From: Escallonia rubra
Lineage: Eukaryota; Streptophyta; Magnoliopsida; Escalloniales; Escalloniaceae
Direction: 5' to 3'
Length of the DNA: 64,000 bases
NCBI GenBank assembly: GCA_033065855.1
Contig: JAVXUO010003005.1
Coordinates: 1-64,000, forward strand
Both the position numbers and the translations under genes were made by a program. Below the pieces are notes generated by a model. It was given only the letters and a program-made list of their open reading frames with translations, did not search any database and had not been told where the DNA came from. Of the stretch, positions 1 through 64,000 are shown piece by piece. Positions within the stretch are counted from its first letter, which is position 1. Every line of letters starts with the position of its first letter.

Positions 1-205
1 TATCATATCCCTGTCATAACACTTAATTTCAAAAGCTATCTCCATATCATATTCCTGTCCTAACACTTAATTAAATTCAAAAGCTATCTCCATATCATAT
101 TCCTGTCCTAGCACTTAATTAAATTCAAAAGCTATCTCCATATCATATTCATGTCCTAGCACTTGATTTCAAAAATTATCTCCATGTCATAATCCTGTCC
201 AAGCT
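1..205. repeat. Tandem repeat of about 48-bp units, cut by window edge
   Basis: At least four units share the phrases TATCATATTCCTGTC and AAAAGCTATCTCCA, spaced about 44 to 50 bases apart, and the array runs off the left edge. It lies beyond the 3' end of the minus-strand TNPA-like gene, where CACTA elements often carry subterminal repeats. It may therefore belong to the same element. I cannot see the left terminus, so this link is an inference. Confidence 0.7.
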
Positions 206-1413
206 GGTACTATATACATCCACCCACATTAGTTGCAAACCACGAGCAACTTATGGGAACTAGTCCTCATTCGCAGGGCTTGCATCTTGCTCCTGGCCAT
301 CATAACCATCCTACGAAATGAAACAAAGCATCATCAATGACTGAGAGGTTGTACCAAATAATTGGACTTATATTTTAAGTTAAGGAGATATATACTGTAA
401 TAATCATCCCTAATTAGCAGGCAAGGCATGTGCATCGTCAACATTCAATCAACAAAAGCTAGTAGGAGCATGCACATTCTGCTAATATTTGCAAAGAGCA
501 AACATATATAAGAACAAGGGGATGATCTTTGCAAATAGAAAAAACTGATTTGGACTCTCTTAAACTTATCATATAATGACATTATCATGTCATCCCACTA
601 GCTTGGCTCTAACTGTTGAGCAATACCAAGTCAAAAAAATCCACTCACCTGGTTAATGCTATACCCAGATCAGCTTCCAAAATACAAGGTATATGCATTA
701 AAAACTCAGCAGACCGCACACAATTAGACCCATGCATGCCCATTGCCTTATCACTTCTTTGCACAACACCACTAACACACAGTCACCTGCTGTGACCATG
801 CCTAACTGCAAAGTCCTCCCTCTTCTTTTAAAGCCATAACCCAAACACATCTTGCGCAACCATCACACCCCGCAAAGTCCCTTAGGACCAGGTTGTGTTT
901 GTTGTTGTGTTTTGGCTTGTTAGCCATTGCATAGATACAAAAGTGGGAAGGAGGGAGAGAGAGGGAGAGAGTATCCCTAATTCGCAGTTATATTGTAAGT
1001 ATCCCTAATTCGCAGGCACAACCAAGTAGTTATATTGTAAGTATCCCTAATTCGCAGGCACGTCATGTGCGTTATCATAATGCTATAAGGCACAACTACT
1101 TTTATCTCTTTTTTCTTCAGATCTGGCAAAGTACCAAGTATGCAAGTTATTTCTGAAACTTGGTTGTCATATCTAGTTTTCCTCATGGATAGCATTGGTT
1201 TCAACGTAGAGGAGAAGATTACAAAGAAACATGATGTAAATCTCTCCTAAGCGTTGGATATATCTCTAGGAAGTCATAAAATAATGAGAGCCGGCCTTGA
1301 AAGACAAAAATATAGTTACCAAGGGCAAAGCTAGTAAGAGCATACACATTATGTTAAAGTTAGCTATATGGCAGGATCTGCTATTTAAACCTAGTAGAGC
1401 ATTGGTCTTAAAG
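206..1413. other. Non-coding 3' flank of the CACTA partner gene
   Basis: No convincing gene is seen. The phrase TATCCCTAATTCGCAG occurs three times between about 970 and 1060, the last two about 42 bases apart. A related version (ATCCCTAATTAGCAGGCA) lies near 405. A GA-rich run (950-972) precedes the triplet. No CACTAC-type terminus was found here, so the element probably continues left of the window. Confidence 0.5.
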
Positions 1414-4400
1414 TTAGAAGATGATCAAACAAAGAAAAACTTCAAAACAATGAATCAGGAATCTTGCCTGACAATTGAAAGGCCTCAAATTTTGGCTCTG
1501 GGTTTGCATGAAGTTGGCCTCAAACTCATCCATCTTAGACTTGAACTGTTCCATATTAGACTTCATTCTATTGAATTCTGTAAGTTGAGACTTCATGGTA
1601 TTAAATTCTTCTAGCTGCGACTTCATGTTGTGAAGTTCTTCTACTTGAGACTTCATAGCATCAACCTCAGCGACTCTCTCTCAGCATCTTCATCTCTTCC
1701 ATAATGCTTGGAGCAGGCTCGGCACTAATCCTTTTGTTTGTGCCAAAGATGTTTGTAATGTTGGCTCCCAAACTCATGCAACGAACTCTGCCATGGGTGT
1801 CTTTTCCACAAGTTTGTGAAAGTATATCACGGCCGGTAGCAAGTATATTGCTTTCATCCTCGGATATTGCAGCGGCATCTTGTTTCTTCTTGATCTCATC
1901 CTACAAGAGAAAATTCACGTTTTGGCAAGTAACTAAAGGCCTAATTGCGCCAACGATATATAGATGTCACGTTGCCAGCTTTGTTCCAATAAACATACAA
2001 CACCATAAATCTTTTCCTAAAAAGAAGCGACTCCTCGGCATAATCCTCTAGCTAATCAATTGGCTTAAGACACCAACCAATTCAGCACAATAAGTAGATT
2101 GTATGGTCAGACCATGTCAACGTTTAATTAAACCTTACATATTACAAGTAGAGACGGTGCCAAACATAGAATAGGTTTGTGTAATTTCTGGTTTGTATGT
2201 GTCTATGTTACAAGGCTTTGGCTCAAGCCACTTCATAACATCAACTCACGTTTAATGAGTTCAAATCTTCATGCATTCATGTAGTGATTTCGCAAAGTAG
2301 TGTAGCAAAAACTATGGTTGAAAGCCACATAGATGAAGAAGTTCAGATTGCAAGCAGACTTGAGAAGTGAATGCAGTCAAGGAAACTTGCACACTTTCAT
2401 TTACATAACTAGGACTTACCAACTTCTCTTTTGCAGATTCTAGCACAGTCCCATCCTTGCAAGTGCGCGACACTACGTACATCTCAGTTCGAGAACGATT
2501 TTTTCCATCATCCAAGTACTGCCAAGTATAAAACAATAGAAAGAAGCACATGTCATTCACAGAATATACATGGCATATATTTTATGCATTTTAAATGTTC
2601 TCACCAGTTCGTGGTGCTTCCTAGGGAAAGACTTTGAGCCAAGTGTATGCCCAATCAAGTTTCCCTTCCGGTTTTTTGAGTTTTGGACTGACTCTTTCTG
2701 TTTTTTGTATTTTCGTTAGTAGATGAGGCATCAAAATCACTGAAGTGTATTATTACAACTAGTCATTTACCTTTGCTTCACTAGTTAACCAATAGTTAAC
2801 TAATGTCTCCCACTGGATTTTGTCCACCCTTAAGTCTTTCATATTGCTCAGGGATTTGGCTCGATCATTCTCTACAAAATACTTCTGCTTTAAATCATAC
2901 TTCCAACCTCTCCACATGTTGTCAAGCCTCTCAAATATATGTTTTTTTGCCATTGGGTTGTCTGTTGTGTATCGTTTCTGCAAGCATAATGTAAGAGTCA
3001 AATGGAGCAAAACCAATATGGATTTTACATCATGATTATTCAACATAGTTGATGCATTAGTTAGTGCATGTGATTACCATTTAAAGGGTAAACTGGATGG
3101 ACAATCAATTACAAAAGCAGCATATAGGGAAGAGTTATGTGTTTCAAAGATTAAATATACCATTATTTCAGCCCAAGCAACCTCCAGATCATCTTTAGTG
3201 AAATCAGAGAAGAAAGGTTGGTGGATCGGAAAGATATTGTGCTTTCGCGCTAAGGTTCCAAGCCATGCAGTCATCTCTTTCACAGCACCAATATACATCT
3301 GGCCTACATTGTTGTACCCCACATACTTTTGAGTTTCTCTTGCCCTCACATTTGCGCACATAGTGGGTCCTCTAACCTTCTTTCGCGCTGAAACAATGTA
3401 ATTTACTTAAACACAAAGCAAGCTTCCACTGAATGGCTAATTTATTTGAGATTTCATGCAACAAATGGTTAGAAAGTAATCTGCACTTACCCTAAAAAAA
3501 ACATTTGAGATTTCATCCATTGTGGTCCAACTGAACCTCGAATGAGCAGGAAACTTGGTATCGAACTGAAATGATATGTAATTAATATCTCTCGCTTGAT
3601 GCAAGCAATTTAACATCAACCCAGCGATAAAACCCACGCCATTAGGCTCATTTTTCTACCACAAATTGGTCTCTTTCTAGTTATATATGCCCCAGCTATT
3701 CCTAACTAAAAGACCCTTAATTCTAAGCACTGCATATCATATAAACAACCAGATAATGAATCCAGAAGCACAAGTTGCAAGAGTACATTGAATTCAGCCA
3801 GAACTCAACTTCAAGAACCAAACCCAAAAACCCAATAACCCTTTCAGATGCACTTATAAATCTAGAAATTGAAGTATAAGTGAATATAAAGACACAAGTA
3901 ACCAGATTATATCAGCACACTTAAGCACCGAAAGCTCAGCTGTGCAAAATGTTAAAGAAGTGAATAAGGACCATGCGGGAGTGAAGTGTAAAGTGACCTT
4001 AAGTGTCAATGTGCCTTCGCTGGTTTGAGAGAGCGCACAGACACCGGATATGATCTCATGTCCATGCCGTTCAGTCTCTCATTCTTTATATAAAATTGAA
4101 TTTATTGATTAGTGGAGGTGTCTGTGATTGAGTGGTGCATGGACTATTTAGAGGAGTATGTTGAAAGTGGCAGATTATAGATGGGTAGTGTGTTTATCCA
4201 GTGTGTGCGCGGGCACGCGTGGTGCTGAGTGTATTGCTGTGCGCGAATGTGTGATGCGTGTGCGTAGGCTGCTCGGCAGCCATTTCTTCTACGTGTGTGT
4301 ACTGCTGTGTATGCCGTTATGTGTGTGTGATGCGTGTGTGTACTGCTGTGTGTGATGCGTGTGTGCGTAGGCTGCTCGGCCGCCATATGCGAAAGTGTGT

Positions 4401-5697
4401 GTACTGCTGTGTGTGCCGTTATGTGTGTGTGATGCGTGTGTGTACTGCTGTGTGTGATGCTTGTGTGCGTAGGCTGCTCGGCCGCCATATGCAAAAGTGT
4501 GTGTACTGCTGTGTGTGCCGTTATGTGTGTGTGATGCGTGTGTACTGCTGTGTGTGCTGTTATGTGTGCGTAGGCTGCTCGGCCGCCATATGCGAAAGTG
4601 TGTGTACTGCTGTGTGTGCCGTTATGTGTGTTGGATGCGTGTGTGTACTGCTGTGTGTGTACTGCTGTGTGTGATGCGTGTGTGCGTAGGCTGCTCGGCA
4701 GCCATATGTGAAAGACTGTGTACTGCTGTGTGTGATGCGTGTGTGCGTAGGCTGCTCGGCAGCCATATGTGAAAGTGTGTGTACTGCTGTGTGTGATGCG
4801 TGTGTGTACTGCTGTGTGTGATGCGTGTGTGCGTAGGCTGCTCGGCAGCCATATGTGAAAGTGTGTACTGCTGTGTGTGATGCGTGTGTGTACTGCTGTG
4901 TGTGATGCGTGTGTGCGTAGGCTGCTCGGCAGCCATATGTGAAAGTGTGTGTACTGCTGTGTGATGCGTGTGTGTACTGCTGTGTGTGATGCGTGTGTGC
5001 GTAGGCTGCTCGGCAGCCATATGTGAAAGTGTGTGTACTGCTGTGTGTGATGCGTGTGTGTACTGCTGTGTGTGATGCGTGTGTGCGTAGGCTGCTCGGC
5101 AGCCATATGTGAAAGTGTGTGTACTGCTGTGTGTGTTTGTAACTATGCGTGTGTGATTCGTGTGTGTACTGTTGTGTGTGCCGTTATGTGTGTGTGATGC
5201 GGGTGTACTGCTGTGTGTGCCGTTATGTGTGTGTGATGCGTGTGTGTACTGCTGTAATCAGCTGTTATGTGTGCGTGATGCGTGTCTGTAGGCTGCTGGG
5301 CAGTCATGTGTGAGGGTGTCTGAATCGCTGTGTTACTGTGTGTATTATCGACCTACTTGTCTACAGTCTAACAGCGTCAATAAACTAAAATTGACAAGTA
5401 TATATCTGTAATGGACTTAACAACTCGTGTTGATTGAAAAAAGCCCTAAAGTATATGCCAGAGTTCCTGAAATATTAATGGTGAATCAGGAGTAATAAAA
5501 TCTAGAGCATTCATGAATCATTACATATATAAGAAGTAATCATTAAAACCTGTGGTTGAACCATCTTCCTGTGTCGCTGAACCCTCGACTTGTGAATCAT
5601 AGGCCTGCGTCGATGAACCATCAGTGAGTGAATCTTGGTCTTCAGCCCGTGGTGTATCAGCCTCGGCATTTAACTGTCGTCGTCGCCGTCCAGCCAT
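1414..5697 (-). CDS. CACTA second gene, TNPA-like (Transposase_24 type), multi-exon
   Basis: Exons read on the minus strand: 5697-5550 (candidate start exon, begins MAGRRRRQLN), 3565-3491, 3387-3161, 2977-2771, 2697-2605, 2518-2420, and 1900 to about 1414. The last five have matching GT/AG borders and compatible reading phases. The third holds the family motif RGPT. The fourth has the typical WRGWKYDLKQKYF and LVNYWLTSEAK blocks, and the fifth has GHTLGSKSF. This pattern is known from plant Transposase_24 proteins beside CACTA transposases, which bind element DNA. The C-terminus is a coiled coil of 10-residue MKSQLEEFN-type repeats (about 1520-1660). Reading from 1900 reaches a stop near 1670, while the coiled coil is in another frame across a GA run, so a small frameshift or unseen intron is likely. 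The joins around the first two exons do not match in phase and are tentative. Confidence 0.72.
4230..5310. repeat. GT-rich minisatellite with GGCTGCTCGGCAGCC palindrome
   Basis: About ten copies of GCGTAGGCTGCTCGGC are spaced 62 to 116 bases apart (most often 84-87 or 99-104). They are separated by runs of GTGTGTACTGCTGTGTGTGATGC-like sub-units of about 22 bases. The core contains the near-perfect palindrome GGCTGCTCGGCAGCC, or GGCTGCTCGGCCGCC in some copies. Both strands show long open frames, but these are by-products of the repeat (His/Thr-rich one way, Cys/Val-rich the other) and not genes. The array falls in the long intron between the first and second tentative exons of the TNPA-like gene. 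Confidence 0.9.
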
Positions 5698-6021
5698 GTG
5701 AAAAGAGTCTCTGCATGTAGGGCAAGCATTAACTCAAGCACCAACTGAAAAGGTCGCATTACGCATATACAATGCATGCGCGTCTCATATATTAACATGA
5801 GACATCAAATAAAATTAACTCATTTGGCAAAATTTACATGAGCATAAAAGAAAAGAAACCCTTTGGCAGTATGCTTAATTGTTACAAAACCGAACGCCTT
5901 TTTTCAACAATCATGACATTGATTCAAATAAGCATGCAAAAACATAAAGATCACGAGTCTTAATAAAAAACACATGCATTTATGAAACACTCGATCACTT
6001 ATATGTACAGATATAATCCTC

Positions 6022-6170
6022 CTATTCATCTTCATCTTCATCTTCTTCTTGATCTTCATCGTCATCAACATCTTCATCTTCTTCTTGATCTTCATCGTCA
6101 TCAACATCTTCATCTTCATCATCAAAATCCTCATCTAGATCTTCATCTTCATCTTCATCATCAAAATTAC
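6022..6170 (-). repeat. GAT/GAA microsatellite coding an acidic tail
   Basis: CATCTTCATCTTC-type repeats (plus-strand view) encode the Asp/Glu run at the transposase C-terminus. A 42-base block (CTTCTTGATCTTCATCGTCATCAACATCTTCAT type) is duplicated in tandem near 6045-6115. Acidic tails occur in related transposases, but the length here is probably expanded by slippage. Confidence 0.8.
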
Positions 6171-9100
6171 CATCCTCTTCAACATCTTCCTCAGAATTGA
6201 TATTTTCTTCTTCCTTGTCATTAAGAAAAGCACCAATTATTCTCCTGCTACTTGGGTGACCGGACTGCCCTCTCCTCTGTCTGTTTGGCACATCCCTTGG
6301 AACAACTAACTCTCCTTCTACGTCATTCCTTAGCCAAGTAATGTTGTCTATATCTAGCTCTACAGGTTGTGGCAATGGACTTGAGTTCATAAAGGGCAAA
6401 TCATTATCAATTTCAGGCTCTGCTTCAACATTCTCACACAAGTCTCGGGGCTTTGTTCGTACTACAACACGCCAACCATTATCCCTTTCATCATCAACGT
6501 AAAACACTTGTTCTACCTGAGAGGGAAATACAAATGGATCTGTCTGAAAGCCAAACCTTGTCCTGTTCACAAGCGTGTACCCGTAGCGATCAATCTTAAT
6601 CCCTCTATCGCGTGATTTAACATCGTACCATTTGCACTTAAACAACACCACCTTGCCAACCCCATAGTAATCTAACTCTAATATGCTTTCAAGAATACCA
6701 AAGTATTCCAAAAGTTGATCCACTGGGTTCGTGTCTTTGGACGAGGAATATCCACGGGTCATTGCAGTCACAACAATGCCGCTGTTTTGAGTTTTACGTT
6801 GCATCTCAAGGCTTTCCGTATGAAATCGGTACCCATTAACTAAGTAGCCCTTCCCTGTCTTGCATATATCATTTGGACCCCGTGCCAGGGCTTTAAGTTC
6901 TTTGGAGGCCCCATCTGCTGTGGATTTAATCTGCGATTACAAAGATATTAAGATAGTCTAATCACATTATGATACATATATGTTTGCATATGGGTATATA
7001 TATCTGTGTGTGATATGAATTAGATATGCTAAATCCTCACGTAATCACTAAACCACAACGGAAACTCTTTCTTTTGTGCTGTATCAACATCCCACTGCAT
7101 CATTCTTTTACGCTTTCTCATCCTTAGTTCACTGGTGTCTCTCCAAATCCTGCAACATGCACCCATCAACAAAGGGCAATGATATAGATTGTAGATCGTT
7201 ATGAGACATAATTAAACAACACGTATGACCCCATTCTTACTTGATGTACTTCTCAACCTCATCACAGTTGGATAACACATACTGATGAGCCATCTCTTTA
7301 TCCTTACAATCAATTGGAATATGCAAAGGAGTCCCTAGAAAGCGACCTCTTTGTTCAAATACAGATAAGCCTGCCCTTTGTACAATGTATCCATCGTTGT
7401 TTCTTCCGACTCGGTTCCAAGAATCATCAACATCTCTTAAGTATCTTGAGCAAAATATAAGGCACTGTTCTGCAATATAACCTTCTGCGATTGACCCTTC
7501 AGGACGACTTCTACATCTAATGTACCCTTTAATCTTGTACATATACCTATATATATCGCAGCAAAACATATTACCCCACAAATATCTGCAACTGTATAAA
7601 AGAAACACTAGTAAAATAATCATATATAACCTAAAATCCTCACCTTTCAAAAGGGAACATCTGACGATATTTCACTGGACCAGCAAGCCTAGCTTCTTCA
7701 GCTAAGTGAATCGGTAAATGCACCATTATATCAAAAAAGGATGGAGGAAATATCATCTCAAGACGACACATAATTTCTGCAATCTTCTTGTTCAACCGCT
7801 CAAAGTCTTCTACTCGGTAATTTGTCGAGCACAGATCTCTAAAGTAATGGCACAGATCAATAATAGCAGAGCATACATGCGGCGTAAGTGACCCTCTAAT
7901 TGCTAGTGGAAGTAGTTGTTGCATCAATATGTGACAATCATGGCTTTTCAACCCCGAGATCTTACGCTCTTTGACATTGACGCATCTAGATATATTTGCC
8001 GAATAACCATCCGGAACCTTTACATTCTTCAACACTTCAAGAACTTTGGTTTTCTCATCCTTTGACATGGTAAAGCATGCAGCAGGCAATTCGTATCGAT
8101 CCCCCGACGTGCCAATTGGTCTAGGATGTAATTCTGCCCTAATATTCCTATCTTGCAAGTCAAGTCGAGATTTAAGATTATCCTTTGTCTTCCCCTTCAG
8201 ACCTAATAATGTTCCCATGAGGCTATCACAAATGTTTTTCTCAATATGCATTACGTCTAAATTATGGCGATGGAGAAGGGTCTTCCAATATGACAATTCA
8301 AAGAAAATACTTTTTTTCCTCCAATTATGCGTGGCAGCTTTGGGGACGGTGTGTTTAGTTTTCTTCCCAAAAGTGACATCAATGTCTTTTATCATTTCAG
8401 CTACATCAAAACCAGAAGGTACGACAGGAGCTTCCCTGAACTCACATTCTCCATTGAAACTTCGTTTATCGCGTCTAAATTTATGATCCAACTCTAGAAA
8501 AGAACGATGTGCATTGTAACATTGCTTACCACGTATTCGTTCCGAGCACGTACTTCCCAGACAAGCTGGACACGCTAACTTACCTTTGGTGCTCCATCCA
8601 GAAATCATGGCCAATGCTGGAAAGTCACTAATGGTCCATAACACTGCTGCACGCATTGTGAATGTAGTCTTGGTAGCAGCATCATATGTTTCAACCCCAG
8701 CAAACAAGGCCTGAAGCTCCTCAATCAATGGTCTTAAATAAACATCAATATCATTCCCCGGGGAAGTCGGTCCAGGTATCAACAATGGCATAACCATATT
8801 ACACTGCTTCATACACATTGACGGGGGTAAGTTGTAAACAACCATAGTCACCGGCCATATACTATGATTCGAGCCATGGGTGAAAGGATCCATACCGTCA
8901 GTTGACAAACCAAGCCTAATGTTGCGAGGGTCAGAAGCGAATGATGGGTGCATTTCATCGAAGTGTTTCCAAGCCAAAGAGTCGGCAGGATGGCGATTTA
9001 CCCCGTCTTTTCGTCGGTTTCTATCATGCCATACCATATCAATTGCTGTTTCGGGTGACATGTACATCCTTTGTAAAGCTTGAGTTAATGAAAAGTGCCG

Positions 9101-9910
9101 CAACTGTTTAACGGCAACTTTATGACGTTTTGACTTAGAGGTTTGAACTACACTCATGTCATCTGGCTTGCCTTGTACCGTCTTCCACCTTGGTTCCTTA
9201 CAAACTGAACAAGATCTCTTCTTGTTGTTCTCCTTCCAATATAACATGCAATCGTTTGGGCACACATCAATCTTTTCATAACTAAACCCCAAGTCTCCTA
9301 TCAATTTTCTTGTTTCATAATAGTTGGCTGGCAGTTGCTCTCCGGCAGGAATTATCACTCTTAATTTGTCTATCAACGTGTCAAATGACTTGTCACTCCA
9401 CTTACTAGTACACTTCAAATTAAAAAGCCAAACAATGAAAGACAACTTAGTTTCTGACTTGCATCCTGGATACAATTCTTGGTTCGCTTCATTCATGTAC
9501 TTATCAAATTTTGCAGCCTTGGTGCAAGGATCATCTTGAAGTCGATTTCTAAGAACGTCATTAACTAGTTCAGGCATTCTATCGACTTCAACTTCGTGTA
9601 CAGGATCCCTGGTCTCAACATCATTCAAAAGCGTGTTGCCTTCACCTTGAACCTCGCCGTGATTAACCTCACCATGATCTGTCCATATTCTATAGTGATT
9701 TGCAAATCCTCTCATAACTAAATGTTCTTCGACTGTCTCCCGTTTCTGGAATAAACCATTGACACACCTTGTACAAGGACACAAAATCTCTCCTGAAGAA
9801 GTACCCACGTTACGGAATGCGAAATCAAGAAATCTATTAACACCTTGATGATAAGCTTGTGAGGCCCTTGGCAAGTTAAGCCATTCCTTGTCCATATTAG
9901 GTCCCTTCAT
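6022..9910 (-). CDS. CACTA (En/Spm) transposase, TNPD type, four exons, no internal stop
   Basis: Exons on the minus strand are 9910-7644, 7546-7241, 7149-7041 and 6930-6022. All have GT/AG introns and the phases join exactly, giving 1196 aa. The start could also be the sixth residue (MDKEWLNLPRAS), which better fits the family N-terminus. Domains: transposase-associated domain at about 6-80 with CPCTRC cysteines; Tnp2 transposase at about 280-600, including LGLSTDGMDPF, a Cys/His insert near 447-475 and HNLDVMHIEKNICDSL near 549; DUF4218 at about 655-760 ending PVKYRQMFPFERYM; DUF4216 at about 950-1040. An Asp/Glu tail follows from about 1130 to the end, encoded by a GAT/GAA microsatellite. 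The enzyme should cut and rejoin the element's ends in the nucleus. The undamaged frame is unusual for plant CACTA genes and suggests a young or recently active element. Confidence 0.9.
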
Positions 9911-10285
9911 GTAAGTAATAAATTAGTTGCAGCGTAATCATTATCTATGTGAATAAAGGAAAACATAAGTTACTTGTACAAGGTAATAGATATACCAAAC
10001 TCACCTACCACACAAGGTAACTAGACTTTGCTCCCATAAGCAGCCACTTATGGATACCATATTATTACAGCATTTCAGATTAAATGATTTGATTAGGGAG
10101 CCACTGTGATACACCAAAATCATTGCTCTCGGGTACCGTTCACAACTTAAACAGCCCCAAAAGTATATCCCTTTAAAACCCTTACCTTAACTATAGCTTC
10201 TTAATCACCAACTATACAAATTTAAGCCCTAGCTCATCATACCAGCAGTTTTTTACCGCTGCTATAGCCACAGTTTCTTGTAGTG

Positions 10286-12919
10286 ATCCCTTCATCTTGA
10301 TGATATGCTGCTACTTGCCAACTTTGGCATGTCATCTGAATCATTTAGGCAAGTCTGTATTATGAAACCTAGTGTTTCAAGTCTTATTCATGTTAGTTTT
10401 ATGATATTGAAACTCTTTTATAGCCAATGGTGTTTTGACAGTTACTGCGCTTAAATCTTAATCTGGGGTAAGACTGTTAGTTAAGTCTTGTATAAAGTGT
10501 CTTATTTTCTGTAAGCAGCTTAGAATTCGAAGTCTCCTATGTTGAAATCTTATTCCTATTACACTTGGGGGAAGTGGAGCAACCTATAGGTGTCTGGCAA
10601 AGTATTTTTATGTTTTCCTTGTGAACTTACTAGAGTTTACCTTATAATACTGACCCATGAACGATTAACATTTAGTTCATGCTCAAGATGAATGTATGAT
10701 TAGATGAAAACACATAGCAGAACTGAAGTTTGTAATTAGCCCTGTTAAAGTGTTCATTTTGCAGTTTTTTGTTTTATTGTTGTCTTTGGTTTGATGCAGG
10801 ACCTCTGAATCATTATCGCCAATTTAAGTCATGGTTTTCTTTTCTTAATTTGGAATTGTTCTGCAGGATTCGAATTGAAATGGTCCTTTTGAAATCAAAT
10901 GTTTTGAGTGAAATTCAGAGGTCCATGATGGAAGGTGGCATGCTTGTAAAGTTGATGAGCGCCAACTATATAAGTCCTACCATACTAGCTAAACTCAGCA
11001 TATCAACTTGTGCATTTCTTGGTTTCTTGGTCTCTTGGTGAGACTTGTTCTCTTGGTAAGTGTTTTTATGGTCATTCAATTTGAGTTAGTTGAGTGTTTT
11101 CATTTCTATTAACTTAAGGAACGTTTATGTGTAAACTTATATTTGACATGCTAAGCAATAACATTACAGTATGCACATAAAATCAGGCTTCTAACTGAAA
11201 GTGGCATCAAACAAAAGAACCTAAGCAAGGAAACCAATTGGCATCAAATATCAAAAATCAGGTTTCAAACTGAAAGAGGCATCAAACATAAAAATCCATT
11301 TTCTAATTGATATTCATGTACATGCAAAAAATAGTAAGTGAATTAAAGGTACCTTCAATTGCGCTTAAATGTTTTGAAGCCCCACTTTCAACAAATTCCA
11401 AACACACTAATGTGTTTTCCCCTATCAAGCCAAGCCCTGCAACAAAAGAACCTAAGCCTTATGCAAGCATCATAACAAGCATGCACCCTGAATTAAATGT
11501 TCTCAGCAAAAGGAGGAGAGGTGAAGAGAAGAAAACCAAAAGCGTCCGCAAATTATAAGCGTAAATAAAACACAAGCATCCCATTAGATGAAACATCATA
11601 AATAAATAAAAATTTTGAGAAAACATAAAACTTTTTCAAACTCCAATCTAAAGATGCACAATCTCTATCGATGAAGGAAAAAAGTTTGATATTTTGCGAG
11701 GCATGCTTCTTGCAAACTAACATTTCTTAGAGAAAGGCAAAAAGAAAATTAACTACCACATAGGATAGAAAATTTCTCGCCAGAAGATAGCCACATGACT
11801 CTACAAAAGATCATTTCAAGGGCCTATTAAAAAACTCAAAAACTTCATATGGTATCAATGTCACTCAAGATATGTGGAGATCGATCAACACAGCCACCAA
11901 CCAATCATACATACATATCGAGAGACAGAAAGATAGCTCAAACCATCAATCTACCCCAAGCTTCAGCCGATTTCAGCAAATTAAGCTGTGTATGTGTGTG
12001 TTTTAGTGTGTGATTTCAGCAAATTGAGCTGTGTAAGTGCAGATTCAGCCAATAGCAGAGTATGTGTGTGATTTCAGCATTGTTTTGCATGAAATTTTCA
12101 GAAAATTAAGCGATATATGTGTGTGAAAGAGAGGTTTCAGCAAATTGAACAATGTGTGTCTGAGATTTCAGCAGAATGAACTGTGTGCGTGTGGGTGCAT
12201 GTGTGTGTGATTTCAGCAAACTGAACTCTCTGTGTGTTTGTATACTTGGACCATAAGATATTAACAAATTGAACTCTCTCCACGTGTGTGAGAATTCAGC
12301 AGAAACACAGCGTCACACCGCTCCACATACACACACTGTTAGATTTACTAACAGTAAAACAACCAGGATGGCTCAAAGATAATTCAACAGGAATAAAGAA
12401 CATTTTCTAAACTTAGCAGGATGGATCAATGATAATGCCACCTGAATAAAGAACATATTATAAAGGGAATAAGCTCTAATTCAAAAGCAATTCATCATGT
12501 CAAAGGTAATCACAAATGAAAGCAAGTCCATATGACATATTGGCACTGCCTGCTAAGCTTATCGCTCAGAACTTTGTACTGGTGTTGATTCAGCTGCCAT
12601 TAGTACCAAGCTATGAAATAGACCTCGAAACTCGTTCCAAATCTCCTATATGACATTTCTTACTCCCATCAAATCACCTAAGTACCTCACACACACCACC
12701 AGAGTACAAAAGAAAAATAAAACTACCATTTGCCAAAGTAACTCAGGAAACCTTGTTCTCAACTTGAACATACCAATGTCCAAGACAACTCTTCAGACTT
12801 GACCTCGTCAAACCCGTCAGCGATGCAAAGTAGGTTTATTTAGTCAAACCAGGTAGCCCGAAGAACCAACCAAATCACAATTTAATGAGACCAGCCAAAT
12901 CAAATAAACAGTAAGGGAG
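10286..12919. other. Unassigned interspersed sequence with weak exon-like patch
   Basis: No gene is recognised. A short plus-strand frame at 10860-11040 follows a possible acceptor (TTCTGCAG) and reads [16 protein letters not shown] and onward, with no family match I can name. About 85 bases are imperfectly duplicated near 11185-11290 (AAAATCAGG-TTC-AACTGAAAG-GGCATCAAAC). AT-rich sequence fills most of the rest. Confidence 0.4.
11975..12260. repeat. Degenerate tandem repeat, TTTCAGCAAATTGAGCTGTG type
   Basis: Six or more imperfect copies of ATTTCAGCAAATTGAACTG followed by TGTGTGTG recur at roughly 40-50 base intervals. No coding sense is apparent. It could be the subterminal region of a transposon, but no terminus was found beside it. 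Confidence 0.65.
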
Positions 12920-13548
12920 CACTACAAGAAAAGAGAATATGCGACATGCATACATAGCATAACATGCACAATTCCAATATAAATATGTGTGTGACAACAC
13001 ACAGCGGTGAGCGTCTGTTCAAGGCAAGTAGCTGCATGATAACACTGCAGAGAAACTCTCAAAATCCTAAAATTAAGGGTTTAAATTGATCTAGTTTTCT
13101 GCTCCTCCTCTCGCAGCTACCTAATTTTCCAGAGCAAGAATATTGACATGCTTTTTTGGTACTCTTCAGAGTTAAGCTCCCTTGTTTACAATGATAGTTT
13201 TCCTCAGCTGTTTTGAATCTGTTATAGTGTCAAGACTTTACAAATTCAGGACATTGTTCCTTGCATGTACTCTAATTCAGGACATTGTTCCTTGCATGTA
13301 CTTTACAAAGAAACTCAAACAACTGAGTACTTGGTTGCGAATGGTATGTAAGCTCTGTAAGGAAAGACACGGGTTTTGCTAATTTCTTTAATGATTTCAA
13401 TAAATTTTTCATATCAGTTAGAAGAAAAAGTACCTTGTCGTATCACAACGATAGTCACACTAGATTTTTTAAAAACAGGATACATAATTTAATCTAAGCC
13501 TTGCTTTATGTTACTATTTGTCATATTCATGCACGTCTTGATTTAGTT

Positions 13549-13549
13549 G

Positions 13550-13580
<31 letters not shown>
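13549..13580. repeat. (TA)n microsatellite
   Basis: About 16 uninterrupted TA dinucleotides. It is flanked by ordinary AT-rich sequence. Confidence 0.95.
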
Positions 13581-13582
<2 letters not shown>

Positions 13583-14499
13583 TCTCTCAGCAGCCTATCA
13601 TCATCACCACCTTTGACATTTTCTTCCTTGAAAAGTTTGGAAGTTCTAGAAAGAAAAAATGGTCTTATACGGAGGGCTTCTTTCACCTTCTAGTTGATGG
13701 GGGTTTGAAGTCCACGAGTTTTATAATGCCCTGCCAAAATGGTCGTCAGGAAACTGGAATTAGTCGTTTAACAAGTTTGGACTTTCAGGGAACAATTCGT
13801 ATCACATCTCCTGTAGAAATACGTGGGTGTAGACTATAGGGAGAACCTAACACGTACAGTTGTTGAGGCACTCGTTCTTGACTGTACTTGACAGATTCAA
13901 AACTGAGCCAAATCTGTTCATGGAGATAAACTATTACTGAAGTAGACAGTTTAGATTCATTGGGTTTTCTTCTGACCAACTTGTCGTTAAAAATGCATTT
14001 ATCTAAGTACAAGATGTAAACTTCAAATGACGGAATATATGCAGTCAAATACACGGTTGTAGGACATTAGCACGTCTGGGTTGCACGATAACCTCGCGAA
14101 CGTTAGAATTGTCACTTAGAGTTAAAATGAAAAGCAAAATTGCAGCCCGCTAAAACGAGAACAAGTTGTTATCATCCCAGAGAAGAAAGCATACATTCCG
14201 AATAGTTTTACCCCCCTTGTTCTTTGAAAAATAGGACATACATTCCTTTCTTAATATGCCTCCAAGAAAATTTAACTATGTCCTTGTCATTCCTGCGGTC
14301 TTAATATGTCTCGGAGGAAATCTAATTATTTCCTTTTCATGCCTCTAATATATGATCGTGCTACACTCAGATCCTAACCGGTTTAGATTCGCAAGGCAAA
14401 CAACATTTGGAAGAAGGCATATGACTTGTACAGAAACATCACTCCAACTGTGGACCGTGAGTTCTCCCTCTGTAATTAGTATTGTTGTCTTCTCTCCTC

Positions 14500-14915
14500 A
14501 AGTTCAGTTCTAGAATTTCCAACGACCCTATCGCCGCAATACCCAGCCACCTTCCACTGCACACACACCTTAACCCATCATCCCACAACACGTACCCCCT
14601 CTCTCACACAGTCCCGCCAACCACCCACCCCTATCTCTCACACCCCAGCCACCCCCCTAAACCCTTGCTACCCACCCCCCACGAACCCCATCACCACCCC
14701 GGGGTTACCCACGACCCCCATAACAACGGAAATTCCCCACCATGCCGCAACCCCCTCCTCACTGAAACAGTAACAGTTACAGCCCCTACCCAACAACCCC
14801 CACTCTACTAACCCATCACCACCTGGGCTTTCCATGACCCCCACAACACGAAAATACCCCACCACCCCGCACCCTCCAACCCATCACCACCCCACCACTT
14901 AGGCTTTCCACGACA
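14500..14915. repeat. C-rich polypyrimidine block with partial duplication
   Basis: The top strand is dominated by CCACC, CACCCC and CCCATCACCACC. A unit of about 100-130 bases carrying ACCACCCCGGGGTTACCC, CCACGACCCCCAT and CCCCACCA is repeated with changes (about 14675-14800 and 14810-14905). Open frames here are proline-rich or glycine-rich by composition and are not taken as genes. Such a C-rich strand could form i-motif or, on the complement, G-quadruplex structures; this is an inference. Confidence 0.6.
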
Positions 14916-14919
14916 TGGA

Positions 14920-16380
14920 AGTAGTTGTTCAGTGTTGATTAGGTAAAACATTTAGGTAGAAGTATGAGATAAATATTGAGATGTTGCCATTGTGACAAGA
15001 GACCATTATATATGCACCTGAAAGCCGTGGATAGGAGCTGAGAGGATAGCTTGGATATTTCACGACATACTACACGGGTACTAGATTTCTCTAAGCAGAT
15101 TAAGACATGAGTCGCTTACGACTAACATCAAACAGAATGGCGTCTAAAACCTATCCAATCCATTTTTACTTTGGCAATATAACAGCAGATAGTAAACATT
15201 AAGCAAAGAAAGAAATTCAAGTAACCAATTGAAAACTAGAAGCCAGCAGAGACATGCAAAAAACTGTACATAACTAGCCAAGATTGAAACCCTTAACCTG
15301 AGGATTAGTATAATGATATGCAAATCTCAAATGAGCCTATACGATTGATACTACAAACTAGGCCACATGAATGTGAAACTGATAAAGAAAGATCCCTATC
15401 TACACTGCACCATCCCACTTGGCACATGTCCTACGACTTTGGCCTAATGTAAAACTCACAAGAAGACTTCATCACCGATTCTTGTACTGTGCTGACTAAT
15501 TTTCCGTTCCTCTCTGGCCAAGAAAAAGCAAATGAAAACACTTCCTCCATATTTGGCCATCAGAATACAGGTATTCTCTAGCCTCACTCCTAGCTTTAAG
15601 GCAATCGTATGTTCTGAAAAGCTCCTTAATAACAAAAAAGACCATCGTATTACTCGTCAAAACCCAACCCAACTTGTATCGAGCCGCCCGCGTTCATGGA
15701 GTCAGAGTAGATTAGAAAAGCTCTGTCAAATCTACGCTTAAAGTGCAATCACAAGCACGTGACCACAGCATAACCGATCAAGAACTAAAGAACAACCCCA
15801 CCACAAACAAGACAAGCCTCACAACCCATGACCACGCCTTCTGCTCGGGTGAGCTATCAAAACCCACCAAAAAATTCAATCGTGATTGCTTCAGGAAACA
15901 AGAAAAAGCAAAAACCCAACTAAGATTTGATGCCAAAAATGAAGGGTACCCATGAATCGGCAGTCGGCGCCTCCAATCGTTCCATATCTGAGCTGGCTCC
16001 ACTCGCTGTCGACCGTCGACCGTCCCCGGTGAGTGGGTGTTTGCAGTCTGCCCGTCTAGGACTAGGAGAGTGGGAATGGGTAAGAGAGTTGAGCGGCCTA
16101 GGGCAAGTCGCAGAGAGTGAGAGAGAGAGTGACTGAGATGAAATGGAAAAAATATATATTCACCCACGACCCCAGCTACCCATACAGACCCAGCAGTGCA
16201 ACAAACGTCCCACGAGAGAGAAGAAGATCGGCATGGTGTGAGTGATTGACAAAAAGAAGCAAGAAGAACGTCATACCTAGAAGTCAGATCTTCAGTGAAT
16301 TCTTGTTGCGCCCCAAAATCTGATTCGAGCTAGGTTTTGTGCAATTCCAATTGCCAAAATTGCCCGCGAATTTCTCCCGC
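14920..16380. other. No recognisable gene; 5'-UTR-like pyrimidine/GA tracts
   Basis: Nothing is firmly identified. Near 16060-16140 there is a GA-rich run (GAGAGTGAGAGAGAGAGTGAC) resembling plant 5'-leader sequence, next to GC-richer sequence at 15950-16060. A captured gene 5' end inside the candidate CACTA element is possible but unsupported by any protein match. Confidence 0.3.
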
Positions 16381-16646
16381 CTGATCTTCAATTCCTATCC
16401 CCACGGTAATCAGCCGTGGGGTTTGCGTTTGAGAGATGGTATGTTGATCGACTTCTCGCCAAAGATCTCCAAGCTCTTCTGATTTGGACCCAATTCACAC
16501 GGCCGCACAGATGCAAATGGGTTACAATTTCGAGAAGAAGCAATGGCCACGGTTCAATCTGAACCGTCGGTCTAAATAGACTTGTATCTACAGCTCCGTG
16601 TGAGCCGTAGGCAATTTCGTGGCTATTGGCTAGTTTTCTTGTAGTG

Positions 16647-17575
16647 TAGTCGCCAACTTTAAAAGACACCTCCATCATTCAAAAGTCCTCAAATATTTCA
16701 CATAAAAAAAAATAGATACTCTTAACTTCGTGGCTCAAATCATAACCATTCTATAGACATAAGTTGCATTTTATTTTATTTTTTTTTTGCCCTAAAAGAA
16801 TAAAATACTTAATCCCGTCAAAGATGGTGAGCAACTAGTTCTAGTCCTCAATTACATCCCTTTATCCTATGGTAGTTCACTCCTCGAAATCAGATAAAGT
16901 CATGCACGCCATGTATGTAGGACCCTGGGCTACAGCTAAAACCCAAAATGCACGCTGAAAACATCATTACTCATAATCTCAATTCACCTTTGCCATAGTC
17001 CAATATATGCACATAACTTGTACTTAGTGAAATGAGGATATAAGATCTAAAGCCAAATTCTCGTGTGCATTCACAGCAAAGTCAACCCAGTGGCTCTATG
17101 CTCTCAGACAAATATTTACTCGTCCCAATCGCGCATTTCAATTCAAAGTACTGCTATTCTATGAAACCTTGTTTCAAAAAAAAACTTATGAACTTATAAA
17201 CCTCACTATAACAAAAAAAAAAATCAGTTAGCGCTCTAACGGTCGCAACTAAGAGCTACGAACTAAGAGCTAAGAGCGCCAGGTTACAAGCTACAAGAAC
17301 TTCCAGAAACCACAGTCTTACATTATCTCTATCTAGCTATTAAGCTAATGTTGTTCTACAACCTTGATTAGCTTTTGGCAACTAGAAGCATATCTCTCCA
17401 GCTTCGCCCAATGAAAATGAGTCTTCCTAATGATATCTATAACCTTCGAAACATAAGTCATAATCACCAATAGCAACTTAAAGAAACTTCACCAATAAAA
17501 TTGGATAATCACTTAGGGTTCTAAAACCTAACCAGCGAAATCATTACTTAAACTCTAATATCCCAAAACCGTAAT
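16647..17575. other. Short internal remainder left of the LTR; no gene seen
   Basis: AT-rich sequence lies between the primer-binding site and the CACTA-type end at 16646. On the minus strand it would be the leader of the LTR element. No gag-like or other protein similarity is visible, and the retroelement is incomplete here. Confidence 0.4.
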
Positions 17576-17587
17576 GCTCTGATACCA
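17576..17587 (-). other. Primer-binding site (initiator-Met tRNA type)
   Basis: On the minus strand the sequence reads TGGTATCAGAGC, the classical plant LTR-element primer site complementary to the 3' end of initiator methionine tRNA. It lies four bases inside the LTR end at 17592. Its position and orientation identify the LTR to the right as a 5' LTR in minus orientation. Confidence 0.88.
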
Positions 17588-17591
17588 TTTC

Positions 17592-20500
17592 TGGCACGAC
17601 CCGAACCCACGGGTAGGCCCGTGAGCTAGGCACGTGACCGGCCGCAGACCCAATAGGCTCCAACCGAGGGCTCTGCCAGGCCTTACTACAATCCTGTGAC
17701 TCCAAAAATAATTCTAATTTACAGACCTCCAAAAATTCGAATAAAACTCTTATTACACGTCCTTAAAACTTATAAAGAAAACTTGAGGAGACCTAAGCTC
17801 CTTACATCAGTTCAAGCATAATATAAATTAACATAGACTAAAATATTCGAATAATGGACACTCATTATTCTAAAAGTTCTCTTCGGGCACTTCTCCCCCG
17901 TGTGGCTCATACGGCTCCGCTTCCCTTAAGTCGTCACCTGAAAAGTAAGGAATGAGCGAAAGCCCAGCAAATATACCAGCCATGTTCCTAAAATAAGTTT
18001 GAAATTTCTAAAACATGCCATGGGTTTTCTTTCAACAAATCCAACATTCGGTCATTGTCATTCTTAAAACCTTTTCCAAATACATATACACATATATATA
18101 AAGATTCAAAAAGAGGATTTTCAAATATGAGTACGATCATCGTTAATTACATTCACATCAAACGCATATTTTTCTTTCGTTAGGTATGTTGCGGTCAGCG
18201 TACGAGCCCCCCTGACTAGGGCCCGAAATCCCTCCTACACCTGGGATAAATTTTTGTGGACGCATGGGCGAACCACCAGCCACAGTACTGTGCATCAACG
18301 TATGAGCCCCGTTGACCAGGGCCCGAAATCCAACATTCCCCCGTTGGATATGGGGCACAACAACCAAGACAAGTTTCATTTGCTCATTCAACATGTACTC
18401 AGTAAAATCCATAACATTTGATTCACATAACATTCCATGGCATTCTTTCAAGTTACATTTGTCATCAAATACTTTAGAAATAAAACGTATGCAACATAAA
18501 ACTTTAAACTTCAAATGGTCAAATCATAAATACATATTATAGTTTTTTGCAAATAAATATACGGAGGAACATGACAGGGGTACTTACCTTACTCAAACAT
18601 GGCTTCTGGTATTTGGTCAAATGTCGGCCCTAGCTCTTGACTATCCAAACCTAAATAACAAATCATACGGATGTCATTTATTGACGCTCGGGCACGTTTA
18701 GATATTATGTTTCTCTTAGATGAGTAAACTTTACCCAACCATCCCCCGACTTATGTATAATTGCCTATTTGCCCCCAATGCCTAAAGTACTTTATTCACC
18801 CAGATATAATCTAAAAGAGTCATTAGAAATAATTTAATAACTTAATTTACTATTTAAAAAAAAAAGCACCGAAATCTCTTTGACGAAAAAATTACTAAGC
18901 ATGCTTATTAAGCTCCGAAAAATCTGAAACTTTTACTGTATGTAGATCTTGCAAAATTAATATAAGTTACTTCTTTGAGTTTTGTCCAAATAATATTCTA
19001 AAAATATTTTAAAAATTCGAAAAGAAACTGCTGGAATATGGTACCTTTTTAGCGACACTTTTTGAGTTTAAAAGTTTAGAACCAAGTTCTATCTCTCTCT
19101 CTCTCTCTACGCAGCATCACTTTTCTCATACAAACCCATCTCCTTCTTCATACAAACCCATCTCCTTCCTCATACAACCCAACATGTGTTCTTACCTAAA
19201 GCACTTTACAAACAGTACTCACACATGCATGCCCCCTTCTCCTATATCTTGTCATGCACCCACAAACACTCCCATAATCTATACGCAACCTACCAATTTT
19301 TCTGCCAACTCACGACAACCCCAAACACACACTATTAAACACCCAGTACACATATCTTCACATTTCACTCCCTACACACATATGTACACACTACATGTAC
19401 ACATACACATGCACACAAACACACCCATTAAAGCCATAACTAGCAACAAGCTCTCTACCCAGATCTGTATTCCTAGGAGTGTTCAACTTTTCCCTGGCTA
19501 ATCAACTCTCCTGGGACTCCAAAACCGCAGGAGCTATGCATATGACATTACATCAGCAAATTAAACTACAATCATAATTTCTCGCTCCATTTCACTAACT
19601 ATTCAACCATATTGTTTAGTGATAGAGCTATAATGCACATATATAAGGAGCTGCTATGTAACTACCATCTTCGTTTGACTTGATCTCCTTCCTTTTTCAT
19701 CCCTGTACACACAAAAACGCCACAATACATACTCACAACCACCACCCACACAATTCCTACTAACCATTTTCTTTCCCACTTTCAGAGATCCGTTTCATAC
19801 ACTAATGGCACATACACACTTTTGCACGCACACACAGGCGTTTTCTTCTTGCCCAAGCCCCACGGCATTCCCCGGCAATGGCCTCGCCGGAACGTCCTCG
19901 CCGCTCTGCTGCTCCCTCGTCTTCTTCATCGCACATGGCCGCATAAACACAATCGTTTAGCCGTTCCCGTTTCTACCGTGGCAGCCATGTGACCCTTTCT
20001 TCTCCTTCCACATTTCTCTCCATAATCTACATACAAGTCTCTCAACTCTCACCCAACGTCCATCACAGCCGTGAGCCCTCCCTTCTTGCTGCCAAAAAAA
20101 ACACACAAACCCACGTAATACCCCTCATTCCTTCGCCTGTACACACAATATTCCCTGTAATACCCAACATAAACGCAGCCCCATTCCCTTCTCCCAGTTC
20201 TTGTCCAGTGCATATATATTCCCCAATACCCATTTCACGGCAAGGTCTCTTCCCTTGCTATAAAACCCACAAGATAGTCGTAGACACATATAACATCCTA
20301 AAGGTAATTGATTTTGGAGAGAAGGTAGAAATCTTACCTGAAGGTTTCGCCGGAAAAGTCTTTTGCCAAGCTTTCTTCGTCTCTCTCCCGTACTCTCCTC
20401 TGCCGTCATTCAGATGGTTGTAATTTAGGGTCGGCTGGTGTTGGTAGCTTATGAATATATATTAATCCCTAAACCAAAGAATTACTAAAAGCCCCCCCTT

Positions 20501-20852
20501 TTTATTTCATGATCCATCTAAATTCTACCCGGAACATCTATTTTTATACAAATGCTCAAATATGGCTATTTTATGAACGGTTAACGTAGAAAGAGAATTT
20601 GACGGTCTATCACCGACTCTGCTACACTAATTCATACTAAAAACTGCGAATGAAAATATCGACGCTAACTATAAGTATAAAATTGTCGCTGAAGGTCTCT
20701 CTAAAAAAAGAAATCAGTTAACGCTAATCCTTGACAGGGACAATAATCAATATCAATAATATATGTTATCGTTACGTTTTTTTTTTTTTTTTTATCCTAG
20801 GATTGTCGCTATAAGTAATAATAACCGTATAATCTAGGTTCGGGGCATCACA
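17592..20852 (-). mobile_element. LTR of a Ty3-type retroelement fossil (5' LTR, long GT-rich family)
   Basis: On the minus strand the LTR starts TGTGATGCCCCGAACC (20852) and ends GGGTTCGGGTCGTGCCA (17592), giving imperfect inverted ends and a length near 3.26 kb. From 5' to 3' it has AGCGAC-type repeats (20590-20830), a GA-rich leader ending CTTCAGGTAAG, a long GT-rich tract (19140-20200 seen as CA-rich on plus), a (GA)n run near 19100 and a GGGCTTTCGCTCATTCC box near 17965. A primer-binding site follows. The internal part to the left is short and carries no recognised gene, so the element is a broken fossil. It directly abuts a CACTA transposase fragment at 20853, which fits insertion into that element. 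Long LTRs of this kind are common in Ty3 (for example Tekay) lineages; the lineage is a guess. Confidence 0.72.
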
Positions 20853-21775
20853 GGATGCCTGCGGTCAAACTCCTTCCACGCCTCTCCATCAGCTGGGTGT
20901 GACAGCACATCGGCATCGTTGCTACGAGTCTTACGGTGAGCCCTCATATGATCAGCCGTATTGGAGGAGTAGTACATTCTCTGAAGCCGTGGTGTGACTG
21001 GGAAATATCGCAATATCTTTCATGCAATGCTTTTCTTTTTCCCTTTGTCCGGTTTGTACCTCGAATGATCACATACTGGACACCGTGACAAATCCTTATT
21101 CTCTTTCTAGAATAATACACAATCGTTATTGCACGCATCTATCCGCTCATAGCTCAACCCAAGTTTCCTCATCATCTTCTTCGTGTCATAGTACGGCGGC
21201 GGTAGCTTTTCACTTTCGGGCAGAATTTCTTTGATTAAGGTAACAAACTCGTTAAAACCTTTCTTCCTCAGCCCGTGGTCTGATTTCAACTGTAATAACC
21301 TACTAACCGCAGACAGCCGTGAGTGTTTCGGAGCTCCATCCCACAGCGGCTCTTCCGCAGCTCTCAAGAATTCATAAAACTGATGAGCCCCCTCATTCGG
21401 CGGTTGTGGACTTTCGTCACCACCGTCGTTACCCTAGTCAACCTTAGCATGCCCAGCATCCATAATCATATCTCGGTAATCATACCGTGCCTCCTCCCTA
21501 ACTTCAGTTTGACTAGCCGGGTTGGATAACAATACTATCGTTTCCCCGTGCTGCGTCCACCTTGTGTATCCACCCATAAAACCATACCGACGAAGATGCC
21601 ATTTTACTTTAATTCTTTTTCTCCAATGCAACAACTCACATCTACCGCACGGACACCTTATCTTATCAAAGTCAACATGTGCAGGATGCGCGTAAGCGAA
21701 GTCGAGAAATTCATCAACACGGTCCTCAAAATCGTCAGCATTCTTCCTTTTCATCCAACTTCGATCGACCGACAT
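20853..21775 (-). pseudogene. Decayed CACTA transposase (TNPD) 5' fragment
   Basis: Minus-strand translation begins MSVDRSWMKRKNADDFEDRV, then CPCGRCELLHW, the transposase-associated domain. It continues through a LPPPYYDTKKMMRKLGLSYE block and CPVCDHSRYKPDKGKKKS, and ends with LQRMYYSSNTADHMRAH and SHPADGEAWKEFD just before the LTR at 20852. At least three in-frame stops interrupt it (near 21434, 21107 and 21025), so it is a DNA-transposon pseudogene. It is clearly different in sequence from the intact copy at 6022-9910. The rest of the Tnp2 domain is absent in this window, cut by the LTR element. Confidence 0.88.
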
Positions 21776-22483
21776 GACGACTGAATTATTGTACTGTATA
21801 CCACCTTCAATTTTGACCAATCATTAGGCAGGATCGATGTAAATATGAATGCATGAATGTGACAACATGTCTATGTATTTTCCCTCCATTCTCTAATAGG
21901 TAATGGTCCTATCCCATTCAGAAAAGTACATGTTTATAAAACAGTGAATAACTCATGCTTAGTCCGATGTCTGCGAAAAATTTGGCAGCACCTCCCTGAA
22001 TTTCTCCAAGTACACGACATCGATTAGGTGTTTTAACATTCATCTAACCTTGCATTGCAAGGTTTGACGAATGTTAGAACACCTGATCTGTATGCACCTG
22101 GAAAACACATGAGAACGTGTACCAAATATCCACGACATAGAACACAGAGCATGAGTTGAAACACTGATTTATAAACACGTAGCTTTTCCAAATTGTCCAA
22201 ATTGGACATCCAAAGTCTCATTACAAAGCATTACTTTATAATGACTACCTTTGAACGGGAACTAAGGGTTTTTATGCAAGCATGCGTTCAAAAATTGATA
22301 ATATATGCAAGAATCTTTCCGAAATATCCAAATTGCAGAAAGATCGTTGCATATGTTACCAATTCCACTTTAAATAGAATTCGTTGGCAACGAGTTGAAC
22401 CATCTCGTTGCCAATGGACTTCGCAAAACAACAGCGAATATAAAGAATGCAGGGTTTATAAGCAACGAGTAATTGAACGCTAA
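21776..22483. other. Unassigned; two short perfect hairpins
   Basis: No gene is recognised. There is a nested hairpin at 22026-22084 (arms AGGTGTTTTAACATTC and GAATGTTAGAACACCT, with an inner CCTTGCATTGCAAGG). A second stem lies at 22384-22414 (TTGGCAACGAG and CTCGTTGCCAA). This stretch may be the 5' flank of the decayed CACTA element. Confidence 0.5.
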
Positions 22484-23047
22484 TCTGGGCTAATTAGTGT
22501 TAATGAGGACTACCTTGGGCTAATTATAGCTAATTAGGGTTGATTATGAGTAATTAGGGTTAATCTGAGCTAATAGCCGGGTTTTATGGTGCGGAGTCGT
22601 GTTGATTAGTCCTAATTAGGCTTAATTGGGTTATGTTAGGGCTAATTAGTATTGATGAGGATTACCTTGGACTAATTATCTAATTAGATTTATTTTGAGC
22701 TAATTAGGGTTTAATTGTGCGGAGTAGTGTTGATTAGTCCTAATTAGGCTTAATTGGGTTATTAGGCTTAATTACGACTACTTAGGCGCGTAATCAGAGT
22801 TTAGTTAGGATTTAGGGATTATGGTTTAATTAATGTAATCACGGGTCTACAAGATGCATTGTAATTATGGCTAATTAGGGTTTAATTTGAACTGATTGGT
22901 GTTAATTAGGATCAATTTGGGGTAATTACAGCTAATTTAATTTTCATTGGGTTCTTAGGGTTAATTAAAACTAATTAGGCTTGTTAGAGCTAATTAGGGT
23001 TAGTTGGGATCATTAGGGTTAATCGGGACTAATTAGGGCTAATTATA
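22484..23047. repeat. Degenerate array of CTAATTAGGGTTAAT-type units
   Basis: Roughly thirty variants of GCTAATTAGGGTT or GGACTAATTA recur every 12 to 25 bases over about 560 bases. A larger unit containing TGGTGCGGAGTCGTGTTGAT is duplicated (about 22588 and 22712). It resembles no telomere repeat exactly (plant TTTAGGG) and codes for nothing evident. Confidence 0.75.
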
Positions 23048-23229
23048 TCCAGTGCTGGAGCAACGATGAGATTCTAAGGGGTGCTAAAAATGTCGCGTTA
23101 ACCTAATTAACCTAAATTCAACAACCAACCATTCAACTAATTCATAGATATCTCAATCCAATTGGGTCTCATCCTCCGTCAACAATCTCAATTCTCAAAT
23201 TCTCAATGCACAGTCAACAATCTCAATTC

Positions 23230-23985
23230 CCAATACCTCATAAAGGGTGTCGGTATGGTGTCCGACACCTCTGGACACGTCGGAAGTCATTGATTTATTT
23301 TTTAAATGCCGGACACCGTGTCCGTCACCCCTTGAAGAGGTGCCACAAGTATAAAGCCAAAATGTGACATTTTTCGGTGTCGGTGTCGATCGGATGGGAT
23401 GTCCGTTACCTACCGACACCTCGACACCTCATCGACACATCCGGAAACGTGTCGGACACCTCCGGACACGTGTCCGACAGCTACCGACACGTGTCCGACA
23501 CCTCCGGACACGTCCGAAGTCATTGATTTATTTTTTAAATGCCGGACCCCGTGTCCGTCACCCCTTGAAGAGGTGTCGGACACCCCTTGAAGAGGTGTCC
23601 ACAAGTATAAAGCCAAAATGTGACATTTTTCGGTGTCGGTGTCGATCGGACGGGATGTCCGTGACCTACCGACACCTCGACACCTCATCGATACATCCGA
23701 AAACGTGTCGGACACCTCCGGACACGTGTTCGACACCTCCGGACACGTGTTCGACACCTCCAGACACGTGTCTGACACCTACCGACACGTGTCCGACACT
23801 TCCGGACACGCTCGAAGACATTGATTTATTTTTTAAATGCCAGACGCCATGTCTATCACCCCTTGAAGAGGTGTCAGACACCCCTTGAAGAGGTGTCCAC
23901 AAGTATAAAGCCAAAATGTGACATTTTTCGATGTCGGTGTCGATCGGACGGGATGTCCGTGACCTACCGACACCTCGACACCTCA
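23230..23985. repeat. Array rich in CGGACACGTGTCCG palindromes, three long units
   Basis: Three copies of a unit of about 230-300 bases each contain CATTGATTTATTTTTTAAATG, CCCCTTGAAGAGGTGTC and GTGACATTTTTCGGTGTCGG. Between these lie variable numbers of a 20-base motif, GGACACGTGTCCGACACCTC, built on the palindrome GGACACGTGTCC. Copy starts are near 23288, 23521 and 23819. Flanking sequences (TCCAATTGGGTC-CATCCTCC with CAATTCTCAATTCTCAA) occur on both sides at about 23155-23240 and 23985-24150. Long open frames on both strands are repeat artefacts. Confidence 0.85.
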
Positions 23986-24150
23986 ATTCTCAATTCTCAA
24001 TCCAATTGGGTCCCATCCTCCGTCAACAATCTCAATTCTCAATTCTCAAATGCTCAATGCAATAAAAATTAATAAAAATCACACATTCAATTCAATTGGG
24101 TCCCATCCTCCTTCAACAATCTCAATTCTCAATTGCTCAATGCAAAATTA

Positions 24151-25310
24151 ACAATCTAAAATCATCAATTAACAACCTAAAATTAAGGTGCACAACCGCC
24201 AAGTACATAAATAATTAGAGTCCAAATTGTGCTATTGAGGAGGGGGGGTGGGGGTTGCAAATATTCAGGAGGGAAGAATTAAGGTGCACAACCGCCAACT
24301 AAATCAACTCTTGTTGTTAGTTTAAAAAAGGCTCTGCCTAACTTAAAACACGCCAAGGATTGAAAACATTAGCTCATCCACATTCAAGACAAGTAGACAC
24401 AATCGTATTGCTGCAGTTTGAACCCCATTATTATAAGCTTAAATGGTTGATGCAATCTTTCTGCAAAATTCAGCCCTAGAACTGGCATCCTAAAATAGCT
24501 GTCACTAGCTGGTTTATATGTCATCCGTACATCTTAAGAGTGACTGCTACTGATAACCTAGCAAGTGGCAACTACATGAGATAGACTCGATCAGTGCTAC
24601 ACATACTACCACATAGTTTTCGCCATCATACCAAAAGTAATCAAGAATTTCATTCGATGCCTCTGCACTAGTTAACTGATCATGTTTACTTTACTCAGGC
24701 TGGCAGACTTGGGAGCTTTAATCTGCACCAGCATTAGCAGTGTCACAACCACAAGTTTGCCCAAGAAATTTTGAAAAAAAATAAATATACATCTACTTGC
24801 CCATGTCGTCTCCATGTCTCGACGGGTTCTATAGGACTAATTATGAGCGTTACTTGACTATCGTTCCAAGCCGTTTAACTTTTTCACTTGTTTTACACTT
24901 ATTCCACATTCAAGACAAGTAGACACAATCGTATTTGATCAAAACACCAAATCCAATTTGAACAAAATAACCTAGCTAGTTCGTAAATGAGATCACGAGA
25001 TTCAAACATCCAAAATCCAAATATGCGTATATAACTGTGATGAAGGAATGCACATACCAATGGTCATGTGCAACAGCTAGTTAGGGTTTTGACGGGCGGC
25101 GGCACCGGCGGTGGCGATGTTTGGCTCTTAGTGGCACAGAAACGCAGGTGGCGCGGATATTGACAATGGCCGTGTTTGAATAGCCGAGTAATTGGGGCTG
25201 AGGTGGCGCGGCGTCGGGGTTGGGTTGTCGTATATGTCCTCGCCAGAGCTTTTCACGCCGGTGAGATATAATTAAGACAGAGAGAAACGGGAGAAAGAAA
25301 GGCGATCTGA
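24151..25310. other. Unassigned, with a 33-bp direct repeat and a GC-rich patch
   Basis: The 33 bases starting TCCACATTCAAGACAAG occur identically at 24377-24409 and 24903-24935. Sequence at 25075-25260 is GC-rich (GGGCGGCGGCACCGGCGG) in an AT-rich setting and could be a captured gene 5' end within a CACTA element. No protein match is recognised. Confidence 0.4.
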
Positions 25311-25319
25311 GATAAAATA

Positions 25320-25668
25320 CAGGACTTTTAGCGACGGGACGACGCCGTCGATAAAAGTCCGTCGGTAAAAGTCTGCTTTCACCGACGGAATTTATAGCGA
25401 CGAAATAATTCCGTCGCTTAAATGTTTTTTAAAAATCATCGAAATTTATAAATTTTTATAATGTATTTAGCGACGGTTTTGTCCGTCGGTAAAAGTTCGT
25501 CTGTAAAAGTCCGTTGGTAAATACTTTTACCGACGGATACGTCCGTCATTAAAAAGTTTCACCGACGGTTTTTTAGTGACGACAGAATCCGTCTCTGAAA
25601 GGGGTTTTAGCGACGGAATAAATTCCGTCGCTAAAAATCCGTCGCTGAATCCTTCTTTTCTTTTAGTG
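25320..25668 (-). mobile_element. CACTA terminus with GCGACGGA subterminal repeats
   Basis: The sequence ends TTCTTTTCTTTTAGTG at 25668, the inverse of CACTAAAAGAAAAG, a CACTA-type end. Over the preceding 340 bases the motif TAGCGACGGA or its inverse TCCGTCGCTA recurs more than ten times, often as inverted pairs such as GCGACGGAATAAATTCCGTC. Dense subterminal repeats in both orientations are the binding sites of CACTA accessory proteins in known systems. The nearby decayed transposase (20853-21775) reads away from this end in the expected orientation, so both may be parts of one old element; that is an inference. Confidence 0.65.
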
Positions 25669-25810
25669 AGTCTTTTCCGTAACACTCATGGTAATATACA
25701 GTGTAGATAAAATTAAAACAAACGTTGATCCTGGGCAGTTGCGATGCCATTCCGGCAAAGCCGTACACATGCATGATGTACCAAAGTAATTACTAGTCCC
25801 ACTGGGAACT

Positions 25811-26182
25811 TGTAATACCCCAAAACCTTAAAATACTCTTCATAAATTAAATAAGTGTTATTAGCGACAAATTTAAACATTCTTAACGTTGATATAATTT
25901 TTTTTAGCGACGATAAACGTCGATGTGTAAATTAGCGACACATTTAAATTGTAGCATTGAAATATTATCTCTTAGTGACAATTTAAAAACTTCAGTAGCG
26001 GTGTAATTATTAGCGACGTTTCGTCAAACGGGATGACGCGACAACCCATTTATAATTTGCCAAACATAAAATTCATCGTAAATATTATATTATTGGGCTA
26101 TTCCGAAATAAGAAGGTTTGGTAGAAAGAATTAGCGACAAATAAGGAATAGGTTTTCTTTTTAGTCTAACTAGGGTTTCACT

Positions 26183-26262
<80 letters not shown>

Positions 26263-27440
26263 CTTGAAACGACGCAGCCGTCCAAGGCATTTTCGGCCGT
26301 CAACCAAATACTCTAGAGAGCGAATGAGAGAGAGAAGGAACGGTGACAAGATTCCGGCGAAGCTTTCCGGTAAGTTTTTCATCTTTTTTCTCTTGGTTAT
26401 TTAAGGATTTAAGGGATTAAGGGATGCTTACGGTAAAGGCAGAAAACTGGAAGTGTGTTCGTGAGTATTATGTGTATAGGTTTAGATATTGGATCACAGC
26501 ATATGGCAAAGTGTATGTGTGGTTGACGCATGTGTTTCTGGGAGTGTCTTAGGTAATGCATGAGAGGAAAAATGAAATGAGTCTAAAGTGTTAGTGTGAA
26601 TAGTGCAGTGTGTATATGTTTATAGATATGGTGAGTGAATGTAATGAGAAGAAAGAGTAAGAGAGAGTGACGGCAGTGTGCTTTAGTGCTGTGTGTGAGA
26701 GTGCTTCATGGGTGAGTGTATTGGGTGTAAGAACGTGGAGATGGGTATGGATTGGTGAGGCTGTGTGTTTGTATTCGTGGGTATGCATGTGTGGTAGTGT
26801 AAGTGAGGCGAAAGAGAGGCTGATTAGGTGTGTGCGTGTGTTTTGTGTGTGTATACAGATGGGTTTGGGCTCATAGATTTGTGCAAGTGTGATTGTGTTT
26901 GTGTGAGTGCCGTGAGGTGTGGGTGTGTGAGTGATGTGTGTGACTGTGTAATTGTGTGTGAGTGTAAGTGTGCTTGTGATGTGGATTTAATGGAAGATAT
27001 ATGAACCTGTGGTGGGTGTGAAGATGTCTTCACAGTGTGTGGGTGATTGTTTTTGAATTTTGTGTGTATGGGTGGGTGTGTATAGGAGTGTGTATATGTA
27101 TGTGTGAGTGGAGTGGAATGGTGAGTGCAGATGTGGTATGTGCTTGTGAAAAAGCTGTGCACGTGAAAGGGATGAAGCAGCACTGTTGCTGTGCTGTTTT
27201 GGTGTGTATGTGTGTTGTGAAAGTGGTGAGTGTGTTATTAATGTGTGTATATATGTGAGCAATGTGTGTGAAAAATTAGTGTGTGTGAGGAAGTGGTGTG
27301 GGCAGCTGCGGATGTGAGTTGTGTTATGGGCAGAGAAGAAATGGTTGGCCAGCGAATGCATTAGGTAAGAGAGCGCCGAAGGGAAAAAGAAGGGAAGCGC
27401 AGATCAGATATTTAGTTAGCGTTAGACATGACGAGAGCAT
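25811..27440 (+). mobile_element. Partial LTR of the long GT-rich family (fossil)
   Basis: It starts TGTAATACCCCAAAACC at 25811, followed by TTAGCGACAA-type repeats, a GA-rich leader ending TTCCGGCGAAGCTTTCCGG with GTAAG, and a GT-rich tract from about 26440 to 27300. The same order appears in the minus-strand LTR at 17592-20852. It is incomplete and broken: the right boundary near 27440 is where GT-rich sequence gives way to unrelated sequence. No primer-binding site follows. The 85 bases just before it (25725-25810) resemble 42580-42665, part of another LTR of similar type. Confidence 0.55.
26184..26262. repeat. Compound microsatellite (CA)n(TA)n(TG)n
   Basis: About 18 CA units, 7 TA units and 14 TG units run in direct succession, which makes the whole 79-base block self-complementary. 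It lies in the LTR leader region. A similar (TG)n(TA)n block occurs at 58442-58487 in another LTR of this family. Confidence 0.95.
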
Positions 27441-28402
27441 TGAATACTATACGATGATTGTTAGCATACGAAATTTAACAGTGGTGCATATGCTCCAAGA
27501 GCCAAATGTGGAGAAGCAAGGGGCTACCTCTGAACTCAATGCAGGGATCCTGATGCACAACACTAACAACATTAATTGTCTTGGAAACAACCACATGAGT
27601 CAAGGTATTTTTTCCAGAGACACCTTCGACACCAGAGTCTGGCAACCGCACGTCGGCTTTCCCATTGCCCGTAATGGTAAGAGGTTTAGCAGTAAGGCAT
27701 AAGGCCAAGCTGGGACTCTATCGTGGGCATACTTTTTTGTCACGCTCATTCGATTTATTAGAAAATAGTCCAGGACCGAAGTAAGAAATATTTGATTACC
27801 TACGATGAAGGACTTTGAACGCTCCACGACGATCTCAAGAAGACACAAAAGTGGTACATGACATCTATCTTGAATTATGGGCACAACAATAGGCAGTTCG
27901 GAAGGAAGATCCATCAGAGCTGAAAATTCCTCATACATTGGACAGTGTACATTAAGGTTGAATCAAAAGACATGGTCCTGGAAATCCCAAAATTTGAAAT
28001 CCTCTTTTAAGATGTCTTTGCAAATGGATACATGGTGAAGTGTTTAACTCATGATAGTGTTTAACCGGAAGTGGCCGTCAAGATGAATAAGTTGTACCTT
28101 GTTAAAGGAGTAGGCAAAAGAGCATAATTAACCTCGAAAGCAGTCAGATTATCTCCATCCTCTGCCATTGGAATTCCCCAATGAAAATCGCACTCTAAAA
28201 GTCGAATATTTATAAAGGATGCAGTCCTAGTACCAAGAGAAAAGAACCCTAAACTGTGTAGGGTTTTAAAGCCAGATTTTAGTTGAATAAACCAGTCAGT
28301 TTTTTATCGTACCAACCGGTAGTGTCCAAGACAAACTGTTCGGTGAACCAGTTCAACAAAATTGTCCTATGGTCAACCGATCGGTTTACGCCTAAAGGGA
28401 AG
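27441..28402 (-). pseudogene. Unrecognised coding-like remnant, left part of an interrupted locus
   Basis: The minus strand shows a TATA-like TTTATAAATATTC (about 28204-28216) some 40-50 bases before an ATG at about 28162 that opens MAEDGDNLTAFEVNYALLPT. Farther on, a frame reading MYEEFSALMDLPSELPIVVP starts at 27938 and includes VERSKSFIVGNQIFLTSVLDY. I cannot assign a family with confidence; it vaguely resembles domains carried by plant retroelements or mobile-domain proteins. The three-LTR array is inserted between this part and 41039-41900. Frames are discontinuous, so it is treated as a remnant. Confidence 0.35.
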
Positions 28403-28407
28403 AGTTG

Positions 28408-28850
28408 TGTTGCAGCTAAAAACTGGATCGGGAACCACACCAGAAATCAGGCCTGCAAAAGAGAACATGGAGTGACCGCCGGGTAGGGTTCTGGCGGGGG
28501 AACGCTCCGATGCTTAAGTCAGAGATGGCTAACAATGTAGAACTCTGAGAAGCAATAAAGACACAATGTGTATATGTGTGAGCTTCCCTTTACCTGAGGG
28601 GCTTGACCCTTTTATATAGTGGTAGAAAGATGAGTCCTAGTAGGACTGGGTTTTGACCAACTCTAATCAGAATCTAATTAGGATCCTAGAGGATCTCATG
28701 TGAATCTGAGCTGATAGAGTCAGAGTTTCTTTAGGATTCTGCCCGGTGACTGATACGGTAAGTGCCATATCAGTAATGCGCCAGTATGGGTTACGTGTCA
28801 CAACTGCCACGTGTCGTCCGTAGATTGGAGGGATATTTTTAGCTATATCA
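28408..28850 (-). repeat. LTR 1 of the three-LTR Ty3-type array
   Basis: This is a 443-base LTR. On the minus strand it starts TGATATAGCTAAAAATATCC and ends TTTTTAGCTGCAACA. On its right a purine-rich AGCAGGGGGCATA tract (minus strand) serves as the polypurine tract, so this is the 3' LTR. It differs from LTR 3 at about a dozen positions by eye. Confidence 0.92.
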
Positions 28851-28959
28851 TATGCCCCCTGCTTTTACCAGCGTTAATGAAGCGGGTGGAAGCACACTTT
28901 TTTCACTGGTGATAGCGAAATATGCCAAAAACAGAATTGAATCTATTTGTCTGACATTT

Positions 28960-29660
28960 CAAATATTCAAAGAGTGCTCTGCTCGGACAAGGTTCTGTTC
29001 GGACACGGTTCTGCTCGGGCAGAGTTCTGTTCGGATTTTTTAACTCGGACCATGTTCTGCTCGGATTATTCTGCTCAGACTATGGGCCTGTTCGGATTTT
29101 TCTGCTCGGACCATGTTGTGCTCGGCTATGGGCCTGTTCGGATTTTTCTGGTTGGACCATGTTCTGCTCGGATTATTCTGTTTGGACCATGTTTTGCTCG
29201 GACTATGGGCCTATTCGGATTTTTCTGCTCGGACCATGTTCTGCTCGGCTATGAGCCTGTTCGAATTTTTCTGCTCGGACCATGTTCTGCTCGGACTATG
29301 GGCCTGTTCGGATTTTTCCGCTCGGACCATGTTCTGCTCGGACGTTGGGCTCGGACCACGATCTGCTCAGATTTTTTCTGGTCAGACCATGGCATGCTCG
29401 GACTATGGCCCGAGCTAAGAAGCCCCAACATTCTGCTCGGTTGTTGGGCTCGGACCACGATCTGCTCGGACGTTGGGCTCGAACCACGATCTGCTCGGAC
29501 GTTGGGCTCGGACCACGATCTGCTCGGATTTTTTCTGGTCTAACCATGGCCTGCTCGGACTATGGTTCGAGCTGAGAAGCCCCAATATTCTGCTCGGTCG
29601 TTGGGCTCGGACCACGATCTGCTCGGACATGCTGTGCGGGCTTGCTGCGCGGACGCGGGC
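28960..29660. repeat. Short-period repeats of CTCGGACCATGTTCTG type, copy A
   Basis: More than twenty variants of TGCTCGGAC, CATGTTCTGCTCGGA and GGGCTCGGACCACGATCTG follow one another every 20 to 50 bases. The same array is present in region B at 32850-33520. It lies in the non-coding 3' part of the retroelement just inside the LTR. Arg/Ser-rich and Cys/Asp-rich open frames in it are artefacts of the repeat. Confidence 0.85.
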
Positions 29661-29900
29661 CTGACGGTGGAGAGGCCCAATCTAATGAACTCTTTGTTTA
29701 AAAAGTAAAGAACTCTTTATTGCTCATGTGTCCGAGCAGATTCGAACCCTTGACCTCGCGCGCGGAAAGGGAACGTAACGCCACTGGGCTGCTCGGTCAC
29801 GTTTGTTAAATCCGAGTAGAAAATACACCTATACTATCACTTGAGAACTTGAAAGGTCCTTAACTTTTTGCTCGGATATCCGTTTGAGGTGAAATTTTTT

Positions 29901-31597
29901 GGGTAAATCACACAAAACTCTCCTGAGGTTTTACATAATTATACTCCACTACCGCTATCTTTAAAAATTATACTCCGCTCAAAAAGTAACATTTTTTCTT
30001 ACGGTGTTAACGATACAATGCAAAAAGACATAAATGCCCCTCAACAACATTTTCTTGGAATTTGGCTGAAATTTACAAAAACTGAGAAATCTGGCTCTTC
30101 ACTATTGCCTACTGACATCAAGTCAAAAAAAACAAAATGCTGCAGTCTCTCGACAACAAATGGTGATTCAATGAAGCATCTCAAAATGTGATCCCATTTT
30201 GGATAATACCCCAGAATGGTTCAGGGCCCTTTTCTCAGTGTGCTTTCTTTGTTCTCTTTCTGTTTTCATGACCCTCCACCTCCCGGCGGCGACGACCCTC
30301 CAGCTTCAGGCGACGACGACCCTTCATTTTCCAGCGACGACGACCCTCCAGTTTTCGGCTACGACGACCCTCCATTTTCCAGCGACGACATAGCCAAGAT
30401 GGCCTCATCTCCCTTCTCTCGTCTCCCGTCTCCCTACGGCTCATATCACCACCATCATGCCAGTCACCATCGTACCTCAGGACCACCACCATCACCACCA
30501 ATCTGATGCCCACCATCAACACCCTAGATCTAAACGCCTTCACATAATATAAACCCACCCTCGTTCACCCTTACCCATAACCACCGATCTACACGCCGGA
30601 GCTTGCCCTTTAAGGTTTACCTTGTGCAGAAGAAAATCTGTTGCTAACATCAAATACCAAAAAATATAAAAAGATAAGGATCTATAACAAAGAACTCCAT
30701 TCAAAATTGTTTTTCCTAATCCTCAATGTATATTTTTTATCCCATTTTATCAGGGTTCCTTCTCAATGTTTTTTTTTTTTTGGACAAAATTTGGAAGAGG
30801 AGCTATCTTACTTAATCAACCCAAACATTTTCCCATCCATCAGAATTAGAAGACTCGGAAGTAAGGCCTTTTGCTGGTCTACTGCCCACATGATTTGTAC
30901 CCGATGACTTCAATGCCTTCTCCTCATCCCAGTCATCATCCCAACCTTGATCCCAACCTTCTGGTGTTTCCCCATTTCCATTTACAGATGAAAGGAACGC
31001 TGGCTTGCCCATCACAAGTTCCTGGTATGGAACTTCGTCAAGATGTCGTCCCCTTTTTCCAAACATAAAGCACGCCCACATCCCTCCCATGATCAGAGCT
31101 GCCACAAACAGTACATAAGACCTTGTAGGCAGCGGCAAGCTCCTGGAAGGCGGCGGGGGAGACGCCGAACTGAGCGAGCTTGTTCGGGCGGCGCTGGAAG
31201 GCAAGTCGGCGGTAGGCGGAGTGGATCTCGTCGGCGGTGCAGTCGCCGCCAAGCCCCAACACCTTGTATTGGCACCGCTTTCCCAGCAATGCCATGTTAT
31301 ACGGCATTTAGGGTTTGTTTAGGAATGGACCCTTTGTAGAGTACTTATTTTGTTTTTGGGAGAATAGTATATGTATTTTATTTTATAAAATGTTATAAAG
31401 GGGGGGTATTTTGGGTATGAAAATTACATAAAGGAATGTGTCAGGGAATCTTGAAACGGAGTTGGACGGGCCGTTAAAAGTGTGTAGTTGTGTGTAATGC
31501 GGGTACAAACCTCAGGGGGGCGGAGTGTAATTTTTAAAGATAGCGGTAGTGGAGTGTAGTTACGTAAAACCTCAGGAAGTTTTAGTGTAATTTACCC
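29901..31597. mobile_element. Gene-capturing MULE (Pack-MULE-like), copy A
   Basis: The termini are long and inverted. Left is GGGTAAATCACACAAAAC with CTCCTGAGGTTTTAC; right, inverted, is GGGTAAATTACACTAAAAC with TTCCTGAGGTTTTAC. Similarity extends about 90 bases through ACTACCGCTATCTTTAAAAA. Adjoining bases are AAATTTTTT and TTTTTTTTT, a weak 9-bp duplication in a T run. Inside are minus-strand fragments resembling a DnaJ exon and a membrane-protein tail, with no transposase. Mutator-like elements carrying host exons are known as Pack-MULEs. The same element sits at 34934-36627, so it entered the retroelement before the array formed. Confidence 0.75.
30812..31307 (-). pseudogene. Captured chimera: DnaJ-domain exon + membrane-protein C-terminus, copy A
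   Basis: The first part (31307 to about 31115) reads [19 protein letters not shown], then [20 protein letters not shown] and FQELAAAYKVL. This matches the first three helices of a J domain like plant JJJ1-type proteins, except that the diagnostic HPD tripeptide reads RPN. The second part, in another frame (about 31113 to 30812), reads [20 protein letters not shown], a transmembrane segment, then EGWDQGWDDDWDEEKA and a final DGWENVWVD. That is the acidic Trp-rich tail of a plant single-pass membrane protein I cannot name. The frame change at the junction and the loss of HPD argue that no working chaperone is made. It lies inside the MULE. Confidence 0.72.
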
Positions 31598-32288
31598 TTT
31601 TTTTTTATTTCGGATAGTTTTCCGAGATCTATCCATAGAAAACCTCATTTCCTCCAAAAGACTTCAGTTGGAAGCTCTACTTATAAAAAATTCCTTTGAC
31701 CTCCACTCGAGAACTTTCTTTAGTCAAACTCCGTAGAGTTTTACCCACAGGCTCTTTAGAGCACAAAGGAAATGGAGTTAGGATGTCTGCACGGGCGACA
31801 AGTTCGGCGATCATTCTGCTCGGACATGGCTTGATCTGGAGGTGAGACGAAGACGAAGGTCGTTAGGGTCAAGATGAGAATGGTGAGTGGACTGCGGGGC
31901 CACCGCCGTGTCGAGCTTTTGTTGAAGAGTGTTTACAACATTCTTCAGTTCATGGATTTCCTTCGTAAGGTTATCATGTGGTGTTTTGAATAGCTGACGG
32001 TTTACGCGATGGCGGAGTTCACCGTTTTTCAGAGTAGACGTTGGAGAACGGTTTCTCCGAGGTCTAGTTTCTGATTCGGGAGTAGCAGATGTTACGTTGA
32101 CGTAAACATCTTCAGAAGAACTGGCGCGATGGCGGCGTAAAGGGGTCGAGTGTTGGTCATGAGAACGACCTGGTCGACGAGAGCTGCTAGTTCGCGCATG
32201 ATGGTTCTGGGAATGATTCTGTGAAGAGTCATCAGAAGAAGAGTGGTTGGCCATGTTCCCTGTAGTGGTCCCACAGATGGCGCCAATC

Positions 32289-32731
32289 TGTTGCAGCTAA
32301 AAACTGGATCGGGAACCACACCAGAAATCAGGCCTGCAAAAGAGAACACGGAGTGACCGCCAGGTGGGGTTCTGGCGGGGGAACGCTCCGATGCTTAAGT
32401 CAGAGATGGCTAACAATGTAGAACTCTGAAAAGCAATAAAGACACAATGTGTACATGTGTGAGCTTCCCTTTACCTGAGGGGCTTGACCCCTTTATATAG
32501 TGGTAGAAAGATGAGTCCTAGTAGGACTGGGTTTTCACCAACTCTAATCAGAATCTAATTAAGATCCTAGAGGATCTCATGTGAATCTGAGCTGATAGAG
32601 TCAGAGTCTCTTTAGGATTCTGCCCGGTGACTGATACGGTAAGTGCCATATCAGTAATGAGCCAGTATGGGTTACGTGTCACAACTGCCACGTGTCGTCC
32701 GTAGATTGGAGGGATATTTTTAGCTATATCA
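32289..32731 (-). repeat. LTR 2 (shared middle LTR)
   Basis: This 443-base LTR has the same ends as LTR 1. On its left, in minus orientation, follows a primer-binding region reading GATTGGCGCCATCTGTGGGA and the start of a gag-like frame (MANHSSSDDSSQNHSQNHH). On its right is the polypurine tract of the next internal region. It therefore serves as the 5' LTR of region A and the 3' LTR of region B. Confidence 0.92.
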
Positions 32732-32849
32732 TATGCCCCCTGCTTTTACCAGCGTTAATAAAGCGGGTGGAAGCACACTTTTTTCACTGGTGATAGCGAA
32801 ATATGCCAAAAATAGAATTGAATCTATTTGTCTGACATTTCAAATATTC

Positions 32850-33520
32850 AAAGAGTGCTCTGCTCGGACAAGGTTCTGTTCGGACACGGTTCTGCTCGGG
32901 CAGAGTTCTGTTCGGATTTTTCTACTCGGACCATGTTCTGCTCGGATTATTCTGCTCGGACTATGGGCCTGTTCGGATTTTTCTGCTCGGACCATGTTGT
33001 GCTCGGCTATGGGCCTGTTCGGATTTTTCTGGTTGGACCATGTTCTGCTCGGATTATTCTGTTTGGACCATGTTTTGCTCGAACTATGGGCCTATTCGGA
33101 TTTTTCTGCTCGGACCATGTTCTGCTCGGCTATGAGCCTGTTCGAATTTTTCTGCTCGGACCATGTTCTGCTCGGACTATGGGCCTGTTCGGATTTTTCC
33201 GCTCGGATCATGTTCTGCACGGACGTTGGGCTCGGACCACGATCTGCTCGGATTTTTTCTGGTCTGACCATGGCATGCTCGGACTATGGCCCGAGCTGAG
33301 AAGCCCCAACATTCTGCTCGGTCGTTGGGCTCGGACCACGATCTGCTCGGACGTTGGGCTCGGACCACGATCTGCTCGGATTTTTTCTTGTCTAACCATG
33401 GCCTGCTCGGACTATGGCTCGAGCTGAGAAGCCCCAATATTCTGCTCGGTCGTTGGGCTCGGACCACGATCTGCTCGGACATGCTGTGCGGGCTTGCTGC
33501 GCGGACGCGGGCCTGATGGT
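32850..33520. repeat. Short-period CTCGGACC repeats, copy B
   Basis: This is the counterpart of the array at 28960-29660, with near-identical order and minor copy differences. It lies just inside LTR 2 in region B. Confidence 0.85.
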
Positions 33521-33839
33521 GGAGAGGCCCAATCTAATGAACTCTTTGTTTAAAAAGTAAAGAACTCTTTAGGGCAAATTACACTTATATCCCTGAGGTT
33601 AGGGTATAATTACAGTCAAGGACAACGAGTTTCAAAATGTAACATTCCGTGACCAAACACTTTTAAAATGTATCAGCCGTGTCCATCCGTTAGGGTTCCA
33701 TCCAAAAATTGTACTTTTTGTATGATGTCATCAATATGTATTTTTAAAATGACGATACTACCCCTTGTACTGTATATATTTAAAAATATTTGTTTATTAT
33801 TATATATGATTTATTTATCAGTTTTAGTTTTAGGATATT

Positions 33840-33990
33840 CTTGAAACCCTAATTTGCAAATTAGGATATTCTTGAAACCCTAATTTGCAAATTAGGATTT
33901 TCTTGAAACCCTAATTTGCAAATTAGGATTTTCTTGAAACGCTAAGTTACAAATTAGGATTTTTTTGAAACCCTAATTTGCAAATTAGGG
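33840..33990. repeat. Five 31-bp repeats with a perfect palindrome and telo-box
   Basis: Each unit reads about GGATTTTCTTGAAACC then CTAATTTGCAAATTA. The centre CCTAATTTGCAAATTAGG is a perfect 18-base palindrome, and GAAACCCTAA contains the plant telo-box AAACCCTAA. It lies inside the non-autonomous MULE. Confidence 0.92.
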
Positions 33991-34320
33991 TTTTATGTTC
34001 TATGTTCTCTCTCCCTACCACCCCGTCGCCGCCACCCACCCCCGTCCACCCCCATCGCCTCCCCCACCCTCCCTTTAACCTGTGGCTGCCCCCATCTTTC
34101 CCCTACTTCGTCGCCGCCTATCCCCTTACCCTACTGCCGCCCCGCCCCCTCTCTTCACCCTCAACCCTGCTACTGTCCCCTCACTTCACCCACCTTGCCA
34201 TCGCCTCCTCTCTTCCCTCTACCATATCGCCGCCCTTTGAGAAGCGGCTCCGGGCGGTGTCGTTCGACGACGTGGAGGACGAGTTCGCGATTTATAATTG
34301 ATGGACGTGAAGTTCATCGG
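33978..34320 (+). pseudogene. Possible captured exon in the MULE, Pro-rich then FEKRLRAVSFDDVEDEF
   Basis: A plus-strand frame runs through a Pro/Leu/Ser-rich stretch into PPFEKRLRAVSFDDVEDEF and AIYN before a stop near 34301. The last 25 residues look more protein-like than the simple-sequence part. I do not recognise the family. Given that MULEs capture exons, a transduplicated fragment is plausible; composition alone could also explain it. Confidence 0.3.
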
Positions 34321-34933
34321 CGAGTGGCTGTCGAAGGTCTCTTAGCGGCTGAGATCGATTCCACTTCTTCCCACCCACTGCTGCCCACCCCTTCCCCCTC
34401 ACCTAGCCACCGCCATGGTGGGTTCGTACAATCGATTGGACAGATGGGGTGCGGCGCCGGGGAAGGGGAGGAGAATGGGTGGGTGGGTGACGGGGAAGGG
34501 GGATGCAGATGAGGGGGGCGGGGGTGGGGGGTAAAGTAAAGATGAAATAAAGTTTTTTTTTTAATGAAGTAATGGCATTAAAAAAAAATAAGGTTCTAAC
34601 TCAGGGGCAATACTGTCTTTTCATTAAAACCGTTAAGATTTTTAGGGTTCCGTTTGTCGATGGACATAAGTGTTACATTTTGAAACTTTGTGTCCTTGAG
34701 TGTAATTACCCCCAAACCTCAGGGACATAGGTGTAATTAGCCCAACTCTTTATTGCTCATGTGTCCGAGCAGATTCGAACCCTTGACCTCGCGCGCGGAA
34801 AGAGAACGAAACGACACTGGGCTGCTCGGTCACGTTTGTTAAATCCGAGCAGAAAATACACTTGTACTATCACTTGAGAACTTGAAAGGTCCTTAACTTT
34901 TTGCTCGGATATCCGTTTGAGGTGAATTTTTTT

Positions 34934-36627
34934 GGGTAAATTACACAAAACTCTCCTGAGGTTTTACATAATTACTCCACTACCGCTATCTTTAAAAATT
35001 ACACTCCGCTCAAAAAGTAACATTTTTTCTTACGGTGTTAACGATGCAATGCAAAAGGACATAAATGCCCCTCAACAACGTTTTCTTGGAATTTGGCTGA
35101 AATTTACAAAAACTGAGAAATCTGGCTCTTCACTCTTGCCTACTGACATCAAGTCAAAAAAACAAAATGCTGCAGTCTCTCGACAACATATGGTGATTCA
35201 ATGAAGCATCTCAAAATGTGATCCCATTTTGGATAATACCCCAGAATGGTTCAGGGCCCCTTTCTCAGTGTGCTTTCTTTGTTCTCTTTCTCTTTTCATG
35301 ACCCTCCACCTTCCGGCGGCGACGACCCTCCAGCTTCAGGCGACGACGACCCTTCATTTTCCAGCGACGACGACCCTCCAGTTTTCGGCTACGACGACCC
35401 TCCATTTTCCAGCGACGACATAGCCAAGATGGCCTCATATCCCTTCTCTCGTCTCCCGTCTCCATACGGCTCATATCACCACCATCATGCCAGTCACCAT
35501 CGTACCTCAGGACCACCACCATCACCACCAATCTGATGCCCACCATCAACACCCTAGATCTAAACGCCATCACATAATATAAACCCACCCTCGTTCACCC
35601 TTACCCATAACCACCGATCTACACGCCGGAGCTTGCCCTTTAAGGTTTACCTTGTGCAGAAGAAAATCTGTTGCTAACATCAAATACCAAAAAATATAAA
35701 AAGATAAGGATCTATAACAAAGAACTCCATTCAAAATTGTTTTTCCTAATCCTCAATGTATATTTTTTATCCCATTTTATCAGGGTTCCTTCTCAATGTT
35801 TCTATTTTTTTTTTGGACAAAAATTGGAAGAAGAGCTATCTTACTTAATCAACCCAAACATTTTCCCATCCATCAGAATTAGAAGACTCGGAAGTAAGGC
35901 CTTTTGCTGGTCTACTGCCCACATGATTTGTACCCGATGACTTCAATGCCTTCTCCTCATCCCAGTCATCATCCCAACCTTGATCCCAACCTTCTGGTGT
36001 TTCCCCATTTCCATTTACAGATGAAAGGAACGCTGGCTTGCCCATCTCAAGTTCCTGGTATGGAACTTCGTCAAGATGTCGTCCCCTTTTTCCAAACATA
36101 AAGCACGCCCACATCCCTCCCATGATCAGAGCTGCCACAAACAGTACATAAGACCTTGTAGGCAGCGACAAGCTCCTGGAAGGCGGCGGGGGAGACGCCG
36201 AACTGAGCGAGCTTGTTCGGGCGGCGCTGGAGGGCAAGCCGGCGGTAGGCGGAGCGGATCTCGTCGGCGGTGCAATCGCCGCCAAGCCCCAACACCTTGT
36301 ATTGGCACCGCTTTCCCAGCAATGCCATGTTATACGGCATTTAGGGTTTGTTCAGGAATGGACCCTTTGTAGAGTACTTTTTTTTTTGGGAGAATAGTAT
36401 ATGTATTTTCTTTTATAAAATGTTATAAAGAGGGGGTATTTTGGGTATAAAAATTACATAAAGGAATGTGTCAGGGAATCTTGAAACGGAGTTGGACGGG
36501 CCGTTAAAAGTGTGTAGTTGTGTGTAATGCGGGTACAAACCTCAGCGGGGCGGAGTGTAATTTTTAAAGATAGCGGTAGTGGAGTGTAATTACGTAAAAC
36601 CTCAGTAGGATTTAGTGTAATTAACCC
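34934..36627. mobile_element. Gene-capturing MULE, copy B
   Basis: This is the second copy of the element at 29901-31597, with termini GGGTAAATTACACAAAAC and, inverted from the right, GGGTTAATTACACTAAATC. It is nearly identical along its length to copy A, as expected if the two arose by duplication of the surrounding retroelement rather than by separate insertions. Confidence 0.75.
35845..36340 (-). pseudogene. Captured DnaJ + membrane-protein chimera, copy B
   Basis: The organisation is the same as in copy A. The J-domain part reads [20 protein letters not shown], closer to the family norm than copy A (R for H, L for F). The tail again ends DGWENVWVD. The HPD tripeptide is also RPN here, so that change predates the duplication. 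Confidence 0.7.
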
Positions 36628-36829
36628 TTTTTTTTTTATTTCGGATAGTTTTTCGAGCTCTATCCATAGAAAACCTCATTTCCTCCAAAAGACTTCAGTT
36701 GGAAGCTCTACTTATAAAAAATTCCTTTGACCTCCACTCGAGAACTTTCTTTAGTCAAACTCCGTAGAGTTTTACCCACGGGCTCTTTAGAGCACAAAGG
36801 AAATGGAGTTAGGATGTCTGCACGGGCGA

Positions 36830-38000
36830 CAAGTTCGGCGATCATTCTACTCGGACATGGCTTGTCCGAGCTCAATGGGTTTATTCCAAATCTGTTCGGG
36901 CATGATGCTTCAGTTCCTTTATGCTTCATCCGAGCACAAAGGGTATGAAGTTGGTTCTCTGCTTGGGTGGAGTGCTCGGCCAACATTCTGTTCGGACAGA
37001 ATGTTGGTCCAAGCTTTGGTCACTCTGCTTGGGCAGAGTGTTCGGCCAACATTCTGCTCGGACAGAATGTTGGTTTCAATTTCCACGTATGAACTCATCC
37101 TCCAAAGGATGGTCCTTCAGGTGTTGCCTCCGAGCCTTAGATCTAGTCTTCATCTTGTAGGCTCTTTATTTCTTTTTAGACTGAGTATTTTGATGCCCTT
37201 TTAAGGGCATTCTATGTACTCTATCTTTTGTTCTATTTATGGTACTTTGTTCACTATGTGTTTTTTATGGTTTATTCTACCATTCACACAGCGTTATCTA
37301 TTTTTACTTTGACTCAAACGCTTTAATCGTCACTTAAAGAGTCGGCAAAGAAGTCGAGCACCCTCGCTCGGCCGATATTTCGAAGAAGCAAAAGCTTTGG
37401 TGGAGTGACGATGCCCCCATTAACTTTTGTTTCTTCACGGATTTAGATCTGTAGCTAATCTGTTTGGCTTCTCTTGTATTTTTATAAAACCCAAGAGTTA
37501 TACACTCTGTTCGGGCAGAGTGTTCGGCCGTCACTCTGTTCGGGCAGAATGTTCTGGCTAAGCTTGTCACTCTGTTCGGACAGAATGTTTTGGCTAAGCT
37601 TATCACTCTGTTCGGGAATAATGTTCGGCCATCATTCCATTCGGACATAATGTTTTGACTAAGTTTATCACTCTGTTCGGGCAGAGTGTTCGGCCATCAC
37701 TCTGTTCGGACAGAATGTTTTGACCAAGCTTATCACTCTGTTCGGGCAGAGTGTTCGGCTATCACTATGTTCGGACATAATGTTTTGGCTAAGCTTATCA
37801 CTCTGTTCGGGCAGAGTGTTCGGCCATCACTCTGTTCGGACAGAATGTTTTGGCTAAGCTTATCACTCTGTTCGGGCAGAGTGTTCGGCCATCACTCTGT
37901 TCAGACAGAATATTTTCGCTAAGTTGATCACTCTGTTCGGGCAGAGTGTTCGGCCATCACTCTGTTTAGACATAATGTTTTGGCTAAGTTTACATTATAA
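36830..38000. repeat. Tandem repeats of GTTCGGACAGAATG type in the retroelement
   Basis: From about 37500 to 37990, units of 59-64 bases alternate TCACTCTGTTCGGGCAGAG, TGTTCGGCCATCACTCTG and TTCGGACAGAATGTTTTGG with CTAAGCTTA, about eight times. Related but looser copies occur at 36840-37080. The array lies between the protease-like part and the nested MULE. It codes for nothing evident. Confidence 0.88.
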
Positions 38001-38238
38001 CAATGTTTAGAAAGATAACTTTATTGCTCGAGCAAAAGATAAAATTTATACTGGATTGCTTAACAACCCATTTATTCGAAAAAATATTCTAAAGACAATT
38101 TCTAAGAGATTGGGGTTTTGATAAGGTCTGAGCCCCTTATTACCCCAAAAAGAATGTGTCTTGCCTCGGGGCAAGATGTTACTGCGCGACGTGTTGTTTT
38201 ATAACAACCGATATGGGCTTGAGTCCGAACCTTTTCCA

Positions 38239-40560
38239 TCAGGTCAAGATTTCCTTGGAGTCCAATTTTTTTGTCTTCTTTGGTCGGCACGAAGTAACAT
38301 AACATTGTCGAGCTATAGTCTGGTCTCCTTTCACCTCTCCAATCCCGTGTTCCATGGGAAACTTCATCTTGAGGTGATAAGTTGACACTACAGCCTGTAA
38401 TTGATTGAGTGTTGGTCGTCCCAATATGGCGTTGTATGCTGAGGGGACCTTTACCACCACGAAATCAAACATGAAGTTGGCTTCTGCCGGAGGTGTGTCA
38501 ATCGCAACTGGGAGTGCGATGATACCTTCGACCGCAACTGGATGATTGGAGAATCCATACAACGGTGTGTCCATCTTTCAGAGACGGTCCGCTGGAATGT
38601 TCATCTTCTGAAATGAATCGTAAAATAAGACATCGACGGAACTTCCGTTATCAATCAAGACACGCTTTACATCGAAGTTTCCAGCCTTCATTGTGATGAC
38701 TAATGGATCGTCATGAGGAGTTTTTATACCCCTTGAATCTTCATCGGAAAAGGTGATCGCCGCTACGGGTACTACATTCTGTTTCTTATTCGGGGGTTAA
38801 CTCGTTATGCACACTTCTCTGGCGTATGCTTTTCGAGCCTGTCCTGATGAACCTCATGCTGCTAATCCCCCAGATATAGTGTTGATTGTACGCGCATTCT
38901 CTTCCCGATCTTCTCTTTCTTCCATGGCCGGAGGTGTCTGTTGTCTTCCTTCTCCAGGAGTTGCAAACTTTCTCAACTGGCCACGCTTGATAAGGGCCTC
39001 AATTTCTCGTTTAAGTGTCCCGCAATTATCAGTTGTGTGGCCATGATCATTGTGAAAGTGACAGCATAAATCTTTGTTCATTTTATTTGGTAGAGATTTC
39101 ATTTTGTCTGGCCACTGGAGAGCTTTATCGTCTTTGATCTCGTGAAGAATCTGTGATGGTTTTGCATTGAGAGGTGTTAGGTTTTCCGAAGCAAACCGGT
39201 CTTTCGAACGTCGATCATCGCGCTTAGATTGTTTTGCTGGCTTGCCTCCTTGAGGAGTTTTCTCTCGAGATTGTTTCTTCTTTTCTTCCTTTCCTTCTCC
39301 ATGTCATTCTCTGTGTGTCTCCAAGTATTCCTCAGCCTGAATATATTTGTTAGCCTTCTCCAGAAGGACTTTCATATTACCTGGAGGACTTTTGTTTACA
39401 GAGAACGCAAATTCGGATGTTGGTCGAAGGCCTCGGAGGAAGGTAGTATACTTCACGGATTCGTCTAAGTTATCGATTTCCAAAGTAGCTGCGTTGAATC
39501 GTCCGACGAAGTATGCCAAAGATTCGTTTTTCTCTTGCACGATGTTTAGCAGACTCGCCGAGTTTTTCCTCCGGGAGCGACTTCTTACAAAGTGTTTTGA
39601 AAGAAATCTGATAATTGGCTGAAGGAGTAGATGGATCTTGGTTGTAGAGATTTGAACCATGCATGTGCAGCCTTCCTCAGAGTGGTAGGGAAGGCTCTGC
39701 ATATGACAGCATCTGAAACCTGGAGGAGTAACATGTTTGTTTGAAATTGATAAACATGTTCTCTTGGATCTCTAGTCCCATCATAGAGGTCACACTGAGG
39801 CATTCGGAAGTTGGGAGGTAGCTTTGCTTTCTCAATGGTTTCGGATAACGGATATCCAGATTCTTCCCTTGGGAGAGATCGTTCTGGAGAGCGATATCTA
39901 GGTACCATCTTCCAGGAGTCTCGTTCTTGGGAACGAAACTCAGGCGTCCTCTTTCTGTGGACAGATCTTCGAGGGGTTTCAGCTCTGGAGACTCATTTGG
40001 GAGAGGAGTTGGTACTGCCTTCGACTGATGGATCCCGTCGATAGCATGATCCACACCTGGTCATGTGGTTTCCACTTTTTTCTCTGGGATCATAAGTTGG
40101 ATCGGCCGTTGATCTGTACCTGCGGCCGTAGCTTGATCTGGAGGTGAGACGAAGACGAAGGTCGTTAGGGTCAAGATGAGAATGGTGAGTAGACTGCGGG
40201 GCCACCGCCATGTCGAGCTTTTGTTGAAGAGTGTTTACAACATTCTTCAGTTCATGGATTTCCTTTGTAAGGTTATCATGTGGTGTTTTGAATAGCTGAC
40301 GGTTTACGCGATGGCGGAGGTCACCGTTTTTCAGAGTAGACGTCGGAGAACGGTTTCTCCGAGGTCTAGTTTCTGATTCGGGAGTAGCAGATGTTACGTT
40401 GACTTAAACATCTTCAGAAAAACTCGCGCAATGGCGGCGTAAAGGGGTCGAGTGTTGGTCATGAGAACGACCTGGTCGACGAGAGCTGCTAGTTCGCGCA
40501 TGATGGTTCTGGGAATGATTCTGTGAAGAGTCATCGGAAGAAGAGTGGTTGGCCATGTTC
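38239..40560 (-). pseudogene. gag and protease-like region of the Ty3-type element (fossil)
   Basis: In minus-strand order there is a polar N-terminal leader (MANHSSSDDSS type), a Retrotrans_gag-like capsid region with the family signature DLYDGTRDPREHVYQF and HAWFKSLQPRSI, a CCHFHNDHGHTTDNC knuckle, and an aspartic-protease-like part with YNAILGRPTLNQL. The coding is broken in several places, and polymerase parts are not seen. The order and signatures match non-chromovirus Ty3 elements of the Tat type. In life, Gag would have formed cytoplasmic particles around the element RNA. Confidence 0.85.
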
Positions 40561-40575
40561 CCTGTAGTGGTCCCA

Positions 40576-41033
40576 CGGATGGCGCCAATCTGTTGCAGCT
40601 AAAAACTGGATCGGGAACCACACCAGAAATCAGGCCTGCAAAAGAGAACACGGAGTGACCGCCAGGTGGGGTTCCGGCGGGGGAACGCTCCGATGCTTAA
40701 GTCAGAGATGGCTAACAATGTAGAACTCTGAGAAGCAATAAAGACACAATGTGTATATGTGTGAGCTTCCCTTTACCTGAGGGGCTTGACCCCTTTATAT
40801 AGTGGTAGAAAGAGGAGTCCTAGTAGGACTGGGTTTTGACCAACTCTAATCAGAATCTAATTAGGATCCTAGAGGATCTCATTTGAATCTGAGCTGATAG
40901 AGTCAGAGTCTCTTTAGGATTCTGCCTGGTGACTGATACGGTAAGTGCCATATTAGTAATGAGCCAGTATGGGTTACGTGTCACAACTGCCACGTGTCGT
41001 CCGTAGATTGGATGGATATTTTTAGCTATATCA
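40576..41033 (-). repeat. LTR 3 (5' LTR) with primer-binding region
   Basis: The LTR spans 40591-41033 (443 bases), and the primer-binding region GATTGGCGCCATCCGTGGGA follows directly at 40571-40590 on the minus strand. The outer flank AGTTG (41034-41038) matches the flank of LTR 1. Confidence 0.92.
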
Positions 41034-41038
41034 AGTTG

Positions 41039-41900
41039 GAAATCTGTTTTCTTGTTTTTTGCCTATATATCCCTGTACCTGTTCTCAAATCCAATCACCC
41101 ACCCTTCTCTATCCTGTACTTTATTCTTTGTGTATGCTCGTATGTTTTCTCTATGTGCTTATGCTTAGTGAAACTCACTTGCCATAATTTTATAAGGCTA
41201 CAATTCAGGTAAGTTTTAAATCCCTAGGTCTAGAATCCTCCCTATCTTCGTCCCCTCAGTCTGTTCCTATACAGCTCTGGATCCATCGAGATAGAGGTGT
41301 CGTCAACTGTAGAATTAGAGTCGCCTCCCTCGCTCACCCAGAGGTCATCCTCAAAATTGGTAAAAGAGGCCCCGAGCCGGGCTGTCAAATATGAACTCCT
41401 CCCAAGCATCGAAGAAGTGCTGACACGCTTTTCTTCTTCTGCGACCGGATAAGGAGCTTCTCATTTCCCTTCCGCGGTGCACAGGTTATAGCTTTCCCCT
41501 TGTCCCTGCTTGGATACTCCGCATTGATCTTGGCTTCGAAGCAAGTCTGCAGACTGGTCATGGGGCAATTCTGCTAGTGACCCGTGTCTTAATTATGCCA
41601 CCCTTCGGAGTGCAAGGCCCGCTACTCAGTTTTATAAAAAATTCATTATCTATTTGGCTGTCGATGCTTTGTGCAGCCGAGCTTTCGATCCTCCTTCCAA
41701 TTGTGGCGTAGACATTCCAATCACGCCCACTGCAATGTCTTGCTGCAAGACTTGAGTGGTCAATTTGGCAACTATCTCCTTCAGGCTGTGAAACAATTTG
41801 TAGGCACCCCTCAGCTTCTTGCCCGGAACCTGCAATTAAGAATGGTTAATTCCCAACGTGACAAAATATGAAAACTATGGAGAAAAAAAAGAAGAGAGGA
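41039..41900 (-). pseudogene. Unrecognised coding-like remnant, right part of the interrupted locus
   Basis: Minus-strand reading includes the acidic segment FEDDLWVSEGGDSNSTVDDT followed by SISMDPELYRNRLRGRR and a stop near 41240. A second stretch at 41835-41650 reads LRGAYKLFHSLKEIVAKLTT. I cannot name the family, though such tails occur in plant transposon-associated proteins. With 27441-28402 it flanks the retroelement array and was probably continuous before that insertion. Confidence 0.35.
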
Positions 41901-43260
41901 TGAATGTAATGCCCCGGGAATCCGGAGCACCGCCGCCTCGAAATTCCGAGTCGTTAACCTACCAGATCATATCAAACATGTCAAATATGTTCACTAATGC
42001 ATATTCGAAATCATCTAATTCACCATCAACTCAGATTTTTCAAAATACTAGATTACAACTGCTTGGCTTAAACTATTACAGCTTATGTCCTTTGTAATTC
42101 AAATTCTTAAGAACCAATTAACAGCACCGACCCGCGAAGGGGTCTTCCTATACAGTGGTGATGGCTCATCGAAATCTCACACAGACTCTAACCCATTCCT
42201 GAACATGCTATAGTTGATCATCACCTACAGAAGGGAGCCAAACAAAGGGTGAGCTTTTGAGAGCTCAGTAAGGTCGTACAAGGAATACAAAAAAGATTAC
42301 AACACGATTCCAAAGAATCCAACGGACGATGATTTCCAAATCACTTCGAACGATAAAAACCTCAATGATTTCCAAAATGATCAAAATTCATCATAAATAA
42401 ATATCAAAATAGACAAATACAATCACGACGGGTTCTAAAACGATCAATAAAATATCATTTCTAAAATACAACAAAGCTTTCTCGAGGTATTTCAAACCAA
42501 TTGAGATAATCCTTTCTTAGTCATTTTCGTAACAATCATAGAACATATGGTGCAAATAAAAGTTGGTAGTAGGTTGATCCTGGGAGGTTACAATGCCAAT
42601 TCAAAGTTGGTAGTGTACACATGCATGATGAACCATAATAATTACTAATCCCATCGGGTACTAGCCGGTGTTTCATGCAGGATTCAAACCAGCCTTATAC
42701 CGCCTCCCCACGGAACGGATATCCAGGTCAACACAGAAAAATCAACAATATCAATGAGCGTTAACATAAGCTCAAATCACCGAAATCAATTCGGGTCCCA
42801 ATAACAATAACATACTGATGTAAGTCATCATTCAAAATTCCAGAAGAAAAATCACAAATAAATAGCAAAACGATTACGAATTGTTATCGAGTTTAGGCAC
42901 AACGATTCGGAAGAAGGGATACAAACAATTATCAAGTTTTCTCAACATGCAACAACAGGTGAGCACCACAAGATTTCCAAATAATCGATTCAGGTTCAAT
43001 ATTAAGGTTTATGGGCAATAACATGTTGATATCAATACATAACTCATAATTCAACATTAGTCATAAGTAAATCAAAGGAGTACTTAGGAGTATGAGTTAT
43101 CCAAATAAGGGTTCGGACGAACGTCCTTACCCAGGATTTAGATAGAATCTCTTAACTGGATCCATAGCTAAATTATCCTAATCGGAAAGTCTTTAGCTTT
43201 ACCAATCTTACTAGGGGTCATCAACTGATGATTATGGCTCAGCTCCACTCCCGTCACAAC

Positions 43261-43593
43261 CTAATGGTTTTCATTTTTCCGGTGTACTGCATACACATGG
43301 GCCTTGCAGCCGGTACCCGGAAATGTATCCCATTTTTTTTGTCTTGTTAGCCCTTTGTCACTGATCCGTACAACCGGGGGTACATGCGGTGCTCCTCTAT
43401 GACACTCAAATAGTCTTCCACAAATTTGATCTGTATTCGTCCGTTTTCTAGTCGTCTTAATTCTAATACCGAAACCTATCGTTTTCGAATATGCTCTATA
43501 GTATGCTTCAACTTTGTCCAGTGTTTGAAAAACTTGACCCAAGTAAGGTGGATCAGAATCTTCATAAAAATTATTTCCTCCTGTTGCATCCAT
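43261..43593 (-). pseudogene. FAR1-type DNA-binding domain fragment
   Basis: The frame starts MDATGGNNFYEDSDPPYLGQ and continues FQTLDKVEAYYRAYSKTIGF then GIRIKTTRKRTN, CGRLFECHRG and GTGCKAHVYAVHRK (110 aa). This is the N-terminal FAR1 zinc-binding (WRKY-GCM1-like) domain, found in FHY3/FAR1 transcription factors and in the MULE transposases they derive from. The first 14 residues are the acidic leader. No MULE transposase or SWIM domain follows, so it is a single-exon fragment. It lies amid LTR-like sequence and could be a host FAR1 exon, a MULE remnant, or captured sequence. Confidence 0.78.
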
Positions 43594-43689
43594 ATTTATA
43601 CTGAAATCTAAAAAATAAAAATTATATCATTCTCAAAAAGTCATAGAATTAAATAAAATAAAAATTATTTCCTCCAGTTGTGTCCCGTT

Positions 43690-45380
43690 TTATAATGTTC
43701 AATTACCAAAATACCCCCAATGAGCGGTAAATTCCCGAAATGCCCCCGGGGGTTCATTATCACCCTAACGCCCCCAAATCAGCTTCAAAACAACCTTTCA
43801 GGTGTTTTATAGACATTTCTAGACTAAAAAGTTGTTTGAAAAACATAACATTGTAGAATTAGCAAAATACCCCTCTTGGGGTGGCAAATTACCAAAATGC
43901 CCCATGGCATCAGAAAATCTCAAAAGTGCTTTGAAATGCTATCTTAAGCTTCCTGAATTCATTCTTGATCTAAAAAGTATTTTACGGATTTTTCGCCCAA
44001 AAATCCTGAACCGGTGTCCGGATCGAGCGCTTAAAAGCTCGTTCGGCCAAAAAAATAGCTAACGACTTCGGAATGGGGCAAATTCCTGGGAAATGGAACT
44101 TTCCAACATCCTACGGTTCTCATAAAAGTTACGCGCAAAATCGCGCTAGCTTAATAATTTAAATTACACTGCAAAGTTACAAGGTTCCACGTATCAGTTA
44201 ACCCCTTTCCAGTCTTTGGAAACATCTCAGAACAACTTTAAAATAACTTTTCAGGTGTCTTACACCCCTTCCCGAACTAAAGGCCATTCGGAAAAATTTG
44301 ACAGAAAAATTACCAAAATACCCCCCGATCAGCGGCAAATTACCGAAATGCCCCCGGGGGTTCATTATCACCCTAACGCCCCCAAATCAGCTTCAAAACA
44401 ACCTTTCAGGTGTTTTACTTATATTTTTGGACTAAAAATTCGTTTGAAAAACTTAACATTGTAGAATTACCAAAATACCTCTCTCGGGGTGGCAAATTAC
44501 GAAAATTCCCCCTGGCATCGGAAAATCTCAAAAGTGCTTTGAAATGCTATTTTAAGCTTCCTAAATTCATTCTTGATATAAAAAGTATTTTACGAATTTT
44601 TCGCCCAAAAATCCCGAACTGGTGTCCGGATCGAGCGCTTAAAAGCCCATTCGGCCAAAAAATAGCTAACGACTTTGGAATGGCGCAAATTCCTGGGAAA
44701 TGGAACTTCCCAACCTCCTAGGGTTCTCATAAAAGTTTCGCGCGAAATCGCGCTAGCTTGATAATTTAAATTACACTACAAAGTTACAAGGTTCCCCGTA
44801 TTAGTTAACCCCTTTCCAGTCTTTGGAAAAATCTCAGAACAAATTTAAAATAACTTTTCGGGTGTCTTACACCCCTTCCCGAACTAAAGGCCATTCGGAA
44901 ATCAGCGGCAAATTACCGAAATGCCCCCGGGGGTTCATTATCACTCTAACGCCCCAAATCAGCTTCAAAACAACCTTTCAGGTGTTTTACTTATATTTTT
45001 GGACTAAAAATTCGTTTCAAAAACTTAACATTGTAAAATTACCAAAATACCCCTCTCGGGGTGGGAAATTACCAAAATGTCCCCTGGCATCGGAAAATCT
45101 CAAAAGTGCTTTGAAATTCTATTTTAAGCTTCCTGAATTCATTCTTGATCTAGAAAGTATTTTACGGTTTTTTCACCCAAAAATCCCGAATCGGTGTCCG
45201 GATCGAGCGCTTAAAAGCCCGTTCGGCGAAAAAAATAGCTAACGACTTCGGAATGGCGCAAATTCTTAGGGTTCTCATAAAAGTTTCGCGCGAAATCGCG
45301 CTAGCTTGATATTTTAAATTACACTGCAAAGTTACAAGGTTCCCCGTATCAGTTGACCCCTTTTCATTCTTTGGAAAAAT
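43690..45380. repeat. Three tandem units of about 600 bp
   Basis: The phrase CCCCCGGGGGTTCATTATCA starts near 43745, 44350 and 44925; CTCAAAAGTGCTTTGAAAT occurs near 43920, 44527 and 45098. GTGTCCGGATCGAGCGCTTA recurs with the same spacing. Units are about 607 and 575-595 bases long. Within a unit, CAAATTACCGAAATGCCCC and ATTACCAAAATACCCC are related sub-units. Lys-rich open frames here are not recognised proteins. Confidence 0.9.
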
Positions 45381-46134
45381 CTGAAATTTTTCCCTGATAT
45401 AGATCTTTTAAAAATAACTAGGGTTTTTTTTTGCACTTTGGCAAAATCTAGCTCTAGATATTTTTTATAAATTCGTGAAAAATTCAAATTTTGACGCCCT
45501 AAAAAATCGCTATTTTGGAATCTATAAATGTAATACCCTGATTTGTATAAACCTAATTTTGACGCCCTAAAAACCCGCTCATCCGATCTTCGATTGATCT
45601 GATTTTTGTTTCGTTCAATTTGTATTTTCGTTATCTTCGATTTGAGTCTACAATGACTATTTTTGGACTTCGAATGAATATTCGCTAATAAACACTAGTT
45701 CAATCCCTAATTTCAAACTCTAAAAAAAACACGAATTTTAAACTATGGTAAGAACAATTTAAACATAAGACAATTTAAACAATCCATTGGTAAAAACAAT
45801 TTGAAATTAACATTGAATTATAAGAAAATTCAAAATACTTACTTGTTTTAACTTGATATATTTAAAGAAAAATCCACCGATCTTCTAGCGTAAATTTCTT
45901 TTTGTTTGTATCATTGTGGAGATTATGTAGGTGAGATTTGGAGTATGAAGAGAGTTGGTAAAGATGATGGAGAGTGGAAGAAAGGGTTCGGGGAGAACGG
46001 CTTATAAAGAGAGAACAGTGAAGGAGAGAGAAGAAAGAAGACAGAGAAAAAAAATCCGTGAGTGAGCAGTAGTCAAAGGCTGTGGAAAAAGACTGTGCGG
46101 CCGAGCTTTAAGCTGGCTCTGGAAAAAGGACAGA

Positions 46135-46345
46135 AGGGGGGGGGGGGGGAAGGACACCACGTGGGGGGGGGGAGGGGGCATCACGGGGGGGGGGAAGGAC
46201 TCCACGTGGCCGGAGGGGAAGGACACCATGTGGCAGGGGGGAAGGACACCACGTGGCAGGGGGGGAACCGCAACACTTTGTTGCAGTTTGGCCACGTGGC
46301 AGGAAGGGGGGAAGGGAAGGACACCACGTGTCGCGGGGGGAGGGG
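46135..46345. repeat. G-rich minisatellite with clustered CCACGTGGC boxes
   Basis: About seven units of GGGAAGGACACCACGTGGC type, 25-60 bases apart, are separated by G runs of up to 11. Each carries a G-box/ABRE-like CACGTG core, sometimes altered (CATGTG). G-box and ABRE elements are bound by bZIP and bHLH factors in plants; whether these copies are bound is unknown. Confidence 0.8.
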
Positions 46346-46349
46346 GGAC

Positions 46350-46632
46350 CGCAACACTTTGTTGCGGTTTGGGGGCCTTTGACGGTAAAGGACAACCGCA
46401 ACAAAGTGTTGCGGTTAGGTTTTTGGCATGGAAAATGGGGATTTACACGGTGGGCCCCCAACCGCTACTCTTTCTTGCGGTTGGGGTTGAAGGGCATAAA
46501 TGTCAAATTTTGCAACCGCATGAAAGAGTAGCGGTTGCTACTCTTTCAAAATTAAAAAAAAACACATCTGAGCTGTCCACGAGTACATGTGGACGGCTAC
46601 ATTTTTGGTGGAGAAATAATAATTTCTCCACC
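46350..46632. repeat. Series of hairpins built on AACCGCAACA and AACCGCTACTC
   Basis: Three inverted repeats are packed together. AACCGCAACA and TGTTGCGGTT are separated by three bases (46394-46416). CAACCGCTACTCTTTC pairs with GAAAGAGTAGCGGTTG (46459-46474 and 46522-46537). GGTGGAGAAAT pairs with ATTTCTCCACC (46607-46617 and 46622-46632). This looks like the end of an unclassified transposon. A short stretch at 46570-46600 resembles the end of the long-TIR elements to the right. Confidence 0.8.
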
Positions 46633-46661
46633 GGTAGACAGGGATCGGATATATATATATA

Positions 46662-48321
46662 GGGAGCTGATCCGTTGATAGCGCTAGCAAAATAGGATAA
46701 GTTGCAAACGCGATCTGGCCGTCCACGGGCGATTTGTGGACGGTCCAGATTTTTTTTTTACGTTTTTTTTAAGTCCGTCCGCTACATAATGTAGCAGATA
46801 TGTAGCGGATGAATTTTTGACAAAAATACCCTTCAGCTCCATCTGCTAAATTATGTAGCGACGAGTAGCCAGATACTACTTTTTTTTCTCTTTCTCTGTC
46901 CTTTCTCTCACTATCCTTTTGACATCTCTCTCTCTCTCTCTCTCTCTCCTTTCTCATTTCTCTCTCTCTCTCTCTCCTTTCTCATTTCTCTCATCAATTT
47001 ATGACACTTTCTCTTTCTTTCTCTATCTTTCCTCTCTCTCTCTCTCATTTCTCTCCCCTATCTCTTTCTTTCTCTCTCTTTTCTCTCACCATGATTTCTT
47101 TTATGGGTTCTATTGATGCTCAATAATACCGACCAGGATGTAAGAAAAAAGAAGATAGCCTTGTCTGTACACAGGGATGCTCTTGGTATAGCAAGTGTTG
47201 TTGCTGTAATGCTTAGCTTATCAATACTCTTGCTGTTGGGCGTACTTGATTAGGATGACTGCTTAAGTGAAACATCTGCAACCATATACTTTGGCTTGGT
47301 TTGCAGTCTTAGTGGGAATGACAGGCCAATTGACAAATCTTGGAATTATTTCCTGTTTTGGAATGCCATTTCTTGTTATTTCCTGCTATGTTGGGTTTGT
47401 TTTGGAATGGTAGGCCAATCACATACTACTATGTTATGTTGGGTTTGTTTTGTATTGAACTTCAGACCGCATTATCCGAACAAGTACATGTCAAATCGTA
47501 GAACAAATTCAAGCCAATACAGCAGCCACCACAAATATCCTCATGATCTCTGTGACTTGAACAGACAAAACATCCAATCCCGCTGTCACCACATTTACTA
47601 GACTCTTCCCTAGCTTTCTAGACTGGTCTCTCGTCTTTCTCTCTACAGTCAAAACCAACACCTCTGCAAGAGCCTCATCATGCAATCCCACCTCAACGCG
47701 GGTCTTCATTTCTTTCGATGGCCACCATTTTCACTTCTTCATACTCCCTATCTTCATGGATTAACAACAAGAGTCACTGCACGACGCCTCCTCCTCTCCA
47801 CAAGCACTCATTTGGCCTAAAAACCTGACCCTCATAGTGTCTCTCCTCTAAACCCAACTCCCAAAGATTCAGTTTCTCTATCAAAGCAGAGAAAGAAACT
47901 AAACCCTCCACTTATTCTTCATCCTTTGTTGCTGTGGTTGAGGAAGAACAGGAAAATGAGGACAGTGAGAGAAACGAGAAAGAGAGAGAGATAGAGAGGG
48001 GGGAAAGAAAGAGAAAGGACAGTGAGAGAAACGAGAGAGAGAGAGAGAGAGAGAGATGTCAGAAGGATAATGAGAGAAAGGACAGAGAAATGACAGAGAA
48101 AGAGAAAAAAATTAGTGTCTCGCTACTCGTCCGCTAAATAATGTAGCGAATGGAGCTGGAGGGTATTTTTGTCAAAAAATCGTCCACTACATTATGTAGC
48201 GGACGTACCTAAAAAAAGATAAAAAAAAAAAAGATCTAGACCGTCCACAGATCGCGCGTGCACGGCCAGATCGCGCTGGCAACTTAACTCCATTTGCTAA
48301 CGCGAGCAATGGATCAGCTCC

Positions 48322-48322
<1 letters not shown>
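46662..48322. mobile_element. Long-TIR element 1 in an (AT)n/(CA)n site
   Basis: The left end GGGAGCTGATCCGTTG and the inverted right end GGGAGCTGATCCATTG open terminal inverted repeats that can be followed for about 400 bases. They pass through GCGATCTGGCCGT, TCCGCTACATAATGTAG and a long CTCTCT/GAGAGA tract. The internal part (about 47100-47930) has no transposase. ATATATATATA touches the left end, and ACACACACATATATAT the right. The long TIRs suggest a MULE- or foldback-type non-autonomous element; the superfamily is not settled because the duplication is hidden in the simple repeat. Confidence 0.85.
47130..47900. other. Interior of long-TIR element 1; possible captured transit-peptide exon
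   Basis: A plus-strand frame near 47717 reads MATIFTSSYSLSSWINNKSH then CTTPPPLHKHSFGL, which has the Ser-rich look of a plastid transit peptide, followed by stops. A minus-strand frame at 47709-47509 (LVNVVTAGLDVLSVQVTEIM) has no recognised family. Capture of host gene pieces is possible, but nothing here is decisive. Confidence 0.25.

Positions 48323-48401
<79 letters not shown>
48323..48401. repeat. (CA)4(TA)n microsatellite between two long-TIR elements
   Basis: About 36 TA units follow a short CA run. It joins the right end of element 1 directly to the left end of element 2. Confidence 0.95.
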
Positions 48402-48404
<3 letters not shown>

Positions 48405-49880
48405 AGCTGATTCGTTGACCGCACGGGCAAAATGCGCTAAGTTGCCTGAGCGATCTGGTCGTCCACGCGCGATCTGTGGACGATCCAAATCTTTTATTTT
48501 TTGTCTGCGTTTTTTTAGTACGTCCACTACATAATGTAGTTGATAATTTTTTGACGAATATACCCCTCAAAAACCAAGTCAAGATGTTCTCTTTCCTAAA
48601 ATATTGTCCACTACATTATGTAGCGGACGATATTTTAGGAAAGAGACAGAATATGTCCCTTCCAAACATACTACTACCAAGGCTAATCAGTTGTCCCTTT
48701 TTGGTTATTTGAATTGTCCCATTAGGAACTACTGATGTACAAGGCTAATCAGCTGCTCAATGAATACCATGTGGGTGTTTATTCTGTTTCTCCTTCCTCT
48801 GTTGTTGTTTCTCCCTCTTCTCAGATTTGATCTCTCCATTTATGTCTCTCCCTCCTTTAAGAGAATTCCTCTTCAAGTCTATCTCCACTAGTTCAACATT
48901 ACCAAACTTCAAGTGTAGAGACAACCAAGATCGAGAAGGAACTATAAGGGTATTCACGACAAATTGACGCAAAACAATACGTAAAACTCGTACCCCTTCT
49001 GCTCCAAAATAACAGATCACATTTCCTTTTTGGGATGTCTTAAAATAAATGATCACTTTACTCTTTAGGGATCATAGCATGTCCTAAATTATTCTCTCAT
49101 TTTCTTGCAACCAGCCATCCTTTCAACACAGTTTCATTAATAGAAACCAACTACACATGCTATCTTCTGCAGTCTCAACCCCAGATTCTTCTGCCAAAAA
49201 GGAAAAAAAAATGCAATTCGTACCACGAATGGATAAACAGTGGTGATCGTTGCTGACATCGTGAGAATGAGCAATAAAGAGTCGATAAGTTAAACAGTGG
49301 CTATAGTTTAGTTCGGTTGCCTACTAAACATGCTATCTCCTTTGATATGCTACGGGGGGATCTAATTTAAATTAAATTAGAATAAAATTTGGGGGGAAAA
49401 AGTTGGAAGAAAATCTGGAGAATTCCTTTGCGGTAAGAGATGAAAGGGATAATGGAAGTGGGTTTTAGGAAGAGGCAGTAGTTTAGAAGAAAATGGATTT
49501 TAGTGGGTTTGCGGCAAGGCAGATTTTTACAAGAAAGAGATGAAAGGGATGATGGAAATGGGTTTGGGAAGAGGCAGAATTGAAAGAGAGATTATGGAAG
49601 TAGGATGAAGATAGAGAGATAGAAAGATGAAAGTGACGATTGTTTGGCAATTCTTTTACATGTCATCCGCTACATTATGTAGCGGATAGACACTTTAACT
49701 TCATAATCAATTGCGTGGACGAGGGACAATATGGTAAAAAGTTTCGACCGCTACATTATGTGGCGGACGAACTTTTAAAAAACAAAAAAAATAGATATGG
49801 TCCGTCCATCCGCGATGGATGGACGGCCAGATCGCGCCGGCAACTTAACACAAACTGCCCGCGCGGTCAACGGATCAGCT

Positions 49881-49883
<3 letters not shown>
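48402..49883. mobile_element. Long-TIR element 2 in an (AT)n site
   Basis: The left end TGGAGCTGATTCGTTGACCG and the inverted right end TGGAGCTGATCCGTTGACCG match each other and element 1, with terminal inverted repeats of at least 170 bases. It is bordered by (AT)n on both sides (48331-48401 and 49884-49952). Palindromic CCGCTACATTATGTAGCGG motifs occur at 48605, 49667 and 49750 and also in element 1. The internal sequence differs from element 1 and encodes nothing recognised. Confidence 0.87.
48588..48646. repeat. Near-perfect hairpin inside long-TIR element 2
   Basis: The arms TCTCTTTCCTAAAATATTGTCC-like and GGACGATATTTTAGGAAAGA pair over 22 bases with one or two mismatches, around a TACATTATGTA core that itself pairs. 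It resembles a small-RNA precursor in shape; no evidence of transcription is visible. Confidence 0.8.

Positions 49884-49952
<69 letters not shown>
49884..49952. repeat. (AT)n microsatellite
   Basis: About 34 AT units abut the right end of long-TIR element 2. Confidence 0.95.
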
Positions 49953-49954
<2 letters not shown>

Positions 49955-50760
49955 ATGCCAAGGGAAGTGGGTTCGTACCTACGTGGAAGTGCCACAAAGG
50001 CTGCAGTCCGAGTTAGCTTCCAAGTATGCAAAGTGAGAGACATTGAGGGCGGAGTAAGGGCAGAGATCAAGGCTTTCCAGACAGACTGTGAGGAGTGGCA
50101 GTGCTGCGGAGGCAAGGCTGAGATGAACAGGGCCGGCAGTCGATAGTCCAAGTCAAGGTCTGAGTCGGGGTCAAATGCTACGGTCCAAAGTTACGGTCCA
50201 AGGTTATGTCCAATTTGTGTTTATCTCTTCAGAATTCAAGAGCTCCCAAATTCTAGAGTGCGAAAGTGATTTTGTGAGAAATGAGAAAAAGTCTTTGAAT
50301 AAGTCATAAAGTCCAGTATTTTTAGGAAACAGTGTGCCTGTGTCATAAAATGCCACATGTCATCCCCTGGAGTGACATGTCACCAAGGGGTCCCAAAATA
50401 TCGGTTCTCCGTTGAACTGTCGGTTCCCAAATTTGCGTTACCTGCCCCACACAGCGTCGTTCTACCTGTCTGAGAAGACTGAACACACCATGACAGCATG
50501 ATCAGAGTAAGCCCGTTGCCCCAGCCACCGGTCCAAGCTCTTACTGAATCCCACAAGATGAAAAATGCATAGAGAACCTGACAGCTGTGAGGGTTGCCCC
50601 TGTAGCCAACTGCCAGGCAGATTAGGCACGATGCCCTCCAAACACCTACTCCCGTCCCGGAGTGACCCGGGTGTCCTCGTCCTGGGGGCACCGATGATCA
50701 CTGGTAACGTGAGTGGACATGGTCACAGCTCAGCGCCTAGTATCATGCAAGTCACCCAAG
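49953..50760. other. Unassigned, LTR-element-like non-coding sequence
   Basis: GC content rises compared with the left side. No protein is recognised; the open frame that runs from 50565 into the repeats begins in non-repetitive sequence but has no family signature. It may be the non-coding part of an LTR element that also holds the arrays to the right. Confidence 0.3.
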
Positions 50761-50764
50761 CCGG

Positions 50765-51465
50765 CGATAGCTTTGTGGTAACGAGCATATCCCACTGTGA
50801 AGGGTCCTCATGCCGGAGCACTACGAGCGAAGCCCCCCGGAATAAAGACGGCAATAACTTTGTGGTAACGAGCCTATCCCGTTGCGAAGGGTCCTCGTGC
50901 CGAAATACTGCGAGCGGAGCCCCCCGGAATGAAGACGGTGATAGATTTGTGGTAATGAGCCTATCCCACTGTGAAGGGTCCTCGTGCCGGAGCACTACGA
51001 GCGGAGCCCCCCAAAATAAAGACGGCGATAGCTTTGTGGTAACGAGCCTATCCCGCTATGAAGGGTCCTCGTGCCGGAGCACTACGAGCGGAGCCCCCCG
51101 GAATGAAGACGGCGATAACTTTGTGGTAACGAGCCTATCCCGCTGCGAAGGGGGATCCTCGTGCCGGAGCACTACGAGCAGAGCCCCCCGGAATAAAGAT
51201 GGCGATAGCTTTGTGGTACCGAGCCTATCCCGCTGCGAAAGGGGGTCCTCGTGCCGGAGCACTATGAGCGGAGCCCCCCAGAATGAAGATGGCGATAGCT
51301 TTGTGGTAACACGCCTATCCCGCTGTGAATGGGGGTCCTCGTGCCGGAGCACTACAAGCGGAGCCCCCCGAAATGAAGACGGCAATAGCTTTGTGGTAAC
51401 GGGCCTATCCCGCTGCGAAGGGTCCTTGTGCCGGAGCACTACGAGCAGAGCCTCTCTAAATACTG
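50765..51465. repeat. Eight tandem units of 87-90 bp, open in frame
   Basis: Units start with GATAGCTTTGTGGTAACG and include CCTATCCCGCTGCGAAG, CCTCGTGCCGGAGCACTACG and GAGCCCCCCGGAATGAAG. Starts are near 50765, 50852, 50939, 51026, 51113, 51203, 51293 and 51383. Because 87 and 90 are multiples of three, a frame stays open and reads SLSRCEGSSCRSTTSGAP-type repeats of 29-30 residues; the opposite strand is also open. I regard this as a minisatellite, not a proven gene. Confidence 0.92.
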
Positions 51466-51639
51466 CACACTCCGGAGAGTGGGTCGAAGCATGTTCCACG
51501 TCCATGGCGCGGGCACATGGTGTGGTGAATGAGTGTGATGCCCGGAGGCATGTAACATGATTGTGGTGCCTACAGCACGAGGCATGATTATGGCGTATGG
51601 GCGTGATACCAATGGCATGAGACATTGATTGTGGCGCAC

Positions 51640-53340
51640 GGGCGAGCGACGAACGTCGCGAGACAATACCTGGTGCCGGGGGCACATATCATGGAAGTGG
51701 CGTACGGGCGCGGCGACGACCGTGGCGGAGACAATACCTGGTGCCGAGGCACGTATCATGGAAGTGGCGCACGTGCGCAACGACGAACGTCGCGGAGATA
51801 ATAGATGGTGCCCGAGGGTACATGTCATGGAAGTGGCGCACGGGCGAGACGACGAACGTCGCGGAGATAATGCCTGGTGCTGGGGCACATATCATGGAAG
51901 TGGCGCACGGACGCAGTGATGAATGTCGCGGGATAATACCTGGTGCCCGGGGGCACATGTCATGGAAGTGGCGCACGTGCGCGATGATGAACGTCACAGA
52001 GATAATACCTGGTGCCCGAGGGCACATGTCGTGGAAGTGGCGCATGGGCGCGGCGACGAACGTTGCGGAGATAATGCCTGGTTCTGGGGCATATATCATG
52101 GAAGTGGCGCACGGACGCAGTGACGAATGTCGCGGGATAATACCTGGTGCCCGGGGGCACATGTCATGGAAGTGGCGCACGTTCGCGACGATGAACGTCA
52201 CGGAGATAATACCTGGTGCCCGAGGGCACATGTCGTGGAAGTGGCGCATGGGCGCGGTGACGAACGTCACAGAGATAATGCCTGGTTCTGGGGCATATAT
52301 CATGGAAGTGGCGCACGGACGCAGTGACGAATGTCGCGGGATAATACCTGGTGCCCGGGGGCACATGTCATGGAAGTAGCGCACGTGCGCGACGATGAAC
52401 GTCACGGAGATAATACCTGGTGCCCGAGGGCACATGTCGTGGAATGGCGCATGGGCGCGACGACGAACATCGCGGAGATAATGCCTGGTTCCTGGGCATA
52501 TATCATGGAAGTGGCGCACGGACGCAGTGACGAATGTCGCGGGACAATACCTGGTGCCCGGGGGCACATGTCATGGAAGTGGCGCACGTGTGCGACAATG
52601 AACGTCACGGAGATAATACCTGGTGCCCGAGGGCACATGTCGTGGAAGTGGCTCACGGGCGCGACGACGAACGTCGCGGAAATAATGCCTAGTTCTGGGG
52701 CATATATCATGGAAGTGGCGCACGGACGCAGTGACGAATGTCGCGGGACAATACCTGGTGCCCGGGGGCACATGTCATGGAAGTGGCGCACGTGCGCGAC
52801 GATGAACGTCATGGAGATAATACCTGGTGCCCGAGGGCACATGTCGTGGAAGTGGCGCACGGGCGCGACGACGAACGTCGCGGAGATAATGCCTGGTTCT
52901 GGGGCATATATCATGGAAGTGGCGCACGGACGCAGTGACGAATGTCGCGGGACAATACCTGGTGCCTGGGGGCACATGTCATGGAAGTGGCGCACGTGCG
53001 CGACGATGAACGTCATGGAGATAATACCTGGTGCCCGAGGGCAGATGTCGTGGAAGTGGCGCACGGGCGCGACGACGAACGTCGCGGAGATAATGCCTGG
53101 TTCTGGGGCATATATCATGGAAGTGGCGCACGGACGCAGTGACGAATGTCGCGGGACAATACCTGGTGCCCGGGGGCACATGTCATGGAAGTGGCGCACG
53201 GGCGCGGCGACGAGCGTCGCGGAGACAATACCTGGTGCCGGGGCACGTATCATGGAAGTGGTGCTTGGGTGCGGCGATGAATGTCGCGGAGATAATACTT
53301 GGTGTCGGGGGCACATGTTATGAAAGTGGCGCACGGGCAC
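51640..53340. repeat. 68-bp satellite organised as a 204-bp higher-order repeat
   Basis: Monomers of about 66-69 bases share CATGGAAGTGGCGCACG, GACGAACGTCGCGGAGATAA and TACCTGGTGCC. In the core (about 51893-53140), three distinct monomer types alternate in fixed order: one with GGTGCCCGAGGGCACATGTC, one with TGCCTGGTTCTGGGGCATAT, and one with CGGACGCAGTGACGAATGTC. This gives a 204-base period repeated about six times. Flanking monomers on both sides are single-type and more divergent. Frames stay open on both strands since 204 is divisible by three; I do not take them as genes. Confidence 0.95.
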
Positions 53341-54590
53341 GGCGACGAGCGTCGCGGGGACAATACTCGGTGACGGGATCACGCATCATGAAAATGGTGC
53401 ACGGGCGCGGCGATGAATGTCGCGGAACAATACTCGGTGCCGGGGGCACGTATCATGAAAAGGACGCACGGGCGAGGCGACGAATGTCGCGAAGACGGCG
53501 CAGGGTGTCCCGGAGACAGGGCGTGAGCCAAGTGTGCATGTTATACCAAAATAATAAGTGCGATGTTTAGTAATGACAAAGTTGGGAGTGATGGTACACG
53601 ATCGTCGGCGACAGGTCACTTGGCGATAGCGCGCGACTTTGCCGCGACGGGCGGTGCGTGGTCGCGAGCGATGGACGACGGACGTCGCGAGGTTAAAGTT
53701 CGAACGTCCGTAAACATCGTGGAGGTGCAAAGACTAGAGAAACCAAGTGCGAACGGAAGGGGAGGCCATAGGCCAAAAATAGGGGGAAGGCCAAGGCCAC
53801 CGCCCCTGGGGAGGCCGAGGCCGACCCTAGGGGGTGGCCAAGGCCAATGGCCAACTCCCATGAAGGGAGGCCAAGACCACTCCCCCTTTTGGTGAACTTT
53901 GGGCGCTCCGATGGTAGGTGTTTTGATGGGCAATGACGAATCCGAAAGTTACGTTACGACGAGCGTGTTGCCATGAGTCGTACGACGAACACGGTGCCAA
54001 AGTCACGTACGAAGCAAACAAAGCGCAAAAAGGACTTTGCGCGAAAAGTGAACAACCGAGGGCGGAAAGGCCAAGGCCAACCCCCATGGAGGCCGAGGCC
54101 AACACCATGGGCTTGGGGGAGGCCGAGGCTAACCCCATGGGGTTGGCCAAGGCCTTTGCCCCTTGACCCCGTTGCTCCGGTTGTTCCGTCGATCAAATTT
54201 TTTGGTGAAAAGGTGTTCGGGTGGTCGCGGCGTGACGATCATGCTACTGTGAGTGACGTTAACAAGAAATAATTGGCGCCTAAGTGTGCGCACGAAGCAT
54301 TTGAACCAAAAAATACACGTGACTTGGCTGCGCGCACTTTGACCGGTTCGATGCGTTGAAAGATTGACCGTTGAATGTGTCGACGTGTTTGCGCAAAACG
54401 GGACCCCTAGTGGGCCTTGGGTCCGACCAAGATAGGATGGGAATATATAGATATATATATGTTTCCATACATGAAGAAAAGGTAGGTCCTAGAGTTTTCC
54501 CTTCAGATCGAATATCATATGCCTTGATTTTAGGAATGAATCATACCTATCCCGGTTCCCTCGTATGGCGGTCGATCTATCCCAAGTTGA
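53341..54590. other. GC-rich unassigned sequence with GGCCAAGGCC repeats
   Basis: Divergent satellite monomers fade out by about 53510. From 53755 to 54165, GGCCAAGGCCAA, GAGGCCGAGGCC and CCCATGGGG motifs recur in two clusters. TATATAGATATATATATG lies at about 54450-54467 and could be a promoter-like box. No protein is recognised. Confidence 0.5.
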
Positions 54591-55370
54591 TCCACCCAGT
54601 CCTTTATGGTGCATCTAGACGAGCAACCTTTGTTACTATTGACTCCGGCTTTTAGAGTACTCATCCTTCTATGGCTAAGCGACTAATCATTGCTACCTCT
54701 GCGTCCGGCTCTTAGTCATACGTTTTGGTTGAGTCTAGATGGCCAACCATTGTTACTATTAGCTCCGAATTCTATTCACACTGACCTTTCATTCACCCAA
54801 GTGATATATTGTTATTATTGTTGGCTCTGACTCTGAGGTAGTGGGTTTTCTGAACCCCTAGACGACCATCATGATCGTTTTGGTGGCTCTGGCATATATG
54901 AGTGCATAATCTTTTTGTCGAGCATCATGATTGATATGGTGGTTCCAACATCTAGATATGTTTATTTTCTCATGTCTAAGAGACCAATTATTGTTACTAC
55001 TGGCTCCGAATCTTGGGTATTACTTTTTAGTATTCCTAGACGATCAATTATTGTTACTGTTGGCTCTGGCTTTTAGGAGATGCGCCTTCCACCTAAGTGA
55101 CCAATGGTTGTTACTATTGACTTTGGCTCTTAGATACGAGTCCCTTTTAGTGTTCCTAGATGATCAACCGTTGTTATTGCTGGCTCTGACATCTAGGAAT
55201 GCGTCTTTTATTTGGTGACCAACCATTGTTACTGTTGGCTCTGGTTTCCAAGGATGTGCCCTTCCTCTGGCGCAATCGTTGTTTCTGTTTGTTAAATTCG
55301 ATAACCTTTTGACGTTGCTCATTGACCAACCGCTTTCATGTATTGTTGGCTCCAGCCTTGAGCGATATCT
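54590..55370. repeat. Degenerate tandem repeat, GACCAACCATTGTTACTATTGG type
   Basis: About ten imperfect units of 60-90 bases contain CTAGACGATCAA, TTGTTACTGTTGGCTC and CTGGCTTTTAGG. A plus-strand frame reads DQLLLLLALAFRR-type repeats of about 24 residues, an artefact of the array. Confidence 0.8.
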
Positions 55371-56780
55371 CTTTTTCTAATTACGTTGGTCTAATTCCTT
55401 TTCAAATGGTACGTTGGCGTATGAGGTTCTTGAGTCTTTCCTAGGTCTTATCATCTTTTTCCATACTTTTGCTACAAAAGAACTGGCATTTTCAGTTATG
55501 TTCGGTCATGTGCGAGCTCCATCTGGTCTCTGTAGAAACTGTTTTTTTTTTTGCATTTTTTTCGCTTAATTACCGTATTTATTTTTAAATAAGCATATTA
55601 TTACTATGGGTCTCTGCATAGTATTAAAATGAGCATAATTTACTTATGTAATTAGGTCTAATAAGTAGTTCAGTCCAGTCCTGTCCTTTCAATTAGGTCA
55701 AGTTCGGTCATGTTAAGCCCGATTCAGTCCAGTTTAGTGTGAGTCCAATCCATGTTAGAATATTATGATTTGGTCTGATAATTTTGAAATGTTGTATGAT
55801 TAGTCCAATGATGTATGTTAATCACATTGATTTTTACGAAATGTGGAGATATTCTCAAAATCTGGTACATCACGTTTGTTTAAACAAAGAGAGTTGCCGA
55901 ATAATGTCCCTAAATTTGAAAACATAAATAAATTATATGGGATGAACCGGTTGATTTTTCATAAACCCGCCGTTCAGTTGACTTTTGTCCAATCTGCAAT
56001 TTCAATCAAAAAATATGAGTTCATCAAGGATCTCACATTGATGATGGCAGAAATTGGAATCTTAAAAGTGATACATCATATCTAAGGAGAATTTCAGCAC
56101 TTTCACACTCTCCTCATAGTGAGAATCTTACATCGTGGATTCACATCAAAGTGGTTCTAAACTCTTCAAGCCATTGTCTTCTAAAGGTAGTTTTACTTTG
56201 CTTTCTACAGTTTAATCTATAGGAGTCTAGAGTTTTTCCTTTCCGGCGACCAAAGTTTGGTCTTAAAACCAAGTTTTATAAAAAGAGTCCTTCAAATCTA
56301 TTTTCGTAATTTCATTAAAAAGACCAAAGTTTATGTCGCCTCCTTTAAGGTCTGAATCGAACTACGCTGATTTTGATCTAGTTTGTCCGACTGAGTAATT
56401 AGGTCGTTTGACCCGAGTTGTCGAATTCAAAGCAAAGTTATAAGTTAGGTTCTGATTTCTTTTATATGTGTCATACATTATAAGGCCAAAAATCAATAGC
56501 GATGAAGTAGAGACCGAAAGGATATAGTAGGTGCCTGACACCTTCTCGCCGTATAACTTAGTCCATGTACCCATCATTTTTGTATTCAATAGATTAGAAG
56601 CATGTTTGGCATCTTAGAGTCTTCTTAGGTTTTTTCTTATTTTCCCTTTTTTATTACATAAGACGGAAATTCCGAATTCCTAGACCCTCACGGGTCAAAA
56701 AGGAAGATTTTTCTCGTCGGTAGCTACTGCACATGTTTTAAAAGTTGATTAATCTATGGTATTTTTGGCAAAATCAAATG
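55371..56780. other. Unassigned AT-rich stretch
   Basis: No gene, terminus or long repeat is recognised. A short cluster of TCAGTCCAG / AGTCCAATCC phrases occurs at 55665-55760. Confidence 0.35.
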
Positions 56781-56789
56781 TTTTATTTG

Positions 56790-57290
56790 CAACTGTTACC
56801 CATATTGGGGGAACTTGTGCTCACTCCTTCTTGTTTTCCATCCCTTCCATGATCCTTAAAAGCCGCTTTTATAGGAAAGTGAGAGAACACCAGTTTTAGA
56901 CAAAGTGAAAAGAAAATAATTTGTAAGAAACATTGTAAGCTTATTATAACTGGATTGGAACAAAATTTAAGAAAAAGTAGCTCGGTTTCCGGTTTTAATT
57001 GTTTTCGCATATTATTGCATTTTTTGACTTATTTTCTTAACGGATAGTATTTTTCAAGATCGTCACAATGCCCACAGACCAACTACTGTTAAAACAACAC
57101 AATATGATATAAACAAACAATAGCCAAGCACGCAAGCACGGAGAAACTTACCAAGAAGAAGAGGTGGAGAAAACACAATATGGAAAAGCAAACCATCAAA
57201 TGAACAACCTTTGTACGAAAAACCATAAGCCACCGAACCCATCAGAGAAACTTCGGGAACCGCCAAATCTTCGCTAGCGTTTGGTGACAC
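56790..57290 (-). pseudogene. Two possible exons of an unidentified gene
   Basis: On the minus strand, 57290 to about 57151 reads SPNASEDLAVPEVSLMGSVA, then YGFSYKGCSFDGLLFHI and up to PPLLL, ending at a good donor (CTTCTTG then GTAAGTTT). Farther on, about 56870-56795 reads AAFKDHGRDGKQEGVSTSSP with a possible donor GTAACAG. The first has codon-like texture and a splice site, but I recognise no family, and no further exons are evident. It could be a truncated host gene or chance. Confidence 0.3.
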
Positions 57291-57680
57291 TTCCAGTTTT
57301 GGTTTTATGTTTCCAAAACAAAAACAAATAGGTGTTTGATTACTCCGTTTTTTTTTTTGAGTTTTTTGTTTTCTTTTGGGTGTTTGATTACCCAGTTTTT
57401 ATTTACAAATTTTTCTTTGGTGGTAGTTTGCGGTGATGGTGGTGGGGCGTGGCGTGGCGGTGGTCGACGGTGGTGGTGGTGGTGGTTGTCTCAAAATAAA
57501 ACCAAAACTGAAAATCGAAAACTCATTTTTGGAGTTTTTAAAAACAGCCCTATTTTAAAAACTGAAGAAGAAAAAAAAACGAAAACTATGTGCCAAACGC
57601 ATTTATTTTTTTTAGTTTACAAAACTGGAAAAATAAACGTTACCAAACGGAGCAGAGTTCATGATTCACCTATTAATGCC
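57291..57680. repeat. Possible MITE with GTGTTTG-ATTACTCCG ends and a (GGT)n tract
   Basis: GGTGTTTGATTACTCCG near 57332 and the inverse-like GTTACCAAACGGAGC near 57640 form weak inverted ends. In between are a second GTGTTTGATTACCCAG and GGTGGTGGTGGTGGT near 57465. Ends of this sort occur in plant MITEs, but no target duplication was found. Confidence 0.3.
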
Positions 57681-58259
57681 ACAGGAAGTCAAAAATTTAG
57701 AATTCAATGCAAAAAAAAAAAAAAAAACTAACATTGATATAACACCAAGAACAACATTATAAAAGAAAGACAAGGATAGCCACCACTCATTAGGGTACCG
57801 GAGGTGGTGATGGCGACGAGTTGATAGTTTTAGAGACAGGAGAGGAAAGTGGTTTTGTGAGAGTGGGGGGATATGTTCCGCGTGTATGGAGTCCTAAAAA
57901 GGGCAGGTACTATATTACAGAGTTTCTGGATCTACTCTACATTCACATGTCTATGCTCAGAGCTATCACCCGAAATACACAAATTGCATGATGAGGGTTT
58001 TTGTTGTCTCCATTTATGAGGGAGTGTTCTTCAAGGGAAAATTAGGAAATTAGGGGTTTTGGGGTAAAAACTTTATAAAAGCTGGGTTTGTTTTGAAAAA
58101 TTGTGAAAAAGTGGGGAAGCTTTTTAAAATTTCTGAACAAGGGAAGAGGTTAGGAAAAAATGGGTTTTCTTAATTCCTTTAATTTGCTCTTCCCAAATTA
58201 CCCCTGCCCCTAAAAGAATGACCCTCTGTTATAGTCCCTTCCCCACGCCTGATTTGCTC

Positions 58260-58439
58260 TCTCATTTATGCCTATAAGAGACAACATAGATACAGAGAAA
58301 GACAATAAACAGAAGTGGGTTCGTGCGAATCAGTGGGTTTGCGGGTTATCGTTTATATGTGTGGCAATGAAGGGGTGATTGTAGACAGCCATGGGCTCTG
58401 CCGTGTAGAGATAACTGTGTACAAAGAGTGTTGTGTAGC

Positions 58440-58487
<48 letters not shown>

Positions 58488-60770
58488 GGTTGGTTGTGTA
58501 AACATGTATCTAAATATGGGTGTGTGATGGAAAGTGTTGTGTTTAATGGGTCTTAAGTGTAATAGTGTGAGAGTGTGTAAGTCGTGAGTGGAATGAAACG
58601 ATGGACATGCAAATAAGGGTGCACGAGAAAAAGCTCTGTGGGTGTGCTGGAAAGAGAGAACAAAGGAAAAAACAAATGAGAGAGAGAGATAGTTGGAAAA
58701 AAAAACAAAGGGAGGACGACCCACTGCCGTGAGGCAGTGGGTGTGTGAGAGGCAATGAGAACATATGCTGAAATGTGTGATCCTGTGTGTGTGGGGTGAG
58801 AATAGTGGGACTGCTGTGTGGGAAATGAGTATATGTGAAATGGGTATGTGAGATTTAATAAAGTGGGTTTGTGTATTGCTTGTGTGTGATTCTAGTGGGT
58901 ATAAAGGAGAAGAGGAGGGACAGTCGTGCTGTGTATGAGTGTGTTCTGGGTTTGGACAGAAGGTATAGAGAAGAAGAAGATGGGTAAAAGGTTAACAAGT
59001 CTGTGCAGTGGGAGTGGTACACTGTGCTTGCACAGTTGTACCACATAGCTATGGGGCATCGTGCAATTCTCATAAAATGCTGAAACTTTACAGAAATATT
59101 CTTAGGACAATTCTAGAATTACTGCTAAAATTTCAGATTTTTCTGATATCGTTTATATTTTCAATATTTTCTGAAAGTTCAGTTACTCTAGTTTTGGGCC
59201 CTTAAAATTATTAATAAATTCTGGAAAAATAACTGTAATTATTTTATGATGTAAATAAGTTTTTGTTTAAGTTTTGTAATTTTTAGAGTTGATTTGATAC
59301 TAATTCCATATCTTATTTGATTTAGCAAAACAGATGATTTTAAAATGGTTTCGTTACTTTTTAAATCCTAATTTCTGTTTCACTATTTTTCTTATATATT
59401 TTGAAGCTATCATGAAAATTATGGGACTTTGATTTGGGCTAGAAGCATTAATTGCTCTTTTTGGGTTTTTTTTTCTTCTGGTATTTAAGAAAATCATTTT
59501 TAATTTGAAAATATTCAAAAATTCAGAAAATTTATATTGTAACTTTTTATGCTGTTTTAAGGTACAAAAGCATTTTATAAGAATTTATTATCATTCTAGA
59601 GTGTCTTAATGCGTTACAGAGTGTGTAAGGTTATCGGTTAGCTAGGTTTAGCCGTTCGAGGAATTCGGTTCGTTTTCGTTTACGTTAAGAGTGTCGGAGT
59701 AAGAATGATTAAGATTAAGCATTATATTAATAGTTTGTGAGGCTAGGCTGAATTCTAATAATTAATTTTTCCATTTAGGTTAATTCGAGGTTTGAACAAT
59801 GTTGAATAACAACGAGCACATAACGTGGATCGAGGTAAGGAATTTTTATCCGAACCGAACTCTTCATAGTTGATTTTGTACGTTCTCTTGATTTGTTTTC
59901 GCTATTCTTTTGGATTCTGTGATTTTCATAAAGTCGCATTGTTTGCCTTGAAAACCCTATTTTGAGCCTTACACGTTTATTGAAAATCATATTCAATGCT
60001 CTGTGTGTATTTCTCGTTGTGCATCGATTTAATCATTGTACTATCAATTATTGCATTCTGCATATTGACATGAGATTCTGCATTGGTGTGTTTTGGCGGG
60101 GGTTGGTGTATGTTGGAGGATATTGGTGTGGGCTAGTACCTTGACGGACTAGCCGGTGTGTTGGTGTGGGCTCGTGCCTTGATGGACTAGCCGGTGTAAA
60201 GTTTTAGTGAGCATCACCTTTGTGGCTTGCTAAGTGATTACCCTGCACTGCCTGTGTGGCTTTGCAATTACTCATGTTCAATAGCATCTGTGATTGTTTG
60301 CATCGTATCTAAAAAATGTTCTTATTTGTATCTGGTTTATGGCATTGAGTTGAATCTTCTCCATATTGCAATCGTATCAAATTTGTAAATTGTTCGTATC
60401 CATCCACAAAATTTTTGAGCGACCTTATTGAGCTCTCAAAAGCTCACCCTCTTTTAATTTCCTTTCCGCAGGTGATAACCATCCATAGATCGCATTGGGT
60501 ATTGATTAGAGCTGAGCCGAGCGAAAGAAAGAGATATTAAGTTTTTGGTATTGCTCATTTGAACCCCTGTGTGGGTGATTATTATTATAAAAAAAAATCA
60601 GAATTAGATTGATGTATCATTGGTGAATGTTCACTGAGAGAATTATTATTGGTTTGATTAAAGGTTTAGCTGCTCTGATGAAGGTTGTCAATGTTGACTT
60701 TGAGATTCTATTATCTTAGCGTAAGTGATCGATCAAGTGTCTAACATTCTGAAAATTCCAGGATGTTACA
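58260..60770 (+). mobile_element. LTR of the long GT-rich family, plus orientation (fossil)
   Basis: In order there is a (TG)n(TA)n microsatellite at 58442-58487, a GT-rich tract to about 58880, AT-rich sequence, a duplicated GGTGTGGGCT box with TGACGGACTAGCCGGTG (60125-60195), GAGCTCTCAAAAGCTCACCC near 60432, and an end ATTCCAGGATGTTACA at 60770. The order matches the minus-strand LTR at 17592-20852 and the composite at 41905-45900. No primer-binding site follows at 60771, so it is a 3' or solo LTR. The left boundary is not resolved. It is a broken fossil directly beside GDSL exon 1 intron sequence. Confidence 0.55.
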
Positions 60771-61229
60771 TACCCACTTGGAGTAGATACCACAGATACT
60801 TCCAATGCAATCCTAGAATTGTTTGGGAATGAGCTAGAATGAATGTGTTCAAGTATCTAGATAGATTATCTGGAAACATGACTGCAGATGGAGAAACATA
60901 GGAAATAGGTTGGTACCCATGATATCTACAATGAGACGCCCATCACAATAGCGTCCGGCTGGGGCATGGAAAAAGGTTTCTCCATAGGGACGAGGAGCTT
61001 GCCTGAGTACTGCTAACAATCCACCAGTGTTTGAATTTGAGTCACCAAAGTTGAATATGGCTGGGAAGTTACAGCTGGGAGAGGAGGAAGAGGTTAGGCT
61101 TGAGAGCAATGTCACTGCAAGGACAAGAGTAGAGACATGGCAAAGTCTAACAGAGTGAGTCTCCATGAATGTGAGAGAGCTAAACTGTAGGGAGAAAGAG
61201 ATAATTGTTGTGCAAATAGGTGGGTACAT
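60771..61229 (-). CDS. GDSL esterase/lipase, first exon only
   Basis: Exon 1 is 61166-60917 on the minus strand (83 codons plus one base), ending at a donor (ATGG then GTACC). It starts METHSVRLCHVSTLVLAVTL, a signal peptide, then has NFPAIFNFGDSNSNTGG, block I of the plant GDSL family, with the nucleophile Ser43 in GDSN. APRPYGETFFHAPAGRYCDG and RLIVDIM follow, typical of the At5g14450-like group of secreted hydrolases. An ATG 63 bases upstream is in frame but lies almost at the TATA box, so 61166 is preferred. Later exons (blocks II, III, V with GxND and the DxxH pair) are not seen: 146 bases into the intron the sequence becomes the LTR ending at 60770. The gene is either cut by it or has a very long first intron. 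Confidence 0.85.
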
Positions 61230-61232
61230 GGC

Positions 61233-61239
61233 TATATAA
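61233..61239 (-). promoter_or_regulatory. TATA box of the GDSL gene
   Basis: On the minus strand the sequence CTTATATAGCC lies about 70 bases before the preferred ATG, the usual distance for a plant core promoter. The foldback element begins about 85 bases farther upstream, so the native proximal promoter is short or has been replaced. Confidence 0.65.
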
Positions 61240-61324
61240 GTGGGAGAAGAAGAGGCCTGGTAAAAAAAAAAAAAACCCCCCCTTTCCCTGTGGAATAGGC
61301 TTAGAGACTCTTCATCACGTCATT

Positions 61325-63610
61325 AATGTCATGTATCGATGAGAATTAGCGTACATGTGCCGCTTAAAAATTGGGCATCGAGAATGAGGGTGCATGGGTT
61401 GATATAGGACAAAAAATACTATGATCTTGGACTCTTGTGCCAATCAATGTGCGTATTTTGATGAATGTCATTTTTCCATCAATTGACCTCATATTAATTA
61501 AGCATTAGAACTTCAGTTATCAAAATGAACCATGTTTAGAAGTTAGAATTCTTATCATACATGAACTTCTTTTGTAATGAAAAGCACCGCGTTTTGTCAC
61601 CTCTCAATTAGGCCGCACTTTTTCGGTCCAAATATACATGTAGGTGCTGAGGAGAAAATGATCCGCTTTGGAGTGTGTTTACCGATCAATCATAGAAGAA
61701 CGGTGTAGAAGCACGGTCTGGGTGAAACTAGTCACTTTCTGCAGAAACACAAGTCATTTTATGCAAAAGTGCATGTCGGATTCTGCCGATGCCTCGGTCT
61801 TTTTATGTAGAAATTACGGGGGGCACAAGCGTTGCTTTTGCTTTGATGGGACTCCTAAAAAAAAGAGGACCTTGCTAAGGGGGTTGGGATTGAAGAAACG
61901 GATGCGGTTTAGCCATTTTGTAATGAAAAGCGCCGCGCTTTGTCACCTTTCAATTAGGCCGCATTTTTTTTTGCCCAAATATACACGTTGGTACCGAGGA
62001 GAAAATGATCCACTTCGGTGTGTGTTTACTGATCAATCATAGAAGAACGGTGTAGAAGCACGGTCTGGGTGAAACTAGTCATATTCTGCCGAAACACAAG
62101 TCCTTTTATGCAAACGTGCATGTCGGATTCTGCCGATGCCCCAGTCTTTTTATGCAGAAATTACGGGGGGCATAAGCGCTGCTTTTGCTTCGGTGAGACT
62201 CCTAAAAAAAGAAGAACTTTACATGCAAATACACTTTCCCTTGCTAAGGGAGTTGGGAATGAAGAAACAGATGCGGTTTAGCCGTTTTGTAATGAAAAGC
62301 AAAGCGTTTTGTCACCTCTCAATTAGGCCCCATTTTTTCGGCCCAAATATACACGTAGTTGTTGATGAGAAATTGATCCGCTTCGGAGTGTGTTTACCGA
62401 GCAATCATAGAAGAATGGGCGTCTGGTTGTGCCCCCCGTAATTTCTGCATAAAAAGACTGGGGGTCGGCAGAATCCGACATGCACTTTTGCATAAAAAGA
62501 CTTGGGTTTCTGCACACAATGACTTGTGTGGTGTTAGAACCAAAATACTTACTTTTTTGCAGAGTAAGACTTGTATCACCACGTCCATGCATCACCCCTC
62601 ACATTCCTAACCTTAAAATCTACACCCAACTCAATCATCACTCCCCACTTCCTCCGGAAGTCAATCGAATCTTCTCAGAAACATTTTATCAAATAGTTGG
62701 CGCCCACTCTCACCCTCCCTTAATATCCACCGCCCTTTTTAACCTCCGCAAATCCCCTCACATAATCCTCAATTTTATCCAACAAATCAATCTCAATCTC
62801 AATCGTCAATATCTTTATTTCCACTATGCTAGTAACGTTAGTCACCACTTTCGATGGTTATTATACAATTATGTCATAAATTCAAAGGATATAACTTTTA
62901 GGTACATACAAGCGAGTTTGGATAAGTTCCAACCTTTTTTTTAAAATTAGACGTTGATATTTAAAACTTGATATTTAGTTTTTCATTTTTTCTAAACGCG
63001 GCGCTTTTCATTACAAAATGGCTAAACCGCATCCGTTTCTTCAATCCCCACCTCCTTAGCAAGGTCCTCTTTTTTTTTAGGAGTCCCACCGAAGCAAAAG
63101 CAACACTTGTGCCCCCCGTAATTTCTACATAAAAAGACTGGGGCATCGGCAGAATCCGACATGCACTTTTGCATAAAATGACTTGTGTTTCTGTAGAAAG
63201 TGACTAGTTTCACCCAGACCGTGCTTCTATACCGTTCTTCTATGATTGATCGGTAAACACACTTCGAAGCGAATCAATTTCTCCTCAGCACCTACATGTA
63301 TATTTGGGCCGAAAAAATGCGGCCTAATTGAGAGGTGACAAAACGCGGTGCTTTTCATTACAAAAGAAGTTCATATATGATAAGAATTCTAACTTCTAAA
63401 CATGGTTCATTTTGCTAACTGAAGTTCTAATGCTTAATTAATATGAGGTCAATTGATGGAAAAATGACTTTCATCAAAATACGCACATTAATTGGCACAA
63501 GAGTCCGAGATCATAGTATTTTTTGTCCTATATCAACCCATGCACCCTTACTCTCGATGCCCAATTTTTAAGTGGCACATGTATGCTGATTCTCATCGAT
63601 ACATGACATT
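61325..63610. mobile_element. Foldback element with about 620-bp inverted arms
   Basis: The left arm starts AATGTCATGTATCGATGAGA (61325); its inverse ends TCTCATCGATACATGACATT at 63610. The arms run to about 61945 and from about 62990, match over about 620 bases with small differences, and enclose a 1.0-kb centre. The left side also holds two further direct copies of the arm's inner part (about 61950-62260 and a partial copy at 62280-62420). Another inverted partial copy lies at 62430-62520. Cys/His-rich open frames (FCRNTSHFMQKCMSDSADA) recur in every copy but have no known family. No transposase is seen. TSDs could not be identified by eye. Confidence 0.88.
62525..62985. other. Centre of the foldback element, no gene recognised
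   Basis: This is AT-rich unique sequence between the repeat arms. A plus-strand frame (HIPNLKIYTQLNHHSPLPPE and on) has no recognised family. Confidence 0.4.
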
Positions 63611-63800
63611 GTGGTAGATTTTGACAAATAAGTCACGGAATTTTTGCCTCCTTATATGCTTTTTTATTCTCCTTTTGTTGCTAAAAAAATTTTCCAGTTA
63701 CATTTGGTGACAAACAAGAGTGAAGAGGTGAATTAACTTATAAAGGCTGAAAATAGTTTGGACAAATGAAACGACTCATGGCTGTAATGTTAGCAACGGG
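63611..63800. other. Spacer between foldback and hAT end
   Basis: AT-rich unique sequence with no feature recognised; it may be native intergenic DNA. Confidence 0.4.
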
Positions 63801-64000
63801 TAGAGATGTCAAAGGGCCGGGCTTGGGCCGGCCCAGCCCAAGCCCATCGGGCCTGCTAACGGGCCGGGCCGGGGCCGGGCCAAGAGAGGGGGAAAACGGG
63901 CCGGGCCGGGCCGGGCCTGGCGAAGGGAATCCTAGGCCTGGTCCAGGCCCAGGCCCTAAGCCCAATATTTAGGGCCGGGCTTGGGCCGGGCCCGAGCCCG
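63801..64000 (+). mobile_element. GC-rich end of an hAT (Ac-like) element, continues past the window
   Basis: TAGAGATGTCAAAGGGCCGG begins at 63801 after a possible 8-bp target site GCAACGGG. This terminus followed by dense GGGCCGGGC / GGCCCAGGC repeats is typical of a widespread plant hAT family with ends of the form (C/T)AGAG-TGTCAAACGGGCC. At least nine GGGCC or GGCCC motifs occur in the next 190 bases, probably transposase-binding sites. Frames on both strands are Gly/Pro-rich artefacts. The rest lies outside the window. Confidence 0.7.

Follow-up and report, generated by a model that had tools for sequence, protein, structure and literature searches.

Two elements lying side by side in a 64,000-nucleotide (nt) stretch of the Escallonia rubra genome (positions 1 to 64,000 of contig JAVXUO010003005.1, assembly GCA_033065855.1; here called the window) are very probably nonautonomous Mutator-like elements (MULEs). 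They would belong to a family that makes a 9-base target duplication, prefers (TA)n and AT-rich DNA, and uses as its enzyme a transposase with FAR1, MULE, and SWIM domains; we give this reading a probability of about 0.92. Nonautonomous Mutator-like elements of this SaTar/MuTAnT kind are already known. What E. rubra adds is an apparently young burst of the transposase and the B3 gene that goes with it.

Structure of the elements in the window

A preliminary description, made from the sequence alone, had proposed two related elements with long terminal inverted repeats (TIRs), placed back to back with their ends touching TA-repeat DNA. This was confirmed for element 1 (46662 to 48322) and element 2 (48403 to 49882), whose TIRs are similar over about 400 bases (326/426 aligned columns) and about 310 bases (221/336 aligned columns), respectively. 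A dinucleotide repeat contacts all four ends, three directly with TA and one with CA followed by TA, and the repeat (CA)4(AT)36 is common to both elements. The features are as follows.

46626 to 46649, minus strand: terminus of a third element, related to the other two (element-0 type), with end GATCCCTGTCTACCGGTGGAG, facing element 1 across (TA)6
46650 to 46661, no strand: (TA)6, separating the element-0-type end from element 1 (from the sequence)
46662 to 48322, plus strand: element 1, nonautonomous, 1,661 bp (GGG...CCC), with termini GGGAGCTGATCC.../...GGATCAGCTCCC
46662 to 47069, plus strand: left TIR of element 1, aligned over about 408 bases
46776 to 46859, no strand: subterminal palindromes of the kind CCGCTACATWATGTAGCGG (from the sequence)
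47941 to 48322, minus strand: right TIR of element 1, aligned over about 382 bases
48323 to 48402, no strand: (CA)4(AT)36, separating elements 1 and 2 (from the sequence)
48403 to 49882, plus strand: element 2, nonautonomous, 1,480 bp (GG...CC), with termini GGAGCTGATTCG.../...CGGATCAGCTCC
48403 to 48720, plus strand: left TIR of element 2, aligned over about 318 bases
49573 to 49882, minus strand: right TIR of element 2, aligned over about 310 bases
49883 to 49952, no strand: (AT)35, on the right side of element 2 (from the sequence)

Both elements have inverted termini of the form GG(G)AGCTGATCC. Scanning the window with GGAGCTGATCCGTTGACCG and allowing up to three mismatches gave four matches, at 46663 (plus), 48321 (minus), 48403 (plus), and 49882 (minus); the same scan of 100 shuffles gave none. 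Palindromes of the CCGCTACATWATGTAGCGG type number eight over the two elements, the others starting at 48128, 48181, 48521, 48605, 49664, and 49745. A Pfam search with the two stop-to-stop frames of at least 120 codons that overlap the elements found no match. The statement that interiors differ while ends are kept holds for element 1: among the 40 places scored of 83 candidates, its interior was mostly present only in the window and on C177 (94%) and C2344 (93%, 766/861 bases), and the remaining scored places had smaller pieces of it in common. (C numbers denote contigs, and L numbers denote loci that we fetched.)

The array is old, because the same array with its right flank is found on C177 at 87%. 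Positions 46649 to 50879, comprising elements 1 and 2 and the right flank, align to C177 with 86.8% identity over 4,243 columns, and the left boundary of the similarity is at the (TA)n before element 1. Since C177 holds the same array and right flank, we dropped the idea of a fresh double insertion of elements 1 and 2. The left flank on C177 has no match in the window, so a jump of element 0 into the left (TA)n after the window/C177 duplication is unsupported.

Neighboring features

The element-0-type end reads leftwards from 46646 and has no second match within the window. Genome-wide it has 54 exact copies, some of which form plus/minus pairs 1 to 14 kb apart. The stretch from 46000 to 46649 has palindromes of the kind AACCGCAACA...TGTTGCGGTT, and on C3020 a 10.6-kb pair of this type adjoins a 10.4-kb GGGAGC element. 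A frame with a FAR1 DNA-binding domain at 43264 to 43626 (minus strand) is perhaps the remnant of an element-0-type transposase.

The right flank (49953 to 50600) is a repeat beginning TGATGCCAAGG. Several other copies in the genome have (TA)n directly before them, their matches beginning within the TA stretch; the copies in L031, L023, L029, and L038 do not. The repeat end GGGTAAATTACACTAAAACCCCCTGAGG occurs at 31455 to 31597 and 36485 to 36627 and in the right flank of L053. Several copies elsewhere in the genome have it next to (TA)n; those in the window do not. It is possibly another repeat-seeking family. The left flanks of L046, L067, and L025 have ends directly on TG/TA repeats, beside the elements, that resemble a Helitron 3' terminus, which we take them to be like from a hairpin and a CTAGT-like end. 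Elsewhere in the window there are a CACTA-type transposase frame (6022 to 9922, minus strand; Transposase_21 at 3e-84, Transpos_assoc, DUF4218, and DUF4216), a CTGCTCGGACCATG tandem array that occurs twice, about 3.9 kb apart (28978 to 29628 and 32859 to 33480), and large tandem arrays with 87-bp and 204-bp units (50758 to 51452; 51631 to 53495).

Family size and flanks across the genome

We searched the window's own assembly (566 Mb, 3,222 contigs) and found 3,889 exact GGAGCTGATCCNTTG ends (1,927 + 1,962). The reversed-pattern control gave 0, so these ends are not due to chance. At least 2,694 of the 3,889 (69%) are preceded by eight A/T bases and GGG. Among the ends of this class, the 100 that were listed, in contig order and not picked by hand, all lie on perfectly alternating TATATATA/ATATATAT.

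The loci that we fetched, partly by similarity to one end in the window and partly by the exact end pattern, agree with this. Of their 124 ends, 87 directly adjoin a perfect (TA) run ≥8 bases long; 11 are on a TA run of 5 to 7 bases, 8 are on another dinucleotide repeat, and 18 are on none by the rule of our script. In the rest of the window, only 81 of 60,479 positions (0.13%) adjoin such a perfect run. These counts omit L001 to L008, which are the same as later loci, and L051, which is the same as L050; they retain the near-duplicates L036/L057, L015/L017, and L029/L038. L030 is in the count of flanks and absent from the count of phase given below.

As in known repeat-seeking MULEs, then, most copies lie beside (TA)n, whether judged from the fetched ends or by the A/T criterion genome-wide. 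The idea of a transposon that targets microsatellites is supported by the comparison with the 0.13% background, and it is largely right that the family prefers mainly (TA)n for insertion. The converse, copies flanked mostly by nonrepeat DNA with a conventional duplication, was not what we found, although 9-bp duplications also exist. The likeness to Micron that had been suggested stands as to insertion in TA repeats; it is refined as to class, which is Mutator-like, as Micron itself is read in the passage of PMC5907723 that deals with it.

The terminal repeats could form a hairpin, columns 18 to 30 with columns 37 to 49. Pairing was scored over 84 distinct ends and holds in 851 of 1,080 cells (slid controls, ≤33%; shuffles, ≤818), and there are 51 double-change cells against at most 34. 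We claim no function for it; kinship alone can push pairing above that of shuffles without selection.

Gene-bearing relatives and the transposase

We looked for a partner transposase lying between same-motif ends and found one, with ends that have diverged from those in the window. CCTTG-type ends within the first 100 of the listing pair repeatedly at 5 to 10 kb and twice at 1.5 kb. One copy, L079 (C85:53683-60830), was read whole and has 7,057 bp between its ends. It has long TIRs like those of MULEs (about 300 to 340 bases; about 310 to 408 in the window elements). Its transposase is a stop-free frame of 783 codons with FAR1 (5e-12), MULE (PF10551; 1.4e-32), and SWIM (1e-4) domains. On the other strand is a Peptidase_C48 (Ulp1-like) stretch in one frame, broken by a stop that is perhaps an intron. 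A 91-codon frame covers the greater part of a B3 domain, with a match (2.6e-7) slightly above the curated cutoff. A PDB search with the B3 piece gave no match, and an NCBIfam search with the transposase gave only IS256/IS1249-type similarity below the curated cutoffs.

Of 4,803 candidates in a genome search with the transposase, the best 57 were scored, and all 57 are full length, stop free, and 99 to 100% identical. The B3 frame is intact at ≥98% in all 150 copies scored (1,400 candidates), and for 53 of the 57 transposases it follows 715 to 749 bases downstream on the same strand. A search for the 34-base terminal sequence of this branch gave 162 exact matches (control, 0), and the first 100 of them make 38 pairs spanning 1.5 to 11.3 kb. 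The end listing takes in contigs with 36 transposase copies: 20 of these are inside an exact 34-base end pair, 6 have the near end only, and 10 have no exact 34-base end alongside. Near ends were sampled from 14 gene-bearing copies: 12 sit directly on a (TA) run, in two cases on a repeat common to another element's end; of the others, L096 has a shortened end on (TA)n and L095 has no end in range.

The gene-bearing branch is likely to consist of 7- to 10-kb elements with a FAR1-MULE-SWIM transposase, an Ulp1-like gene, and a B3-domain gene. Judged from the sequences, the branch appears to be young and the transposase gene looks intact. An older, decayed relative lies at C3020:25500-35944, with PMD, Ulp1-like, and FAR1 pieces, a weak MULE match under the cutoff (E = 0.017), and (TA)n on both sides.

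Because the terminal motif and the target are common to them, the window elements and the gene-bearing elements would share one mobilization system. Over the first 62 bases, the left ends of elements 1 and 2 match that of L079 at 52 and 49 positions (79 to 84%). The window copies may have been moved by this transposase or by an older relation, such as the decayed element on C3020; the divergence of their ends from the L079 end would also allow another, perhaps extinct, relation.

Empty sites and growth of the repeat

A preference for (TA)n could be overstated if the elements insert into short AT-rich seeds and the repeats mostly grow afterwards, with little preference for existing microsatellites. 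Several comparisons suit this reading. A tandem paralogue of L019 without the insertion (flanks 94% and 88%) has no (TA)n and only AAAAAAATATTTTT, and L069 compared with L023 has short TA-rich DNA at an empty-like site. L036 and L057 share the same insertion and 99% identical flanks, and their repeats differ in length. Against it, copies with 99 to 100% identical transposases (L089, L092, and L097) are already in long (TA)n, and such identity leaves little time for growth. In addition, several ends occupy one repeat: 32 of 121 ends have a repeat in common with a second end, either of the same type or of a related one. We consider it unlikely that growth accounts for most of the (TA)n; rather, from the L036/L057, L019, and L069 comparisons, growth after insertion likely adds to a real target preference.

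A joined-flank search with 12 junctions (query of 1,510 letters; 40 of 4,112 candidates scored) found no contiguous empty site among the 47 matches reported. Paralogues of L027, L020, L054, L053, L046, L067, and L049/L016 were rejected as empty sites; their similarity either stops at the edge of another repeat or runs in inverted orientation.

Target duplication and phase

Exact 9-bp duplications were sought among ends with a chosen class of 9-mer outside perfect (TA)n, comprising 18 places for left ends (control, 0) and 27 for right ends (reversed control, 1). Four same-strand pairs less than 3 kb apart have an identical 9-mer, and reading the junctions gave the duplications TTAATTAAA (C1349), TATTAAAAA (C1684), ATATATAAA (C2282), and TTTATATAT (C2844). 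The remaining 14 of the 18 left ends have no partner with the same 9-mer inside the search pattern, no 9-bp partner end was found among the 27 right-end places for the preselected copies L037, L064, and L055, and C1001 was rejected as a pair because it is one place read on two strands. A fifth exact duplication, ATATATAAT, is at L021, whose right end is slightly changed. Conventional duplications of this kind, also known in repeat-seeking MULEs, are thus outside repeats in C1684 and at TA-rich edges in C1349, C2282, C2844, and L021.

These junctions bear on whether the element itself brings or generates the (TA)n, so that the mobile unit would be repeat plus element and the repeat would not be a target. 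The L019 paralogue that is empty and without (TA)n could be so explained, as could L017: near 2735 it has extra (TA)n and a 25-base element-end stub, and at the corresponding place its paralogue L015 (flank 95%) shows nothing but a GA tract. However, the right side of C2844 reads element, TTT, (TA)n; that of C1349 reads element, TTAATTAAA, (TA)n; and in L021 the alternation of the left repeat breaks down (TATATAAT) immediately before the element. Since letters that break the alternation stand between element and repeat, the (TA)n is on the target side. At C1684, moreover, where the 9-bp duplication is present, about 50 bases were read on either side and contain no (TA)n. We regard an element-borne repeat as highly unlikely.

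Inside a perfect repeat a duplication can be recognized by phase. In a 2-base repeat, an odd-length duplication makes the base before the element the same as the first base after it; with an even-length duplication or none, the two bases differ, and slippage by 2 bases leaves the phase unchanged. We paired plus/minus neighbors up to 13 kb apart among the 100 listed ends, between which ends outside the pattern may intervene. The phase was odd in 22 of 24 pairs and, when the end type was the same on both sides, in 21 of 22 (P = 5e-6). The exceptions are C46 and C83 (the same as L027); L027, the even same-type pair, carries an additional end stub next to its left end. Of 39 pairs formed in the fetched loci, 23 were scorable, as follows:

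GGG/CCC ends: 14 odd, 2 even (n = 16)
GGG/CC ends: 0 odd, 4 even
GG/CC ends: 1 odd, 2 even, with element 2 of the window among the even

The two even GGG/CCC pairs are L027 and L021, and the latter carries an exact 9-bp duplication.

The phase in 21 of 22 same-type pairs is that expected of an odd-length duplication inside (TA)n. With the exact 9 bp in five copies, this agrees with the 8- to 11-bp target duplication of MULEs. The authors of the guayule study, in its passages on SaTars (PMC5907723), doubted ordinary cut-and-paste inside microsatellites and suggested a route free of duplication. The pairs missing a terminal base, which are mostly even in phase, would fit such a route; loss or replacement at the border of element and repeat may explain them. 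But the route predicts even phase, and the 21 odd pairs make it scarcely credible here; unlike the guayule reading, the E. rubra phase argues for an ordinary duplication inside the repeat. TA flanks would also suit Tc1/mariner-type (Stowaway) elements, but the 9-bp duplications in place of a TA dinucleotide, the odd phase, the long TIRs, and the MULE transposase between same-motif ends leave that reading virtually no probability.

Proposed mechanism

We propose that a MULE family inserts with a 9-base target duplication, favoring (TA)n and AT-rich DNA. The duplication would be concealed inside the repeat and visible at repeat edges and elsewhere, as in the five copies above. Every insertion would leave (TA)n on either side, and this (TA)n may later change in length by slippage, as seen in one near-identical pair of loci, or may receive further elements to give side-by-side arrays such as those observed. 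The enzyme would be the FAR1-MULE-SWIM transposase from the 7- to 10-kb elements that have the same terminal motif, or for the window copies perhaps its older relation.

A bolder version is that this is a young, possibly still moving, repeat-homing Mutator whose insertions leave (TA) tracts that grow and receive more elements, making arrays that seed themselves, and that the B3 protein may aid in finding repeats or escaping silencing. We put this forward tentatively and consider it rather unlikely.

Comparison with known systems

The comparisons here are with what the cited papers say in their passages on the elements concerned. SaTars and AgS/ArS-MULEs of guayule and rice (PMC5907723) are alike in being nonautonomous MULEs of about 0.4 to 1.9 kb with inverted ends, mostly beside (TA)n, and in having a minority of conventional duplications, gene-bearing relatives with similar ends, and, apparently, side-by-side arrays. 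The duplication is 10 bp in guayule SaTars and 9 bp in the E. rubra family. Gene-bearing SaTar relatives are few, and several are called defective, whereas E. rubra has many stop-free transposase copies.

MuTAnT and AutoMuTAnT of Medicago (PMC4486113) share the (TA)n preference, the 9-nt duplication, foldback inverted repeats, and a complete transposase open reading frame (ORF). The E. rubra ends are not those of MuTAnT proper (GGGGTTTGCTAGAACA in the mask of PMC4486113, versus GGGAGCTGATCC here). AutoMuTAnT is described as one gene-bearing copy with a single ORF, compared with at least 57 transposase copies plus Ulp1-like and B3 genes in E. rubra, and MuTAnT has 218 copies, compared with 3,889 exact ends. 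Ac-mMITEs of pineapple (PMC8449440) are also alike, with >80% beside dinucleotide repeats, 9- or 10-bp duplications elsewhere, and 46% clustered; they differ in being shorter (210 to 570 bp), and a gene-bearing partner was not found there. Micron (rice) and TAFT (maize), which we know through papers that cite them, have TA-repeat insertion in common, a likeness by description only.

Ulp1-carrying MULEs (Kaonashi/KIU and others; PMC13317346 and PMC2528002) similarly combine a MULE transposase with an Ulp1-like gene; repeat seeking is not mentioned in the passages on them. A text search of PMC13317346 gave no B3 domain in its Ulp1-carrying MULEs, and a search of the literature for a B3-bearing MULE gave nothing plainly such, which does not prove absence.

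Significance

Repeat-seeking MULEs have been described from Medicago, rice, guayule, and pineapple, and by citation from maize. In the accounts of those systems cited above, the gene-bearing partner was single, or few and partly defective, or not found. In E. rubra the near-identical, stop-free transposase copies number at least 57, and for many of them the ends are defined. Scoring phase as odd or even, a simple test in a 2-base repeat, recovers the duplication hidden there. With stop-free transposase copies and the phase test together, the question of cut-and-paste inside microsatellites becomes directly testable, and the family provides a candidate transposase that may direct DNA to TA repeats.
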